Source: Limnochordia bacterium (GTDB lineage: Bacteria > Bacillota > Limnochordia > Darwinibacteriales > DTU012). From it: DNA of 60,738 bases. The notes below the pieces were generated by a model. That model saw only the letters and a program-made list of their open reading frames with translations, searched no databases and was not told where the DNA came from. The position numbers and the translations under genes are program-made. Of this stretch, positions 1 to 60,738 are shown one piece after another. The stretch is from the NCBI GenBank assembly GCA_007116145.1, contig SKJB01000023.1, positions 1-60,738 on the forward strand, read 5' to 3'. The first letter of the stretch is position 1. The number at the start of each line of letters is the position of its first letter.

Positions 1-613
1 CCATTACCAAGCTACCTTTTACACCTGGTACAGCTCCTTTAATTAACAGTAAATTACGTTCTAAATCGACTTTAACTACTTCTAAACCTTGTGTTGTTCG
101 TTGCTTTCCGCCCATTCTTCCAGGGAGTTTTTTACCCTTGAATACACGAGCAGCATCTACCGCGCCAATTGAACCTGGACTGCGATGATTATGCGAACCA
201 TGAGACATGGGTCCACGGTGAAAACCATGCCGTTTAATCACCCCTTGAAAACCTTTACCTTTACTAATACCTGTAACATCAACCTTGTCACCATCAGTAA
301 AAACATCTGCTTTTACTTGATCGCCTACATTAAGACTGGCAAAATCCTCTGATTCTCTCATTCGCACCTCTCGCAAATAACGAAGTGGCTTCAAATCAGC
401 TTTGGCGAAATGTCCCTTTGTGGGCTTGTTAAACAAACGCTCACGTTTCTCACCAAACCCAAGTTGTACTGCATCATAGCCATCATTATCGACTGTCTTC
501 TTTTGCACAACGGTACATGGGCCAGCTTCGATAACTGTTACAGGAATTAATGAACCTTGCTCATTAAAAATCTGGGTCATACCCAATTTTTTACCTAAAA
601 TACCTTTGGCCAT
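1..613 (-). CDS. rplC: 50S ribosomal protein L3 (C-terminus cut by window edge)
   Basis: This is ribosomal protein L3 of the large subunit, an early 23S rRNA-binding assembly protein. The reading frame opens at ATG (613) after a GGGGGTG Shine-Dalgarno and runs 204 codons to the window edge, so only the last few residues of a roughly 210-residue protein are missing. The N-terminal [16 protein letters not shown] signature and the conserved central stretch with [17 protein letters not shown] are clear. It lies 43 nt downstream of rpsJ, as the second gene of the classical S10 operon. Confidence 0.97.
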
Positions 614-656
614 TCATTGCACCCCCTAAAAAATCACCTATTAGTACTTCCTAGGC

Positions 657-971
657 TTAATCTTGAAGCTTAATCTCAATATCGACTCCAGCAGGTAAAT
701 CTAAGCGCATTAATGCATCAACCGTTTTCGGATTAGGCTCTAAAATGTCGATTAGACGTTTGTGTGTGCGCATCTCGAACTGCTCACGCGAGTCCTTATG
801 AACATGCACAGAACGCAAAACGGTAAAGACATTTTTGTCTGTAGGTAGGGGGATGGGCCCTGAAACCGTTGCCCCGGTCCGTCTTGCTGTCTCTACGATT
901 TTTTCTGCTGAATTATCAAGGATCTTATGATCAAACGCTTTCAAACGAATGCGTACTTTCTGTTTTGCCAC
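657..971 (-). CDS. rpsJ: 30S ribosomal protein S10
   Basis: S10 is a small-subunit head protein and also the NusE partner of NusB in antitermination. I place the start at GTG 971, because a GGGAGG Shine-Dalgarno sits 7 nt upstream and the product then begins (V/M)[15 protein letters not shown], the usual S10 N-terminus of 104 residues. A longer frame to 1034 would add 21 residues not found in the family. It heads the S10 operon here and follows tuf by 134 nt. No separate promoter was recognised, so read-through from the str operon is possible. Confidence 0.96.
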
Positions 972-1071
972 GTAATTGCCTCCCTTTCGCCCGGTTATCG
1001 GACATACTCTGTAGAAATTCCCCATCACTGGCAACCTTCTACGTCATCGCCCAGTATTGACAGTGAAAAGC

Positions 1072-1088
1072 GACCCGGTGCACGGGTC
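1072..1088 (-). other. Short hairpin between tuf and rpsJ
   Basis: A perfect 6-bp stem (GACCCG/CGGGTC) with a 5-nt loop lies 18 nt after the tuf stop codon, followed on the minus strand by a short T-rich stretch (GCTTTTC). It could be a weak terminator or processing site separating str from S10 transcripts. The T run is too short to call it a strong terminator. Confidence 0.35.
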
Positions 1089-1105
1089 ACCCTTCCACAC
1101 ACTAT

Positions 1106-2305
1106 TTATGCTAAAATCTTAGTTACTACTCCAGCTCCTACAGTCCGACCGCCCTCACGGATAGCAAAGCGTAAGCCTTCTTCCATAGCGATTGGTGTAA
1201 TCAGCTCGCCAAACACTTTAACGTTATCACCAGGCATTACCATTTCAGTTCCTTCTGGTAAGTCTACAATACCAGTAACGTCTGTTGTTCTAAAATAGAA
1301 CTGAGGACGATAGTTTGAAAAGAATGGAGTATGGCGACCGCCTTCTTCTTTTGACAAGACGTATACTTCGCCTTCGAACTTCGTGTGAGGAGTAATCGAA
1401 CCTGGTTTCGCTAATACTTGACCACGCTCAATGCTATCTCTGTCAACGCCACGTAGTAATACACCAATGTTATCGCCAGCTTCAGCTTGATCGAGTAACT
1501 TACGGAACATCTCGACACCAGTAGCTACTGTCTTCTTTGTATCCGTTAGACCAACAATTGCAACTTCGTCACCAACCTTAATAATACCACGCTCCACACG
1601 ACCGGTTGCTACTGTACCGCGACCAGTAATTGTGAAAACATCTTCGACAGGCATTAAGAAAGGCTTATCGCGGTCACGCTCTGGTGTAGGAATATACTCA
1701 TCCACGGCGTCCATTAATACTTTTAACTTAGCACACCATTCGCCTGGCTCACCTTTTTCTAATTCCTGCATTGCAAGTAATGCGCTACCAGAAACTACAG
1801 GAATGTCGTCGCCAGGGAACTCATAGTAATTCAGCAAATCACGAATTTCCATTTCCACTAATTCCATTAATTCCTCGTCGTCTACCATATCGGCTTTGTT
1901 CATCCAGACAACTACAGCTGGTACCCCTACCTGGCGAGCTAAAAGAATATGCTCCCGTGTTTGTGGCATAGGACCATCAGCAGCTGACACTACCAAGATT
2001 GCTCCGTCCATTTGGGCTGCACCAGTAATCATGTTCTTCACATAATCAGCATGACCTGGACAGTCAACGTGGGCATAATGACGATGTTCAGTTTCATACT
2101 CCACATGGGCAGTGTTAATGGTAATACCTCGTTCTCTTTCTTCTGGAGCATTATCAATCTCGTCAAACTTTTTAACTAAAGCAGCGTCTCCTTTTGCTAA
2201 CAACATGGTGATTGCGGCTGTAGTTGTTGTTTTACCGTGATCCACGTGACCGATAGTACCTACATTGATATGCGGTTTGTTTCTTAGAAACTTTTGTTTT
2301 GCCAT
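1106..2305 (-). CDS. tuf: Elongation factor Tu (copy 1, str operon)
   Basis: EF-Tu is the GTPase that delivers aminoacyl-tRNA to the ribosome. The product is 399 residues, the normal length, and starts at ATG after a GGGGG Shine-Dalgarno. G1 is GHVDHGKT (residues 19-26), G3 DCPGH (81-85), G4 NKAD (136-139). The RERGIT switch I motif is present. It is the last gene of the str operon, 48 nt after fusA. A second tuf lies at 16876-18075; the two proteins differ at 11 residues, so they are not kept identical by recent gene conversion. Confidence 0.98.
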
Positions 2306-2353
2306 TGTCTAAATCCCCCTTAATCTAAGACTCTTTATAATCGTACTAACTAG

Positions 2354-4432
2354 CTATCGTTCTCCGGCTTTTAGCTTAATTTCTTCGGAAATACTAGCCG
2401 GCACTTGCTCATAATGTGAGAAATGCATAGTATAATTGGCTCGTCCTTGCGTCGCACTCCGTAAGTCGGTAGCGTAGCCAAACATCAAGGAGAGTGGTAC
2501 AAACGAACGAATAACTTGCGCATTGCCCCGCGCTTCCATCCCTTCAATTCTACCTCGTCGGGAGTTAATGTCACCCATTACATCACCCATATAATCTTCT
2601 GGTGTTACAACCTCGACCTTCATCACTGGTTCAAGTAAAACGGGAGAAGCCTTCTGGCAACCCTCTTTAAACCCAATAGATCCTGCAACCTTAAAGGCCA
2701 TTTCCGATGAATCGACTTCATGGTATGATCCATCCACTAACGTAACCTTGACATCAACTAACGGATAACCAGCAATAACACCACCAAGCATAGCCTCTTT
2801 AATACCCTGTTCGCACGGTCCAATATACTCTTTCGGCACAGACCCGCCGACAATCTTATTCACAAACTCAAAACCTTCACCTGGTTCACGAGGTTCAATC
2901 TCCAACACAACATGACCATATTGCCCACGACCACCACTTTGTCGTACAAATTTACCCTCTTGCTTGACTGCTTTGGTAATCGTTTCTCGATACGCTACTT
3001 GAGGTTTCCCGATATTCGCTTCTACCTTAAACTCACGTAACAAACGATCCACAATTATTTCTAAATGTAACTCTCCCATACCAGCAATAATTGTTTGTCC
3101 AGTTTCGTCATCTGTATGCACTCTAAACGTTGGATCTTCTTCGGCTAAACGCTGTAGGGCATGGCCTAACTTATCCATATCTGCCTTTGTTTTCGGTTCT
3201 ACGGCTTGGTTAATGACAGGCTCTGGAAATACTAATGTTTCCAGTAGAACTTGTCTCTCTTCAGCACAAAGAGTGTCTCCTGTGCTGGTGTTTTTCAGAC
3301 CGACAGCTGCAGCAATATCTCCAGAATAGCACTCAGTGAGCTCTTCTCTATGATTTGCATGCATTTGTAAAATCCGACCAATCCGCTCTTTCTTGCCCTT
3401 CGTCACATTGTAAACGTAACTTCCTGCCTTTAACACTCCAGAGTACACCCGAAAGAAACATAATTTACCAACATAGGGATCTGTCATGATTTTAAACGCT
3501 AGCGCTGAAAACGGACTTTCATCATCTAAACTTATTAGTACATCTGCTTCAGAATCCACACTGACAGCTTTCACTGGCAGCAGATCCTTAGGCGATGGCA
3601 AATAGTCTACAATCGCATCTAAAAGCTGTTGCACGCCCTTGTTCTTAAATGAAGAACCACATAATACCGGCGTAAGTTTTACGTCTAAAACTGCTGTCCG
3701 CAGAGCTTTCTTTAATTCTTCCTCAGTAATTTCTTCGCCTTCCAAATACTTAATTGTTAACTCCTCGTCACTTTCTGCGAGCGCTTCAATCATTATTTCT
3801 CGGGCTTTAGTTACCGTATCTAAGATACTCTCCGGTATGTCAGAAAGCTCACCGTGCGTACCTAAGTCATCTGTGTATACGTATGCAGTGTTAGTAATTA
3901 AATCTACTATTCCACGGAATGAATCTTCTACACCAATAGGCCACTGAATCGGGACTGCCTTAGCACCTAATCTGTCCTTCATCATATCAATTGCTCTTTG
4001 AAAATCAGCGCCGACACGATCCATTTTGTTAACATACGCAATCCGCGGAACCTTGTACTTGTCAGCTTGGCGCCATACTGTCTCTGATTGGGGTTCAACA
4101 CCACCAACTGAACAAAATACAGCTACAGCTCCATCAAGAACTCTCAAAGAACGCTCTACTTCTACAGTGAAGTCCACGTGTCCGGGCGTATCAATTATGT
4201 TAATACGATGGTTTTTCCACTGGGCTGTAGTCGCCGCTGAGGTAATCGTAATTCCTCGCTCACGCTCTTGGATCATCCAGTCCATAGTAGCCGCTCCGTC
4301 GTGCACTTCACCTAATTTGTGAACCTTCCCGGTGTAAAAGAGGATTCGCTCCGTGGTTGTTGTTTTTCCTGCATCGATGTGAGCCATGATTCCAATGTTA
4401 CGTGTTTTGTCGATACTAAACGCTCTTCCCAC
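2354..4432 (-). CDS. fusA: Elongation factor G
   Basis: EF-G is the GTPase that drives ribosomal translocation and, with RRF, recycling. The 692-residue product has the AHIDAGKT P-loop near the N-terminus, [12 protein letters not shown], and the domain III-V sequence typical of bacterial EF-G1. The start is GTG 4432 with a GGGGGAG Shine-Dalgarno 8 nt upstream; a nearby ATG at 4437 is out of frame. It is transcribed with rpsL, rpsG and tuf. Spacing to rpsG is about 53 nt. Confidence 0.97.
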
Positions 4433-4485
4433 TTCATTTACTCCCCCTAGCCGAGTTTAACGATGAACATGTATTCATCAAATTT

Positions 4486-4956
4486 CTACCATCTGTAGTG
4501 TGCAAATGCCTTATTTGCTTCTGCCATCCGGTGTGTATCTTCTCTTTTCTTAACAGCTCCACCTTGGCTATTAGCGGCGTCCATAATCTCGGCTGCTAAT
4601 CTCTCTAGCATTGTTTTTTCGCTCCGAGCACGGCTATTAGAAACCATCCATCGCAAAGCCAACGCTACCCGGCGTTCTGAACGAACCTCTACCGGAACCT
4701 GATAGGTTGCTCCACCTACACGTCGTGGCTTAACCTCTAATACTGGCATTACATTTTGCATAGCAACGTCTAGAACCTCTAATGGTTCTTTACTTGTCTT
4801 CTCAGCAACTCTCTCCATCGCTCGATACATAATATTCTCAGCTGTTCCTCGTTTACCATCAAGCATTAGTGCATTAATAAAACGAGTAACGAGTTTACTA
4901 TTATAAATCGGATCAGCGATTACGTCACGTTTTTGAATAAAACCTCTTCTTGGCAT
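4486..4956 (-). CDS. rpsG: 30S ribosomal protein S7
   Basis: S7 nucleates assembly of the 30S head by binding the 3' domain of 16S rRNA. The 156-residue length and the sequence ([11 protein letters not shown] at the start, [14 protein letters not shown], and a [21 protein letters not shown]-type end) are family-typical. It starts at ATG 4956 after AGGGGTGA. It lies 32 nt after rpsL in the str operon; in other bacteria S7 is the autoregulator of this operon, but no S7 target structure was identified here. Confidence 0.97.
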
Positions 4957-4988
4957 TATTTCACCCCTTTACTCCAGTGGTGGATACT

Positions 4989-5405
4989 TTACTTCTTTGG
5001 CCGTTTCGCTCCATATTTAGAACGTCCTTGTCTGCGATCACCTACACCTGCAGTATCTAAGGTACCTCTAATAATGTGATAACGTACACCTGGTAAATCT
5101 TTTACACGACCGCCACGAATCAATACTACACTATGCTCTTGAAGGTTGTGACCTTCACCTGGAATATAGGAAGTAACTTCCATTCCGTTTGTTAAACGTA
5201 CACGAGCAACTTTACGCAAAGCTGAGTTTGGCTTTTTCGGTGTAGCAGTGTAAACACGGGTACATACCCCTCTTTTTTGCGGCGAACCTTCACCATACAC
5301 AGTTGTATCACTTAAAGTGTTTTGCATATAACGTAGAGCAGGTGCATCACTTTTCGCGTGTTGACGTTTGCGACCTTGCTTAACCAATTGGTTTATTGTT
5401 GGCAC
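4989..5405 (-). CDS. rpsL: 30S ribosomal protein S12
   Basis: S12 is the decoding-centre protein of the 30S subunit. The 138-residue product shows [14 protein letters not shown] and [11 protein letters not shown], with unmodified lysines at the two positions where streptomycin-resistance substitutions occur, so the wild-type sensitive form is expected. The start is GTG 5405; a GGGGGG Shine-Dalgarno lies 7 nt upstream. It follows the L7Ae-like gene by 37 nt and precedes rpsG. Confidence 0.97.
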
Positions 5406-5442
5406 TAGTAAACCCCCCTTCGTCTCAAACTAGGTACAAATA

Positions 5443-5685
5443 TTATTCAATGATACTAGCCACGGCGGCACCTACATCAATCAAACAAGCTCGTCCTAGG
5501 TCGGTCATAGTACCTACCGGAACTATGGGTATCCCTAATTTTGAACACTGTTCAATAATCGGTTCTAGTAGTTTTCTATCGGCATCTTGTGCTATATAGA
5601 CAACCCGAGCCTGCCCCTTTTGTAATGCCTTGAGTGTTTGTTTGACTCCCACCACTTTATTGGCATGTATCAACTTAGCGGGCAT
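5443..5685 (-). CDS. rplGB: L7Ae-family ribosomal/K-turn-binding protein (YbxF-like)
   Basis: This 80-residue protein belongs to the L7Ae/L30e/S12e fold family that binds RNA kink-turns. It matches the small Bacillus YbxF-type protein encoded just before rpsL: ANKVVGVKQTLKALQKGQARVVYIAQDAD and the IPIVPVGTMTDLG region. The start is ATG 5685 with a consensus AAAGGAGAG Shine-Dalgarno. It is the first gene of the str operon, downstream of a promoter and two hairpins. Whether it binds its own leader is inference only. Confidence 0.9.
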   Translation of the reverse strand: MPAKLIHANKVVGVKQTLKALQKGQARVVYIAQDADRKLLEPIIEQCSKLGIPIVPVGTMTDLGRACLIDVGAAVASIIE

Positions 5686-5727
5686 TATAGTCTCTCCTTT
5701 GCATCCGTGAACTCCTTCATCGAAAGG

Positions 5728-5784
5728 CCCCGCAAGAATTGCTTCTTGCGGGTTAAAAGGTCCTGTAACAATTGCTTCTTACAG
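5728..5784 (-). promoter_or_regulatory. Twin-hairpin leader of the str operon
   Basis: Two hairpins lie in the 5' leader between the promoter and the L7Ae-like gene. One has an 8-bp perfect stem (5729-5736 with 5745-5752). The other has a 6-bp stem (5763-5768 with 5779-5784). The stems differ in sequence, but both loops contain AAGCAATT on the minus strand. No T tract follows, so they are not simple terminators. A third small hairpin (CCTT/AAGG) follows before the Shine-Dalgarno. A protein-binding leader or RNA processing site is plausible. Confidence 0.55.
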
Positions 5785-5800
5785 ATTAACACGCTTACTT

Positions 5801-5829
5801 ATTTTATCATCAGGTTCGATCGGTGTCAA
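5801..5829 (-). promoter_or_regulatory. Sigma-A promoter of the str operon
   Basis: On the minus strand TTGACA and TAAAAT are separated by exactly 17 bp, directly after the rpoC stop codon. Transcription would begin near 5794 and run through the twin hairpins into the L7Ae-like gene, rpsL, rpsG, fusA and tuf. Confidence 0.85.
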
Positions 5830-5859
5830 CATAAATATCTATCAAATTGAAAAGAATAA

Positions 5860-8800
5860 CTAAACGAGACTTGCATCCCCAACGATTGGTTCCACTGGTT
5901 CATCTTGACCCTCTACGGTAACTTTAATGTTGCTATAGCGCGACATCCCAGTTCCAGCAGGTATTAGCTTACCGATGATTACATTTTCCTTCAACCCTAA
6001 CAGACGGTCTGTCTTACCTCTAATGGCGGCCTCTGTGAGCACTCGGGTTGTTTCCTGAAATGATGCAGCGGATAAAAAGCTTTCCGTCGCTAGAGATGCT
6101 TTAGTAATTCCTAACAGCACTGATTTTGCCTCAGCAAGTTCACCACCAGCGGCTGCTATTTTGGCATTCGCCTCATCAAAGTCGAAGTGATCCACTAAAC
6201 TACCCGGTAACAACAGACCATCACCTGCATTCTCCACCTTTACCTTGCGTAGCATCTGGCGTACAATTACTTCAATGTGCTTATCGTTGATATATACACC
6301 CTGAGAACGATATACCTCTTGCACTTCCTGCACAAGATAGGCATGCACTCCCGTTGGACCCTTCACAGCTAAAATATCATGAGGGTTAACCGATCCTTCC
6401 GTTAAGCGATCACCAGGCTCGACCTCCGCTCCATCTCGGATACGTAAGCGAGATCCGTAAGGTATTGTGTATACACTTGATTCCTCACCTGTTACATGCA
6501 CAAGAATCTTACGAGTACCCTTGCTCTCTACGATCTCAACTGTACCCGCAACTTCGCTAATAATTGCTTGCCCTTTCGGCTTTCTTGCTTCAAACAACTC
6601 TTCCACCCGCGGTAAACCAGAAGTAATGTCATCTCCAGCCACCCCACCTGTATGGAACGTACGCATTGTTAACTGGGTGCCAGGTTCCCCAATCGATTGG
6701 GCTGCAATGATCCCCACAGCTTCCCCGATTTCGATAATCTCGTTATTGGCTAAACTACGACCATAACAATGAACACAAACACCGTGACGCGTCTCGCAGG
6801 TGAGTACTGAACGAATTTTTACTACTTTAACCCCTGCACTGTCAATCTCACGTGCCAACTTATTACTAATTAAATGATTGTAACCCACCATTAACTCTTT
6901 GGTCTCTGGATGAAAGACGTCTTCAGCTACCACTCGACCGGCCAATCGCTCCCATAGTGGTTCGATTACATCTTCCATTTCCCCAGATATCTCTTTAATT
7001 GCACTAACACTAATACCTTGATGTGTACCACAATCTTTTTCTCGAACAATTACATCCTGACTTACATCGACTAACCGGCGAGTTAGGTAACCTGAGTCCG
7101 CAGTTCGCAAGGCGGTATCAGCTAATCCTTTCCGGGTACCATGAGTGGAAATAAAGTACTCTAACACTGTTAGCCCTTCACGGAAGTTAGCTTTAATCGG
7201 AATCTCAATGGTCTTACCTGTGGGGTCTGCTACTAACCCACGCATTCCAGCTAACTGACTGATTTGTGACTCATTACCACGGGCTCCAGAAATAGCCATC
7301 ATATAAACAGGATTAAACTTATGGAAGTTCGCCAACATTTCCTTCGTAACAACCTCTTTGGTACGAGTCCATATATCACAAATTCGTTGATATCGTTCAT
7401 CTTGCGTTAACAATCCACGACGATGCTGCGTTTCAATTTGATCCACATCGTGTTCTGCTTGCTCTACTCGTAGATGCTTCGTTTCAGGAACAATAATGTC
7501 AGCAACGGATACTGTCGTACCCGATCGCGTGCCAAAGCGATACCCTAACTCTTTAATCCTGTCTAGCGTTTCTGCTACTCTTGATGAACTCACTTTATCA
7601 AATAAACTGTCAACGAGTGTTCCTAGTTTCTTTTTGTCTAACTCGAACTCAAAATACTCCATTTCTTCGGGTAGCACCGTGTTAACCATTAGTCGGCCAG
7701 TTGTGGTATGAATCCGCTTACCTCTGAAACGAACTTGGATTTTTGCATGCAAGCTTAACTCACCATTAAAATATGCATGGTTTACCTCATCGAGATCGTT
7801 GTAACAACCATTCTCCCCCTTCGCCCCATCCTTTTGTAAGGTTAGATAGTAAATACCAATAACCATATCCTGGGTTGGAGTGACAATGGCACGACCACTA
7901 GAAGGCACGAGAATATTATTCGTTGATAACATGAGTAATCTCGCCTCAGCTTGAGCCTCGGCTGATAAAGGCACATGTACAGCCATTTGGTCACCATCAA
8001 AATCTGCATTAAAGGCTGTACACACTAATGGATGCACTTGGATTGCTCGACCTTCAATTAAGACTGGCTCGAACGCCTGAATACCTAAACGATGTAGCGT
8101 TGGTGCCCGATTTAGAAAAACTGGATGTTGTTTAATGACTTGTTCGACGACATCCCAAACTTCTGGTTTTACGCGTTCAACCATCCGTTTTGCACTCTTG
8201 ATATTATGCGCCATACCTCTTTCAACAAGTTCCTTCATTATGAATGGCTTAAATAATTCTAACGCCATCTCTTTCGGCAATCCACATTGATGCATCTTTA
8301 ATTTCGGTCCGACTACAATAACCGAACGACCAGAATAATCTACTCGTTTGCCCAGTAGGTTCTGTCTAAAACGCCCTTGTTTTCCTTTGAGCATATCGCT
8401 AAGGGACTTGAGCGGACGGTTTCCTGGACCAGTGACTGGTCGACCTCGTCTTCCATTATCAATGAGTGCATCCACTGCCTCTTGTAGCATGCGCTTCTCA
8501 TTACGCACAATAATATCTGGTGCACCGAGTTCCAATAGACGTTTTAGCCGGTTATTACGATTAATCACTCTACGGTATAAGTCATTTAGATCAGACGTTG
8601 CGAATCGACCTCCGTCTAATTGCACCATCGGTCGGAGCTCAGGTGGAATAACAGGAACTACATCCATGATCATCCAAGCAGGGGAATTACCAGAGGTACG
8701 GAAAGACTCCACCACTTCTAAGCGGCGCACAGCGCGCACTCGTCGTTGCCCTGTGGTATCCCTGATCTCTTCTCGCAATTCTTTACTTAGTTTCTCAAGC

Positions 8801-9348
8801 TGCAAATCATCGAGCAAGCGCTTAACAGCTTCTGCTCCCATCCCTGCCACAAACAAACTACCATACTTATCTCGATATTCCCGATATTCACCATCAGATA
8901 GTAGCTGATGTCTCGCTAAAGGTGTTTCGCCCGGATCAATAACTACATAGGAAGCAAAATAAAGAATTTTTTCTAACGTTCGGGGCGACATATCAAGAAT
9001 TAAACCCATCCGACTCGGAATACCCTTAAAAAACCAGATATGCGACACAGGAGCAGCTAATTCGATGTGACCCATTCGTTCACGGCGCACCTTAGCGCGC
9101 GTAACTTCCACTCCACAACGATCACAGACAATCCCTTTATAACGGACACGTTTATACTTTCCACAATGACATTCCCAATCACGCGTCGGACCAAAGATCT
9201 TCTCGCAAAACAAACCTTCTCGCTCTGGTTTCAATGTTCGATAATTAATCGTTTCGGGTTTCTTTACTTCACCACTAGACCAGGCTCGAATCTGCTCCGG
9301 TGATGCCAAGCCAATACGGATTCGATCAAAATTATTGACATCCAGCAA
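5860..9348 (-). CDS. rpoC: RNA polymerase beta' subunit
   Basis: This is the largest RNA polymerase subunit, holding the catalytic magnesium and the clamp. The 1162-residue product contains the zinc-binding [19 protein letters not shown] region near the N-terminus, the invariant [16 protein letters not shown] active-site loop, and the trigger-loop and C-terminal regions. The start is TTG 9348 ([11 protein letters not shown]), with AAGGAGGG 7-8 nt upstream. It lies 47 nt after rpoB and shares its promoter. Confidence 0.98.
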
Positions 9349-9395
9349 GGGGTGTCCCTCCTTTTTGTCTTACCTTTCGTTGCTCTTGAAGATCC

Positions 9396-12300
9396 CTAAA
9401 ATTCATCATCATCTTCTTCTTCTTCTTCAATCAAACTCTCTAAGGACAAATCATCGTCGAGTTCTTCATCGGAATCAATGTCTAATTCTTCCTCCAACTC
9501 TTCGTCTGGTTCTTCCTCATCAAGGATTGCTATCGGTTCTGTCTTCGCAACTTTTTTATTTCGTTCCTGCTTCTGTTCATCATCGCCTACACTGTTTGCA
9601 CTTAGCAATTTACGACTACTCTTGTCAGTCTCGCGACCTTGAACTTCAATTCCTAATTCCTTAGCCATTTCACTGATATCTTCTTCCGCATCACGAATCT
9701 CAATTTCTTGCTCTGTTTCGCTGAGTACTCGAACATCCAAGCCCAAACTCTGCAGCTCTTTAATCAGAACCTTAAAGGACTCCGGAACACCTGGCTCTGG
9801 TACATTTTCACCTTTTACAATTGCTTCATAGGTCTTAACTCGACCCACTACATCATCAGACTTTACCGTTAGGATCTCTTGCAGTGTATAGGATGCGCCA
9901 TAAGCTTCTAGAGCCCATACTTCCATCTCTCCAAACCGCTGTCCTCCGAATTGTGCTTTTCCTCCTAATGGTTGTTGGGTGACCAAAGAATAAGGTCCTG
10001 TTGAACGTGCATGAATCTTATCATCCACTAAATGAGCGAGTTTGATAATATAAATCACACCCACTGTTACAGGATTATCAAAAGCTTCTCCAGACCGTCC
10101 ATCATAGAGAATCGTCTTACCGTGTCTAGCCATACCAGAACGTTCCATGGTATCCATAACTTCGATCTCAGTAGCCCCGTCGAATACTGGTGTGGCGATG
10201 TGAACACCTAAATAGCGCGCTGCCATACCCAAATGAGTTTCTAGCACCTGCCCAATATTCATACGTGAAGGAACACCTAACGGGTTTAAAACAATTTGCA
10301 CAGGTGTCCCATCTGGTAGAAAAGGCATATCTTCTTCAGGCAAAATACGAGAAATAACACCCTTATTACCATGCCTTCCTGCCATCTTATCGCCTTCGGA
10401 TATTTTTCGCTTCTGGGCAAGATAACAACGTACTAAGCGATTAACACCCGGTGACAATTCATCACCATTTTCTCGAGAGAAGACCTTAACATCAAGAATA
10501 ATACCGCCTTCACCATGGGGGACACGCAGTGATGTATCCCGCACTTCTCGGGCCTTTTCGCCAAAAATAGCTCGGAGCAGGCGTTCTTCAGCGGTTAACT
10601 CAGTTTCTCCCTTAGGAGTTACTTTACCAACTAAGATGTCTCCTGGTTTAACCTCAGCACCTATGCGAATGATACCCCGTTCATCTAAATCCTTAAGACT
10701 TTCTTCACCCACGTTTGGAATATCTCTAGTTATCTCTTCAGGTCCTAACTTCGTATCCCTAGCCTGTGATTCATATTCTTCAATATGAATCGACGTGAAC
10801 ACGTCTTCTTTCACTAGCTTTTCGCTTAGGAGAATCGCATCTTCATAATTGTACCCTTCCCAAGGCATAAATGCTACAATGACATTGCGCCCAAGGGCTA
10901 ACTCTCCAAGATCCGTAGACGGTCCATCAGCAAGCACTTCCCCGACTTCGACCTGTTGATTAACTTGGACTCTCCCTTTTTGATTAATGCAAGTTCCTTG
11001 GTTCGAACGTTTGAACTTTAACAGAGCATATCTGTCCTTACCTTGATCGGTTCGCACAATGATCTCAGCACCGGTAACTCGTTCTACAATTCCTGCACGT
11101 TTGGCAACAACTGCCGCTCCAGAGTCAATGGCTGCTTTATACTCCATACCCGTTCCAACAATGGGTGCCTGCGATTGCAATAATGGGACAGCTTGACGTT
11201 GCATATTTGCTCCCATGAGCGCTCGTGCAGCATCATCATTCTCCAAAAATGGAATTAGAGCCGTGGCTATACTTACAATTTGCTTAGGAGAGACATCCAT
11301 AAAATCTACACGCTTCGCCGGAACAATCCTAATTTCCTCGCGATCTCGTACTGTAACCCGCTCTTCCACATAGCGACCATCTTCATGGGTAGGTTCGTTA
11401 GATTGGGCAATAATATAATTATCTTCTTCATCGGCGGTCAAATACACAATTTCTTCTGTTACAACCCCATCTTCCACTTTCCGATATGGGGTTTCAATAA
11501 AGCCAAATTGATTGATGCGTGCATAGGTACATAATGATCCTATTAGTCCAATATTAGGACCTTCAGGTGTTTCAATCGGGCACATACGACCATAATGCGA
11601 GTGATGGACATCACGTACTTCAAAACCTGCCCGTTCTCGCGATAAACCGCCTGGTCCTAAGGCACTAAGCCGCCGCTTGTGCGTTAACTCCGCTAATGGA
11701 TTCGTTTGGTCCATAAACTGTGATAACTGACTAGACCCAAAAAACTCTTTGATAGAAGCCACAACCGGCCGAATATTAATCAATGCCTGGGGGGTGATAA
11801 TCTCCACATCCTGAATAGTCATCCGTTCACGCACTACTCGTTCCATGCGACTGAGACCGATCCGGAATTGATTCTGCAACAATTCTCCCACGGACTTTAG
11901 TCGCCGATTTCCCAAATGATCAATATCATCTGTAATTCCAATCCCGTAGGGTAGGTTTACCAAATAATTAATAGCACTTAGAATATCCTCGCGTGCAATG
12001 GTCTTGACAGAATCGCTTGGTTGACCATTACCTAGGATCTTCAGGGAGTCCCCCTCTTTAGTGCGAATCATCACACTATGGATGCCTGCGGATTGAATTG
12101 CCTCGGCCTTTTTGCGATCAATTTTCTCGTTAGCCTCAACTAAGATTTCACCCGTCTCTGGATGCGCAACATGATCACCAGCTACACGATTAACCAATCG
12201 CTCAGTGATCCGTAACTTCTTGTTAATCTTGTAGCGTCCTACTCCAGCTAAGTCATAGCGTTTTGGATCATAAAAAAGAGTCTCAAATAAACTGCGTGCA

Positions 12301-13043
12301 CTTTCTTCAGTCGGTGGTTCACCAGGACGGAGGCGCTTATAAATCTCAATGAGAGCCTCTTCTTCTGTCTCTGTATTATCTCGTTCTAACGTAGCTTTTA
12401 TCGATTCAGCTCCGCTATAGAGATCAATGATTTTCACATTATGTTCGATACCTAAGGCGCGAATCAAAACCGTGACGGGGATTTTCCGGGTTCGATCTAC
12501 ACGGACAGAAACAACATCATTAGAATCCATCTCAAATTCTAACCACGCACCGCGATTTGGAATGATACTCGCACTATAAAGAGGCTTTCCAGCGGTATCC
12601 ACAGTAAAATTATAATAAGTACCAGGCGAACGAACTAATTGGCTGACTATTACCCGTTCTGCGCCATTAATAATAAACGTCCCTTGTTCGGTCATCAATG
12701 GGAAGTCTCCCATAAACACTTCTTGCTCCTTGACTTCCCCTGTTTCCTTATTGATTAAACGAACACGTACGCGCAAAGGCGCTGCAAAGGTTACATCTCG
12801 ATCTTTACATTCCTCAACAGCCCACTTAGGTTCACCTAAGGCATAGTCAATAAACTCCAATACAAGATTTCCAGTGAAATCCTGAATGGGAGAAATATCG
12901 CGAAACATCTCCAATAAACCTTCTTGCAGAAACCAATCATAGGACTTTCGCTGAATCTCAATGAGATTCGGCATTTCCATGACTTCGTCAATTTTACCAT
13001 AGCTAAGGCGCTTCCTTTTACCTTGTTGAACGGCTACTGCCAA
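9396..13043 (-). CDS. rpoB: RNA polymerase beta subunit with long acidic tail
   Basis: This is the 1215-residue beta subunit of RNA polymerase. The rifampicin-pocket segment ([21 protein letters not shown], then LSALGPGG) is wild type at the Asp, His and Ser positions commonly mutated to resistance. The start is TTG 13043 behind GGAGAGGTGA. The last ~64 residues form a low-complexity tail made mainly of Glu and Asp, ending [10 protein letters not shown]. Acidic C-terminal extensions occur in other Bacillota RpoB proteins, but this one is strongly charged. It is followed at 47 nt by rpoC. Confidence 0.98.
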
Positions 13044-13089
13044 TGGCCTTCACCTCTCCTTTGGTGTGGATGTGGATATGCATGATGAA

Positions 13090-13113
13090 AAGCAAGGGGG
13101 AGACCCCTCGCTT
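13090..13113 (-). promoter_or_regulatory. Hairpin in the rpoB leader
   Basis: A 10-bp stem (one G-U pair) with a 4-nt loop lies about 50 nt upstream of the rpoB start and just after a 13-codon leader ORF. On the minus strand it is followed by only four T residues. It could pause or attenuate transcription, but a full terminator is not evident. Confidence 0.45.
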
Positions 13114-13118
13114 AAAAT

Positions 13119-13160
13119 TCATATTTTTACGCTTTGTACTGGTTGCCAAAAAATATTCAT
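13119..13160 (-). CDS. Possible 13-residue leader peptide upstream of rpoB
   Basis: A 13-codon ORF (MNIFWQPVQSVKI) starts at ATG 13160 with GGAGG exactly 6 nt upstream, a better ribosome-binding arrangement than that of rpoB itself. Immediately upstream is an AT-rich hairpin with a CCAAAAAA/TTTTTTGG stem; its 3' arm abuts the Shine-Dalgarno. The stable 10-bp hairpin at 13090-13113 follows the stop codon. The arrangement resembles a translated leader that couples ribosome passage to downstream structure. Chance occurrence is possible for so short an ORF. Confidence 0.35.
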   Translation of the reverse strand: MNIFWQPVQSVKI

Positions 13161-13264
13161 GGTATTCCTCCAAAAAATATTTTTTTGGAAAAGCAGGACA
13201 TCTTAACACTTATGGTGTATTATATATAATGAGACATTTTCCCTCACCACAGTAATACTCGATT

Positions 13265-13293
13265 ATCATATCACAGAGCTTGTTCACTGTCAA
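13265..13293 (-). promoter_or_regulatory. Sigma-A promoter of rpoB-rpoC
   Basis: On the minus strand TTGACA and TATGAT are separated by 17 bp. Initiation near 13258 gives a leader of about 215 nt before rpoB. The otherwise gene-free 13044-13391 interval holds this promoter, the leader ORF, the leader hairpins and the rplL terminator. Confidence 0.85.
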
Positions 13294-13340
13294 GCATGTT
13301 TTTTTGTGTCCAAGCAAGAACTATACATAAAAAAGGATGA

Positions 13341-13390
13341 TACGTAACAAAAAAACACCCTCTGTTTAGGGGGTGTTTTTTTGTTACGTA
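13341..13390 (-). terminator. Terminator of rplJ-rplL
   Basis: A perfect 20-bp inverted repeat (13341-13360 with 13371-13390) with a 10-nt loop begins right after the rplL stop codon. GGGTGT followed by seven T residues within the 3' arm gives a classical intrinsic terminator. It separates rplJ-rplL from the rpoB promoter. Confidence 0.92.
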
Positions 13391-13391
13391 T

Positions 13392-13760
13392 TTACTTAAC
13401 GTCAACTTGTGCTCCAGCTTCTTCTAACTTTGCTTTAACAGCATCAGCTTCGTCTTTAGATACTCCCTCTTTCACAGGCTTAGGAGCTTCATCCACTAAC
13501 GCTTTCGCTTCTTTTAAGCCTAATCCAGTTATTTCACGAACGACTTTAATTACACCAATCTTCTTATCACCAGGTGATAATAGTACTACGTCGAACTCCG
13601 TTTGCTCTTCAACAGCATCGGCTGCAGCTCCACCAGGAGCTGCCATTGCTACAGGAGCAGCAGCTGAAACTCCAAATTTCTCTTCCATTGCTTTTACGAG
13701 TTCGCTTAATTCTAATACAGTCATGTTTTCAATCGCTTGTAAGATTTCTTCTCTATTCAT
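13392..13760 (-). CDS. rplL: 50S ribosomal protein L7/L12
   Basis: L7/L12 is the stalk protein that recruits and activates translational GTPases. The 122-residue product has the N-terminal dimerisation helix, an Ala/Gly-rich hinge (residues ~33-50) and the conserved C-terminal domain with [20 protein letters not shown]. It starts at ATG 13760 after AAGGAGGG. It follows rplJ by 72 nt and ends at a strong terminator. Confidence 0.97.
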
Positions 13761-13832
13761 TGATAAGTACCCTCCTTAGGGATATATAGAATGTTTGTCG
13801 CTAATTTCAATCTGGTATTGATCTCGCTTTTG

Positions 13833-14357
13833 TTATGCTGACTCTTCTTTTTGCTTACGCACTGCGTCCACAGCATAAACAACATTGCGAATAGTTCCTG
13901 ATAATACATAAACCAATCCAGCCATCGGTGCTTGCATACCTCTGGCCACCTGTGCAAGGAGTACTTCCCGGGATGGTAGATCAGCTAATGCTTTTACTCC
14001 AGCCACATCTAGTACCTTGCCATCCAAAATTCCACCTTTAACTTCAAGATCCTGATGTCCCTTGGCAAATTCACTTATTACTTTCGCTGGTGCTACCGGA
14101 TCGCTATACCCAAAAGCAATTGCGGTTGGTCCTGATAGGAGGGGGATAACTCCTTCTAACCCTGTTTCCTTAACTGCTCGGATCGCTAGAGTATTTTTTA
14201 AAACCTTGTACTCTACACCCGCTTCTCGTAATTGTTTCCGCAGTTCGGTGACTTCGGCCACGTCTAAACCTCTGTAATCAGTAAAAACTGCACATTGGAC
14301 TCGACCAAGCCTTTCTTTAATCTCTTCAACCACTGCTAATTTTTCAGGCCTTGCCAT
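13833..14357 (-). CDS. rplJ: 50S ribosomal protein L10
   Basis: L10 anchors the L12 dimers of the stalk to 23S rRNA. I set the start at ATG 14357 because a perfect AGGAGGTGA Shine-Dalgarno lies just upstream and the product then begins MARPEKLAVVEEIKERL (174 residues, normal). A longer open frame to 14444 runs through the attenuator and is not real. The C-terminal part holds the L12-binding helix region. Expression is probably set by the upstream L10-type leader. Confidence 0.95.
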   Translation of the reverse strand: MARPEKLAVVEEIKERLGRVQCAVFTDYRGLDVAEVTELRKQLREAGVEYKVLKNTLAIRAVKETGLEGVIPLLSGPTAIAFGYSDPVAPAKVISEFAKGHQDLEVKGGILDGKVLDVAGVKALADLPSREVLLAQVARGMQAPMAGLVYVLSGTIRNVVYAVDAVRKQKEESA

Positions 14358-14379
14358 TATTTCACCTCCTTTGGATTTG

Positions 14380-14506
14380 AAAATAGAAAAGGATCCCCGC
14401 AGACACCCGGAGATCCCAAATAGGAAATAAACATACTTACCCATTTATCAACCTCGGTTGGCAAGGAAAACTTCTTAAGCCATTGACTGGCACCAACTGT
14501 CTGCGG
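14380..14506 (-). promoter_or_regulatory. L10 leader: transcription attenuator upstream of rplJ
   Basis: Two mutually exclusive structures are visible. The first is a terminator stem of 9 bp with one G-U pair (14391-14399 with 14408-14416), followed on the minus strand by TTTTCTATTTT. The second is an alternative 9-bp pairing of minus-strand CCGCAGACA (14498-14506) with TGTCTGCGG (14397-14405), which would break the terminator. A CCGAGG motif lies between them. This matches the known L10 leader principle, in which the L10-L12 complex controls its own operon. Confidence 0.8.
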
Positions 14507-14527
14507 TATATTCAGTTTAACTTTGAA

Positions 14528-14556
14528 AGTGTATCATTAAATCTAGCATCCGTCAA
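14528..14556 (-). promoter_or_regulatory. Sigma-A promoter of rplJ-rplL
   Basis: On the minus strand TTGACG and TACACT are separated by 17 bp, just after the rplA stop codon. Transcripts starting near 14521 would contain the whole L10 leader. Confidence 0.75.
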
Positions 14557-14562
14557 TACCAT

Positions 14563-15267
14563 TTATTTTGCTCTTGTTATGACATCTCCTACACTTACGC
14601 GCAAGCCCGGACCCATAGTCGATGATAAGGACAATTTTCGTAAATAGGTGCCTTTTGCTGCTTGAGGTTTCGCCTTAAGAATGGCACCTAAGAGAGCATT
14701 AAAATTACCTTCTAACTGCTCTAGACCAAAAGAAACTTTACCTATGGGAACGTGTATCCCAGCTTCCTTGTTAACCCGAAATTCAACCTTACCAGCTTTA
14801 ACCTCTTTGACCGCATTTGCAACTTCAAAGGTTACAGTACCAGTCTTAGGGTTAGGCATTAATCCGCGCGGACCTAAAATTCGTCCCAGTCGCCCAACTA
14901 CACCCATCATATCAGGAGTAGCGATAGCCACATCAAAATCAACCCAACCTGCCTGAATCTTCTCTGCTAACTCTTCTGCTCCCACAAAATCAGCACCAGC
15001 TGCTTCTGCTTCTTCAACCTTTTCACCCTTGGCAAAAACTAGTACACGTACCTCGCTACCAGTTCCATGAGGAAGAACCACTGTTCCCCGCACTTGCTGA
15101 TCAGCATGTCGCGGATCGACACCTAATTTCAGTGCAACTTCTACAGTTTCATCAAACTTTGCTGTTGCACATTTTTGTACTATCTCAAGGGATTCTGTTA
15201 AGTTGTAGAACTTGTCTCGATCTACAGACTTAGCAACATCTTGGTAACGCTTGCCCCGCTTGGCCAT
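14563..15267 (-). CDS. rplA: 50S ribosomal protein L1
   Basis: L1 forms the mobile stalk near the ribosomal E site. The 234-residue product begins [11 protein letters not shown] at ATG 15267, preceded by AAAGGAGG; an open frame to 15312 would add an unrelated 15-residue extension. The region [14 protein letters not shown] and the RNA-binding segments are conserved. It is co-transcribed with rplK (67-nt gap) and followed by the rplJ promoter. Confidence 0.97.
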
Positions 15268-15334
15268 ATTAATTTCCTCCTTTGTGGTACAATCGGCATG
15301 AAATCCTCCCACAGTATTGCCCCAATTATTTTAC

Positions 15335-15760
15335 TTACTGTTCAACAACAATACCCATGCTTCGAGCTGTGCCTTCAATCATGCGAGTTGCTGCCTCTAA
15401 ATCTGCTGCATTTAAATCAACCATTTTCATTTCGGCAATCTCACGTACCTTTGCTCTTTTAATCGTTCCAACTTTATCGCGATTAGGTACACCAGAACCG
15501 CTCTCAATATTAATGGCTTTTTTCAGCAATACAGCTGCTGGTGGAGTCTTAGTAATGAATGTAAAGGAACGATCCTCATACACAGTAATAACAACTGGTA
15601 TAATCATACCAAGATCCTGGGAAGTTCTTTCGTTAAACGTCTTACAAAACTCCATAATGTTTACACCATGCTGACCCAAGGCAGGACCTACTGGCGGAGC
15701 TGGATTTGCTTTCCCCGCATTTACTTGTAATTTAATTAACGCGCTAACTTTTTTTGCCAT
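15335..15760 (-). CDS. rplK: 50S ribosomal protein L11
   Basis: L11 binds the GTPase-associated centre of 23S rRNA. The 141-residue product has the typical proline-rich [21 protein letters not shown] segment split between conserved positions 20-40, and the C-terminal rRNA-binding domain. It starts at ATG 15760 after GGGGGTG, 73 nt downstream of nusG. Confidence 0.97.
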
Positions 15761-15833
15761 GGCGCATACACCCCCTCATACTAATGTGGTAATGGCGGAT
15801 ATAGTATCCTCCCACTTTCAATCCGGAAACTAT

Positions 15834-16391
15834 CTATAGTTTAGTTACCTGGTTAAAATCTAATTCTACAGGAGTTTCACGACCAAACATTGATACTTTT
15901 ACTGTTAACTTTCCTTTTTCAGGATTAAGCTCTTCTACTAGTCCCGAGAAGTTGACAAACGGCCCAGCGACAACCTTTACATTCTCACCGAGAGCATACT
16001 GAACTCTTTGCCGGGGTTCATCAAAGCCCATATCTTCCAGAATGACACGAGCTTCTTCCGCTTCAAGAGGAACTGGTTTAACTCCTGAACCAACAAAGCC
16101 TGTAACACCCGGTGTGTTCCGAACTACATACCATGAATCATCGGTTACGATCATCTCAACAAGCACATATCCGGGAAACACTTTCTTGAGAGTAACTTTC
16201 TTTTTTCCATCCTTGTAATCAACGACTTCCTCAGTAGGAACCACCACTCTAAAAATCTTGTCTTCCATTCCCATCGATTCCACACGTCGTTCTAAATTTG
16301 CTTTCACCTTATTCTCATAACCCGAGTAAGTATGCACAACATACCAGAACTTTTCGCTAATCAACTTCTCGCTCATCTTTGAAGGGACCAT
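15834..16391 (-). CDS. nusG: Transcription elongation/antitermination factor NusG
   Basis: NusG binds RNA polymerase and influences pausing, Rho-dependent termination and coupling to translation. The 185-residue product has the NGN domain (KFWYVVHTYSGYENKVKANL) and a C-terminal KOW domain (VKVVAGPFVNFSGLVEEL). The start is uncertain between ATG 16391 and an internal ATG five codons later. The first has a GGAGGTGA about 12 nt upstream, but that start codon lies inside a hairpin formed by GAAGGGCCAT and ATGGTCCCTTC. It lies between secE and rplK. Confidence 0.95.
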   Translation of the reverse strand: MVPSKMSEKLISEKFWYVVHTYSGYENKVKANLERRVESMGMEDKIFRVVVPTEEVVDYKDGKKKVTLKKVFPGYVLVEMIVTDDSWYVVRNTPGVTGFVGSGVKPVPLEAEEARVILEDMGFDEPRQRVQYALGENVKVVAGPFVNFSGLVEELNPEKGKLTVKVSMFGRETPVELDFNQVTKL

Positions 16392-16402
16392 TTAATGGCC
16401 CT

Positions 16403-16630
16403 TCACCTCCCTATTCGGCCTAAGAAAGCTAATAGTTCAGAGACTACTAAATCAACAACTCCTATAAACGCCGCGACAATAGTAATAGTCACAAGCACGA
16501 CAATTGTATAAGTTATTAATTCCTTGCGGTTAGGCCATGCTACCTTACGCAACTCAGCTCGCACTTCACGTAGAAATTTTCCTGCGCGTAACCAAGGAGT
16601 TGGTTTTGCTTTTCCAGGTATAGCTACCAA
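16403..16630 (-). CDS. secE: Preprotein translocase subunit SecE
   Basis: SecE is the small essential clamp of the SecYEG channel. The 75-residue product has a basic amphipathic segment with REVRAELRKVAWPNRKEL, the family signature, followed by a single hydrophobic helix (residues ~40-65). The start is TTG 16630 with an AAGGATG-like Shine-Dalgarno. It sits between rpmG and nusG, the standard order. Confidence 0.93.
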   Translation of the reverse strand: MVAIPGKAKPTPWLRAGKFLREVRAELRKVAWPNRKELITYTIVVLVTITIVAAFIGVVDLVVSELLAFLGRIGR

Positions 16631-16654
16631 GCTACCTCACATCCTTCTCTAACC

Positions 16655-16804
16655 CTAACGGGTTTCTTTATGAACGGTATGAGCTTTACAAGTATTACAA
16701 TACTTCTTTAACTCAATGCGATCTGGATCGTTACGTTTGTTCTTATTGGAACGATAGTTCCTGTTCTTACATTCTGTACATTCTAGAGTCACACCTATAC
16801 GCAC
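16655..16804 (-). CDS. rpmG: 50S ribosomal protein L33
   Basis: L33 is a 49-residue ribosomal protein here of the cysteine-containing, zinc-binding type: CTEC and CNTC pairs are both present. The start is GTG 16804 with GGAGGTG 6 nt upstream. A longer frame to 16849 would overlap the promoter. It is the first gene of the rpmG-secE-nusG-rplK-rplA transcript. Confidence 0.95.
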
Positions 16805-16839
16805 AGCTGCCACCTCCAAATTCTCGAAATACCCTTTAG

Positions 16840-16868
16840 AATTTATCACACTTTAGATAAGCTGTCAA
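16840..16868 (-). promoter_or_regulatory. Sigma-A promoter of rpmG-secE-nusG-rplK-rplA
   Basis: On the minus strand TTGACA and TAAATT are separated by 17 bp. The expected start near 16832 lies about 28 nt before the rpmG GTG codon. The -35 element lies in the loop of an 8-bp inverted repeat (16856-16863 with 16873-16880) that overlaps the tuf stop codon. Confidence 0.8.
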
Positions 16869-16875
16869 TACTAGC

Positions 16876-18075
16876 TTATCCAAGAATCTTTGTAACTACA
16901 CCGGCCCCTACAGTCCGTCCCCCTTCACGGATAGCAAACCGTAAGCCTTCTTCCATAGCGATCGGGGTAATCAACTCGCCAAATACCTTAACATTGTCAC
17001 CGGGCATTACCATCTCAGTACCTTCGGGTAAATTAACTACACCAGTTACATCCGTTGTTCGAAAATAGAACTGGGGACGATAATTCGAAAAGAAAGGAGT
17101 ATGACGTCCACCCTCTTCTTTAGACAAAACGTACACTTCACCCTCAAATTTGGTATGCGGGGTAATTGAACCAGGCTTCGCTAATACTTGTCCACGCTCA
17201 ATACTTTCTCGATCAACACCACGTAGGAGTACACCAATGTTGTCACCAGCTTCCGCTTGATCGAGTAGCTTACGGAACATCTCTACACCTGTAGCCACAG
17301 TTTTCTTTGTCTCAGTTAAACCAACAATCGCAACCTCATCTCCGACCTTAATGATTCCTCGCTCCACCCGGCCCGTTGCCACTGTACCGCGACCAGTAAT
17401 GGTGAATACATCCTCTACTGGCATGAGAAAAGGTTTGTCTCGATCCCGTTCTGGTGTAGGAATATACTCATCAACCGCATCCATTAACGCTCGTAGCTTG
17501 GCACACCATTCGCCTGGCTCACCACTTTCTAGCTCTTGCATAGCAAGTAACGCACTGCCGGAAACCACAGGAATATCGTCTCCAGGGAACTCATAATAAC
17601 TTAATAAGTCCCGGATTTCCATTTCAACTAATTCCATCAATTCCTCATCGTCTACCATATCTGCTTTGTTCATCCAAACAACCACTGCTGGTACACCTAC
17701 CTGGCGCGCTAAGAGAATATGCTCCCGAGTTTGAGGCATAGGACCATCAGCAGCAGACACCACTAAGATGGCTCCATCCATTTGCGCAGCACCAGTAATC
17801 ATATTCTTCACATAATCAGCATGGCCTGGGCAGTCAACGTGCGCGTAATGACGTTGATCTGTCTCGTATTCCACATGGGCTGTGTTAATGGTAATACCCC
17901 GTTCTCGTTCCTCTGGAGCATTATCAATTTCATCAAATTTCTTAACTAAGGCCGCATCTCCCTTGGCTAACAACATAGTAATCGCTGCAGTCGTTGTCGT
18001 CTTGCCATGGTCAACATGACCAATGGTACCTACATTGATATGCGGTTTGTTTCGTAAAAACTTTTGTTTTGCCAT
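16876..18075 (-). CDS. tuf: Elongation factor Tu (copy 2)
   Basis: This is a second complete EF-Tu gene of 399 residues. The start is ATG 18075 behind GGGAGGAG; an open frame to 18159 would add 28 unrelated residues. All GTPase motifs are intact. Compared with the str-operon copy it differs at 11 residues (for example Glu73Asp and His74Gln, and Ala to Gly at the last residue) and at many silent positions. It lies downstream of a small membrane protein gene and the tRNA cluster, and no separate promoter was recognised. Confidence 0.98.
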
Positions 18076-18166
18076 TTCTTGTAACTCCTCCCTATTTCTA
18101 AGCCGTAATAATTGAAACTTTTGGTTAACCATTCGGTACCCACACAAAAAGTCCTGCATTACAATT

Positions 18167-18385
18167 TCATAAACCCAGGATTTCTTGTAAGATTGGCATC
18201 ATTGCCCCAAAGATCAACCAAAATGCTATATCACCATGCATTTGGCTCACCACTTTATAATGCACTATTTCCACAGTAACAGCTAAAGCCACTACGACCA
18301 TCCAGGCAAAAAGAAACGCTACACTGAGCATAAAAAATGCACACAATGCCCAGCCAAGCAGAAAACAAATAACAGCTATGCGCAT
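18167..18385 (-). CDS. Small membrane protein of unknown function
   Basis: I do not recognise this 72-residue product. It starts at ATG 18385 with an AGGAGGAG Shine-Dalgarno 7 nt upstream, which supports translation. It is almost entirely hydrophobic, with a long N-terminal segment (residues ~3-40, enough for one or two helices), a short polar stretch with [11 protein letters not shown], and a second helix at ~53-70. It lies 91 nt upstream of tuf copy 2 and follows the tRNA terminator. Confidence 0.65.
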
Positions 18386-18464
18386 ACACTATCTCCTCCT
18401 GTATGCTAGTGTATGCAAGCTATTAATTGCCGTGCGTCTCTCTGCCCCTCGAATCCAAAATAGC

Positions 18465-18488
18465 AAAAAAACCGATGAACCCATCGGT
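18465..18488 (-). terminator. Terminator of the tRNA cluster
   Basis: A 7-bp perfect stem (18471-18477 with 18482-18488) and 4-nt loop are followed on the minus strand by six T residues. It ends the Thr-Tyr-fMet tRNA transcript. Confidence 0.85.
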
Positions 18489-18525
18489 CGCGGTCGGTCT
18501 ATGTGAACGCAGCGCTAATATGTAT

Positions 18526-18602
<77 letters not shown>

Positions 18603-18611
18603 CTGTTAAGT

Positions 18612-18697
18612 TGGTGGAGGGAAGAGGATTCGAACCTCTGAAAGCGTAGCTAGCAGATTTACAGTCTGCCCCCTTTGGCCAACTCGGGAATCCCTCC
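18612..18697 (-). tRNA. tRNA-Tyr (GTA)
   Basis: An 86-nt class II tRNA has a 7-bp acceptor stem (GGAGGGA/TCCCTCC), anticodon GTA, a long variable arm and encoded CCA. It lies between tRNA-Thr and tRNA-fMet. Confidence 0.95.
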
Positions 18698-18759
18698 GAA
18701 ATAAAAACTTACTTTTGCTATTGTATCAAATCAATAGCTGTTTGTCAAGAATTATTCAA

Positions 18760-18835
18760 TGGAGCCGGCGATGGGATTTGAACCCGCAACCTGCTGATTA
18801 CAAGTCAGCTGCTCTGCCAATTGAGCTACACCGGC
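18760..18835 (-). tRNA. tRNA-Thr (TGT)
   Basis: A 76-nt tRNA has acceptor stem GCCGGTG/CGCCGGC, anticodon TGT, a T-arm with GGTTCAAATC and encoded CCA with U73. It is the first gene of the cluster, a few nucleotides after its promoter. Confidence 0.95.
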
Positions 18836-18850
18836 TTTTGAACAAATATG

Positions 18851-18879
18851 AGTATACCATGCTAGGCAAGGGTTGTCAA
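18851..18879 (-). promoter_or_regulatory. Sigma-A promoter of the tRNA cluster
   Basis: On the minus strand TTGACA and TATACT are separated by 17 bp. The start near 18844 lies just before tRNA-Thr. It is among the best promoter matches in the window. Confidence 0.88.
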
Positions 18880-18939
18880 TAACAACAATAAAAAAAATAT
18901 CGGCATTTAGCTGGACATGCTTCTTGCAACTACACAAGC

Positions 18940-19587
18940 CTAATTCGCTTCCCGTTTCTCTAGGTAGCGCTCCAATTTCCGTTTCACTCGCTGTAGAGCA
19001 TTATCAATTGATTTTACATGACGGGATAAATCATCGGCAATCTCTTGATAACTCTTTCCCTCTAAGTAAAACATTAAAACCTTCCATTCCAGATCGCTTA
19101 AAAACTCACCCATCTTGTGCTCGATATCTGTAAACTCTTCACGACTGATCACTAACTCCTCAGGATCAGTTACTTTAGCACCTGAAATCACATCCAATAA
19201 TGTCCGATCAGACTCTTCATCGTAAATCGGTTTATTTAAGGATACATAAGAATTAAGGGGAATGTGCTTTTGTCTTGTCGCTGTCTTTATTGCAGTAATG
19301 ATTTGACGGGTAATACACAATTCTGCAAATGCACGAAACGAGGCTAGTTTATCTGGGCGAAAGTCCCGAATAGCTTTATACAAACCTATCATGCCTTCTT
19401 GAATAATATCTTCACGATCGGCCCCAATTAAAAAATAGGAACGGGCTTTAGCGCGCACAAAATTACGATACTTATTGATTAAATACTCAAGGGCAATCTC
19501 ATTGCTATCGCGGGCAAATTCCACAATCTCTTCATCGTTCATAGTGTCGTATAGTTGAGCATAATTCTTTTGTGCACTTGCATTCAC
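18940..19587 (-). CDS. sigH: RNA polymerase sigma factor SigH
   Basis: This is the Spo0H-type sigma factor that links post-exponential growth to sporulation in Bacillota. The sequence is very close to the Bacillus protein through region 2 (YRNFVRAKARSYFLIGADRED), ITRQIITAIKTATRQKHIPL, and region 4 (RHVKSIDNALQRVKRKLE). I choose GTG 19587, because GGAGG lies 8 nt upstream and the 215-residue length matches the family. Upstream in-frame starts at 19656 and 19602 lack a Shine-Dalgarno. It is monocistronic behind its own promoter. Confidence 0.93.
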   Translation of the reverse strand: MNASAQKNYAQLYDTMNDEEIVEFARDSNEIALEYLINKYRNFVRAKARSYFLIGADREDIIQEGMIGLYKAIRDFRPDKLASFRAFAELCITRQIITAIKTATRQKHIPLNSYVSLNKPIYDEESDRTLLDVISGAKVTDPEELVISREEFTDIEHKMGEFLSDLEWKVLMFYLEGKSYQEIADDLSRHVKSIDNALQRVKRKLERYLEKREAN

Positions 19588-19688
19588 ATACATCGCCTCC
19601 ATCTGGATATTCTGTTCCAGAGGGTTCCAAGCTGATGTTTTGCCCGAAAGACCCACTGTTACGCCGTCTTGTCCAACAGCACAGTATC

Positions 19689-19717
19689 ATTATACACTAT
19701 CGTTCAAACAGCGTCAA
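19689..19717 (-). promoter_or_regulatory. Sigma-A promoter of sigH
   Basis: On the minus strand TTGACG and TATAAT are separated by 17 bp, giving a leader of nearly 100 nt. No AbrB or other operator was recognised. Confidence 0.8.
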
Positions 19718-19753
19718 GCAAAGCTTCTACGCCGTTTACCAGCCTTTTAATAA

Positions 19754-20473
19754 TTATCCATTCTGTTGCTTTGTGATCTCATACAATAATATTCCTCCGG
19801 CGACTGAGGCGTTCAACGATCCGATCTGCCCATACATAGGAATGTGAACTAAGAAGTCACAATGCTCTTTGACTAATCTGCTTAGTCCCTTACCTTCACT
19901 ACCAATAACCAGCGCTAACGGTCCTTTCAGATCCTGTTTATAGCAAACTTGTCCCGCTAAATCTGCCCCAGCAATCCAACACCCAACTTCCTTTAAGCGC
20001 TCAAGTACTGCCACGATATTATTCACACGACAGATAGGAATATGCGCAATGGCCCCCGCCGATGTTTTCGCCACTGTCGCAGTAACTGGAACTGCTCTGC
20101 GCTTTGGAATAATCACACCCGTAACTCCACAAGCTTCAGCTGTCCGCACTAGAGATCCAAGATTATGAGGATCTTCAAGCCCGTCCAAGACTAGATAAAA
20201 GTGCTTTGTATTCGTCTGCAATAATTTATCAAAATCTTGATAAGAAACTGGACTTACCAGAGCGATTACTCCTTGATGAGCTTGCGTTTGACTCATCTGA
20301 TCAAGACTCTCTCTTGGTACTTCTTGCACTACTATGTGATGCTCTTTCGCCAACTGCAATATTTTAATAATTGATCCTTGCCGCTCTCCTTTAGCTACCA
20401 ATAATTTGTTGATCGGCTCTCCCGAACGAAACAATTCCAACACAGGTTGACGCCCTTCAACTTCTGTCAGCAA
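19754..20473 (-). CDS. rlmB: 23S rRNA 2'-O-methyltransferase RlmB (TrmH/SpoU family)
   Basis: This SpoU-class enzyme probably methylates the 2'-O of G2251 in 23S rRNA. The 239-residue protein has an N-terminal substrate-binding domain and the knotted C-terminal domain with LDGLEDPHNLGSLVRTAEA, VIGSEGKGLSRLV and SLNASVAGGILLYE. The start is TTG 20473, with GAGGTG 7 nt upstream, so it overlaps the end of thyX by 17 nt. That implies translational coupling. Confidence 0.9.
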   Translation of the reverse strand: MLTEVEGRQPVLELFRSGEPINKLLVAKGERQGSIIKILQLAKEHHIVVQEVPRESLDQMSQTQAHQGVIALVSPVSYQDFDKLLQTNTKHFYLVLDGLEDPHNLGSLVRTAEACGVTGVIIPKRRAVPVTATVAKTSAGAIAHIPICRVNNIVAVLERLKEVGCWIAGADLAGQVCYKQDLKGPLALVIGSEGKGLSRLVKEHCDFLVHIPMYGQIGSLNASVAGGILLYEITKQQNG

Positions 20474-21074
20474 ATGCCATCACCTCTTTGAATGCAGTAA
20501 AAGATATTGGAGCCTGTAAAATGACTATATCCAATATTGCTTGTGCATAGCAGCGAATCTCTTGCTGCGCATGAGAATCTAACCGCAACGCCAAGAAATT
20601 CATTAGCGCACTTCCATTGACAGTCCAGTAAAACTTGGTATAAAGGCCAACAGGAAGCACACTGCGAGCTTGCTCCTTTTGTAGCCCATGTTGGCTAACT
20701 AATTGTTCATACACAGCAAAAGCTTGGTCATTATGCGCCTTCCAGAGCGTTAGAGCCTGTCCTTCTAAGCCCTCTGGGATATAATAATCCTTAAGGGCCA
20801 CACAATAACGTAGCGATTCTTCGTTATACGAGCCCATTCGATGACGAAACCATTGGCGCGCAACAAATAAGGGTGTCTTTACATCGAAAGTAAACACCAT
20901 GGCTTCAAAAGGTGTCTTATGGCCAGCTCGTAATAGGTGTTGAATTAACTTCGTATCAGCATCTTCTCCCTTGCTCTCACTACGCCAACATCGCCGCGCA
21001 TTGCGGATTGCAGCCTGATCATGACCCATCGACTCGACAAGATTAACATACCCATTATTTAATAACTTTGCCAT
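20457..21074 (-). CDS. thyX: Flavin-dependent thymidylate synthase
   Basis: ThyX converts dUMP to dTMP using methylenetetrahydrofolate and FAD. The signature RHRxxSxNxxSxR is complete (Arg77-His78-Arg79, Ser82, Asn84, Ser87, Arg89). The length is 205 residues and the start is ATG 21074 after AGGAGGG. It lies between mrnC and rlmB, where Bacillus has no thyX but several Clostridia do. No thyA is seen in the window. Confidence 0.95.
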   Translation of the reverse strand: MAKLLNNGYVNLVESMGHDQAAIRNARRCWRSESKGEDADTKLIQHLLRAGHKTPFEAMVFTFDVKTPLFVARQWFRHRMGSYNEESLRYCVALKDYYIPEGLEGQALTLWKAHNDQAFAVYEQLVSQHGLQKEQARSVLPVGLYTKFYWTVNGSALMNFLALRLDSHAQQEIRCYAQAILDIVILQAPISFTAFKEVMAFADRS

Positions 21075-21106
21075 TATACCCTCCTAATATCCCAATGCGT
21101 TGAAAA

Positions 21107-21517
21107 TCACCTGTTCTGATCAAAACACACACCCATATTTAGTAGTTCCCAGAGCCGTTGCTCTTGTCCAGATACGTATAGATACCCTATCAAAGCCTCC
21201 ATCGCTGTACTCCGCCGATATGTGATCATGTCTGCACTTTTAGGAACAGCACTTTTGGCATTACGGCCACGACGAACAATTGCCTCTTCCTCTTCAGACA
21301 ACAAAGGCTCCCATGACTTAAGTATATCCGCCTGACTTTGCGCCCTTACATATTGAATCGCTTGTTTATGTAGTCTCTGCACTTTCGATACATTCGGTAT
21401 GAGACCCAGACGCACATAAAGCTCAAAGACCGCATCACCAATATATGCCAAGACAAGGGGTGACAACAATTTCGGATCCCCCTTATCTCTGATCGCTTTG
21501 ATTAAGTGCTCAGTCAT
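21107..21517 (-). CDS. mrnC: Mini-ribonuclease III
   Basis: MrnC is an RNase III catalytic domain without the dsRNA-binding domain; in Bacillus it matures 23S rRNA ends. The 136-residue product has LSPLVLAYIGDAVFELYVR near the start and the second conserved block STAMEALIGYLYVSG with acidic catalytic residues. It overlaps the cysS stop by 8 nt and precedes thyX by 32 nt. Confidence 0.93.
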   Translation of the reverse strand: MTEHLIKAIRDKGDPKLLSPLVLAYIGDAVFELYVRLGLIPNVSKVQRLHKQAIQYVRAQSQADILKSWEPLLSEEEEAIVRRGRNAKSAVPKSADMITYRRSTAMEALIGYLYVSGQEQRLWELLNMGVCFDQNR

Positions 21518-22955
21518 TTTGTATCTGCCACCGCGTCCCTGCGGATGTATCCTCGATTACAACGCCTAATTCCGTTAATCGAGTCCGAATTATATCAGCT
21601 AGGGCATAGTTCTGCTCACTCCGTAATTGCGTCCGCAACTCAAGCACCAACTCCATTAGGGGTTGGGTCAAACCTTCAGTTTGTGGTTTTGTGTCAAGGT
21701 CAACAATCCCTAAAATATCTCCAGCTAAAGACTTGTAGAGATCAAAAACCTGTTTTAACACATAGTTACTTGCTAAGCTACTATCCGCTTCTGCTAGGTA
21801 TCCATTAACCTCACGCATGAGATCAAATAGCGATCCGATAGCTAAAGCCGCATTAAAATCATCATCCATAGCTTGTGTGAAATGCCTTTGTGCAGCACTG
21901 ACGGTTACTAATACGTCTTGTTCAGCCTTAGACAATTCTTCGACGTCAGTGAGACCCTCTAATCCATCTACACGATTAGCGAGGTTACGAACAAATTGGT
22001 TTAATCGCCGCCATCCTCTTGCTACCTCAGCGAGTTTGCTATCGTGGTACTCTAATTCCGAACGATAGTGGGCGGATAAAATATAAAAACGCAATAACTC
22101 TTTTGGGTGTTTCTCCAAAACATCCTTAATCGTAACAAAGTTTCCTTGCGATTTAGACATTTTTTCGTGCTTAAGATTAAGCATCCCATTGTGTAACCAA
22201 TAACGAGCAGACGGCTCACCAGTGGCCCCTTCAGACTGCGCTATCTCATTTTCATGGTGCGGAAAGATCAGATCAGATCCCCCTCCGTGAAAGTGAAATC
22301 CAGTACCCAAATACTTGTGAGACATTGCAGAGCACTCTATGTGCCATCCCGGCCTACCCTGACCCCAGGGGCTGTCCCAAGCTGGTTCACCTGTTTTTGC
22401 TCGCTTCCACAAAGCAAAATCCATAGCATTAAACTTATCTGCATCCACATCGAATCTCGATCCCATTTGTAACTCATCTAATCGTTGATTCGACAATTTC
22501 CCATAGGCACGAAAGCTAGCTACATCATAGAATACATTTCCATTGACCGCATACGCATGACCATTTTCCACAAGTTGGCGAATCATGGCAATAATATCAT
22601 CCATGTGCTCACTAACTTTTGGATACAAATCTGCTCGCTCCACACCTAAGGCATCCATGCTTTCTAAATAATCTGTCGCATAGTGTTGCGAAATCTCAAG
22701 AGCGGTCTTTCCTTCTGCATTTGCTTTTGCAATGATTTTGTCGTCAATATCTGTAAAATTCTGGACATGAAATGGCAGGAACCCCTGCCACCGCAAGTAT
22801 TTCTTGATGACATCCCAAACTACACTCGGACGAGCATGACCTAGGTGCGTATTAGAGTACGGCGTAACTCCACAGACATAGATATTAATTTGCTTATCCT
22901 CGTATCCAAACTCTTCTTTTTTTTGCGTAAGTGTGTTATAAACTCGAATGGTCAC
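21510..22955 (-). CDS. cysS: Cysteinyl-tRNA synthetase
   Basis: This class I synthetase charges tRNA-Cys. HIGH-like (NTHLGHARP) and KMSKS (HEKMSKSQGN) motifs are present, as are zinc ligands in YVCGVTPY and WHIECSAM. I choose GTG 22955 with GAGGTG 7 nt upstream, giving 481 residues; an ATG at 22970 has no ribosome-binding site. It lies between cysE and mrnC, which couples cysteine synthesis to its use. Confidence 0.96.
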   Translation of the reverse strand: MTIRVYNTLTQKKEEFGYEDKQINIYVCGVTPYSNTHLGHARPSVVWDVIKKYLRWQGFLPFHVQNFTDIDDKIIAKANAEGKTALEISQHYATDYLESMDALGVERADLYPKVSEHMDDIIAMIRQLVENGHAYAVNGNVFYDVASFRAYGKLSNQRLDELQMGSRFDVDADKFNAMDFALWKRAKTGEPAWDSPWGQGRPGWHIECSAMSHKYLGTGFHFHGGGSDLIFPHHENEIAQSEGATGEPSARYWLHNGMLNLKHEKMSKSQGNFVTIKDVLEKHPKELLRFYILSAHYRSELEYHDSKLAEVARGWRRLNQFVRNLANRVDGLEGLTDVEELSKAEQDVLVTVSAAQRHFTQAMDDDFNAALAIGSLFDLMREVNGYLAEADSSLASNYVLKQVFDLYKSLAGDILGIVDLDTKPQTEGLTQPLMELVLELRTQLRSEQNYALADIIRTRLTELGVVIEDTSAGTRWQIQND

Positions 22956-22982
22956 TAGTCTCCACCTCATTTGGTTACTTCG

Positions 22983-23681
22983 TTACATAATCTTCTGATC
23001 GTTATTCTTCCGATTGTTGCTGTTTTTTGCATTGCAAGCATGGGCTTGCTCTTTTTCTAGTTGCGCCAACTTTGCTTGAAGCGCCAGAACTTCATTTTGC
23101 AAACAATTAATACATTGCTGAACTGGATCGGGTAATTGATGATGATCTAATTTATTGATACGTTGGCCATTGAGTACGACCACACGACCAGGAACGCCAA
23201 CAACAGTAGAATTTGCGGGCACACTCTGCAACACCACTGCTCCTGCTCCGATTCGTGCATTCTCTCCTACAGTAAAAGAACCCAATACTTTAGCACCACT
23301 TGCAATCACTGCACCTTGTTCAATTGTGGGATGACGTTTGCCTTTTTCCTTGCCCGTTCCACCAAGAACCACGCCCTGGTAGAGGGTAACATTATCTTTT
23401 ACCGTCGCCGTCTCTCCAATAACTACACCCATTCCATGATCAATAAATACCCCCACACCGATTTGTGCACCTGGGTGAATCTCAATACCAGTCAAAAATC
23501 GATTCAAGTGACTAAGCACACGAGCAAGAAAATAAAATTGCTGACAAAATAGCCAGTGGGCAACCCGATGGACTTGCAACGCATGAAATCCAGGATAGGT
23601 CACTAACACCTCAAGGGTGCTACGTACAGCCGGATCCCGTTCCTTAATCGCTTGGATGTCGCGCCGCAACCTATTTAGCAT
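22983..23681 (-). CDS. cysE: Serine O-acetyltransferase
   Basis: CysE makes O-acetylserine, the precursor of cysteine. The 232-residue protein has an N-terminal helical region, a left-handed beta-helix of hexapeptide repeats (residues ~65-160, with [13 protein letters not shown] and [10 protein letters not shown]) and the VVGVPGRVV end of the helix. A C-terminal tail (~190-232) contains an amphipathic helix with Leu/Ala repeats and ends in a polar Asn/Lys-rich segment. The start is ATG 23681 after AGGAGGG. It is first in cysE-cysS-mrnC-thyX-rlmB. Confidence 0.95.
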
Positions 23682-23720
23682 GATAGAACCCTCCTAAATG
23701 AATAGTAAGCCAAAGAAATA

Positions 23721-23742
23721 AAAAACGTCTCGTACCAGAGAC
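23721..23742 (-). terminator. Terminator-like hairpin in the cysE leader
   Basis: A 5-bp stem GTCTC/GAGAC with 6-nt loop is followed on the minus strand by GTTTTTTATTT. It lies between the cysE promoter and gene. A second small hairpin with AGGT/ACCT lies just upstream (23745-23757). The ~80-nt leader is too short for a T-box, and no known riboswitch is recognised. It may act as an attenuator. Confidence 0.45.
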
Positions 23743-23770
23743 AAAGGTTTGAAACCTAGCATTTTCTCTT

Positions 23771-23799
23771 ATTATATTAACTACCTACTGATGTGTCAA
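23771..23799 (-). promoter_or_regulatory. Consensus sigma-A promoter of cysE-cysS
   Basis: On the minus strand TTGACA and TATAAT are both perfect and separated by 17 bp. Transcription would start near 23764 and pass a terminator-like hairpin before reaching cysE. Confidence 0.9.
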
Positions 23800-23913
23800 T
23801 CGCTAGCAAGCCTAAAACGCTCTATTTCTCCAATTTATCACTCAAGCATGAAATTCTCAATCTACGCAAATACTATATTGAGTAGTCAATCCACAAACAA
23901 AGGAGATGTCCCT

Positions 23914-24288
23914 ATGAGTTGGTTACGATATGGTGCCATTATTTTATTCCTTGGCATCCTGGTTTCTGTTGGTCTCTTTGCCATTCTAACACCTACCACA
24001 ATTGGTGATTCCGCCGATCAGCAGAATATTATTGAGCGCGTTACCAACGCCGCTGACTTAATGGAGAACATAACATTCCGAAACGTCGCAACCGTAGGCG
24101 ATCGGATTTTAGTGCACGCAGAATTCTCCGGATCCACAACCAATCAACCCCAACAACCAGCCGAATGGCATAATTTAGCCGAACAGACAGCCCAACGCCT
24201 CTACCAAGACATTGTGCGCAACCGCGGAGTGGAAGTCCGATTATTCCAAAACGATATGCTTCGAGCAGTAGCAGTAGCAGGGTTGTGA
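23914..24288 (+). CDS. Membrane-anchored protein of unknown function
   Basis: I do not recognise this 124-residue protein. The start is ATG 23914 with AAAGGAG 8 nt upstream; an open frame to 23749 crosses the cysE promoter and is discounted. One N-terminal transmembrane segment (residues ~5-27) is followed by about 95 polar residues likely outside the cell, with a Gln/Pro-rich linker (QPQQPAEWH). It is a lone plus-strand gene between cysE and ispDF, which are both on the minus strand. Confidence 0.7.
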   Translation: MSWLRYGAIILFLGILVSVGLFAILTPTTIGDSADQQNIIERVTNAADLMENITFRNVATVGDRILVHAEFSGSTTNQPQQPAEWHNLAEQTAQRLYQDIVRNRGVEVRLFQNDMLRAVAVAGL

Positions 24289-24303
24289 TCGCAGCGAGCC
24301 TTT

Positions 24304-24322
24304 GTCTTGGCAAAGCCAAGAC
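24304..24322. terminator. Hairpin between convergent genes
   Basis: A perfect 8-bp stem with an AAA loop lies in the 35-nt gap between the unknown gene (plus) and ispDF (minus). No T tract follows on either strand, so termination activity is uncertain. Confidence 0.4.
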
Positions 24323-24323
24323 A

Positions 24324-25505
24324 TCAGCGAGCGGAAGCAGTATATAGAGTCGCAACTGCATGGGCTGCGATACCTTCGCCTCTCCCGGTAAATCCTAGTT
24401 GTTCTGTTGTTGTGGCTTTGATGTTCACCCGTTGGGTTTGGATGCCTAGTGTATGAGCGAAGTTTTCGCGCATTTGGGGAATGTAAGGAGCGAGCTTAGG
24501 TTGCTCGGCAATAATTGTGAGATCAACGTTTTGGATGCTATGATCAAATTCTCGAAGCTTAGCGACTACACGCTCTAATAGTACGAGCGAGGAGATCCCA
24601 CGATAGCTTGGATCAGTATCAGGAAAGTGATAACCGATATCTCCGAGTCCAGCCGCTCCTAATAACGCATCCATGAGCGCATGAACGGCTACATCAGCGT
24701 CTGAATGCCCTTTTAGACCATGGGTGTGTTTTATCGAAACTCCACCCAGTATCAATGGGATCCCTGCGACTAATTGATGTACATCATAACCCATTCCGAC
24801 AAATGGTCCACTCATCTCACGATTTCCTCCTCCCAACATCGCTTCAGCTAAGGGTATATCTTCAGGTGTAGTTATTTTTATGTTCGAATAGTCGCCTTCT
24901 ATCAGTTTGACGCTAACTCCGAGCTTTTCAAGGAGACCGCAGTCATCTGTGGACTCCCAACCCTGTGCTTGAGCTTGTTGATACGCATTCATGATCATTG
25001 AATACGCAAATGCTTGTGGTGTCTGAACAGCCCACAAACTCGAGCGGTCTGGAGTACCAGCAATAAATCCAGATCCCTCAATCACCTTAATCGTATCTTT
25101 AACTGGAACTCCAACTCCAACGGCATCAAACTCTCTGACCGCTTGATAAACGCGCTCAATTGTAGCTGCAGTGATGAGCGGTCTGGCTCCATCATGTATA
25201 AAAACCCAGTCACTCTGTTTTGATGTAGCCTCTAAACCTTGAAAAACAGATTCCTGTCTGGAATTACCTCCCACCACAATTGCACCGATCTTTGCCATAC
25301 CTTCTGATTGAATCACATGTTGAAACCGCTCGAACTCCTTAGCTGGAACTACCACTACAATCTCATCTACCCAAGGTTGCTGAGAAAACGTAACTAAACT
25401 ATGAATAAGTACTGGCTTATCTCCGAGTGGGAGTAAAACCTTATTGGCAACGTGTGAGCCCATGCGGGTGCCACTGCCAGCTGCTACTATGATTATGCTT
25501 ACCAT
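24324..25505 (-). CDS. ispDF: Bifunctional IspD-IspF of the MEP isoprenoid pathway
   Basis: One 393-residue chain joins two MEP-pathway enzymes. Residues ~1-230 are IspD, 2-C-methylerythritol 4-phosphate cytidylyltransferase ([29 protein letters not shown]). Residues ~235-393 are IspF, the MECDP synthase ([55 protein letters not shown]). The start is ATG 25505. In Bacillus the two are adjacent separate genes at this locus. Confidence 0.95.
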
Positions 25506-25566
25506 AAATGTACCCACCCTTACTATAAATGAAACCCCGATGCATCGATCACACCGGGGGACATAA

Positions 25567-26640
25567 TTATAATGCCTTTTCCATTGCCTTCGGTTTGGCA
25601 AAAATCATTCGGCCTGCAGCGGTTTGCAGTACGCTAGTAACTAAAACACAAATCGTATCACCGATAAATCGTCTTCCACCATCAACCACAATCATGGTAC
25701 CATCGTCTAAATAAGCGACTCCTTGGCCTTGTTCTTTGCCGTCCTTGATGACATGAACCCGTAATTCCTCGCCAGGTAACACCACTGGTTTGACTGCGTT
25801 TGCTAACTCATTTATATTTAAAACTGCAACACCTTGAAGTTCACATACCTTATTTAAGTTATAGTCATTGGTAATAACTTTACCTACAAGTTCTTTTGCT
25901 AATTTCACTAACTTCGAATCTACTTCACTGATTTCCTCATAATCCTTTTCCATGATCTGGACGCTAACGTAAGGTTCCTTCTGTATCTTATTCAGAACAT
26001 CCAAACCTCGCCGTCCTCGATTACGTTTAAGTGCATCAGATGAATCAGCTATATGTTGTAATTCCTCTAAAACAAAGCTTGGAACAATTAACGGTCCTTC
26101 AATAAATCCCGACTTGGTGATATCAGCAATTCGACCATCGATAATAACACTAGTATCCAAAACCTTAGGATTTCCACTACGCTTTTTATCTTTTGCAGAC
26201 AATACTCTCTCGGTAGAACGATTGAAGACGCCTAACAATTCATCACCTTTTCGGACCCCTACCGACATGGCTAAGTATCCTAATAGTAACGTAATGATAA
26301 CCGGCAGATACTGTCCAACAAGAGGAATCTCATCTGGCAATGGTCTGGTCACTAAAATTGCAATTAACAAACCCAGCACTAACCCAATTGCGCCACCTGT
26401 TACATTCTCCGTTGGTATTTTATAAATGGTTAGTACCAACCGACCAAAGGATCTTCTCAAATTCCCAATAACTAACGGAGCAAGAATGAAACCGAACAAC
26501 GCTCCACCCACTATTAGCGCCGCTGAAAAATAGTGTGTATCTGCAATCCCTATGGTCATTTCACGTTCAATTAAGGAGGCTCCTTGGAAACCCAAAAATC
26601 CGCCACTAACCGCTAAAATAACACGCAAGAATCTTTCCAA
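25567..26640 (-). CDS. PIN-TRAM membrane protein (YacL family)
   Basis: The protein has four predicted N-terminal transmembrane helices (~1-125), then a PIN-like nuclease domain beginning [15 protein letters not shown], then a C-terminal TRAM-type RNA-binding domain. It is the homologue of Bacillus YacL; its substrate is not established. I choose TTG 26640, placing AAGGAGGTG 9 nt upstream; the GTG at 26652 sits inside that Shine-Dalgarno. The product is about 357 residues. It lies between carD and ispDF. Confidence 0.85.
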
Positions 26641-26784
26641 ACTCTGCTTCACCTCCTTCAGATAATTTTTAGTCAGGTCTGTTGTTACTGTTGTGCAGTA
26701 ATAGTATGAACCAAATAGTAAAATAGTATTCCAGATAAATTCGAAAATTTTAGGGACATATCGTTGATCCTACCTATTCTTCTA

Positions 26785-27261
26785 CTACTCGAGGAAACTT
26801 GCGAGCATTTCGTTGACTTCATCCTCAGTCTTGTTCTGCGCTAATACTAATTCACTAATAAGAATTTGTTTCGCGGTATCTAGCATTTTTCGTTCACCTG
26901 TCGATAACCCTTTTTCAAGATCCCGTAACGATAAATTCCGGACCACCTCTGCCACCAAATAGATATCACCACTCTTAATCTTCTCCATATTGGCCCGATA
27001 GCGGTGGTTCCAATTTTGAGACATGATCGATTCTTCACCTCGTAAGATCTGAATAACTTGCTCAGCCTCATTAGGTGTAATAACTTCCCGCAGTCCAATA
27101 CTATCTACGGACTTCATGGGTATCATGACCCGCATATCACCAATGGGCATCGCCATAATGTAATAATTCCTTTTTTCTCCCAAAACCTCTTGCTCTTCGA
27201 TGGCTTCGATTACTCCGGCACCATGCATGGGGTAGACAACTTTGTCCCCTATATTGTACAC
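26785..27261 (-). CDS. carD: CarD-family transcriptional regulator
   Basis: CarD-type proteins bind the RNA polymerase beta lobe through an N-terminal Tudor-like domain and stabilise or tune open complexes. The 158-residue product begins YNIGDKVVYPMHGAGVIEAIEE, the CarD/TRCF-like signature, followed by a helical C-terminal DNA-binding region. The start is GTG 27261 with GGGGG 8 nt upstream. It is inserted between disA and yacL compared with Bacillus, and has its own promoter. Confidence 0.92.
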   Translation of the reverse strand: MYNIGDKVVYPMHGAGVIEAIEEQEVLGEKRNYYIMAMPIGDMRVMIPMKSVDSIGLREVITPNEAEQVIQILRGEESIMSQNWNHRYRANMEKIKSGDIYLVAEVVRNLSLRDLEKGLSTGERKMLDTAKQILISELVLAQNKTEDEVNEMLASFLE

Positions 27262-27311
27262 AGCTCGAACCCCCTTATCTGCCCTTAAAAGTTAGTAGGC
27301 TTCCAATTTAT

Positions 27312-27340
27312 AATTTACCACTTTCTGTGTGAAAAGTCAA
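27312..27340 (-). promoter_or_regulatory. Sigma-A promoter of carD
   Basis: On the minus strand TTGACT and TAAATT are separated by 17 bp in the disA-carD gap. It would drive carD and probably yacL-ispDF. Confidence 0.7.
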
Positions 27341-27412
27341 TCATTACCCTCAATTTCCCACAAATAACCGCCTCAAAATAACGACTTTCCCATTTCCTTT
27401 TCGATTCAACAC

Positions 27413-28489
27413 CTACAAATGACGATCTAAAAGCACTTGTTCTCGCAAACGACGTATACCTTCACGGATAGCCTTCGCTCGCACCTCGCCAATCCCTTCA
27501 ACTTCATCTAATTCTTCAATCGACGCACCCAGAATGACAGGAAGCTCCTTAAACGACTCAATTAAATTTTCCACCACAGGCATTGGCAACCGAGGAATTT
27601 TCTTAAGAATCCGATACCCCTTCGGCGTTAATGGGTGATCAAGATTATTCAGATGAACATTATAACCTAATGATCTTGCTATTAACGACAAGTTTAACAA
27701 CGCTTCCGAATCCCATTGCGCGATTTCTTCCCAGATTTGCAGCGGCGACTTATCGGCTATGGCATTATAGTCTTTCGTTACTAACAAACCTTCATCCTCA
27801 ATATCTACCATCAACTCTTCTAATTGCATATGCACTAAACGTCCTTCGGATCCTAATTGGACAATATAACGCTCAATTTCATTGGCAATCCGAAACACCA
27901 TCTGCCCTCGCTGAATGACTGTGGCTGCATCAAAAAGGGAAGCAAAATCTTCAAACTCTAATGCACTTAAATTCGTAAGCGATTGCTCAAAGACACTCTT
28001 ATATTTTTCCAAAGTAGATAGAGCCTGATTCGCTTTGCTTAAGACCACACTAACATCTCTTAAGACAAATTTACAATTTCCCCAATAGAGCGAAACAACA
28101 TTACGCCGTTGTGAAATACAAATGACCAAGTGACTTGTTTGCTTTGCCACTCGTTCGGCTGTGCGATGCCTCGTACCTGTTTCAAAACTTGGAATCATTG
28201 AATCTGGGGTCAGTTGCGCATTTGCATACAAGATCCGTTTGGCATCCGTGGATAGCACTAGCGCTCCATCCATCTTCGCTAATTCATAAAGAGAGGCGGG
28301 ATGAAATTCTGCGTCAATCCTGAATCCGCCATTAACTAAGCTTAAGACCTCCTCGCTATCACTAATAACAATGAGTGCACCTGTTTTTGCACGTAAAACA
28401 TTCTCTAATCCTTCATATAATTGTGTTCCTGGTGCAATTAACTTTAAGTGCTTACAAAGCGTTTGCTCATATTTAGACTCACCGTGCAT
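27413..28489 (-). CDS. disA: Diadenylate cyclase DisA
   Basis: DisA makes cyclic di-AMP and scans DNA for damage, linking genome integrity to sporulation in Bacillus. The DAC domain carries DGA (residues 74-76) and RHR (107-109), both needed for catalysis. A central helical region and C-terminal helix-hairpin-helix (IEELDEVEGIGEVRAKAIR) follow. It has 358 residues and starts at ATG 28489 after GGGGG, only 3 nt downstream of radA. Confidence 0.96.
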   Translation of the reverse strand: MHGESKYEQTLCKHLKLIAPGTQLYEGLENVLRAKTGALIVISDSEEVLSLVNGGFRIDAEFHPASLYELAKMDGALVLSTDAKRILYANAQLTPDSMIPSFETGTRHRTAERVAKQTSHLVICISQRRNVVSLYWGNCKFVLRDVSVVLSKANQALSTLEKYKSVFEQSLTNLSALEFEDFASLFDAATVIQRGQMVFRIANEIERYIVQLGSEGRLVHMQLEELMVDIEDEGLLVTKDYNAIADKSPLQIWEEIAQWDSEALLNLSLIARSLGYNVHLNNLDHPLTPKGYRILKKIPRLPMPVVENLIESFKELPVILGASIEELDEVEGIGEVRAKAIREGIRRLREQVLLDRHL

Positions 28490-28492
28490 GGT

Positions 28493-29872
28493 CTAACCCC
28501 CTTTCTGTTGGTTACCAAAGATTTGTTGTAGTGCTTCTGAAACCGTCCTAACCTCGCTCACTTCCATAATCTTGCCCTCCAAAGAATTACTCTTAGGAAT
28601 GATACAACGAAGAAACCCTAGTTTCGCTAACTCTTTTAACCGCTGTTCTAAACAACTAACTGCCCGCACTTCTCCTGCTAGACCTATCTCGCCGATGACT
28701 GCCAATGAAGAATCGACTGCAAGATTGCGTACACTACTCGCGACTGCCACAGCAATGCCTAGATCGGCAGCTGGTTCAGATAGCTTAAACCCTCCCGCTA
28801 CATTCAAAAAGACATCCTGATTTTGCAGAGGGTAACCCTGACGCTTTTCTAGGACAGCAAGAATCATGGAAAAGCGTTGGTAGTCAACTCCCGTCGTTTG
28901 GCGTCGCGGAGAACCACCAAATGCAGTTGGCCCTACCAACGATTGAATTTCGACCAACAAAGGACGAGTCCCCTCCATACACGGAACCACTACAGAACCG
29001 GAACTACCCACTGGACGTTGTGATAAGAATAATTGCGATGGATTTACAACTTCCGTCAAACCATGTTTAGTCATCTCAAATATTCCTACTTCATTTGTGG
29101 AACCAAACCGATTTTTTACCCCGCGAATAATGCGAAAGCTGTTATGATTATCTCCTTCAAAGTACAACACGTAATCAACCGCATGTTCTAGCACCTTCGG
29201 ACCTGCAAAAGACCCTCCTTTGGTAACGTGGCCGACAAGCATAATAGGAATGTCTAAACTCTTAGCCAATTTAAGAAAAAATGTAGCACCTTCCCGCACC
29301 TGCCCTACACTTCCTGGTGCAGAGGAGAGCCCTTCTTGATAAATGGTTTGAATGGAGTCAATGAAAACCAAACTAGGGTTTCGATCTTTGATGTGTTCAC
29401 CAATCACATTAGCCCTGGACTCAGCCACCACCTCAAGTTGAGGCGATAGCACATCAAGTCTTTGTGCGCGCAAACGTAATTGGGTTAAAGATTCTTCACC
29501 CGATACATACAAAACCTTTCCTTGTGCTTGTGCCACTTTGGCCGCTACTTGCATTAACAGAGTCGATTTACCAATACCAGGTTCGCCACCCACTAATCCA
29601 AGAGAGCCTGGGACAATACCTCCGCCTAACACTCGATCAAATTCAGAAATACCCGATGTAAACCGTTCTTCTTGATGGGCTTTCACCGCAGTAATAGGTT
29701 CTGGTTTCTTGGCGGAATCGTTTGCCCATCCCCGCTGATCACCTTGGGAGACAGAGATAATCCGTTCTTCCACTAATGTATTCCATTCCCCACAACCAGA
29801 ACAACGTCCCATCCACTTAGCGGATTCGGCACCACAATGCTGACAAACAAAGTGCGTCGTTTTCTTTGGCAT
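28493..29872 (-). CDS. radA: DNA repair protein RadA
   Basis: RadA (Sms) is a RecA-like ATPase that drives branch migration in recombination. The 459-residue product has an N-terminal C4 zinc finger (CQHCG...CSGCGEW), Walker A GEPGIGKST, the RadA-specific VKNRFGS motif, and a C-terminal Lon-protease-like domain. The start is ATG 29872 behind AGGAGAGG. It has its own promoter downstream of the clpC terminator and is coupled to disA. Confidence 0.97.
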   Translation of the reverse strand: MPKKTTHFVCQHCGAESAKWMGRCSGCGEWNTLVEERIISVSQGDQRGWANDSAKKPEPITAVKAHQEERFTSGISEFDRVLGGGIVPGSLGLVGGEPGIGKSTLLMQVAAKVAQAQGKVLYVSGEESLTQLRLRAQRLDVLSPQLEVVAESRANVIGEHIKDRNPSLVFIDSIQTIYQEGLSSAPGSVGQVREGATFFLKLAKSLDIPIMLVGHVTKGGSFAGPKVLEHAVDYVLYFEGDNHNSFRIIRGVKNRFGSTNEVGIFEMTKHGLTEVVNPSQLFLSQRPVGSSGSVVVPCMEGTRPLLVEIQSLVGPTAFGGSPRRQTTGVDYQRFSMILAVLEKRQGYPLQNQDVFLNVAGGFKLSEPAADLGIAVAVASSVRNLAVDSSLAVIGEIGLAGEVRAVSCLEQRLKELAKLGFLRCIIPKSNSLEGKIMEVSEVRTVSEALQQIFGNQQKGG

Positions 29873-29904
29873 CGAACCTCTCCTAGATATCTATTGTTAC
29901 TCCT

Positions 29905-29933
29905 ATTATAACACTCCAAATTGTTGCATACAA
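29905..29933 (-). promoter_or_regulatory. Sigma-A promoter of radA-disA
   Basis: On the minus strand TTGTAT and TATAAT are separated by 17 bp, immediately after the hairpin that ends clpC. Confidence 0.75.
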
Positions 29934-29939
29934 TCGAAA

Positions 29940-29983
29940 ATTATGGGCGTCACCAAACATTTACGTTTGGTGACGCCCATAAT
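29940..29983 (-). terminator. Terminator of the ctsR-clpC operon
   Basis: A perfect 19-bp stem (29940-29958 with 29965-29983) and 6-nt loop lie 4 nt after the clpC stop. On the minus strand it ends AATTTTCG, so the T run is short but the stem is exceptionally long. Confidence 0.8.
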
Positions 29984-29987
29984 CACG

Positions 29988-32399
29988 TTAATGAAAAACA
30001 ATCTCCCCATCTTTGGTTGCAATGTGCACTAAACCACCGTTTGTAAACCTACCTTTAAGCATTTCTTCCGACAATGGATTCTCAATCAAGCGTTGAATCG
30101 CCCTTCGTAATGGACGAGCACCAAAATCCACATCATAGCCTCGGTTCGCAATCAGCTCTTTTGCTTCTTGTGTTATTTCGACTCGAATCTCTTTTTCTTT
30201 TAAATGCTGCTCGAGATCGGCTAACATGATCTCGACAATTTCAGTAATGTGAGAACGAGTAAGCGCATGGAAAACGATCACTTCATCGATCCTGTTAAGA
30301 AATTCCGGACGAAAACTCCGCTTTAATTCATCGGTTACCTTACTCTTCATCGTTTCATAGTTGCTCTTTTCATCATCATTAATCCGGAAACCAATACTGG
30401 TATCGCGTTGAATTTGTTGCGCTCCAACATTCGACGTCATGATCACCACTGTATTACGAAAGTCAACTGTCCGACCGCGAGAATCCGTCAACCGTCCGTC
30501 TTCTAGCACTTGTAACAAAAGATTAAAAACTTCTGGATGAGCCTTTTCAATTTCATCAAAGAGAATCACAGAGTAAGGACGTCGTCGTACTTTCTCTGTA
30601 AGCTGCCCCGCCTCATCGTACCCTACATAACCAGGAGGCGCCCCCACCAAACGGGATACAGCATGGCGCTCCATATATTCCGACATATCAATCCGAATCA
30701 TCGCGTTGTCATCTCCGAAGAGCGAACTCGCTAAAGCCTTCGCTAATTCTGTTTTCCCTACTCCTGTCGGACCCAAAAAGATAAAGGAGCCAATTGGGCG
30801 TTTTGGATCTTTTAGTCCTGCTCTCGCACGCCGTACCGCCTTTGAAACAGCAGCAATCGCTTCATCTTGGGAGACAACTCGTTCGTGTAACACATTCTCT
30901 AAATCAAGAAGGCGCTCCGATTCTTCTGCGGCAATTTTGCTAACGGGAATTCCAGTCCAGTTCGCAACCACGCTCGCAATGTCTTCCTCGCCCACAACGC
31001 CAGCTGAGCGTCCCTGGTTGCTCTTCCAACTCGAACGTTGACCCTCTAGTTCATCGTGAAGCTTCTGTTCTTGATCTCGCAACGATGCAGCCTTTTCAAA
31101 CTCTTCGTTCTTAATTGCAGCTTCTTTTTCCACGCGTACTTCTTCCGTTTTTGCCTCCAGCTCCTTCAAGGCAGGTGGCACTATTAAGCCAAGTAGGCGC
31201 ACTTTCGATGCAGCTTCATCGAGTAAGTCAATGGCTTTATCGGGAAGATAGCGATCTGCAATATAGCGATTCGATAACGTGGCCGCCGCCATAATCGCTT
31301 CGTCGTTAATTTCCACTCGATGATGCGCCTCATACCGATCTCGTAGACCTTTGAGAATTAGAACTGTTTCTTCAACACTAGGCTCATCGACTTGCACTGG
31401 TTGAAAACGACGTTCTAGAGCAGGGTCTCGCTCCACATGCTTACGATACTCATCTAAGGTTGTGGCTCCGATTGCTTGCACTTCACCACGAGCTAAGGCT
31501 GGTTTTAGAATGTTTGAAGCGTCAATTGCGCCTTCAGCAGCTCCCGCCCCAATAATCGTGTGCATTTCATCGATGAAGAGAATAATGTCTCCAGACTGCC
31601 GAATTTCTTCCATCACTTTTTTTAATCGCTCTTCAAATTCACCCCGAAACTTAGAGCCAGCAACCATTGAACCCATGTCTAGCGTAACCACGCGTTTTTC
31701 TAGTAATGTCTCTGGTATATCATTACTATTTATCTTAATAGCTAACCCTTCAGCAATCGCAGTTTTACCTACGCCAGGCTCACCAATTAAACAGGGATTA
31801 TTTTTGGTACGTCGACTTAATATTTGAATTACGCGTTGGATTTCCTCATCCCGACCGATTACTGGATCTAACTTACCCTCGTTGGCCATTTCAGTCAAAT
31901 CACGACCAAATTGCTCTAAAGTAGGTGTCTTCGTTTTACGTGGTCCCTTAGCTGTATCCTGACTTGAGCCACCCAAGAGCTCAACTACCTGTTTTCGCAT
32001 ATTTTCTAATCCTGCACCCGTATTCTTTAACACTTGGGCGGCTATACCTTCTCCCTCACGAATTAAGCCTAACAAAATATGCTCAGTACCAATATGCGTG
32101 TGTCCTAACTGACGCGCTTCGTCAAACGCTAATTCAAGCACTCGCTTCGAACGGGGTGTAAACCCAATTTGCCCAACTGGTCTTTCTTCTCCTTTACCAA
32201 TTACTTTCTCTACTTCGCCTCTTACTTTATCAATACTAATACCCAAACCTTGGAGACCTTTAGCTGCTACACCTTCTCCCTCGGCAATTAAACCTAATAG
32301 AATGTGCTCAGTCCCTACAACATTGTGACCTAGTCGCCTTGCCTCTTCTTGCGATAATACAATCACCTTTTGTGCCCGATTCGTAAATCGCCCAAACAT
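29988..32399 (-). CDS. clpC: ATP-dependent Clp protease ATPase subunit ClpC
   Basis: ClpC is the Hsp100 unfoldase that feeds ClpP and, with McsB, degrades arginine-phosphorylated proteins. The 803-residue product has two Clp N repeats (~1-140), AAA+ domain 1 with Walker A GEPGVGKT (206-213), a UVR-like coiled-coil middle region with the McsB/MecA docking segment, and AAA+ domain 2 with GPTGVGKT. It is last in ctsR-mcsA-mcsB-clpC. Start ATG 32399 follows AAGGATGGTG. Confidence 0.97.
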
Positions 32400-32426
32400 A
32401 TGCTTTACACCATCCTTTGTCGTCGG

Positions 32427-33491
32427 CTATTTTCGTTTCTCTTGTAACCTTTCCCGAATTAAACTAGCACGTAACCTATCTCGCTCTTCCGGTGGTAATT
32501 TTTGACCCATCAATTTTTGTAAATGCGCAGATCGAGTTAAAACCATAAGTTCTTTCAATATTTTCTTGTCTAAATGTGTTATTAAGTTTAAATCAATTCC
32601 TAAGCAAACTTGCGACAGTAATTCTAACGCTTCTTTTGTTTCGATCACCCTAGCGTTGGTTAATAAACCATAGGAACGATAGATTTGGTCTTCGCTGACC
32701 AAGCGCCTTTCTTCCTGAGCTAAATACTGTCTTGCTTGCCGTTCACTAGTTATAATTTGCGCAGTAACTTTAGCTAGATGCTCTATCATTTCTTCTTCTG
32801 TATGTCCCATTGATACCTGGTTAGATATTTGGAAAATATTTCCATACGATTCGCTCCCCTCGCCATAGAGCCCCCGTACCGCTAACCCAAATTGCGAAAC
32901 GGACGTTAACACCTTGGAGAGCTGATTTACACGAGCTAAAGCAGGCAAGTGCAACATAACTGATGCCCGCATTCCTGTTCCCGCGTTTGTGGGACAAGCG
33001 GTCAAATAACCTAAAGATTCATCAAATGCATATTCTAGCTGGCTTTCGATCGTATCGTCAATTGTATTAGCCAACTTCCACGCTGTTTCCAACGCTAAAC
33101 CAGGAAATAGAACCTGAATTCGCAGATGATCTTCTTCGTTAACCATGATACTAATATCTTCTTGTGTCGATAATAATAACCCCTTACTCACCGCATTTTC
33201 TGTATGCCTAGGACTGATGAGATGCTTTTCCACCATAACTTGGCGCTCTAATTCATCGACCTCCGCCATCATTACAAACCTAAAGTCACCAATCTCGCCT
33301 AAGGGCTCAACAAACGTACTACAGCGCTCGACAACTGCGAGTAATCGTTCTTTGGGAGCAACAGCCGGAAACGGAGTCTGTGCAAAATTACGGGCTAAGC
33401 GAATCCGCGTTCCTAAAACAATATCTCCTTCTGGTCCATCTTTTCTCATCCATGAACTCAAAGTTTTATCCACCGCATCACCAAAACTCAT
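32427..33491 (-). CDS. mcsB: Protein arginine kinase McsB
   Basis: McsB is a guanido-phosphotransferase that phosphorylates arginines on CtsR and damaged proteins, marking them for ClpCP. The 354-residue product shows the family core: GDIVLGTRIRLARN for nucleotide binding, TACPTNAGTGMRASVMLHLP, and RGLYGEGSES. The start is ATG 33491 after GGAGGTGA. It lies between mcsA and clpC in the heat-shock operon. Confidence 0.96.
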   Translation of the reverse strand: MSFGDAVDKTLSSWMRKDGPEGDIVLGTRIRLARNFAQTPFPAVAPKERLLAVVERCSTFVEPLGEIGDFRFVMMAEVDELERQVMVEKHLISPRHTENAVSKGLLLSTQEDISIMVNEEDHLRIQVLFPGLALETAWKLANTIDDTIESQLEYAFDESLGYLTACPTNAGTGMRASVMLHLPALARVNQLSKVLTSVSQFGLAVRGLYGEGSESYGNIFQISNQVSMGHTEEEMIEHLAKVTAQIITSERQARQYLAQEERRLVSEDQIYRSYGLLTNARVIETKEALELLSQVCLGIDLNLITHLDKKILKELMVLTRSAHLQKLMGQKLPPEERDRLRASLIRERLQEKRK

Positions 33492-33503
33492 GATTTCACC
33501 TCC

Positions 33504-34001
33504 CTATTCATCGATTACATTCGATTCTAATTGCCGGATTTCATCTCGGAGCGCAGCTGCCAATTCATAGTTTTCTGCGCTAATAGCTTGTTGTAACTGT
33601 TCCCGTAACTGTCCAAGTTGCCGATCAAGATGAATGCGGGCATGGCTTTTGGCGGGTACTTTTCCTACATGCCTCGTTGTTCCATGTAACCGTCGTAATA
33701 AGGGTTCTAATTCCCTCCGAAAGGTTTGGTAACACTCACTGCACCCTAATTGATTAACACGCCGAATATCAGCTAGTTCCAAACCACAGACCGAACAGGA
33801 ACTAGATGGCTTTGGAATTGCTCCCCAAACTTTTGGCGCATCAAACATCCCAGCAAATATATTTGGCAGATCAATCATATCGGTAAAATCTCCATATTCC
33901 CGTGCACACTCCTGACAGAGATGAGACTCAATTTTCTTGTTATTAATAATCTTAGTCATATGAATACTTGCATGTTCTTTTCCACACTGTTCACACAGCA
34001 T
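33504..34001 (-). CDS. mcsA: McsA, activator of the arginine kinase McsB
   Basis: McsA binds zinc and activates McsB. The 165-residue product has four CxxC pairs: Cys3/Cys6, Cys29/Cys32, a CSVC pair near 70 and a CSEC pair near 90. A C-terminal UVR motif follows (residues ~128-163, with LREQLQQAISAENYELAAALRD). The start is ATG 34001 after AGGAGGTG. It lies 12 nt upstream of mcsB. Confidence 0.95.
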   Translation of the reverse strand: MLCEQCGKEHASIHMTKIINNKKIESHLCQECAREYGDFTDMIDLPNIFAGMFDAPKVWGAIPKPSSSCSVCGLELADIRRVNQLGCSECYQTFRRELEPLLRRLHGTTRHVGKVPAKSHARIHLDRQLGQLREQLQQAISAENYELAAALRDEIRQLESNVIDE

Positions 34002-34023
34002 GACTACACCTCCTCTTTTAAAA

Positions 34024-34479
34024 TCACTTCAATACCATACATAACATAGCTCGCAGCAAACTTGCTCGAAGCTTATCTTTATCTTGTTCCACTAAACCAG
34101 TTTCTTGTTGTACAATCCCTTTGATAACTTGAGCCTGTTTACCCGTAAGAATACCTAAGTCGTAGAATGTTAGCAAATAATTCTCTAAATCTCGTTCACT
34201 AACCGTCGTTCCGATCTGCTTAAATAGTTTAGCGGCTGCCTTGTCAGTATCGTCAGTTTGAATCTGCAAGACCCGAATATAACCGCCGCCGCCGCGGCGA
34301 CTCTCAATAATGAAGCCGCGGTCTAAGGTAAATCGGGTAGTGAGTACATAGTTGATTTGTGAAGGAACACAACGAAAAACTTCCGCTAACTGTGCACGAC
34401 TCAGCTCTATTTCCTGATCCTGACTTTGTTTTAGTCGCTGTTTGATATAAATCTCAATCAGATCAGCAAGTGTACCCAA
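34024..34479 (-). CDS. ctsR: Transcriptional repressor CtsR
   Basis: CtsR represses class III heat-shock genes by binding heptad repeats. The product has the winged helix-turn-helix with VPSQINYVLTTRFT and the glycine-rich wing RRGGGGYIRV, whose loop senses temperature in related species. I choose TTG 34479, giving 151 residues and an N-terminus that aligns with other CtsR proteins. A GTG at 34491 lies within the Shine-Dalgarno. It heads its own operon behind a CtsR operator, so autoregulation is expected. Confidence 0.93.
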   Translation of the reverse strand: MGTLADLIEIYIKQRLKQSQDQEIELSRAQLAEVFRCVPSQINYVLTTRFTLDRGFIIESRRGGGGYIRVLQIQTDDTDKAAAKLFKQIGTTVSERDLENYLLTFYDLGILTGKQAQVIKGIVQQETGLVEQDKDKLRASLLRAMLCMVLK

Positions 34480-34496
34480 GCGAATAACCACCCTCC

Positions 34497-34531
34497 TTTG
34501 ACTATTTCTGACCTTTGACTATATTATATCA
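34497..34531 (-). promoter_or_regulatory. CtsR operator and extended -10 promoter
   Basis: On the minus strand the order is TGATATAAT, a -10 with the TGn extension, then three heptads: AGTCAAA (34514-34520), GGTCAGA (34507-34513) and, after 3 nt, AGTCAAA (34497-34503). The last two match the CtsR consensus GGTCAAANNNGGTCAAA. The operator lies just downstream of the -10, so bound CtsR would block initiation. The last heptad touches the ctsR Shine-Dalgarno. A -35-like TTGCAT lies 19 bp upstream. Confidence 0.85.
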
Positions 34532-34665
34532 CTACTATCACTGCACTATGCAAGAGGCATTTTGTTTGGTCAGGGAACATCAGTAATCGTTAAAGCCGAT
34601 TTTATCTTCCGCACGCATCATAGCGCTTGATTTCGCATATCTATAGCATGAATAGGGGGATGCTT

Positions 34666-35244
34666 ATGATTAATATTATTTGGTTTCTGTTGCTTTTACT
34701 AGGAATAAGCACAGCAGCACTGCGAGGTGAAATTCACGTTGTAACCCAAGCGACTATGCAAGGAGCTGAACAAGGGGTTACTGTAGCGTTCGGTCTAATT
34801 GGCATTATTGCCTTTTGGTCCGGAATGATGCGAGTGGCTGAGGATGCGGGTCTGATGCAAGCACTTGCTAAACTGATGCGCCCCATAGCAAAACTCTTAT
34901 TTCCTGACATCCCTAACGATCACCCAGCCATGAGCGCAGTACTAGTAAGTATGAGTGCAAACTTACTCGGATTAGGAAACGCCTGCACTCCCCTAGGGTT
35001 AAAGGCCATGGAGGAGCTGCAGACACTGAATCACTCTGATGAACAAGCAACAGATAGCATGTGTACCTTCATCGCGCTCACCACATCAAGTCTGACCTTA
35101 GTGCCTAGTACCGTTATTGCTTTTCGCTTTGCCCAAGGATCACTAGATCCTACTGAGATTATTGGGACAACAGTGATTGCGACCTTCGTCTCAACAATCG
35201 TGGCGCTCACGGCAGATCGACTGCTCCGCAAATTTTCTCATTGA
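34666..35244 (+). CDS. spmA: Spore maturation protein A
   Basis: SpmA is an integral membrane protein needed for full dehydration of the spore core in Bacillus. The 192-residue product has several hydrophobic helices and the conserved HPAMSAVLVSMSANLLGLGNA and TPLGLKAMEEL regions. The start is ATG 34666, placed 6 nt after AGGGGG; an earlier in-frame ATG at 34627 lacks a ribosome-binding site. It is divergent from ctsR and followed immediately by spmB. Confidence 0.95.
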   Translation: MINIIWFLLLLLGISTAALRGEIHVVTQATMQGAEQGVTVAFGLIGIIAFWSGMMRVAEDAGLMQALAKLMRPIAKLLFPDIPNDHPAMSAVLVSMSANLLGLGNACTPLGLKAMEELQTLNHSDEQATDSMCTFIALTTSSLTLVPSTVIAFRFAQGSLDPTEIIGTTVIATFVSTIVALTADRLLRKFSH

Positions 35245-35254
35245 GGTGATGTTC

Positions 35255-35794
35255 GTGCTATCTTTAATTGATATTATCTCAGCTTGGACCATTCCCATGC
35301 TCCTACTGCTCATCCCTCTGGTGGGTATACTGAAAAAAGTTTCTGTCTATGAGAGTTTCGTTGAGGGAGCAAAAAATGGCTTTCATACCGCTATTCGCAT
35401 CATACCCTATCTAGTCGCTATGTTTATTGCATTGAAGGTGTTTCAAGAGTCTGGGGCGATGGATCTACTGATTAGGCTTATTCGGCCATTAACCACAAAA
35501 GCGAATATTCCCGAAGAAGTGTTACCACTTGCCCTCATCCGGCCTTTATCTGGGTCAGGAGCCTTAGCTATGCTTTCAAATATCCTAGAAACCTATGGAC
35601 CAGATTCACTGATTGGGCGATTAGCATCAACCATCCAAGGGAGTACAGAAACAACCTTTTATGTCCTAACAGTCTATTTCGGCGCTATAGGCATTCATAA
35701 AGTAAGACATTCATTACTAGCAGGGTTAATCGCCGACTTAAGTGGATTCTTAGCAGCTGTGTATATCGTATATCGTGTATTTGGAAACTTTTAG
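35255..35794 (+). CDS. spmB: Spore maturation protein B
   Basis: SpmB acts with SpmA in spore core dehydration. The 179-residue membrane protein has IRPLSGSGALAMLSNILETYGPDS and STETTFYVLTVYFGAIG, both family-typical. The start is GTG 35255: GAGGTG overlapping the spmA stop codon lies 6 nt upstream, whereas ATG 35249 is directly adjacent to that Shine-Dalgarno. Translation is probably coupled to spmA. Confidence 0.93.
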   Translation: MLSLIDIISAWTIPMLLLLIPLVGILKKVSVYESFVEGAKNGFHTAIRIIPYLVAMFIALKVFQESGAMDLLIRLIRPLTTKANIPEEVLPLALIRPLSGSGALAMLSNILETYGPDSLIGRLASTIQGSTETTFYVLTVYFGAIGIHKVRHSLLAGLIADLSGFLAAVYIVYRVFGNF

Positions 35795-35803
35795 CATCTT
35801 TTG

Positions 35804-35833
35804 GAATAACTTGGCAAAACCCTGCACATAATG
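35804..35833 (+). promoter_or_regulatory. Possible forespore (SigG/SigF-type) promoter
   Basis: GAATA and CATAATG are separated by 18 bp, close to the SigG consensus GnATR-N17/18-CATnnTA with one deviation in the last base. It lies right after spmB, about 20 nt upstream of the ribosome-binding site of a 48-residue ORF. Confidence 0.45.
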
Positions 35834-35865
35834 GAAATAAGAAAACAAACACTGGAGGGCATGTT

Positions 35866-36012
35866 ATGACCAATACGGAGAAACTATCGATGATTCAATC
35901 TGCTATGCAAACACTAGCTGAACACAAAGAGCTAAATGACAAGATGAAACAACGAGGTCTCAAATCCTTAAATCTTGCTCTTAGCAAATATAAAAAGGTA
36001 AGCACTTCATAA
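35866..36012 (+). CDS. 48-residue protein of unknown function, possibly sporulation-specific
   Basis: A 48-codon ORF starts at ATG 35866 with GGAGG 7 nt upstream and ends at TAA. The product is highly charged and largely helix-forming, with no cysteine, tryptophan or hydrophobic segment. It is rich in Lys, Leu, Met and Ser and contains EHKELNDKMKQRGLKSLN. I do not recognise the family. Its position after spmAB and the SigG-like promoter suggest a forespore protein, but it has no obvious SASP motif. Confidence 0.6.
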   Translation: MTNTEKLSMIQSAMQTLAEHKELNDKMKQRGLKSLNLALSKYKKVSTS

Positions 36013-36118
36013 CTAGTCAAAACTAACCAAGAGATTACTTGCTTTTTTTGCAGGATTTACCCTTACAGTAGAGAAATCAACAGATGGGAAATCTTTTTAA
36101 AAAAGCGAGGTCGAATTA

Positions 36119-37765
36119 GTGAGCATTCAGATATTTTTTGGATTACTTGGTGGATTAGGCTTATTCCTTTACGGAATGCAGCGCATGGCCGAAGGTTTAC
36201 AGAAAGCAGCTGGCGACCGCCTTCGACAAATTTTAGAGCTATTTACATCACATCCGGTAGTGGCTGTCATCACGGGGGCACTAGCCACAGTATTAGTCCA
36301 ATCCAGTAGCACAACTACAGTCATGATCGTGGGCTTTGTTAATGCAGGTCTTATGAACCTAACCCAGGCCGTGGGAACAATTATGGGGGCTAACATTGGG
36401 ACAACCATTACTGCGCAAGTTGTTTCCTTTAACATTTATGAAATCGCTTTACCCTGTGTGGGGGTTGGGTTTCTTCTCAACTTTCTCGCGAAAAAACGTA
36501 CACAACGCTATATCGGATTAAGTTTGTTAGGCTTTGGTATCTTATTGGTAGGTATGTCCACTATGAGCGATAGTCTCCGCCCATTACGGGAATACCAACC
36601 CTTTCTCGACCAGCTTGTGCGTTTTGGTCAGTTTCCCTTATTGGGTGTACTAGCTGGATCACTTTTTACAGTAGCTGTGCAGAGTTCTAGTGCGACTACA
36701 GGACTAGTGATTGCCTTCTCCATGCAGAACTTAATTAGTTTACCAGCAGGTCTTGCAATCATTCTTGGTGCGAACCTCGGAACTTGTATAACAGCCCAAC
36801 TAGCAGCCATAGGAGCAAACTTAACAGCCCGTAGAGCTGCCATGGCTCACATCCTATTTAATGCTCTCGGAGTACTAATTTTTCTACTAATTCTCCGTCC
36901 TTTCACCCAATTAGTGTTACTAACGGGAGATAATGTAACTAGGCAGATCGCAAATGCACATACCATATTTAATATAGCCAACACAATCATGGTGTTTCCC
37001 TTCCTCAGTCGATTTGTTAGTATCGTACAGCGATTAGTGCCCGGTGAGGAAGTGATTTTAGAACGGAAACCCAAATACCTTGATCCCCGCATGCTTCACT
37101 CTCCTGCTGCGATAATGGGGGCAACCAAAGAAATATTACGAATGGCTGAAATTTCCAGTGACATGTTCCAAGAGTCCTTTACAGCCTTTACGACTAATGA
37201 TCTAAAAGCACTTGATAGCATCCAACAGAAAGAGGATGTTGTTAACGACTTAGAGAAAGCAATCATAACGTATTTAACGGAAGCTGGACAGAATCCATTA
37301 ACAACCAAGCAAACTCGGCGAATCACTAACTTAATGCACACTGTCCACGATATTGAGCGAGTAGCTGATCATGCGACGAATATTATGGAATTAACCCAAG
37401 AAAAAACCGAACACAATATCCATTTTAGCGAACAAGCAATTGATGAATTAGTTGTGATGTATAACAAAGTTGAGTGCATTTATGCAAAAGCCATTGATCT
37501 TTTGCGCAGTGATAGTGTGGATAAAGCGAACGCATTGATTCGCGAAGATGATATTGTTGATAACATGGAAAAACACTATCGAGAATCTCATATCGTCCGC
37601 CTCAACGAGGGCACCTGTTATCCGGAAGCGGGTGTAATCTTCCTAGATATGGTGGGGAATTTGGAACGGATAGCTGATCACGCTAACAACTTAGCAGAAG
37701 CAGTAGCAGGCACCTTATTAGATACCGAACAAGAACTCGAAGAACGCATGTTAGGCAAGGCTTAG
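36119..37765 (+). CDS. Na+/phosphate symporter family protein with PhoU-like domain
   Basis: This 548-residue protein belongs to the Na/Pi-cotransporter (NptA/YjbB) family. Two inverted transport repeats each carry a QSSS motif (QSSSTTT and QSSSATT, around residues 60 and 188), within about eight or nine membrane helices. A cytoplasmic C-terminal PhoU-like helical domain (~340-540) contains ERVADHATNI and ERIADHANNL repeats. The start is GTG 36119 behind GCGAGG. Phosphate import or export cannot be decided from the sequence. Confidence 0.88.
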   Translation: MSIQIFFGLLGGLGLFLYGMQRMAEGLQKAAGDRLRQILELFTSHPVVAVITGALATVLVQSSSTTTVMIVGFVNAGLMNLTQAVGTIMGANIGTTITAQVVSFNIYEIALPCVGVGFLLNFLAKKRTQRYIGLSLLGFGILLVGMSTMSDSLRPLREYQPFLDQLVRFGQFPLLGVLAGSLFTVAVQSSSATTGLVIAFSMQNLISLPAGLAIILGANLGTCITAQLAAIGANLTARRAAMAHILFNALGVLIFLLILRPFTQLVLLTGDNVTRQIANAHTIFNIANTIMVFPFLSRFVSIVQRLVPGEEVILERKPKYLDPRMLHSPAAIMGATKEILRMAEISSDMFQESFTAFTTNDLKALDSIQQKEDVVNDLEKAIITYLTEAGQNPLTTKQTRRITNLMHTVHDIERVADHATNIMELTQEKTEHNIHFSEQAIDELVVMYNKVECIYAKAIDLLRSDSVDKANALIREDDIVDNMEKHYRESHIVRLNEGTCYPEAGVIFLDMVGNLERIADHANNLAEAVAGTLLDTEQELEERMLGKA

Positions 37766-37784
37766 ATACTCGGAACAGCTTAGC

Positions 37785-37821
37785 AAAAAAGTTCTGTCTC
37801 CAATAAGACAGAACTTTTTTT
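37785..37821 (+). terminator. Terminator after the Na/Pi transporter gene
   Basis: The inverted repeat AGTTCTGTCT/AGACAGAACT with 6-nt loop is flanked by six A and seven T residues. It can act on the plus strand; the flanking A run would also allow minus-strand function. Confidence 0.9.
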
Positions 37822-37907
37822 GCTATTCATAACGGACAAGCTTTGCGGGAAGTATACGAATAAATGTCAGGATAGCAAAGCTAAACATTCTAATAAGGAG
37901 GAGTTCC

Positions 37908-39146
37908 ATGAAACCGAAAAAATTATTAACCATTTTGCTGTCGTCTCTATTGTTGCTTTTTGTTGTACAGACACTAGTATTCGAAGTACCTGTAACCGAT
38001 ATCTTCTACGCACAAGCAGAAACCGATACTAGTCATACTAGTCCCCCTGTTGTAGATGGTAACACAGCTATGTATAGCGCTCTTAGCGGAAATCCCTATA
38101 CGATCGCAGATATTGCAGAACAAGCCAGTCCAGCAATTGTTTACATTAGTGTTGAATGGCCAACCCAAACCCGCGAGTCGCCCACCGTTGATCCATTCGC
38201 TGACCTGTTTGACAATTGGTTCTTCTCGCCATTCCCAAATCAACGGACTCCGATGCAGCCACCAACTAGCCAAGGAACGGGATTTATTATCGATTCCTCA
38301 GGGATCATTCTTACTAATCAACATGTGGTTGGCAACAAGGATGATCAACAAACCATCATCGTCACCGTTAATAGTGGGGGAGAAATCAACGACCACGAAG
38401 CTGTAATTCTTGGATCCGACGCAAAACTCGATTTAGCTGTGCTTCAGATTCAATCAGATAGAGAGCTTCCATCGGTATCTTTAGGGGATTCTGAGCACTC
38501 ACGCCCAGGCGAATGGGTTATTGCCATTGGTAACCCTTACGGAAAGCAATTCGAGCAGACAGTAACCGTTGGTGTACTTAGTGCAAAAGGCAGAGAAATC
38601 AATATTCGCACAGACCGAGGAACGACCCAGGTCTATAGCAACCTAATGCAAACCGATGCGGCCATTAACCGAGGCAACTCTGGCGGTCCACTGCTAAATA
38701 TTCAAGGTGAAGTTATCGGCATTAATACCGCCGTCCACGCCCAAGCGCAAGGAATTGGATTTGCTATTCCCATTAATGTAGCTAAAGAAGTACTCCAAGA
38801 GCTGATCGAGACCGGTGGTGTAGAACACAAACTACCACCAAGAGCATGGCTAGGCATCTTATATGGTCCGATCACACACGATGTTTTAGAACACTTAAAG
38901 CTACCCGATACAAAAGGCATCATGATTGGTGATGTTTTTGAAAACTCTCCAGCAAGTGAAAGCGGATTACAAGCTTTTGATATTGTTCGGCGAGTCGACG
39001 ATCTCGCTATAGATAATTACAAAGAATTTGCCGACATCATTCGCAGTAAGAGCCCAGGCGAAGCCGTGCTGCTTACAGTTGTGCGCCAGGATAAAACGAT
39101 CTTTATCCGTGTAACCCTGGGCGATATGCCTGTTGAGTACCGTTAG
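37908..39146 (+). CDS. Trypsin-like serine protease HtrA/DegP family
   Basis: This is a cell-envelope quality-control protease. The 412-residue product has an N-terminal signal anchor (residues ~5-25), a protease domain with catalytic His139 (TNQHVV), Asp175 (DLAVLQ) and Ser268 (GNSGGPL), and one C-terminal PDZ domain (~310-405). The start is ATG 37908 after AAGGAGGAG. It is monocistronic between two strong terminators; no CssR-like operator was recognised. Confidence 0.95.
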   Translation: MKPKKLLTILLSSLLLLFVVQTLVFEVPVTDIFYAQAETDTSHTSPPVVDGNTAMYSALSGNPYTIADIAEQASPAIVYISVEWPTQTRESPTVDPFADLFDNWFFSPFPNQRTPMQPPTSQGTGFIIDSSGIILTNQHVVGNKDDQQTIIVTVNSGGEINDHEAVILGSDAKLDLAVLQIQSDRELPSVSLGDSEHSRPGEWVIAIGNPYGKQFEQTVTVGVLSAKGREINIRTDRGTTQVYSNLMQTDAAINRGNSGGPLLNIQGEVIGINTAVHAQAQGIGFAIPINVAKEVLQELIETGGVEHKLPPRAWLGILYGPITHDVLEHLKLPDTKGIMIGDVFENSPASESGLQAFDIVRRVDDLAIDNYKEFADIIRSKSPGEAVLLTVVRQDKTIFIRVTLGDMPVEYR

Positions 39147-39159
39147 GACGCTTCTAGAA

Positions 39160-39212
39160 AGCCAGAAAAAACCGTCCAAGATTTTTTAAGTCTTGGACGG
39201 TTTTTTCTGGCT
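39160..39212. terminator. Bidirectional terminator between htrA and folB
   Basis: A perfect 22-bp stem (39160-39181 with 39191-39212) contains A6 and T6 runs in its arms, so either strand forms a hairpin with a U run. It lies between convergent htrA (plus) and folB (minus). Confidence 0.92.
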
Positions 39213-39216
39213 CCAA

Positions 39217-39585
39217 CTACGAAATAACTGGTCGACTATTACGGGTGATTTCCACTTCTAAGTAATCCAAATATCCCCCTAAAGGCACTTGAATTTTACG
39301 CACCCTAACTGTTACTTCACGAATATCATACATCCCAAATATTTGGGTCGCAATCGTTTCGGCCAACGTTTCCACAAGATTAAATTCACGCTCTTCAACA
39401 ATTTCCTTAATAATTGTATACGCATCTACATAATTAAAGGCTAGTTCTGTGTCATCGCCGATATTTTGCATATCCATATGTACTTCTAAGTCAACTTCAA
39501 ATTTTTGTCCCACTTCTTTCTCCGCTGCAAAAGCACCATGGTACCCATAAAATGTCATATTTTTCAACACAAGTTTATCCGACAC
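39217..39585 (-). CDS. folB: Dihydroneopterin aldolase
   Basis: FolB converts dihydroneopterin to 6-hydroxymethyl-dihydropterin in folate synthesis. The 122-residue product carries FYGYHGAFAAEKEVGQKFEVDLEV, the catalytic region around LVETLAETIA, and the VRKIQVPLGGYLDYLEVEI end. The start is GTG 39585 with AAAGGAG 10 nt upstream. It is last in the spoIIE-tilS-ftsH-folB direction, with no other folate gene nearby. Confidence 0.95.
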   Translation of the reverse strand: MSDKLVLKNMTFYGYHGAFAAEKEVGQKFEVDLEVHMDMQNIGDDTELAFNYVDAYTIIKEIVEEREFNLVETLAETIATQIFGMYDIREVTVRVRKIQVPLGGYLDYLEVEITRNSRPVIS

Positions 39586-39656
39586 AATTACACAGCTCCT
39601 TTCGTAATTACGGAAGCAACGAGTCTAGCCCTCAAAGAAAGGCCAGACCCGTCTAA

Positions 39657-41579
39657 CTACTCTAAGCCAATTACTGGTTCTTGCTTTTGATTCCGCACTC
39701 GATCCTTCTGCTTACCTTTACCATCTTCTTGAACTGCAGCTATTGTGTCACACGCTTCGCTCTCAGCTTTCTCTGGAAGTTCCTTTCCTTCCATAATTGC
39801 TTCAAACTGACTCTTATCTAAAGTCTCTCTGTCCTTAAGTGCAATCACGAGCGCATCTAAGCGATCGCGGTTGGTTGTGAGTATTTCCATTGCCTTTTGG
39901 TAGCAGCCCTCGACTAAGATCCGAACTTCACTGTCAATAGTAGCCGCCACTTCCTCACTGTAATTACGGTCACGGCTGATATCTCGACCTAAAAACACCA
40001 AATCTTCTCCACTTGGTCGACCAAAAGTTAACGGCCCTAATTTTTCATTCATTCCCCACTCCATTACCATCTTACGCGCAATCTTCGTAGAACGTTCCAA
40101 ATCATTTTGCGCACCTGTACTTGATTCGTTAAAGGCAATCGTTTCGGCGGCTTTGCCGCCTAATAAGTCCGTTAGATCATCAAGCAACTTTGATTTCGTC
40201 ATCACAAACGTTTCTTCAACTGGCAACATCATGGTATAGCCCCCTGCCATTCCGCGCCCGATAATACTTACTTTATGCACCGGATCGCCATCAGGGAGGT
40301 AATACGCCACCACCGCGTGACCAGCTTCGTGATAGGCAAACACTTCTTTATCCTTCTCAGATAATATTCGCTTTTTCTTTTCGGGACCCATAATAACTCG
40401 GTCAATCGCCTCTTCACACTCGAGCATTCCAATCTTACTCTTATTATTGCGAGCCGCTAAAATGGCTCCTTCATTGAGTAGGTTTTCCAGATCGGCTCCC
40501 GCGAATCCCGGAGTGCGTCGGGCTAATACATCTAAATCCACATCAACCAGGGGTTTATTGCGACTATGAATCTCCAAGATTGCTTTTCGTCCTGCTAAAT
40601 CAGGACGATCCACCACTACTTTTCGATCAAATCGTCCAGGTCTTAAAAGCGCTGGATCCAAAACATCAGAGCGATTTGTCGCTGCCATTATAATAATACC
40701 CGAATTGGTTTCAAATCCATCCATTTCAACTAATAATTGATTTAGAGTCTGTTCTCTTTCGTCATGACCTCCGCCAAGTCCAGCACCCCGTTGACGCCCT
40801 ACTGCATCTAATTCGTCGATAAAAATTAGACACGGTGCATTTTTCTTGGCATTCTCAAAAAGATCCCGCACCCGAGATGCTCCCACACCGACAAACATCT
40901 CCACAAACTCGGATCCACTAATACTAAAGAAAGGTACACCTGCTTCACCCGCAACTGCCCTAGCCAAAAGGGTTTTGCCTGTACCGGGAGGTCCAATCAA
41001 CAGCACTCCTTTAGGTATTTTTGCCCCTAAATCCGCATATTTCTTGGGTTGCTTAAGAAAATCAACAATCTCCACTAACTCTTGCTTGGCCTCGTCAACA
41101 CCAGCCACATCACCAAAGGAGATTTTCGGCTTATCTTCCGCGTGCAGTTTTGCCTTACTTTTCCCAAAGGACATGGCGCGATTACTACCGCCTTGCATCT
41201 GATTTAAGATAAACAACCAAATAGCGACAAAAATTACCAAGGTAATTATATTCGGCAACAGAGACATAAACCATGATGGAGCAGGTGGTGCTTCCGCTGT
41301 CACCTGAACATTTTTAGCGATGAGGAGATCACTTAATTCGGCCATTTTTCCAAACGGAACAGATGAAACAAAAGAGGCCCCATCCCGCAAAGTTCCTTCA
41401 ATACGCTGTTCACCTATCATGCGCACGGTTACAATATTATTGTCATTTAAATACCGAACAAGCTCAGAATACGATAATTCCCTCGCAGAGTCTCCCGTTG
41501 TATACAAACTACTTATTATTGACACAAAAATAATTGCTATTAGTAAATAAAGGCTAATCCCTCGTAAAAATTTATTCAA
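39657..41579 (-). CDS. ftsH: ATP-dependent zinc metalloprotease FtsH
   Basis: FtsH is a membrane AAA+ protease for membrane-protein quality control, and is needed for sporulation in Bacillus. The product is 640 residues from TTG 41579 (AAAGGAGGG 6 nt upstream). It has two membrane helices (~6-25 and ~108-128), Walker A GPPGTGKT (196-203), the SRH region, and the HEAGH zinc site (417-421). The C-terminus is a charged Lys/Gln-rich tail. The hprT gene usually found between tilS and ftsH is absent. Confidence 0.96.
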
Positions 41580-41639
41580 AATGTACCCTCCTTTCAAATC
41601 TACAACTACCATTAATACAGATTTTCCTACGTCACCTTA

Positions 41640-43028
41640 TTATAGCACAGGGTAGGAACCGTGACAATGTTTTACATGGGTAAGTACCAATCTTAATACG
41701 TGTGTTGTGTGCGCACCAACCCTACCTTTTTCACTGCGCCGTACCCCACATACCCACAAAACACTTTTATTATCGCATACCAATGGTAAATTGTCACGCA
41801 TATACTGTGGTATTTTTGCGTCTATTAGAAGATCCTTTACCTTTTTCATCCTGTTTTGCCCAAACACCTGGATCCGATCACCTGCGCTTCGCGGTCGAAT
41901 ATAAAGCGGAAAGCTGAGATCTTCAAGCGCAAAATCCTCTATATATGTGGCTGTCGGCTGCTGATCGTTAACTGCAAGAATCTGAGCATCAATCGTATAT
42001 TCACCCACCCTTGTACGGCCAGGTACATTTAAGACTTGCTCTTCCCAAATAACCTGCTTGGCTTGACCAAATATTATAACTTTCGTAGTTCCATTTACCA
42101 TTACTTGGGGTAGCGTCAACATAAAACTGGTATTTCTATCTATCATATCTCGAAGTGTCTCAACATGGTGAAAATTGAGTCCGAATTCAGACTTCCGATG
42201 CCTACTAAGGCATAACCGTAGTACTCTGCGCTGAAGAGCTAAAGACAGGCGCAGATACCCATGGCGATCCAAGAATAGTTGGTGCTCGTTTTGCCACGTA
42301 TGCCTTGCCACTAGCTTCTCGGTTTGGTTATGTAACTCTTCCTCATCAGCACGGGCAGTTTCAGCCATAGTACAAAGTTGTTTCGCCACTTCAGGATTAT
42401 ATTCTCGCTCTAAATAGGGTAGTAAATGTAATCGTATTTTATTTCTCTGATAAACATCCGTAAAATTGGACTGATCCTGACAATAGGGGATGTCATTTTC
42501 CAAACAATAGGAGAGAATATCAGATTTTGTTGCAAATAGAAGGGGGCGAATATAGTACCCGCGCACGGGGTGGATTCCAGACAAACCTCGAAGACCTGCA
42601 CCGCGTAAGATGCGCATCAACACTGTTTCGGCTTGATCATCACTATGGTGGGCTAAGGCCACTTTTGAATATCCATGCTCTGCCACACATTGCTCTAACA
42701 ACGAATAGCGTACGTTGCGTGCTCCACTTTGCTTGGACTCTCCCGTACGCTCTAGATAATCTATGACATTATACCGATAAATGTGACTCTTCATCTGCCA
42801 TTTTTTTGCCATTTTCTCCACAAACTCCGCTTCATCCTGCGCACATTCCCGAAACTCATGATTCAAGTGAAAAACACCTACGGGAAGTTTAGTTCTTGTG
42901 GCAAACAGATGTAACAAGGCCATAGAATCAGGTCCTCCACTAACGGCTACTATAACTCTATCTCCACCGAGCACCATCTGAAACTCTTTGACTGCATCAT
43001 CAAATTTATTTACTAACTTGCTAGACAC
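41640..43028 (-). CDS. tilS: tRNA(Ile)-lysidine synthetase
   Basis: TilS modifies C34 of tRNA-Ile(CAU) to lysidine so that it reads AUA. The N-terminal PP-loop SGGPDS lies near residues 30-35, and GARNVRYSLLEQ and ALAHHSDDQAETVLMRI follow. Two C-terminal domains complete a 462-residue protein. I choose GTG 43028 with GGGGGA 9 nt upstream, 4 nt after the spoIIE stop; an ATG at 43061 would overlap spoIIE. Confidence 0.94.
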   Translation of the reverse strand: MSSKLVNKFDDAVKEFQMVLGGDRVIVAVSGGPDSMALLHLFATRTKLPVGVFHLNHEFRECAQDEAEFVEKMAKKWQMKSHIYRYNVIDYLERTGESKQSGARNVRYSLLEQCVAEHGYSKVALAHHSDDQAETVLMRILRGAGLRGLSGIHPVRGYYIRPLLFATKSDILSYCLENDIPYCQDQSNFTDVYQRNKIRLHLLPYLEREYNPEVAKQLCTMAETARADEEELHNQTEKLVARHTWQNEHQLFLDRHGYLRLSLALQRRVLRLCLSRHRKSEFGLNFHHVETLRDMIDRNTSFMLTLPQVMVNGTTKVIIFGQAKQVIWEEQVLNVPGRTRVGEYTIDAQILAVNDQQPTATYIEDFALEDLSFPLYIRPRSAGDRIQVFGQNRMKKVKDLLIDAKIPQYMRDNLPLVCDNKSVLWVCGVRRSEKGRVGAHTTHVLRLVLTHVKHCHGSYPVL

Positions 43029-43032
43029 TGTA

Positions 43033-45123
43033 CTAATTCCCCCGGTAGGCATAGATTTCACGGTCTTCTCGAATTAATTTCGCTACTAATACCATTGCAT
43101 CATCTTGAACTTGTCCATCGGTAATATCTAAACTATTCGCTAATATGCTATTCGCGAGCTCTTCGCAACTCATATCGTCATCAAGCCTCCGTAAGAGGTT
43201 ACACATCCATTCATCCTTATGTGTGGTTGTGCGCTGCGCTTCAAGCACCCCGTCTGTGACCATTATCAAAAAGTCACCTTCCTTTAACAACCGTCTTTCA
43301 GGTTCTACATCCACATGTTGCAAAATCCCTACAGGTAGCGAATGATTCCATATAACATCCACCTCACAACCACGCTTGATAAAACTTGGAGCTCCCCCAA
43401 TTTTGACAAACTCTAATTGACCAGTTTGTAAGTCGGAGACCACTAGATCAATGGTAACAAACGACTCCTCGCGATTACGTGCTAGTAACGTTTGGTTAAT
43501 GATCTTGACCGCTAACTCCCGTTCATAACCCATAAGAATCATTTTCTCTAATAAGCGAATAGTAGCTAAACTCTCAGCAGCTGCCCGTTCACCAATACCC
43601 ATCCCATCACTTAATAGTAGTCCCATCTTGCCCGCAGCTAACGCAAATACAGAATTACTATCGCCAGAGATAGCTCCTTGGGCCACTTTAGCAGATTTAA
43701 TCTCCAAACGATACCGAACCTTAGGCCGTATCACAAACCGGCATTCGCCGTTATGCAAACAGCCCCGTTCCATAACTTGATACGGATTGCCTAGCAAATG
43801 AGCACATGCCTTGGCCACATCTTGGCACCAACCCTCTCCACAAACCGTCTGGCGTCCGCCAAAAACTTCGCATCCGTCCAAACCACGTGTTACGGTAAGA
43901 TTTTTCAAGTCAAGACAATCAATGCGTTGCAAAAGCTTTTCTTCAATCACTTCCACAAACTGCTCCGGGCTTTCTAATTCAGTACCCAAATCCTTAATAA
44001 TTCGCGAGAACTCTTCTAACTGTTGGGATAAGAAACTACAATCTTCTAGGGTTGCTGCTAATTCAGCAAAAATCTGGGAAAACTGTTCAATTCGGTTCTC
44101 TAATTGCGCCTGCATCCGTTTACCTCTGTTAGCTTCTCGTTCTGTATATCTATCAGTACCTGGAATGATTCGTTCTAATTGCCTTTGGTAATGAGCTGGT
44201 GTCAAAAAAACAAGAGTATTGGCTATTGACAGGGTCGCTATCAGGTTAACAGTTGACCCTTGTACCGGCAAACCACACACGAGTAGACATGCTAAGAACC
44301 CGCCGATCCATAATCCACCTGGCAATTTATGTAACAACCCGCCACTCACCCCGACCAAAACAAGTATCACGCCGATTTCTATCGGCAATTGCAAGAGCAA
44401 ACAGATCACTAACAAGACAGGTCCTATCATTGAAGCTAAGTAAAAATCGCCAAGGCGAACAGCTAGTTGCATCAAGTAAAACATAATCAGCATCCGAATA
44501 GAAAAACCTGCAATAACGAGATCAACGCCCATTAGAACCCCTACTAAGAGCAGACTTAGGTGTAACTCAAGGTGTGCTAAATTATGCGACCTATCTCGTG
44601 CTAAGATCGAACGAAGCACACCATAACCAATGACTGCTAAACCAATCTCCGCAATTGTTATGATCCAAGTAATGGCCATTGGTTGATAGAGTAAACCAAG
44701 GGGTATCTTTATCAAAAAGAAACCGAGAATTATCGAAATTATCCATAGTTTATCCGTGTACGCTTTTCCACCGAATCCTATAAACCATATTATAACGCTA
44801 ATTAGATAATAGGGCAATACCGCTATACCAGAACTCATTAAAGAAGCCAGTCCTATCATTACACCGATAAACGACCAGATGGATATCTCCTGGGATTGCT
44901 GACGACTAGCCGCAATATATGCCACACCAAATGGTAGAAGGCTCTCTAGCAACAGTGTTCGGGCTAAAAGAAAGCCAATTATCAAAGGGAACCATTGTAC
45001 CGAAATGCAAGATAACTTCTTACTCACAGCCCTGTGTTTTCGTCTATTCACTGACAAAGGCACCACACGGTAGGTCGGTGCACTTACGGGTTCTGTTCGC
45101 TCCATGTTAGTATCATCCCCCAT
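43033..45123 (-). CDS. spoIIE: Stage II sporulation protein E (PP2C-type phosphatase)
   Basis: SpoIIE dephosphorylates SpoIIAA to activate sigma-F in the forespore and interacts with FtsZ at the polar septum. The 696-residue product has about ten N-terminal membrane helices (~45-310), a central regulatory region (~320-450), and a C-terminal PP2C domain with LLSDGMGIGERA and MVTDGVLEA. It is shorter than the ~827-residue Bacillus protein, mainly in the middle. The start may be ATG 45123 (AGGTGAG 8 nt upstream) or 45105 (GGGGGA). Confidence 0.95.
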   Translation of the reverse strand: MGDDTNMERTEPVSAPTYRVVPLSVNRRKHRAVSKKLSCISVQWFPLIIGFLLARTLLLESLLPFGVAYIAASRQQSQEISIWSFIGVMIGLASLMSSGIAVLPYYLISVIIWFIGFGGKAYTDKLWIISIILGFFLIKIPLGLLYQPMAITWIITIAEIGLAVIGYGVLRSILARDRSHNLAHLELHLSLLLVGVLMGVDLVIAGFSIRMLIMFYLMQLAVRLGDFYLASMIGPVLLVICLLLQLPIEIGVILVLVGVSGGLLHKLPGGLWIGGFLACLLVCGLPVQGSTVNLIATLSIANTLVFLTPAHYQRQLERIIPGTDRYTEREANRGKRMQAQLENRIEQFSQIFAELAATLEDCSFLSQQLEEFSRIIKDLGTELESPEQFVEVIEEKLLQRIDCLDLKNLTVTRGLDGCEVFGGRQTVCGEGWCQDVAKACAHLLGNPYQVMERGCLHNGECRFVIRPKVRYRLEIKSAKVAQGAISGDSNSVFALAAGKMGLLLSDGMGIGERAAAESLATIRLLEKMILMGYERELAVKIINQTLLARNREESFVTIDLVVSDLQTGQLEFVKIGGAPSFIKRGCEVDVIWNHSLPVGILQHVDVEPERRLLKEGDFLIMVTDGVLEAQRTTTHKDEWMCNLLRRLDDDMSCEELANSILANSLDITDGQVQDDAMVLVAKLIREDREIYAYRGN

Positions 45124-45148
45124 TGCATGATCTCACCTACTCATTTCT

Positions 45149-45178
45149 ATCATACCTATGGGGTGTTTTCTTGTCGAA
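45149..45178 (-). promoter_or_regulatory. Spo0A-controlled promoter of spoIIE
   Basis: On the minus strand TTCGACA lies 17 bp upstream of TATGAT. TTCGACA is both a degenerate -35 (TCGACA) and a perfect reversed Spo0A box (TGTCGAA on the plus strand, 45172-45178). A second perfect TGTCGAA lies at 45213-45219 on the minus strand, about 35 bp upstream. This matches the known Spo0A control of spoIIE in Bacillus. Confidence 0.75.
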
Positions 45179-45212
45179 TTATTTAGAAGAAAAATCTAAT
45201 GTTCTGATAAAT

Positions 45213-45219
45213 TTCGACA
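45213..45219 (-). promoter_or_regulatory. Upstream Spo0A box
   Basis: A perfect TGTCGAA heptamer lies on the minus strand, within the spoIIE upstream region and next to the tRNA terminator T run. Together with the box overlapping the -35 it forms a two-site array. Confidence 0.65.
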
Positions 45220-45221
45220 AA

Positions 45222-45250
45222 TAAAAAGAAAACCCTCAGCTATGAGAGTT
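45222..45250 (-). terminator. Terminator of tRNA-Met
   Basis: An 8-bp stem (45231-45238 with 45243-45250, one G-U) and 4-nt loop are followed on the minus strand by TTTTCTTTTT. Confidence 0.85.
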
Positions 45251-45261
45251 TTATCGTTTTT

Positions 45262-45338
45262 TGGTAGCGGCGGCTGGATTTGAACCAGCGACACTACGGG
45301 TATGAACCGTATGCTCTAACCACCTGAGCTACGCCGCC
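45262..45338 (-). tRNA. tRNA-Met (CAT), elongator type
   Basis: A 77-nt tRNA has acceptor stem GGCGGCG/CGCCGCT, anticodon loop TTCATAC and encoded CCA. It lacks the initiator features (position 1-72 is G-U, and the anticodon stem is TACGG/CCGTA). A tRNA-Ile(CAT) cannot be fully excluded, but the sequence resembles elongator Met. Confidence 0.92.
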
Positions 45339-45350
45339 AAGACAACATTC

Positions 45351-45380
45351 ATTATACACAAAAACGACCCAGCAAGTCAA
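45351..45380 (-). promoter_or_regulatory. Sigma-A promoter of tRNA-Met
   Basis: On the minus strand TTGACT and TATAAT are separated by 18 bp, ending 12 nt before the tRNA. Confidence 0.8.
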
Positions 45381-45389
45381 GCCCAAATT

Positions 45390-45429
45390 TAAAAAAATAA
45401 ACACACGCCCTCGTTAAAACTAGGACGTG
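45390..45429 (-). terminator. Terminator of the pyrophosphatase gene
   Basis: An 8-bp stem (45404-45411 with 45422-45429, one G-U) is followed on the minus strand by TGTTTATTTTTTT. It ends the hppA transcript upstream of the tRNA promoter. Confidence 0.8.
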
Positions 45430-45450
45430 CGCAGATACACTGATTTATTG

Positions 45451-47562
45451 CTAAAATAATGCATTTTGCACAATGAACGAAGCAAACACCAAAGATACCA
45501 TAGAGATTAGCTTAATTAGAATATCTAAAGAAGGACCGCATGTATCCTTAAAGGGATCTCCGACTGTGTCACCTGTAACAGCAGCTTTGTGAGCATCTGA
45601 ACCCTTTCCACCCAAATTACCTTCTTCAATATACTTCTTGGCGTTATCCCACGATCCGCCTGCATTTGCCATCATAACAGCTAAGGTAAAGCCAGAAAGT
45701 AATGAACCAGTTAATAGTCCCATAACTCCCTCAACGCCAAGGAGCAGACCAATTACAATCGGGCTACAGATAGCTACGGCTGCAGGAGCAACCATCTCTT
45801 TGAGGGCAGCCTTTGCACAGATATCCACACACTGCGCATAATCTGCTTTTGCTCCTGTTTTACCTTCTAGCAAGCCAGCAATTTCTCTAAATTGACGGCG
45901 TACTTCCATCACCACAGATTGGGCTGTCCGACCCACAGCATTCATCGTTAACGAACTAAAGAGAAACGGCAACATAGCTCCGATCATTAACCCCCCAAGT
46001 ACCTTTGGATTAATAATCGATAAATCTAATACTAGAGGGATTCCTAGATCGTCGGCAATAAGAAATACTTGTTCCCGATACGCAGCAATTAAAGCAAGAG
46101 CGGTGAATGCAGCCGAACCAATACAGAAACCTTTACCTGTTGCAGCCGTGGTATTGCCTAAAGAATCTAAAGCATCTGTTCTTTGGCGTACTTCAGGGCT
46201 TTGGTGAGACATTTCAGCGATCCCACCGGCATTGTCTGCAATAGGGCCGTATGCATCAGTCGCAAGCGTAATTCCTAGGGTACTAAGCATGCCAACTGCG
46301 GCTAAACCTACCCCGTATAAGCCAAGATTAAAGCTCGTTAAGCCTCCTGTTACAAAGAAAGCAGCTAAAATCGCAACAACAATAATGATCGTAAATGGTG
46401 CAATCGAATACATCCCGACAGCTAGACCTTGGATAATTGTGGTAGCATGCCCAGTAAGAGCACTGTTTGCCACATCCTTTGTTGCCTTATACTGACTCGA
46501 TGTGTAATACTCAGTGGAAAACCCGATACCGATACCCGCAATCAAACCAAAAAGCACAGCGAAGTACATGCCAAAATTCTCCCACCCAAGCAAACTAACA
46601 ATAACGATCCAGGAAACAATGGCAATGATTCCTCCTGCAACCAGAACACCACGGCGTAGGGCTTTTAGTAATTCGCCCTGATCGGCTTTCTCCCCTGTAC
46701 GCACAAAACCCATACCAATGATTGAGGCTATCACTCCGACCGCCGCCATGGTTAATGGTACTAATACCCCCCGAGCGCCAAATCCAGCTGCCACAGCAAG
46801 AGCACAAGTCGCAACAATCGATCCCACATAGGACTCATATAAATCTGCGCCCAGACCTGCAATATCACCAACGTTATCGCCGACATTATCCGCAATTACG
46901 GCTGGATTACGTGGATCATCTTCTGGAATACCTGCTTCAACTTTACCCACTAAGTCAGCACCAACATCGGCCCCTTTGGTGTAAATACCACCACCAACGC
47001 GAGCAAACAGCGCCATCGCACTTGCGCCCATACCAAAATTTAACATCGTCGAAGTAATAATTTGGATTCTGGCAACCTCCGCTAAATCACGGTAAACCCA
47101 ATCCAAAAGAAAATACCATATACTAAGATCAAGCAAACCTAATCCCACCACAGTCAATCCCATTACAGACCCACCAGCAAAAGCTACGCGTAGGGCTGCG
47201 TTTAAACTAGTTCGCGCTTCATTCGTTGTGCGTGCACTAGTGTGAGTGGCCATCGTCATTCCAATGAATCCAGCTAGAGCTGAAAACGCTCCCCCTGATA
47301 TAAAGGCCCAAGGAACAAAAACATTAATATAACCTAAAAAAACTAGAATATATAACAAAACAAACATGGATACAAAAAAAATAGCAACCGCTTGATACTG
47401 ACGGCGCAAGTATGCTCTTGCCCCTTCGCGGATAGCTGCAGCAATGGACTTCATAACGTCCGTTCCTTCACTGCTTCGTTTTACCACTATCGTAAGATAG
47501 GCTGCATAAAATAACGCAATAAGCGAACCGATGGGTGCCAAATAAATTAATGAACTTGTCAT
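45451..47562 (-). CDS. hppA: Membrane-bound ion-translocating pyrophosphatase
   Basis: This 703-residue, ~16-helix enzyme couples pyrophosphate hydrolysis to H+ or Na+ pumping. Substrate-binding motifs are intact: [33 protein letters not shown] and [11 protein letters not shown]. In [10 protein letters not shown] an Ala occupies the position that is Lys in K+-independent enzymes, which suggests the K+-dependent class. Whether it pumps H+ or Na+ is not decided here. The start is ATG 47562 with AAAGGAAG 10 nt upstream; an unusual leader precedes it. Confidence 0.95.
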
Positions 47563-47606
47563 GTAAAAGACGCTTCCTTTCTGATTTACCTTAAAATCTT
47601 TCCTAT

Positions 47607-47633
47607 TTACCTTGAACTAAATAAACACTGCAT
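47607..47633 (-). CDS. Possible 8-residue leader peptide of hppA
   Basis: An 8-codon ORF (MQCLFSSR) starts at ATG 47633 with a near-perfect AAAGGAGGTC Shine-Dalgarno, stronger than the one of hppA. The ribosome-binding site and start codon lie in the loop of a perfect 9-bp inverted repeat, GAACTAAAT/ATTTAGTTC (47652-47660 with 47614-47622). The 3' arm overlaps the end of the ORF, so a translating ribosome would open the stem. The remaining ~45 nt to hppA contain two AAGGTAAAT repeats. Confidence 0.35.
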   Translation of the reverse strand: MQCLFSSR

Positions 47634-47787
47634 AAGACCTCCTTTACAAGAATTTAGTTCTAGTCAATATGTAAAACCCTCTTAACACTTTTCCTAATTC
47701 TAGGCTTTCCTCATAATTCCTGCAACAAAAATTAATTTTATTTTAACATGCATTTGGTATTTGTTAGCCTATCAGTTTACGTTCTAC

Positions 47788-47816
47788 TTGTCCTCGCAAA
47801 ATATCTATAGTATTAT
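47788..47816 (+). promoter_or_regulatory. Likely sigma-A promoter of aroC
   Basis: TTGTCC and TATTAT are separated by 17 bp, about 34 nt upstream of the aroC start codon. Initiation near 47823 rules out the earlier ATG at that position as a start. Confidence 0.6.
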
Positions 47817-47849
47817 TAGTAGATGGATTCATTGATAAGGAGGCAAATT

Positions 47850-48956
47850 ATGTCAGGTTCTAGCTTTGGTAAAAACTTTACTATAACGACTTGGGGCGAA
47901 TCCCATGGCCCCGCACTCGGCGCTGTTATTGATGGGTGTCCCGCAGGGATTCCGCTTACTCCTGAAGATATTCAACAGGATTTAGACCGGCGCAAACCAG
48001 GTCTTTCACCGTATTCCACCCCGCGCAAAGAAAACGATCGCGTTGAAATCCTCTCGGGAGTTTTTGAAGGACATACCACAGGCACACCGATTTCTCTGAT
48101 TATCTATAACACAAACCAGCGACCGTATGATTATTCAGAAATTGCCAAATGCTATCGTCCAGGCCATGCCGATTATACTTACAACCAAAAGTATGGGACG
48201 CGAGATTATCGTGGCGGCGGACGATCCTCAGGCAGAGAAACAGCCGCTAGAGTAGGAGCCGGTGCCATAGCGCGAAAACTACTAGCAGAATTTGGCGTTG
48301 ACATCATGGCCTACACCCACTCGATTGGGACTATCCAGATTGCTCCAAACCGCTTTAACCGTGAGCAGATCGTAAAGAATGTCGTTGCCATGCCTGATAT
48401 TGAGGCTGCTAAGCTCGCCACGAACTATTTAGAACAGTGTAAAGCGCAGGAAGACTCCGCTGGAGGCACCATTGAATGTGTGGTCACCGGACTCCCTGCC
48501 GGCCTTGGCGAGCCTGTTTTTGAGAAACTGGATGCAATGCTGGGAAAAGCATTATTCTCGATTGGGGCCGTTAAGGCCGTAGAAATTGGAAGTGGCATAG
48601 CAGCAACTACAATGACTGGCTGGGAGCACAATGACTTCTACTATCTCGATGCGCAAAACTCCATAAACAAAGAAACAAATCACAGCGGCGGAATTCTTGG
48701 TGGAATTAGTGATGGATTTCCAGTTAAACTAAGAGCTCATTTTAAACCGACGCCTAGCATCCATCGCCTCCAACGTACCATCAAGGACGATACAGAGAAT
48801 ATCGATCTCCAAGTCGAAGGACGTCATGATCCAATTATCGTCCCCCGAGCAGTCATCGTCGTTGAAGCGATGGTTGCACTAACCCTAGCAGACAACCTGT
48901 TACAGAGTGCATTATCCAACATCGAATCACTGAAACGAGCGCTGCATAAATCTTAG
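47850..48956 (+). CDS. aroC: Chorismate synthase
   Basis: AroC converts 5-enolpyruvylshikimate-3-phosphate to chorismate with reduced FMN. The 368-residue product shows SFGKNFTITTWGESHGPALG, RPGHADYTYNQKYGTRDYRGGGRSSGRETAARV and GRHDPIIVPRAV. The start is ATG 47850 with AAGGAGG 6 nt upstream. It stands alone between a promoter and a terminator, without other shikimate genes. Confidence 0.97.
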   Translation: MSGSSFGKNFTITTWGESHGPALGAVIDGCPAGIPLTPEDIQQDLDRRKPGLSPYSTPRKENDRVEILSGVFEGHTTGTPISLIIYNTNQRPYDYSEIAKCYRPGHADYTYNQKYGTRDYRGGGRSSGRETAARVGAGAIARKLLAEFGVDIMAYTHSIGTIQIAPNRFNREQIVKNVVAMPDIEAAKLATNYLEQCKAQEDSAGGTIECVVTGLPAGLGEPVFEKLDAMLGKALFSIGAVKAVEIGSGIAATTMTGWEHNDFYYLDAQNSINKETNHSGGILGGISDGFPVKLRAHFKPTPSIHRLQRTIKDDTENIDLQVEGRHDPIIVPRAVIVVEAMVALTLADNLLQSALSNIESLKRALHKS

Positions 48957-48960
48957 AAGC

Positions 48961-48995
48961 CATAAAAAAAAACACCCAATGGTGTTTTTTTTATG
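48961..48995. terminator. Bidirectional terminator after aroC
   Basis: The hairpin CACC/GGTG with loop CAAT is extended by A9 and T8 runs and flanking CATA/TATG. It works on both strands and overlaps the stop codon of the convergent phosphoesterase gene. Confidence 0.88.
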
Positions 48996-49728
48996 CCTGC
49001 ATCCCTCTGTACCGCCCTGTGCGCAACTCTTGAACGTATTCTGTCAGATTAGGCATCTCCGCCTTGATCGCTATTTGTATAGCTTCCTCAATATCATAAG
49101 GTACTCGCACTGTTTGTAATGAAAAACTGGCAGGAGTCGAACTTTGATAATTGCCCTCTAAGATGACATAGGAAGCAAGCGTCATATCAAGAGGGTTACC
49201 GACACTTCCTGCATTAAAGAGTACTTTACTAGCGAAATGTGCAACATAACTCGTATGAATATCTCCATAACCAATAATATCCGCATCTGCTTCAAACATA
49301 GTCGCTCGTCCAAGGGGGTTCCTAAACATTTCCATACGCTCTGCATCACTGGCATCAAGTCGAACGCGGTGGAACACTCCGCGGCTCGAAGCGTGGAACA
49401 ATCGGACTCGTCGGCCACTTAGCCAAAACTCCTGATGATAGCCTAAACCCCTCAAATAACGCATGCGCTCTGGACCAATTCTTTGTACGTGCCAACACTC
49501 TTGATCATGCCGATTGGGATCCAAGATACCAACCTCCCAATTACCCACAACACAAGCAACGCATAACTCTCTGATCAGATCGATTGCTTGTGCTGGTTGC
49601 GGCCCTTTGCCCACAATATCACCTAAACAAAATACCTGCTCAATGCCGCGTCTATTAATATCTGCTAGTACCCGTTCTAAGGCCGGTATATTACCGTGTA
49701 CATCAGAAATAATTGCAATTTTGTCCAT
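48991..49728 (-). CDS. Calcineurin-like metallophosphoesterase
   Basis: The 245-residue product belongs to the YfcE/MJ0936-like branch of metallophosphoesterases. Metal-site motifs are DVHGN (residues 9-13) and GDIVG; a GNWE motif stands where GNHD is usual, and GYGDIHTSY replaces the common GHTH. The Asn of GNHD is kept but its His is Trp, and the first His of GHTH is Asp-adjacent, so substrate range or metal binding may differ. It is convergent with aroC and divergent from the MFS gene. Substrate unknown. Confidence 0.82.
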   Translation of the reverse strand: MDKIAIISDVHGNIPALERVLADINRRGIEQVFCLGDIVGKGPQPAQAIDLIRELCVACVVGNWEVGILDPNRHDQECWHVQRIGPERMRYLRGLGYHQEFWLSGRRVRLFHASSRGVFHRVRLDASDAERMEMFRNPLGRATMFEADADIIGYGDIHTSYVAHFASKVLFNAGSVGNPLDMTLASYVILEGNYQSSTPASFSLQTVRVPYDIEEAIQIAIKAEMPNLTEYVQELRTGRYRGMQA

Positions 49729-49810
49729 TGCTCACCTCAAACTCTTAATAATCAGCCCAAAATGTCACATAATAACCTATGTAAGTACGCCACATCAAAC
49801 GGAGATGCTA

Positions 49811-50986
49811 ATGGACAAAGGCCGCACTCAAAATTATTTGCTGCTCACACTACTATGTGTTCCTTTTATTTGGGCTTTAAGTAATTCAATGATTATTCCT
49901 ATCCTGCCCAAGATCCAAACTGCTTTAGATATTTCGCCAATCCAAGCAGGGCTAATCATCACCGCACTTTCTGTACCCACTGCACTATGCTTGCCAATTA
50001 CAGGCTTTTTATCAGACCGTTATGGACGAGTGGAAGTTATGATCCCAACCATAATCCTCTATGGGCTAGGTGGGTTTTTGGCGGGCATAGCGGGAATAAT
50101 TCTCTCCTACCCCCTACTATTAGTCGCACGTGTCCTTCAAGGAATCGGAGCAACAGGAACGACATTGCTAGCCATGTCGTATGCTGGCGATCTATTTACA
50201 GGCAATCAGCGGACAAAGGTGCTCAGTTATCTTGAAGCCACAAACTCCATTGGTAAGCTAGCCAGTCCGTTATTTGGCACAATGGTGGCTGCTCTTGTTT
50301 GGTATGGGCCCTTTTTTGTTTACCCTATTCTATCCTTCCTAATTGCCTTTGCCCTTCTAACGCTACGCCTAAAACCTAAACACGGTGGACAAAAACAAAG
50401 TCTTACCGAGTATTTTCATGCTCTTGTTAACGTACTGGTTCGGCTTAAGCGATCGATTCCAGCCGCATTAGCCAGTACATTTATTGCTGTCTTTGTCTGG
50501 TTTGGCAACCTATTCTTTCTCTCAAATATTATGGCTACCCAGTTTAGTATTGACGGCATAAGTCGTGGACTTCTCTTATCTATCCCCATATTAACAGTCG
50601 CCATTACTGCAATCCTAACTGGGAAATACTTAAAAACGTATAGTCTACCCCGTCTGACTGCATTCGGTTTAGGTGTGATGGGAATTACTCTCGCTTTGGG
50701 TACACTTTTACCTACGAGTTTTCTACTTTACGCAATGGTGGCTTTAGTCGGCACTGGTCTCGGGGTAACACTGCCCTCGCTTAACACACTCATAATTGGT
50801 GCTGTTGAACAAGGAGAACGGGGTGTTGTCACAGCATGTTATGGCTCTGTACGAGCGCTGGGCTCCGCATTTGGACCACTAGCCTTTGGTTGGATGATGA
50901 ATTATGGAACTGTAGTAACGTTACTCTTTGCAAGCGCTCTCGCGTTACTCGGATCAGCACTTGCATATTTTCTGATTAACGATTAG
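49811..50986 (+). CDS. MFS transporter (drug-efflux type)
   Basis: This 391-residue protein has twelve predicted membrane helices and the MFS motif A after helix 2 (GFLSDRYGRVEVMI). It resembles 12-helix multidrug exporters (DHA1). The start is ATG 49811 with GGAG 6 nt upstream; a frame open from 49514 runs antisense through the phosphoesterase gene and is not used. Its stop codon overlaps that of the convergent RseC-like gene. The substrate cannot be inferred. Confidence 0.88.
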   Translation: MDKGRTQNYLLLTLLCVPFIWALSNSMIIPILPKIQTALDISPIQAGLIITALSVPTALCLPITGFLSDRYGRVEVMIPTIILYGLGGFLAGIAGIILSYPLLLVARVLQGIGATGTTLLAMSYAGDLFTGNQRTKVLSYLEATNSIGKLASPLFGTMVAALVWYGPFFVYPILSFLIAFALLTLRLKPKHGGQKQSLTEYFHALVNVLVRLKRSIPAALASTFIAVFVWFGNLFFLSNIMATQFSIDGISRGLLLSIPILTVAITAILTGKYLKTYSLPRLTAFGLGVMGITLALGTLLPTSFLLYAMVALVGTGLGVTLPSLNTLIIGAVEQGERGVVTACYGSVRALGSAFGPLAFGWMMNYGTVVTLLFASALALLGSALAYFLIND

Positions 50987-51396
50987 CAAGCTTTAGCAAC
51001 AACTCGAGGTTCATCAACCTTGCTTGCTGCTTTCCGGGCAATTGGCCGGGCTAGTATGGCTGCAATGAGTAATCCACCTAAAGCTCCTAACCCTCCCGTT
51101 GCATCAGACTTTGTCACAACTAGTGTCACAAGATAACCAAAGACCAAGCCTGCAGAAGGAATTCCATAAAGAATAGCAACCGCTTGCATTAACGCTTTTG
51201 GTTTACTCTCGATGATTACATAGTCACCGACAGCAACACCCACATCACTTTCTAGTGCCAACACCTGATCCTGGGATCTCTGTTCACCAGAAAGTCGAAT
51301 ACACCCCATACATTTTCCGCAAGTATTCGCTGGATTGTTTAATTTCACTAGCACACGCCCAACCTCCGTGCCTATAACCTGGGCTCGTTGTCGCAT
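50983..51396 (-). CDS. RseC/SoxR-reducing-system family membrane protein
   Basis: The 137-residue product has an N-terminal small domain with three cysteines at 26, 29 and 32 (CGKCMGC) followed by two membrane helices (~75-97 and ~100-118). This is the RseC/RsxC-associated family seen near Rnf electron-transport genes. The start is ATG 51396 with GAGGTG 6 nt upstream. No Rnf genes are adjacent. The stop codon overlaps that of the MFS gene. Confidence 0.8.
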   Translation of the reverse strand: MRQRAQVIGTEVGRVLVKLNNPANTCGKCMGCIRLSGEQRSQDQVLALESDVGVAVGDYVIIESKPKALMQAVAILYGIPSAGLVFGYLVTLVVTKSDATGGLGALGGLLIAAILARPIARKAASKVDEPRVVAKAC

Positions 51397-51413
51397 TGCC
51401 GTCACCTCGTATT

Positions 51414-51428
51414 TAGTATACCATACTA
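51414..51428 (-). promoter_or_regulatory. Palindrome overlapping a -10 upstream of the RseC-like gene
   Basis: TAGTAT-ACC-ATACTA is a perfect inverted repeat with a 3-bp centre. On the minus strand it contains TATACT, a good -10, about 17 nt upstream of the start codon. It could be an operator; no -35 was recognised. Confidence 0.35.
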
Positions 51429-51526
51429 GACACAAAAAATATATCTTACTGCTACGTCCAACTATTGATTATAGAGATAAGACGAGCTAGATAGAGTTAT
51501 TTGTCCATTGAGGGCAAATATGGTTG

Positions 51527-51555
51527 TTGCTCAAATCACCCAACTCCAGTATAAT
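51527..51555 (+). promoter_or_regulatory. Sigma-A promoter of tRNA-Asp
   Basis: TTGCTC and TATAAT are separated by 17 bp, ending 9 nt before the tRNA. Confidence 0.7.
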
Positions 51556-51564
51556 TCAAGTGTT

Positions 51565-51641
51565 GGAACCGTGGTGTAGTTGGTTAACACGCCGGCCTGT
51601 CAAGCCGGAGATCGCGGGTTCGAGTCCCGTCGGTTCCGCCA
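51565..51641 (+). tRNA. tRNA-Asp (GTC)
   Basis: A 77-nt tRNA has acceptor stem GGAACCG/CGGTTCC, anticodon GTC, T-arm with GGTTCGAGTC and encoded CCA with G73. Confidence 0.96.
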
Positions 51642-51680
51642 TAGCTTTATTCGCCAATATGAACCTACATGAAGATACGG

Positions 51681-51707
51681 AAAAAAGCGGTGCTCACCGC
51701 TTTTTTT
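51681..51707 (+). terminator. Terminator of tRNA-Asp
   Basis: GCGGT/ACCGC with a short loop is flanked by six A and seven T residues, about 40 nt after the tRNA. Confidence 0.9.
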
Positions 51708-51729
51708 AGTGCCTAAAAGATATGGGTAG

Positions 51730-51756
51730 GTGAGCCAGATACGGCTCACTTTTTCT
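51730..51756 (+). terminator. Second hairpin with T run after tRNA-Asp
   Basis: A perfect 7-bp stem GTGAGCC/GGCTCAC with 6-nt loop is followed on the plus strand by TTTTTCTTTC. It is a tandem back-up terminator for the tRNA, or a boundary for the convergent small gene. Confidence 0.7.
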
Positions 51757-51793
51757 TTCGGTCGTGCAATTCCTAATTACACTGCGGGCATAC

Positions 51794-51964
51794 TCATGTC
51801 TGGTCGAGATTCGTTAATTGTTCCATAAATATATCCAACTTGCACATTTTCGTTTCTCCTGCCCAGTTCTGACAACTTTCACAACTGCGTACTGCCTGCA
51901 CTTGCTCCCGCTCATATTCACTGCATGATTGTCCAACAGCCATTAATTGATCCTTGTTTGGCAT
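51794..51964 (-). CDS. 56-residue cysteine-containing protein of unknown function
   Basis: A 56-codon ORF starts at ATG 51964 with AAAAGGAGGATC, a near-perfect Shine-Dalgarno, and ends at TGA. The product is polar and charged, with cysteines at 14, 28, 31 and 41; CESC at 28-31 followed by a CKLDIF segment suggests a small zinc-binding fold. I do not recognise the family. It lies between tRNA-Asp and an FMN-binding-domain gene in an interval that otherwise appears empty. Confidence 0.65.
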   Translation of the reverse strand: MPNKDQLMAVGQSCSEYEREQVQAVRSCESCQNWAGETKMCKLDIFMEQLTNLDQT

Positions 51965-52028
51965 AGAGATCCTCCTTTTCGCTAGCTAAAAGTAGTATAT
52001 CCCTACGGACCCTTAGATACTCACGGAT

Positions 52029-52409
52029 TTATTGATCCAAACCCAAAGCATTGCGTACAGCATTAATAATACCATCTGAGGTATAAGTAGCCTGCGTAAC
52101 TACATCGACATCCAAGCCACCGCTCTGAATGATCCGCTCTGGAATCTGTTGGATCGCCAAATCCGCTATGCCCGGAGTGTCTTGATGAGATAAAATAATA
52201 ATCTCTGTGATCTCTTGGTCAATAACAGTCACTCCGACGCGTATCTCACTCAAAAAACCTTTGCCCACGCCTTCATATTCACCATCCACTAACTGTAGAT
52301 CCCCACTTACCGGAATTGAACTCTCCATCGTCCAGAACACAACTGCAACTAAAACTAATAGCAATACCATAGCCAAACTAATCTGTTTACGCATCTGCGC
52401 TGTCACCAT
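52029..52409 (-). CDS. FMN-binding domain protein
   Basis: The 126-residue protein has one N-terminal membrane anchor (~8-27) and a single extracytoplasmic FMN_bind domain with GEYEGVGKG, the IILSHQDTPG segment and TQATYTSDGI at the site where related RnfG/NqrC-type domains attach FMN through Thr. It may be an electron carrier, but no redox partner gene is adjacent. The start is ATG 52409. Its ribosome-binding region lies at the base of a large hairpin. Confidence 0.88.
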   Translation of the reverse strand: MVTAQMRKQISLAMVLLLVLVAVVFWTMESSIPVSGDLQLVDGEYEGVGKGFLSEIRVGVTVIDQEITEIIILSHQDTPGIADLAIQQIPERIIQSGGLDVDVVTQATYTSDGIINAVRNALGLDQ

Positions 52410-52416
52410 AACGAAA

Positions 52417-52458
52417 AATCCCCTTTCTTCGTATGAGATTCCATACGAATAGGGGATT
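52417..52458 (-). promoter_or_regulatory. Large hairpin between trpB and the FMN-binding gene
   Basis: Two 8-bp perfect stem segments (52417-52424 with 52451-52458, and 52428-52435 with 52442-52449) are separated by a small internal loop. On the minus strand it ends in ATTTTTCG and its 3' arm contains the AGGGGA Shine-Dalgarno of the downstream gene. It could act as the trpB terminator, a translational control element, or both. Confidence 0.6.
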
Positions 52459-52506
52459 TCCTGCTTGATCCAAATTTTGTTGTCTATTTACATTTGCGGG
52501 TTACAA

Positions 52507-53706
52507 CTAACTCTTTATCTTTCGCAGCAACTCATAAACTTGAGCCGCATCTTTGTCACCACGACCAGATATATTGACAATAATTGTTTGTTCTGGAGAT
52601 AGGGTTGGTGCTAATTTCAACACTTGGGCTACAGCATGGGCACTTTCTAATGCAGGGATAATTCCTTCCTTACGTGACAATAACCCAAAGGCATCTAATG
52701 CTTCTTGATCGGAAACCGCCACATACTTTGCTCGTCCGCTAGCATGATAAAAACTGTGCTCAGGACCAACACCTGGATAATCCAATCCAGCAGCAACAGA
52801 ACTCGTTTCTGCTGGTTCGCCGTTTTCATCAAGAACAGTATAACATCGAAATCCATGTAATACAGCGGGCTCTCCGAAACACAAAGGTGCAGCGTGTTGC
52901 CCAATTTGCTCCCCACTTCCTCCAGGTTCTACTCCCAGAAACTGCACTGATTGATCATCATAAAATGGAGCGAACAAACCGATAGCATTGCTCCCACCAC
53001 CAACACAGGCAATGAGGTAATCGGGCATGCGTCCAATTTTTTCCTGAATCTGTGTACGCGCCTCTCTCCCAATCACTGATTGAAATTCACGCACGATATC
53101 TGGGTACGGATAGGGCCCTACAGCTGATCCTAACATATAGTAGGTGTTTTCATAGTTTGCGATCAAGTCCTCAAGAGCCGCATCCACAGCATCTTTAAGT
53201 GTCCGTCCACCACGTGTCACGGCTATAACCTGTGCCCCAAGTAATTCCATTCGAAAAACATTAAGTGCTTGTCGTTGTGTATCTTCTTCACCCATATAGA
53301 TCGTGCAATCCATCCCAAACATCGCACAGACCGTAGCGGTAGCCACACCATGTTGCCCAGCACCAGTCTCAGCAATAACTCGCTTCACACCCATCCGTTT
53401 TGCCAGCAGCACTTGCCCGATTACATTGTTTATCTTGTGAGATCCAGTATGGTTTAAATCTTCTCGCTTCAAATAGATCTGCGCGCCGCCTAGTTCCTCG
53501 CTCATCCGCTTTGCATAATAAAGGGGACTCGGTCGTCCTACATATTCCCTTAAGTAATACTGCAATTCCTCTTGGAAATCTGGATCATCTTTTGTCACAA
53601 GAAAAAATTCTGCTAAATGATCTAATGCGGGCTTTAACTCACTAGGCACAAACTGACCACCAAACTCACCAAAATATCCTACTCTTTCCACTGCCATGTC
53701 TCTCAT
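52507..53706 (-). CDS. trpB: Tryptophan synthase beta chain (orphan)
   Basis: TrpB condenses indole with serine using PLP. The 399-residue product is TrpB1-like: [15 protein letters not shown] with the PLP lysine near residue 92, [14 protein letters not shown], and the phosphate-binding GGGSNAIG. The start is probably ATG 53706 with GAGGT 6 nt upstream; GTG 53712 and ATG 53697 are alternatives. No trpA or other trp gene is near. It lies 39 nt after a PfkB-type kinase gene. Confidence 0.95.
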
Positions 53707-53745
53707 CTCCACACCTCAATTTTGTATTTTTCTTCCCTAATCCGC

Positions 53746-54891
53746 TTAAAACTCCTCACCAGAGTGGTCGGCCCATAATGTCACAAAATTCTTTAATTGC
53801 CTAAATGACGGACTATGCATATTCCGGACATAATACCCAGAGGTTGCTGCCCCTAATTGTAATGCACTCTGTAACGGCAACTCTAATAAGAGACCTAAGC
53901 AAAAGCCAGAATTTAAGTTATCACCTGCACCTGTAGTTAACTTAGGATTCGCCGTATAGGGCCCTTGGGTCTGAGCAAATTCTCCCTGGCAATATGCAGC
54001 AACCGCTGACGTTGGATGCACCATTAGACAGTATAATTCTAGTTTCTTACCAATTGCGTTCGTTATTTCCTTTAACTCTACCTGATCGGGATTCGCACTT
54101 AGTTCTAGCCCCAAAACAGTTGCCACCTCAGAGGCTTCTTTGCGGTTTAAGCCCAATACCACTCGATAGTGCTGCCCAAAAGCCTGAATAATTTGCAGAG
54201 CCTCTAAAACATCCTCATTATTCCGTTTCTCTGGATCGGCAAGATCCACAAAGAAAAGAGGTTTCTTTGTGGCAGTATTTTTCGGTAGGATCTTCTCCAA
54301 ATTTTCCCAGATTTCGTTCATATAAGGCGTCATTGTCCAGTTCACTGTAGCAATCAAGTCGGATCTGGTAAACAAACCTACTAATTGGTCCTTACCGACC
54401 TTTCCGACTAAATTGGCCCAGTTCACATCATTCAGAGATTGGAGTTTACCAATCAGCACTTTACCGTCTGCAAATTCTAGCGCATCGGTGTGCCCAGGCT
54501 CTGCAATGGAAAATACATCCTCACAACGATCCGTCAATTCTGCAAATACCGGGTTCACAGCGGGCTGACCGAGAGCACCGATGTAGGAAACTTTTATCCC
54601 AGCTGAAACTAAGGCATTGCCCATGATCGGACCATTACCCCCTAACTTAACAGCCTTAGTAACAAGCTCAATATTCGTGCTTAAACCCGCAGCCTTGACG
54701 ATGCGATTGCCAAAGTCACTAATGGTATCCATCCGCGTGTAGGTATCAAACGATTCCCGTTTATTCACCACATCAATGATTTCATCAACAAACCCATCAA
54801 AACCAATAACTGCAGAGTAATCTTGCCTTTCGTCTGCCTGCTCCAGCAAATTAACCACAGCGAGTAACTCTTGTCTCATCTGCACATCCAA
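53746..54891 (-). CDS. PfkB-family carbohydrate kinase
   Basis: The 381-residue protein is a ribokinase-fold sugar kinase. The N-terminal strand carries AVIGFDGFVDEII, a substrate region has VKLGGNGPIMGNALVSAG, and the catalytic TTGAGDNLNSGFC (GAGD near 321-324) is complete. The substrate is unknown and the sequence is divergent from ribokinase and fructokinase. The start is TTG 54891 with AGGGGTG 6 nt upstream; GTG 54900 lies within that Shine-Dalgarno. It probably shares a transcript with trpB. Confidence 0.82.
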   Translation of the reverse strand: MDVQMRQELLAVVNLLEQADERQDYSAVIGFDGFVDEIIDVVNKRESFDTYTRMDTISDFGNRIVKAAGLSTNIELVTKAVKLGGNGPIMGNALVSAGIKVSYIGALGQPAVNPVFAELTDRCEDVFSIAEPGHTDALEFADGKVLIGKLQSLNDVNWANLVGKVGKDQLVGLFTRSDLIATVNWTMTPYMNEIWENLEKILPKNTATKKPLFFVDLADPEKRNNEDVLEALQIIQAFGQHYRVVLGLNRKEASEVATVLGLELSANPDQVELKEITNAIGKKLELYCLMVHPTSAVAAYCQGEFAQTQGPYTANPKLTTGAGDNLNSGFCLGLLLELPLQSALQLGAATSGYYVRNMHSPSFRQLKNFVTLWADHSGEEF

Positions 54892-54968
54892 TCGAATCAC
54901 CCCTTTAAATATCCAATTACAATACGTTTCGCTAAGTACAAATCTTTCTGCAATCCAATGAAAACGCT

Positions 54969-55778
54969 TTAATCGACTAAAAAAATCACTGCAAAACGTG
55001 CTAAAAAATCATAGGCTGCCAGTGCAGTCAAAATTTCCTCGGCCGCTTGATCACTAATCACTGCATTCGTGCGCGACATGCCCTCTACAGCTATTGCCTC
55101 GAGTACAAGCGGAACAGCTAATGGGTAACTCTCATCAACTTGAATCCGAGAAAATAATGCGTTTGAGAGTTCTGGCCCATACGCAACCAAACCGATATTT
55201 TGTACATACTCATAGGTTGCTGATATTCCCCCGTAAATCAGTTGCCCAGATTCGGAAACGACTCTAGGACTCATCCCCCGGAGTAATCCTTGACCACGCC
55301 CGTCAATCACTAGTCCTGTATAAACCTGACCATACAACTCAAATTTTTCTTCCCAAAACTCACGAATTCCATCCACGCTCGTATCCAATTTCACGACTGA
55401 CAGAGCATTCCACCGGTAATCGCCCTTGCGATCGGCTGTCAACGTTATGCGGGCCGTTATTACACTTTTAGGCGATGTAATCTCTACCCCCAACGGATAC
55501 CATTGGGCAGGATCACCAATTCCACGATAAACCTTGGCTACTCCTACTTGACTTCCATTGGCATCCAACAGCTGAACGGATAGCGAAACCACTGCATTTA
55601 CCAAAGAACCCTGGACCCACAACGTAAACGCATAGGTACTCTCTTGATCAATAGGGATCATTTGTTGATGCGACACTCCCGGTCCGATGAGTAATGGACT
55701 TCCTTCAAGTGGTGATCCTAAGGCAATAGAAGCATTAATTAGTAACAGCATTATCCATAGACCGATTTGCTTAGCCAT
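54969..55778 (-). CDS. Secreted protein of unknown function
   Basis: The 269-residue product has a signal peptide (residues 1-21, hydrophobic core then ASIALG) and is otherwise polar. Residues ~25-140 look like a beta-sandwich module (repeated short beta strands, WYPLGVEITSP), followed by a second domain with RVVSESGQLIYGG and AVPLVLEAIAVEG. I do not recognise the family. The start is ATG 55778 with GGAGGGG 6 nt upstream. It is divergent from the M23 lipoprotein gene and followed by the kinase gene. Confidence 0.75.
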   Translation of the reverse strand: MAKQIGLWIMLLLINASIALGSPLEGSPLLIGPGVSHQQMIPIDQESTYAFTLWVQGSLVNAVVSLSVQLLDANGSQVGVAKVYRGIGDPAQWYPLGVEITSPKSVITARITLTADRKGDYRWNALSVVKLDTSVDGIREFWEEKFELYGQVYTGLVIDGRGQGLLRGMSPRVVSESGQLIYGGISATYEYVQNIGLVAYGPELSNALFSRIQVDESYPLAVPLVLEAIAVEGMSRTNAVISDQAAEEILTALAAYDFLARFAVIFLVD

Positions 55779-55899
55779 ACTTTACCCCTCCGGTTGTATA
55801 CCTTACCATGATTACTTCGCTAACAAGCTGCATAATCCTGCGTTTACTTCATTTTTACTATTTGCCTTATTTCTGCCCTTTTGCTATTCGTTTCCATTA

Positions 55900-55928
55900 T
55901 TGACATAACCTAACCCTCATGGTAACTT
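55900..55928 (+). promoter_or_regulatory. Sigma-A promoter of the M23 lipoprotein gene
   Basis: TTGACA and TAACTT are separated by 17 bp, about 33 nt before the start codon of the peptidase gene. Confidence 0.65.
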
Positions 55929-55960
55929 TAAGGCAATACAAACGTGAAAGGAGTTACAAG

Positions 55961-56653
55961 ATGCAAATTCGCCATCATATCTCTATTACCTTATTACTCG
56001 TACTGACACTACTTAGCGGCTGTAGTCTACTAACTGGAAAAGGGGGAGGAGTGTTTATCCCTCCTTATGACGAGATAGAATCTCCAACTCAAGAGCAGGG
56101 AGAAGAACCTTCCGAGAAAACCCCCAGCCATCCTACAATACCACTCACCGACGGATTTGATTTTCCAGTGGGTGATCGCAATGGTCGAGGATGGAGCGTC
56201 ACAGGCTACAGGTTTCTGCAATGGAGTAACTATAGTAATTCTTGGCATCCAGGGGAAGATTGGAATATTCCTGGAGCAGGAAACGGCGATTGGCGAGAAC
56301 CAGTCTACTCCATTGCAAACGGAATAGTGGTTTTTTCTGACTGGAACACAGCTTTAGGAAACGTAGTGCTCATTGAGCATCATCTGCCTAATGGTGCAAA
56401 AGTTTGGTCGCAGTATGCACATTTAGATAAACGCATGGTACAAAAGGGTGACATCGTGGCTCGACGCCAACAGGTAGGCACTGTGGGTCGCGGGCCTAAT
56501 CATCGATTCGCCGCACACTTACATTTCGAGATCCGTAAGCAACCTCTACCAGCAAATGCGTGGCCACGTACAGGTGGACAACCCTGGATCCGATCAAGAG
56601 TGCTTGAGTTCTGGATCCATCCTTCTCAGTTTATCCAAGCAAATCGTCCGTAA
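55961..56653 (+). CDS. M23-family peptidase lipoprotein
   Basis: The 230-residue product is a lipoprotein with a lipobox LLSGC (Cys21), a Pro/Glu-rich linker (~35-65), and an M23 LytM-like domain. Zinc-site motifs HPGED and HLHFEIR are present, so it is likely active on peptidoglycan cross-links or remodels the wall. The start is ATG 55961 with AAAGGAG 7 nt upstream; an open frame from 55919 overlaps the promoter. It is followed by a hairpin and then murB. Confidence 0.9.
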   Translation: MQIRHHISITLLLVLTLLSGCSLLTGKGGGVFIPPYDEIESPTQEQGEEPSEKTPSHPTIPLTDGFDFPVGDRNGRGWSVTGYRFLQWSNYSNSWHPGEDWNIPGAGNGDWREPVYSIANGIVVFSDWNTALGNVVLIEHHLPNGAKVWSQYAHLDKRMVQKGDIVARRQQVGTVGRGPNHRFAAHLHFEIRKQPLPANAWPRTGGQPWIRSRVLEFWIHPSQFIQANRP

Positions 56654-56659
56654 TCAGCT

Positions 56660-56696
56660 AGCGAGAAAAACCTGCACACATTGGTCTTTTCTCGCT
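56660..56696 (+). terminator. Hairpin after the M23 peptidase gene
   Basis: A 10-bp stem AGCGAGAAAA/TTTTCTCGCT with a 17-nt loop lies 6 nt after the stop codon. The T run is inside the 3' arm rather than after it, so termination efficiency is uncertain. Confidence 0.5.
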
Positions 56697-56872
56697 ACCC
56701 GAACATGCAGGAGAACACTTAACACAAGTAGAACATGATAAAAAGCTTTTAATTGGGATATAATGGTAAGTCTATTACCTCTTTGGTGGGGATATCATAT
56801 AGCGCTAGGTTGAATGCAGTAGCTAGCATAATGAAGCAGTATTACAGAGGAAAGCAGTAGGAGGCTAATCGA

Positions 56873-57757
56873 ATGCAGTTAGGAGACTTAAAGAATCATA
56901 TCTACCCGAATTTCCCCATGAAGTACGCTACAGCGCTCGGCGTTGGCGGTCCAGCAGACTATCTGTTGCGTCCATCGAAAAAGGAGCACATTCAATTAGG
57001 ATTACAATTAGCTCATATTTATAACTTACCTGTGACACTGATTGGTTATGGCACAAATCTGCTTGTCACAGACAAGGGCATTCGCGGTCTAGTAATTCAA
57101 CTAGCGGACACTTTCGCCCAAGCAAGTATTACTAACAATACGCTAACGGCTAGTGCAGGTTGCCTATTTGGATCCGTCAGCAAATTAGCGGCTCATCACT
57201 GCTTGTCTGGATTAGAGTTTGCAGTAGGAATCCCCGGCAGCTTAGGGGGCGCGGTTTTTATGAATGCTGGTGCTTATGATGGCGAAGTCGGACCCTTAGT
57301 CAAGCAAGTAACTTGGGTAACAGCTGATCAGATAGGAGTTTGGCAGAACTCCGACTACCAATACTCGTATCGCTATAGCAATGTGCAGGATCAAGGAGTC
57401 GTAGTAGCCGATACCACACTGGAATTGGTGCCCGGAATAAAAACAGAAATCCTTGCAAAAATGGAAGACTTCCAAGAAAAACGGCGCACTCGCCAACCGC
57501 TGGAATATCCAAGTGCAGGTAGCACCTTCAAACGACCGCCCGATCACTACGTGGGTCCGATGATTGAGGCCCTGAGCTTAAAGGGTTATCAAATTGGAGG
57601 GGCAAAAATCTCCACAAAGCACGCGGGATTTATCATCAACTGCGGTGGTGCTACAGCTGCCGATATTTTAAGTCTTATCAAACATGTTCAAGTCAATGTT
57701 AAAGCTAAATTCGGTCTTGATTTAGAACCAGAAGTACGCATTATTGGAGAACAATAG
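56873..57757 (+). CDS. murB: UDP-N-acetylenolpyruvoylglucosamine reductase
   Basis: MurB makes UDP-N-acetylmuramic acid using NADPH and FAD. The 294-residue product has the FAD-binding GYGTNLLV and SGLEFAVGIPGSLGGAVFMNAGAYDGE regions, the catalytic serine in SAGSTFKRP, and the C-terminal Glu in LEPEVRIIGE. It is the short form typical of Bacillota. The start is ATG 56873 with AGGAGG 8 nt upstream. A TATAAT at 56759-56764 may be its -10, but no -35 is clear. Confidence 0.96.
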   Translation: MQLGDLKNHIYPNFPMKYATALGVGGPADYLLRPSKKEHIQLGLQLAHIYNLPVTLIGYGTNLLVTDKGIRGLVIQLADTFAQASITNNTLTASAGCLFGSVSKLAAHHCLSGLEFAVGIPGSLGGAVFMNAGAYDGEVGPLVKQVTWVTADQIGVWQNSDYQYSYRYSNVQDQGVVVADTTLELVPGIKTEILAKMEDFQEKRRTRQPLEYPSAGSTFKRPPDHYVGPMIEALSLKGYQIGGAKISTKHAGFIINCGGATAADILSLIKHVQVNVKAKFGLDLEPEVRIIGEQ

Positions 57758-57760
57758 AGA

Positions 57761-57782
57761 CCAAGGAGTGATGACTCCTAGG
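57761..57782 (+). terminator. Hairpin after murB
   Basis: CCAAGGAGT pairs with ACTCCTAGG (one mismatch) around a 4-nt loop, starting 4 nt after the murB stop. There is no T tract. Its right arm ACTCCTAGG recurs at 57917-57925. Confidence 0.45.
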
Positions 57783-57813
57783 AACCTGATCGGAAAGTGC
57801 TTCTTCGTTTAGC

Positions 57814-57916
57814 AAACTCGAAAAGTTACGTTTTCAACACAAGTTAGCGTAATCAGAAACAACTAAAACCAAGTGGAGTTTCGCATAATGCATCGCTTCG
57901 ATGACTTTTCGAGTTT
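57814..57916. ncRNA. Candidate structured RNA with three-way junction
   Basis: A perfect 13-bp inverted repeat (57814-57826 with 57904-57916) encloses 77 nt. Directly inside its left arm TACG (57827-57830) can pair with CGTA (57848-57851). Directly inside its right arm CATCG (57891-57895) pairs with CGATG (57899-57903). The stems abut, as in a three-way junction. Neither strand shows a T tract. It lies between convergent murB and hydrogenase genes; a bidirectional terminator or unknown RNA are both possible. Confidence 0.4.
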
Positions 57917-57960
57917 ACTCCTAGGCCTCTATTGTGCATATACTGCATATACATCCTTAC

Positions 57961-59703
57961 TTAGTGCTTACTCGTTTCGCTTTCAGGCAATGGCTCTGCA
58001 TTTGTAGCGCCTTGCTCCGGCCCCTTATAATTTGTGTGCAATAAGTGATGAGAAACCTCACTTAAAGGGTGCTGTAAAAACGTCTCGTATAAACGTTGTA
58101 CCGCAAGATTTTCATGTGAACCTGCTATTACTGCAGTTTTATCCAGATCCTTAAGCGAAATTCGCCGTTTCTTAATGATCTCTTGCCTTTGTTGTTGATC
58201 AATTACAGTCGGTTGCCCACCACCATTAACACACCCACCAGGACAAGCCATGATCTCAACAAAGTGAGCCGGCATCTTTCCAGCAGCAATATCATCTAAA
58301 ACTCGTCTTGCTTGCTTCAGTCCACTAACAACTTTCACCTTTACTTCTGATCCATCCACAAACACCTTTGAACCCGCATCCGATTCTTCTAGTTTGACTC
58401 GGTCAGGATAAGCCGCTAGTAGTGTACGCAGGGCAGCTTCCATCACACCGCCACTTTGACCAAACAATACCGCACCCCCAGAAGACATTCCCATGGGAGC
58501 ATCAAACTCTTCATCCTTTAGTTTCGCTAATTGCAATCCAGCTTGTTTCATCAATAATGCTAACTCACGCGTTGTTAGTACTACATCCACATCCTGGTAT
58601 CCACTATCATTCATCTCAGGCCTAGCCGCTTCATACTTCTTAGCAGTACACGGCATAATAGAAACCGTCTTGATGCTTGCGGGGTCAATCCCTTCAACTT
58701 GCGCCAAATAGGTTTTCGCCAAAGCTCCAAACATTTGTTGTGGTGACTTACAGGTTGATAAATACTTTGTTAAGCTTGGATAGTGCTCTTCGACAAAGCG
58801 AATCCACCCTGGACTGCAGGAAGTTAAAAGAGGTAAGTCATTGGTCTTGATGCGCTCTAACAACTCATGACCTTCTTCCATGATCGTAACATCAGCTGTA
58901 AAGTTTGTATCAAAGACATGATTAAACCCAAGCCTGCGCAACGCTGTCACCATTTTCCCAGTAACATCAGTTCCTGCAGGGAGACCAAATTCCTCACCAA
59001 GGGCTGTACGCACAGCTGGAGCTACTTGTACCACTACATGAGCATCGCTACTTAGCATATCCCAGACTTGATTAACATCATTACGCTCATAAAGAGCACC
59101 AACTGGACAGACTTGCACACACTGCCCACAAAACGTACAAGAAACCTGGTCTAAACTCTGATGCCAAGCCGGAGAGATTACCGTATCGATCCCGCGACCG
59201 AGAGCCCCTAGAATCGTCATCCCCTGTACTTCTTCGCACACCGCAACACAACGCCGACAAAGAATACACTTGTTTACATCGCGATAAATTACCGCTCCTT
59301 CGTCGATCACAGCCTCTTCGTAGTTTACTGTCTCCACATCACGCACACCCAACTCTTGCGATAGGTTCTGTAGGCCACAATTTTGACTACGCACACACTG
59401 AAGACAATCTTGAGGGTGAGCGGATAACATCATTTGCACATTCATCTGTCGAGCCTCTAACACCCGCTTTGTGTGGGTCTTAACCACCATTCCTTCTTCA
59501 GCGGGTAGCACACAAGACGCCGGTAAGTTTCGCCGTCCTTCCACCTCTACAACACAAATTCGACAAGCACCTATTTCATTACTGTCCTTTAGATGACAGA
59601 GTTTTGGTATTTCTACCCCAATTTCCTTCGCAGCCTCTAGTACAGTGGTGCCAGCTGGTACAGAAACACTTTGACCATTAATAGTTAAAGTAATCATATT
59701 CAC
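57961..59703 (-). CDS. [FeFe]-hydrogenase catalytic subunit (HydA/HndD type)
   Basis: The 580-residue protein carries a full set of clusters. A [2Fe-2S] site uses Cys36/47/50/64, and a His-ligated [4Fe-4S] uses His96 with Cys100/103/109. Two [4Fe-4S] sites lie at 146-156 and 189-199. The H-cluster has L1 TSCSPGW (294-300), L2 MPCTAKK (350-356) and L3 MACPGGC (485-491). With the NuoF-like partner it resembles NAD(P)-linked, possibly electron-bifurcating hydrogenases. The start is GTG 59703 with AAGGTGA 6-7 nt upstream. Confidence 0.95.
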   Translation of the reverse strand: MNMITLTINGQSVSVPAGTTVLEAAKEIGVEIPKLCHLKDSNEIGACRICVVEVEGRRNLPASCVLPAEEGMVVKTHTKRVLEARQMNVQMMLSAHPQDCLQCVRSQNCGLQNLSQELGVRDVETVNYEEAVIDEGAVIYRDVNKCILCRRCVAVCEEVQGMTILGALGRGIDTVISPAWHQSLDQVSCTFCGQCVQVCPVGALYERNDVNQVWDMLSSDAHVVVQVAPAVRTALGEEFGLPAGTDVTGKMVTALRRLGFNHVFDTNFTADVTIMEEGHELLERIKTNDLPLLTSCSPGWIRFVEEHYPSLTKYLSTCKSPQQMFGALAKTYLAQVEGIDPASIKTVSIMPCTAKKYEAARPEMNDSGYQDVDVVLTTRELALLMKQAGLQLAKLKDEEFDAPMGMSSGGAVLFGQSGGVMEAALRTLLAAYPDRVKLEESDAGSKVFVDGSEVKVKVVSGLKQARRVLDDIAAGKMPAHFVEIMACPGGCVNGGGQPTVIDQQQRQEIIKKRRISLKDLDKTAVIAGSHENLAVQRLYETFLQHPLSEVSHHLLHTNYKGPEQGATNAEPLPESETSKH

Positions 59704-59709
59704 TAGACG

Positions 59710-60738
59710 TCACCTTCTCTCTATAGCCTGAAATGGACACTCTTGCACACAAACGCCACATTTTACACACTGTTCACTGACGATTTTAAACGGACTCTTT
59801 CGTTCCCCGACGATAGCTGACGATGGGCAATGCTTTGCACATATTCCACACCCTATACAGGTGGCTTCGTTGATCGAATAACTTACCAATGCCATACAGG
59901 TGCCAGCAGGGCAGCGTTTCTCATGAATATGGGCCTCGTATTCAGCCCGAAAATGACGCAAGGTCGACAACACTGGATTTGGAGCACTCTGGCCAAGGCC
60001 ACAAAGCGAGGTATCTTTAATAAAGGTGGCCAACTTTTCAAGTGTTACAATATCTTCAACCTTGCCCTCACCCTTAACAATCCGTTCGAGGATTTGCAGC
60101 ATGCGCGTTGTTCCCACCCGACAAGGGGTACACTTCCCACAGGACTCGTCCTTCGTAAAATCTAAGAAGAAGCGCGCAATATCGACCATACAGGTATCCT
60201 CATCCATGACAATTAACCCACCAGATCCCATCATTGATCCAAGACTGAGTAGGTTATCATAATCCATGGCAGTATCAAGATCGGCCGCTGTGAGACATCC
60301 ACCAGATGGCCCCCCCGTTTGGGCTGCTTTAAATTCTTTTTTACCAGGAATTCCGCCGCCGATTTCAAAAATAAGCTCTCGCAGAGAAGTCCCCATAGGA
60401 ACTTCAACCAGACCAGTGTTATTAATGTTACCAGCCATGGCAAAAACTTTAGTCCCTTTGGATTTTTCAGTACCAATCTTATTAAACCACTCGGCGCCCT
60501 TAAGAATGATAGCGGTAATATTTGCATAGGTTTCCACGTTATTAATAATCGTTGGTTTACCCCAAAGCCCTTTCACAGCAGGAAATGGCGGTCTTGGGCG
60601 CGGTTCACCTCGATACCCTTCAATAGATTGCAACAGCGCAGTTTCTTCCCCACAAACAAACGCTCCAGCTCCTACTCGAAGCTCCAATTCGAATGAAAAG
60701 TCACTACCCAATATGGATTCACCAAGAAAGCCAAATTC
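59710..60738 (-). CDS. NuoF-like flavoprotein subunit of the hydrogenase (5' end cut)
   Basis: The frame stays open to the window edge, so about the first half of a ~600-residue HydB/HndC-type NADH-oxidising subunit is missing. Visible parts are the FMN-site region [17 protein letters not shown], the SLBB-like domain, the NuoF [4Fe-4S] site CGKCTPCR, and a C-terminal 2[4Fe-4S] ferredoxin module ([12 protein letters not shown] and [12 protein letters not shown]). It precedes the catalytic subunit by 6 nt. A NuoE-like subunit is expected just outside the window. Confidence 0.94.

Follow-up and report, generated by a model that had tools for sequence, protein, structure and literature searches.

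The nested inverted repeats beside the hydrogenase gene, at positions 57751-57935 of the 60,738-nucleotide stretch of DNA analyzed here (the window), are two unrelated things superposed: a small mobile element and a hairpin that it most likely split on insertion. We assign the element with high confidence to the non-autonomous MITEs, most likely moved in trans by a CTAG-preferring transposase, either of IS5 type with a 4-bp CTAG duplication or of IS630 type with TA duplicated inside CTAG. The genome holds dispersed copies with terminal inverted repeats and CTAG ends, among them internal deletion variants and copies of mixed age. The features of the window copy and its flanks are as follows.

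57751-57769, + strand: left arm of a hairpin presumed to predate the insertion; it starts in the last murB codons, and 17 of its 19 positions pair with 57917-57935.
57770-57777, + strand: loop of the presumed hairpin, GATG, and the four bases with which its right arm begins, ACTC, from the joined flanks.
57778-57924: whole element copy including both CTAG, 147 bp.
57778-57781, no strand: left CTAG, target copy (of the 9 two-ended copies, 8 have CTAG here and one has CTAC).
57782-57920, + strand: element body, 139 bp between the CTAGs, with boundaries taken from aligned copies and no ORF of at least 60 aa.
57782-57797, + strand: left terminal inverted repeat, GAACCTGATCGGAAAG, counted in the genome as CTAG plus the left-end pattern.
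57812-57826, + strand: inner copy of the terminal repeat, which holds the left arm of the 13-bp stem (57814-57826 pairs perfectly with 57904-57916).
57905-57920, − strand: right terminal inverted repeat, GAGTAAACTCGAAAAG on the − strand, counted in the genome as CTAG plus the right-end pattern.
57921-57924, no strand: right CTAG, target copy (CTAG at 19 of the 21 right ends listed, CAAG at the other two).
57925-57935, + strand: outer segment of the presumed hairpin's right arm, displaced by the element, from the fold of the joined flanks.

The original prediction had proposed looking for other copies in the same genome, and the repeat proved to be dispersed there. A search of 2,760,707 bases in 164 contigs with window positions 57650-58000 as the query (E ≤ 1e-3) returned at least 32 matches, itself included, with 40 of 41 candidates scored; the bare element as the query returned 35 matches at E ≤ 0.01. 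Places are fewer than matches because some loci give two pieces. All nonself matches fell inside 57775-57935, and thus the repeated thing is the unit, not murB or the hydrogenase. From the match lists, 29 stretches besides the window were fetched. Matched pieces were 77-98% identical to the window copy, and many were fragmentary, whereas two pairs of copies were identical (C65 and C98 over 121 of 121 positions, and C138 and C69 over 121 of 121); young (identical) and decayed copies therefore coexist. Six contigs (C65, C98, C47, C119, C138, and C69) start or end within the unit, which a recent repeat would be expected to cause when an assembly is fragmented, and the element accounts for these six contig ends. 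Matches to the end patterns added 14 loci, of which L042 and L047 were counted as two-ended and L045 as truncated; the remainder had a left-end or right-end match alone, some perhaps by chance.

Aligned copies start with CTAG-GAACCTGCTCGGAAA and finish with CTTTTCGAGTTTACTC-CTAG, and their terminal inverted repeats, GAACCTGCTCGGAAAG and GAGTAAACTCGAAAAG, are imperfect. With up to 3 mismatches allowed, CTAG plus the left-end pattern occurs at 25 places in the genome versus 2 for a reversed control, and CTAG plus the right-end pattern at 19 places versus 0. Both ends are recognizable in nine copies of 44-210 bp, lengths including both CTAG: the window copy (147 bp), C86 (210 bp), C2 (175 bp), C57 (119 bp), C8 (108 bp), two copies on C5 (99 and 44 bp), C99 (85 bp), and C27 (50 bp). 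CTAG is present on both sides in eight of the nine, the exception being the left side of C99, although all CTAG counts lean toward CTAG, which the end-finding patterns contain. Ends are weak in three of the nine: at its left end, C8 keeps only CTAGGAACC, nine letters, and then diverges; at its right end, the 99-bp copy on C5 keeps only TTTACTTCTAG, eleven letters; and the left end of the 85-bp copy on C99 has 5 mismatches. The null for end recognition, drawn from the same loci, holds true copies and is a rough guide. Like a MITE, the unit is under 500 bp, has terminal repeats, encodes no transposase, and is present in multiple dispersed copies; no ORF of at least 60 aa occurs between murB and the hydrogenase. 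The original suggestion of the remnant of a small mobile element is thus supported as to the mobile element, since the copies are dispersed and the unit has terminal inverted repeats and a CTAG at each end, but not as to a remnant, because both ends are present.

Size variants differ in their interior. Close to their left end, long versions have an additional module, about 60 bases in length, and short versions lack the interior. In the short versions C57, C155, and C5, the outer repeat runs straight into the point of the inner copy; in C57 and C155, CTAGGAACCTG passes directly into CTCGAAAAG. Such versions may have arisen by recombination between the outer and inner copies of the terminal repeat, with which their junctions are consistent. 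Because the CTAG target is palindromic, the junction letters read the same for a 4-bp CTAG and a 2-bp TA duplication.

The perfect 13-bp inverted repeat 57814-57826/57904-57916 and the two further stems reported inside it (TACG/CGTA and CATCG/CGATG) are all present where they had been placed. The 13-bp stem is formed by the inner terminal-repeat copy and the right end, not by the pair of terminal repeats. Perfect 13-bp inverted repeats with arms at most 100 nt apart are above chance in the window (3 of 100 whole-window dinucleotide shuffles hold any); they occur at five places, of which this is the shortest. The direct repeat ACTCCTAGG, described as bracketing the unit, does occur at both 57774-57782 and 57917-57925, but only its CTAG fits as a target copy. 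ACTC is flank in the left copy, and in the right copy it is element sequence that recurs in other copies; the final G belongs to the element on the left and to the flank on the right. Given insertion, the direct repeat consists of CTAG together with ACTC and G, which agree by chance. As RNA, the interval 57761-57925 delimited by the original prediction folds with moderate stability on the plus strand (z −2.48; 2 of 200 shuffles equally good), and the minus strand gives z −1.64 (11 of 200 shuffles); the 147-bp unit folded as DNA gives z −1.71. An outer inverted repeat absent from that prediction, 57751-57769/57917-57935, with 17 of 19 positions paired, encloses everything, and a fold that includes its arms reaches z −3.67 (0 of 200 shuffles).

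The outer repeat can probably be traced to the insertion site. The genes murB (which ends at 57757) and hydA, encoding a Pfam-matched FeFe hydrogenase (ending at 57961), are convergent. With the element removed and one CTAG left, the flanks join as ACAATAGAGACCAAGGAGT-GATG-ACTCCTAGGCCTCTATTGT. In this hairpin, 17 of the 19 stem positions pair around a loop of 4 bases, and the fold of 94 joined bases has an energy of −32.5 kcal/mol (z −4.46). The same joining was applied to eight of the nine two-ended copies (the 85-bp copy on C99 lay outside the set); the seven others gave z −1.42 to +1.47, and the window copy alone was notable. We infer that the window copy most likely jumped into an existing hairpin, at the CTAG of its 3′ arm, between murB and hydA. 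In the mechanism that we propose, a DDE transposase preferring CTAG and supplied in trans would move the element; on insertion at this CTAG, the split target hairpin would become the outer stem, and the inner terminal-repeat copy would pair with the right end to make the 13-bp stem. A general targeting of hairpins was considered and is not supported, as 7 of the 8 joined sites have no notable fold. The gene murB was found in 9 of 9 family genomes, the host's included, and on its 3′ side no unsplit (empty) allele was seen in the 8 relatives: in five, the roughly 1.5 kb that can be seen past the murB 3′ end has genes for neither the hydrogenase nor its NuoF-like neighbor, and in the other three, a contig end cuts the view beyond murB. 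A narrowly worded literature query for such insertion into terminators found no report, which says little.

Elsewhere in the window, two unsplit hairpins at 13345-13386 and 29941-29982 have the same geometry (18 of 19 pairs and a 4-nt loop). Both are located between ORFs of at least 150 aa and are probably terminators.

The placement of copies relative to genes was examined for 32 copies, with ORFs called mechanically rather than by a gene finder. Sixteen lie wholly between ORFs, 14 overlap an ORF edge, and two are inside an ORF (the right fragment on C159 and the left fragment on C103). In 6 of the 32, an ORF takes its stop codon from the TAG of a terminal CTAG, the left one in C138, C69, C2, C155, and C85 and the right one in C5. 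In this respect, the element exemplifies a MITE with target letters that also serve as stop codons. Of the six ORFs, four have Pfam matches, to alanine racemase (alr), MreB (mreB), ExbD (exbD), and a phage-type integrase, and two are unmatched; the C-terminal domain of the alanine racemase extends to residue 372 of 373. Because insertion at C-TAG leaves the protein unchanged, selection alone could explain the stop-codon pattern. A broader proposal is that a lineage-private MITE family settles harmlessly at C-TAG gene ends and occasionally in intergenic hairpins, remodeling 3′ untranslated regions genome-wide without touching proteins, and that here it may have changed the transcription insulation between murB, a cell-wall synthesis gene, and the FeFe hydrogenase. 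We regard this proposal as speculative and unlikely to hold as a whole; if true, the remodeling would consist of splitting terminators and adding stems.

The position between the convergent murB and hydA raises the alternative that the site works as a bidirectional terminator or transcription barrier and that the repeat was recruited to that role. The split hairpin arms can still close around the element, and the two long hairpins of the same geometry described above also sit between long ORFs; however, a consensus scan of 57650-58050 on both strands found 0 terminator-like sites (a G+C-rich hairpin and then a T run), and elsewhere the repeat is found between tandem and divergent ORFs as well. 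Termination can, moreover, be assigned to the older hairpin as much as to the element, and we consider recruitment of the repeat improbable. Of the bidirectional terminator offered in the original prediction, the part within the element is not supported by the scan, whereas the older hairpin that seems to enclose the element could be a terminator or transcription barrier. No promoter-like site was found in 57650-58050.

A structured noncoding RNA that forms a three-way junction and is retained for its function as RNA is very unlikely to be what the repeats encode, even though the fold scores of −2.48 and, with the outer arms, −3.67 speak for it. When the originally proposed structure was counted over 7 distinct copies, 93.8% of cells could pair, but none of the 22 pairs showed a two-sided change, and shuffles equaled the observed values on every measure. 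This pair test is low in power, because the copies come from one genome and the young ones are nearly identical; it drew on 8 copies with both arms (7 distinct) from about 30 loci, the others lacking an arm, being cut by contig ends, or being too decayed. By eye, the main stem of C35 is lengthened by CAG/CTG at positions that mismatch in other copies, a point in favor of pairing; both sides differ there, immediately beyond the pairs that were counted. The internally deleted copies C2 and C35, on the other hand, have no TACG/CGTA helix, and the shortest copies (C27 and the 44-bp copy on C5) have lost the interior and both side stems, although by eye their remaining ends can still pair. Rfam covariance models gave 0 matches at E ≤ 1 in 57500-58200, and the element is unmatched in the 35 other genomes of the order. 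The outer stem, which contributes to the more extreme score, lies in the flanks of the window copy and has no counterpart at the 7 other copies. A MITE in a split hairpin thus accounts for the nested repeats beside the hydrogenase without a new RNA class. It also serves as a warning that behind a strong single-strand fold there can be two events, one superposed on the other: a transposon end and a split target hairpin.

For the MITE reading, cut-and-paste transposition and the class of the transposase are predictions, and a parent transposase was sought in the same genome with four Pfam families (PF01609, PF13358, PF13546, and PF01797). Among these families, no autonomous partner with the element's ends was found in the draft assembly, which breaks at repeats; a multi-copy parent may be missing from it. 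DDE_3 (PF13358) and DDE_5 (PF13546) had no match in the genome. Three matches to DDE_Tnp_1 (PF01609) were rejected as the parent, since their surroundings share matches of at most 12 bases with the element. These are transposase ORFs at L056, L057 (where two overlapping ORFs appear), and L058, which we take to be IS4-like, IS1634-like, and IS1182-like, respectively.

That the repeat is instead a palindrome of REP/REPIN type, mobilized by a Y1 (IS200/RAYT-like) transposase, is scarcely plausible: Y1_Tnp (PF01797) has 3 matches in the genome (L075, L076, and L077), none adjoined by the element's ends, and a truncated copy of the element lies about 0.8 kb from the third, which is at the end of contig C155, but the ends of the element are linear inverted repeats, each bordered by CTAG, and the loci of the fuller Y1 genes, L075 and L076, share at most 10 consecutive bases with the element rather than being flanked by it as a REP/REPIN would be. 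Contigs C92 and C155 have the same sequence at their ends.

The family appears confined to its host among the genomes searched. The element had 0 matches in 8 family relatives, in a set of 35 further genomes from the order that contains the same 8, and in the other 397 genomes of a 398-genome phylum sample, in which at most 2 candidates were scored per genome. Neither plasmid nor phage collections matched the element at E ≤ 0.01, and an exact 24-base internal pattern was absent from a genome contig collection from which records of this and very near genomes had possibly been left out. Under the same proviso about near records, the best 80 relatives of the hydrogenase were all at most 55% identical, and most were titled Bacillota or clostridial, so that the host probably belongs to a poorly sampled part of Bacillota. 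No paper describing this repeat family was found in a literature search by description rather than by sequence. Within the collections and literature searched, the family is a previously undescribed MITE, although the kind of mobile DNA is ordinary.

In its anatomy, the window element fits the description of MITEs given in passages of a review (PMC10969869): under 500 bp, with terminal repeats, direct repeats that fade with age, stable folds, and truncated versions. Among known systems, MITEPsy1 of Pseudomonas syringae pv. phaseolicola duplicates CTAG or YTAA, according to excerpts of PMC3189936, whose authors suggested ISPsy2, listed as “IS5?”, as its origin. It differs in its host and in its end sequence, the left end beginning GGAAGGTC, and its mobility was caught in the laboratory, whereas that of the window element is deduced from its copies, with no parent found among the four transposase families searched. 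IS630 prefers TA inside CTAG, to judge from the title of Tenzen and Ohtsubo 1991 as cited in PMC2170065; this preference would yield the same junction letters, whereas a DDE_3 match is absent from the host genome. IS701 elements make a four-base duplication, as stated in a passage of PMC2266710. QMITE2 of Coxiella burnetii likewise has full-size and shortened copies and stable single-strand folds, as far as extracts of PMC5896051 and PMC10969869 describe it, and the review extract (PMC10969869) places it primarily in 3′ untranslated regions. By the same extracts (PMC5896051 and PMC10969869), its flanking repeats are 7-9 bp, as against CTAG for the window element, and a small RNA arises from one QMITE2 copy.

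Other palindromic sequences accompany a few copies. In L029, at about 1640-1672, a 30-bp perfect palindrome, AGCATGACCAACGGATCCGTTGGTCATGCT, comes no more than about 10 bases after a truncated copy of the element. On the reverse complement of L043, from 2471, an element-like left end leads into a long hairpin that differs from the element, TCTTGCTATACAATC...GATTGTATAGCAAGA; this may be a second miniature element that has the ends in common. In L051, from 319, the left end of the element, with some of the long module, continues into another inverted repeat, GGGTCCGACCC...GGGTCGGACCC.
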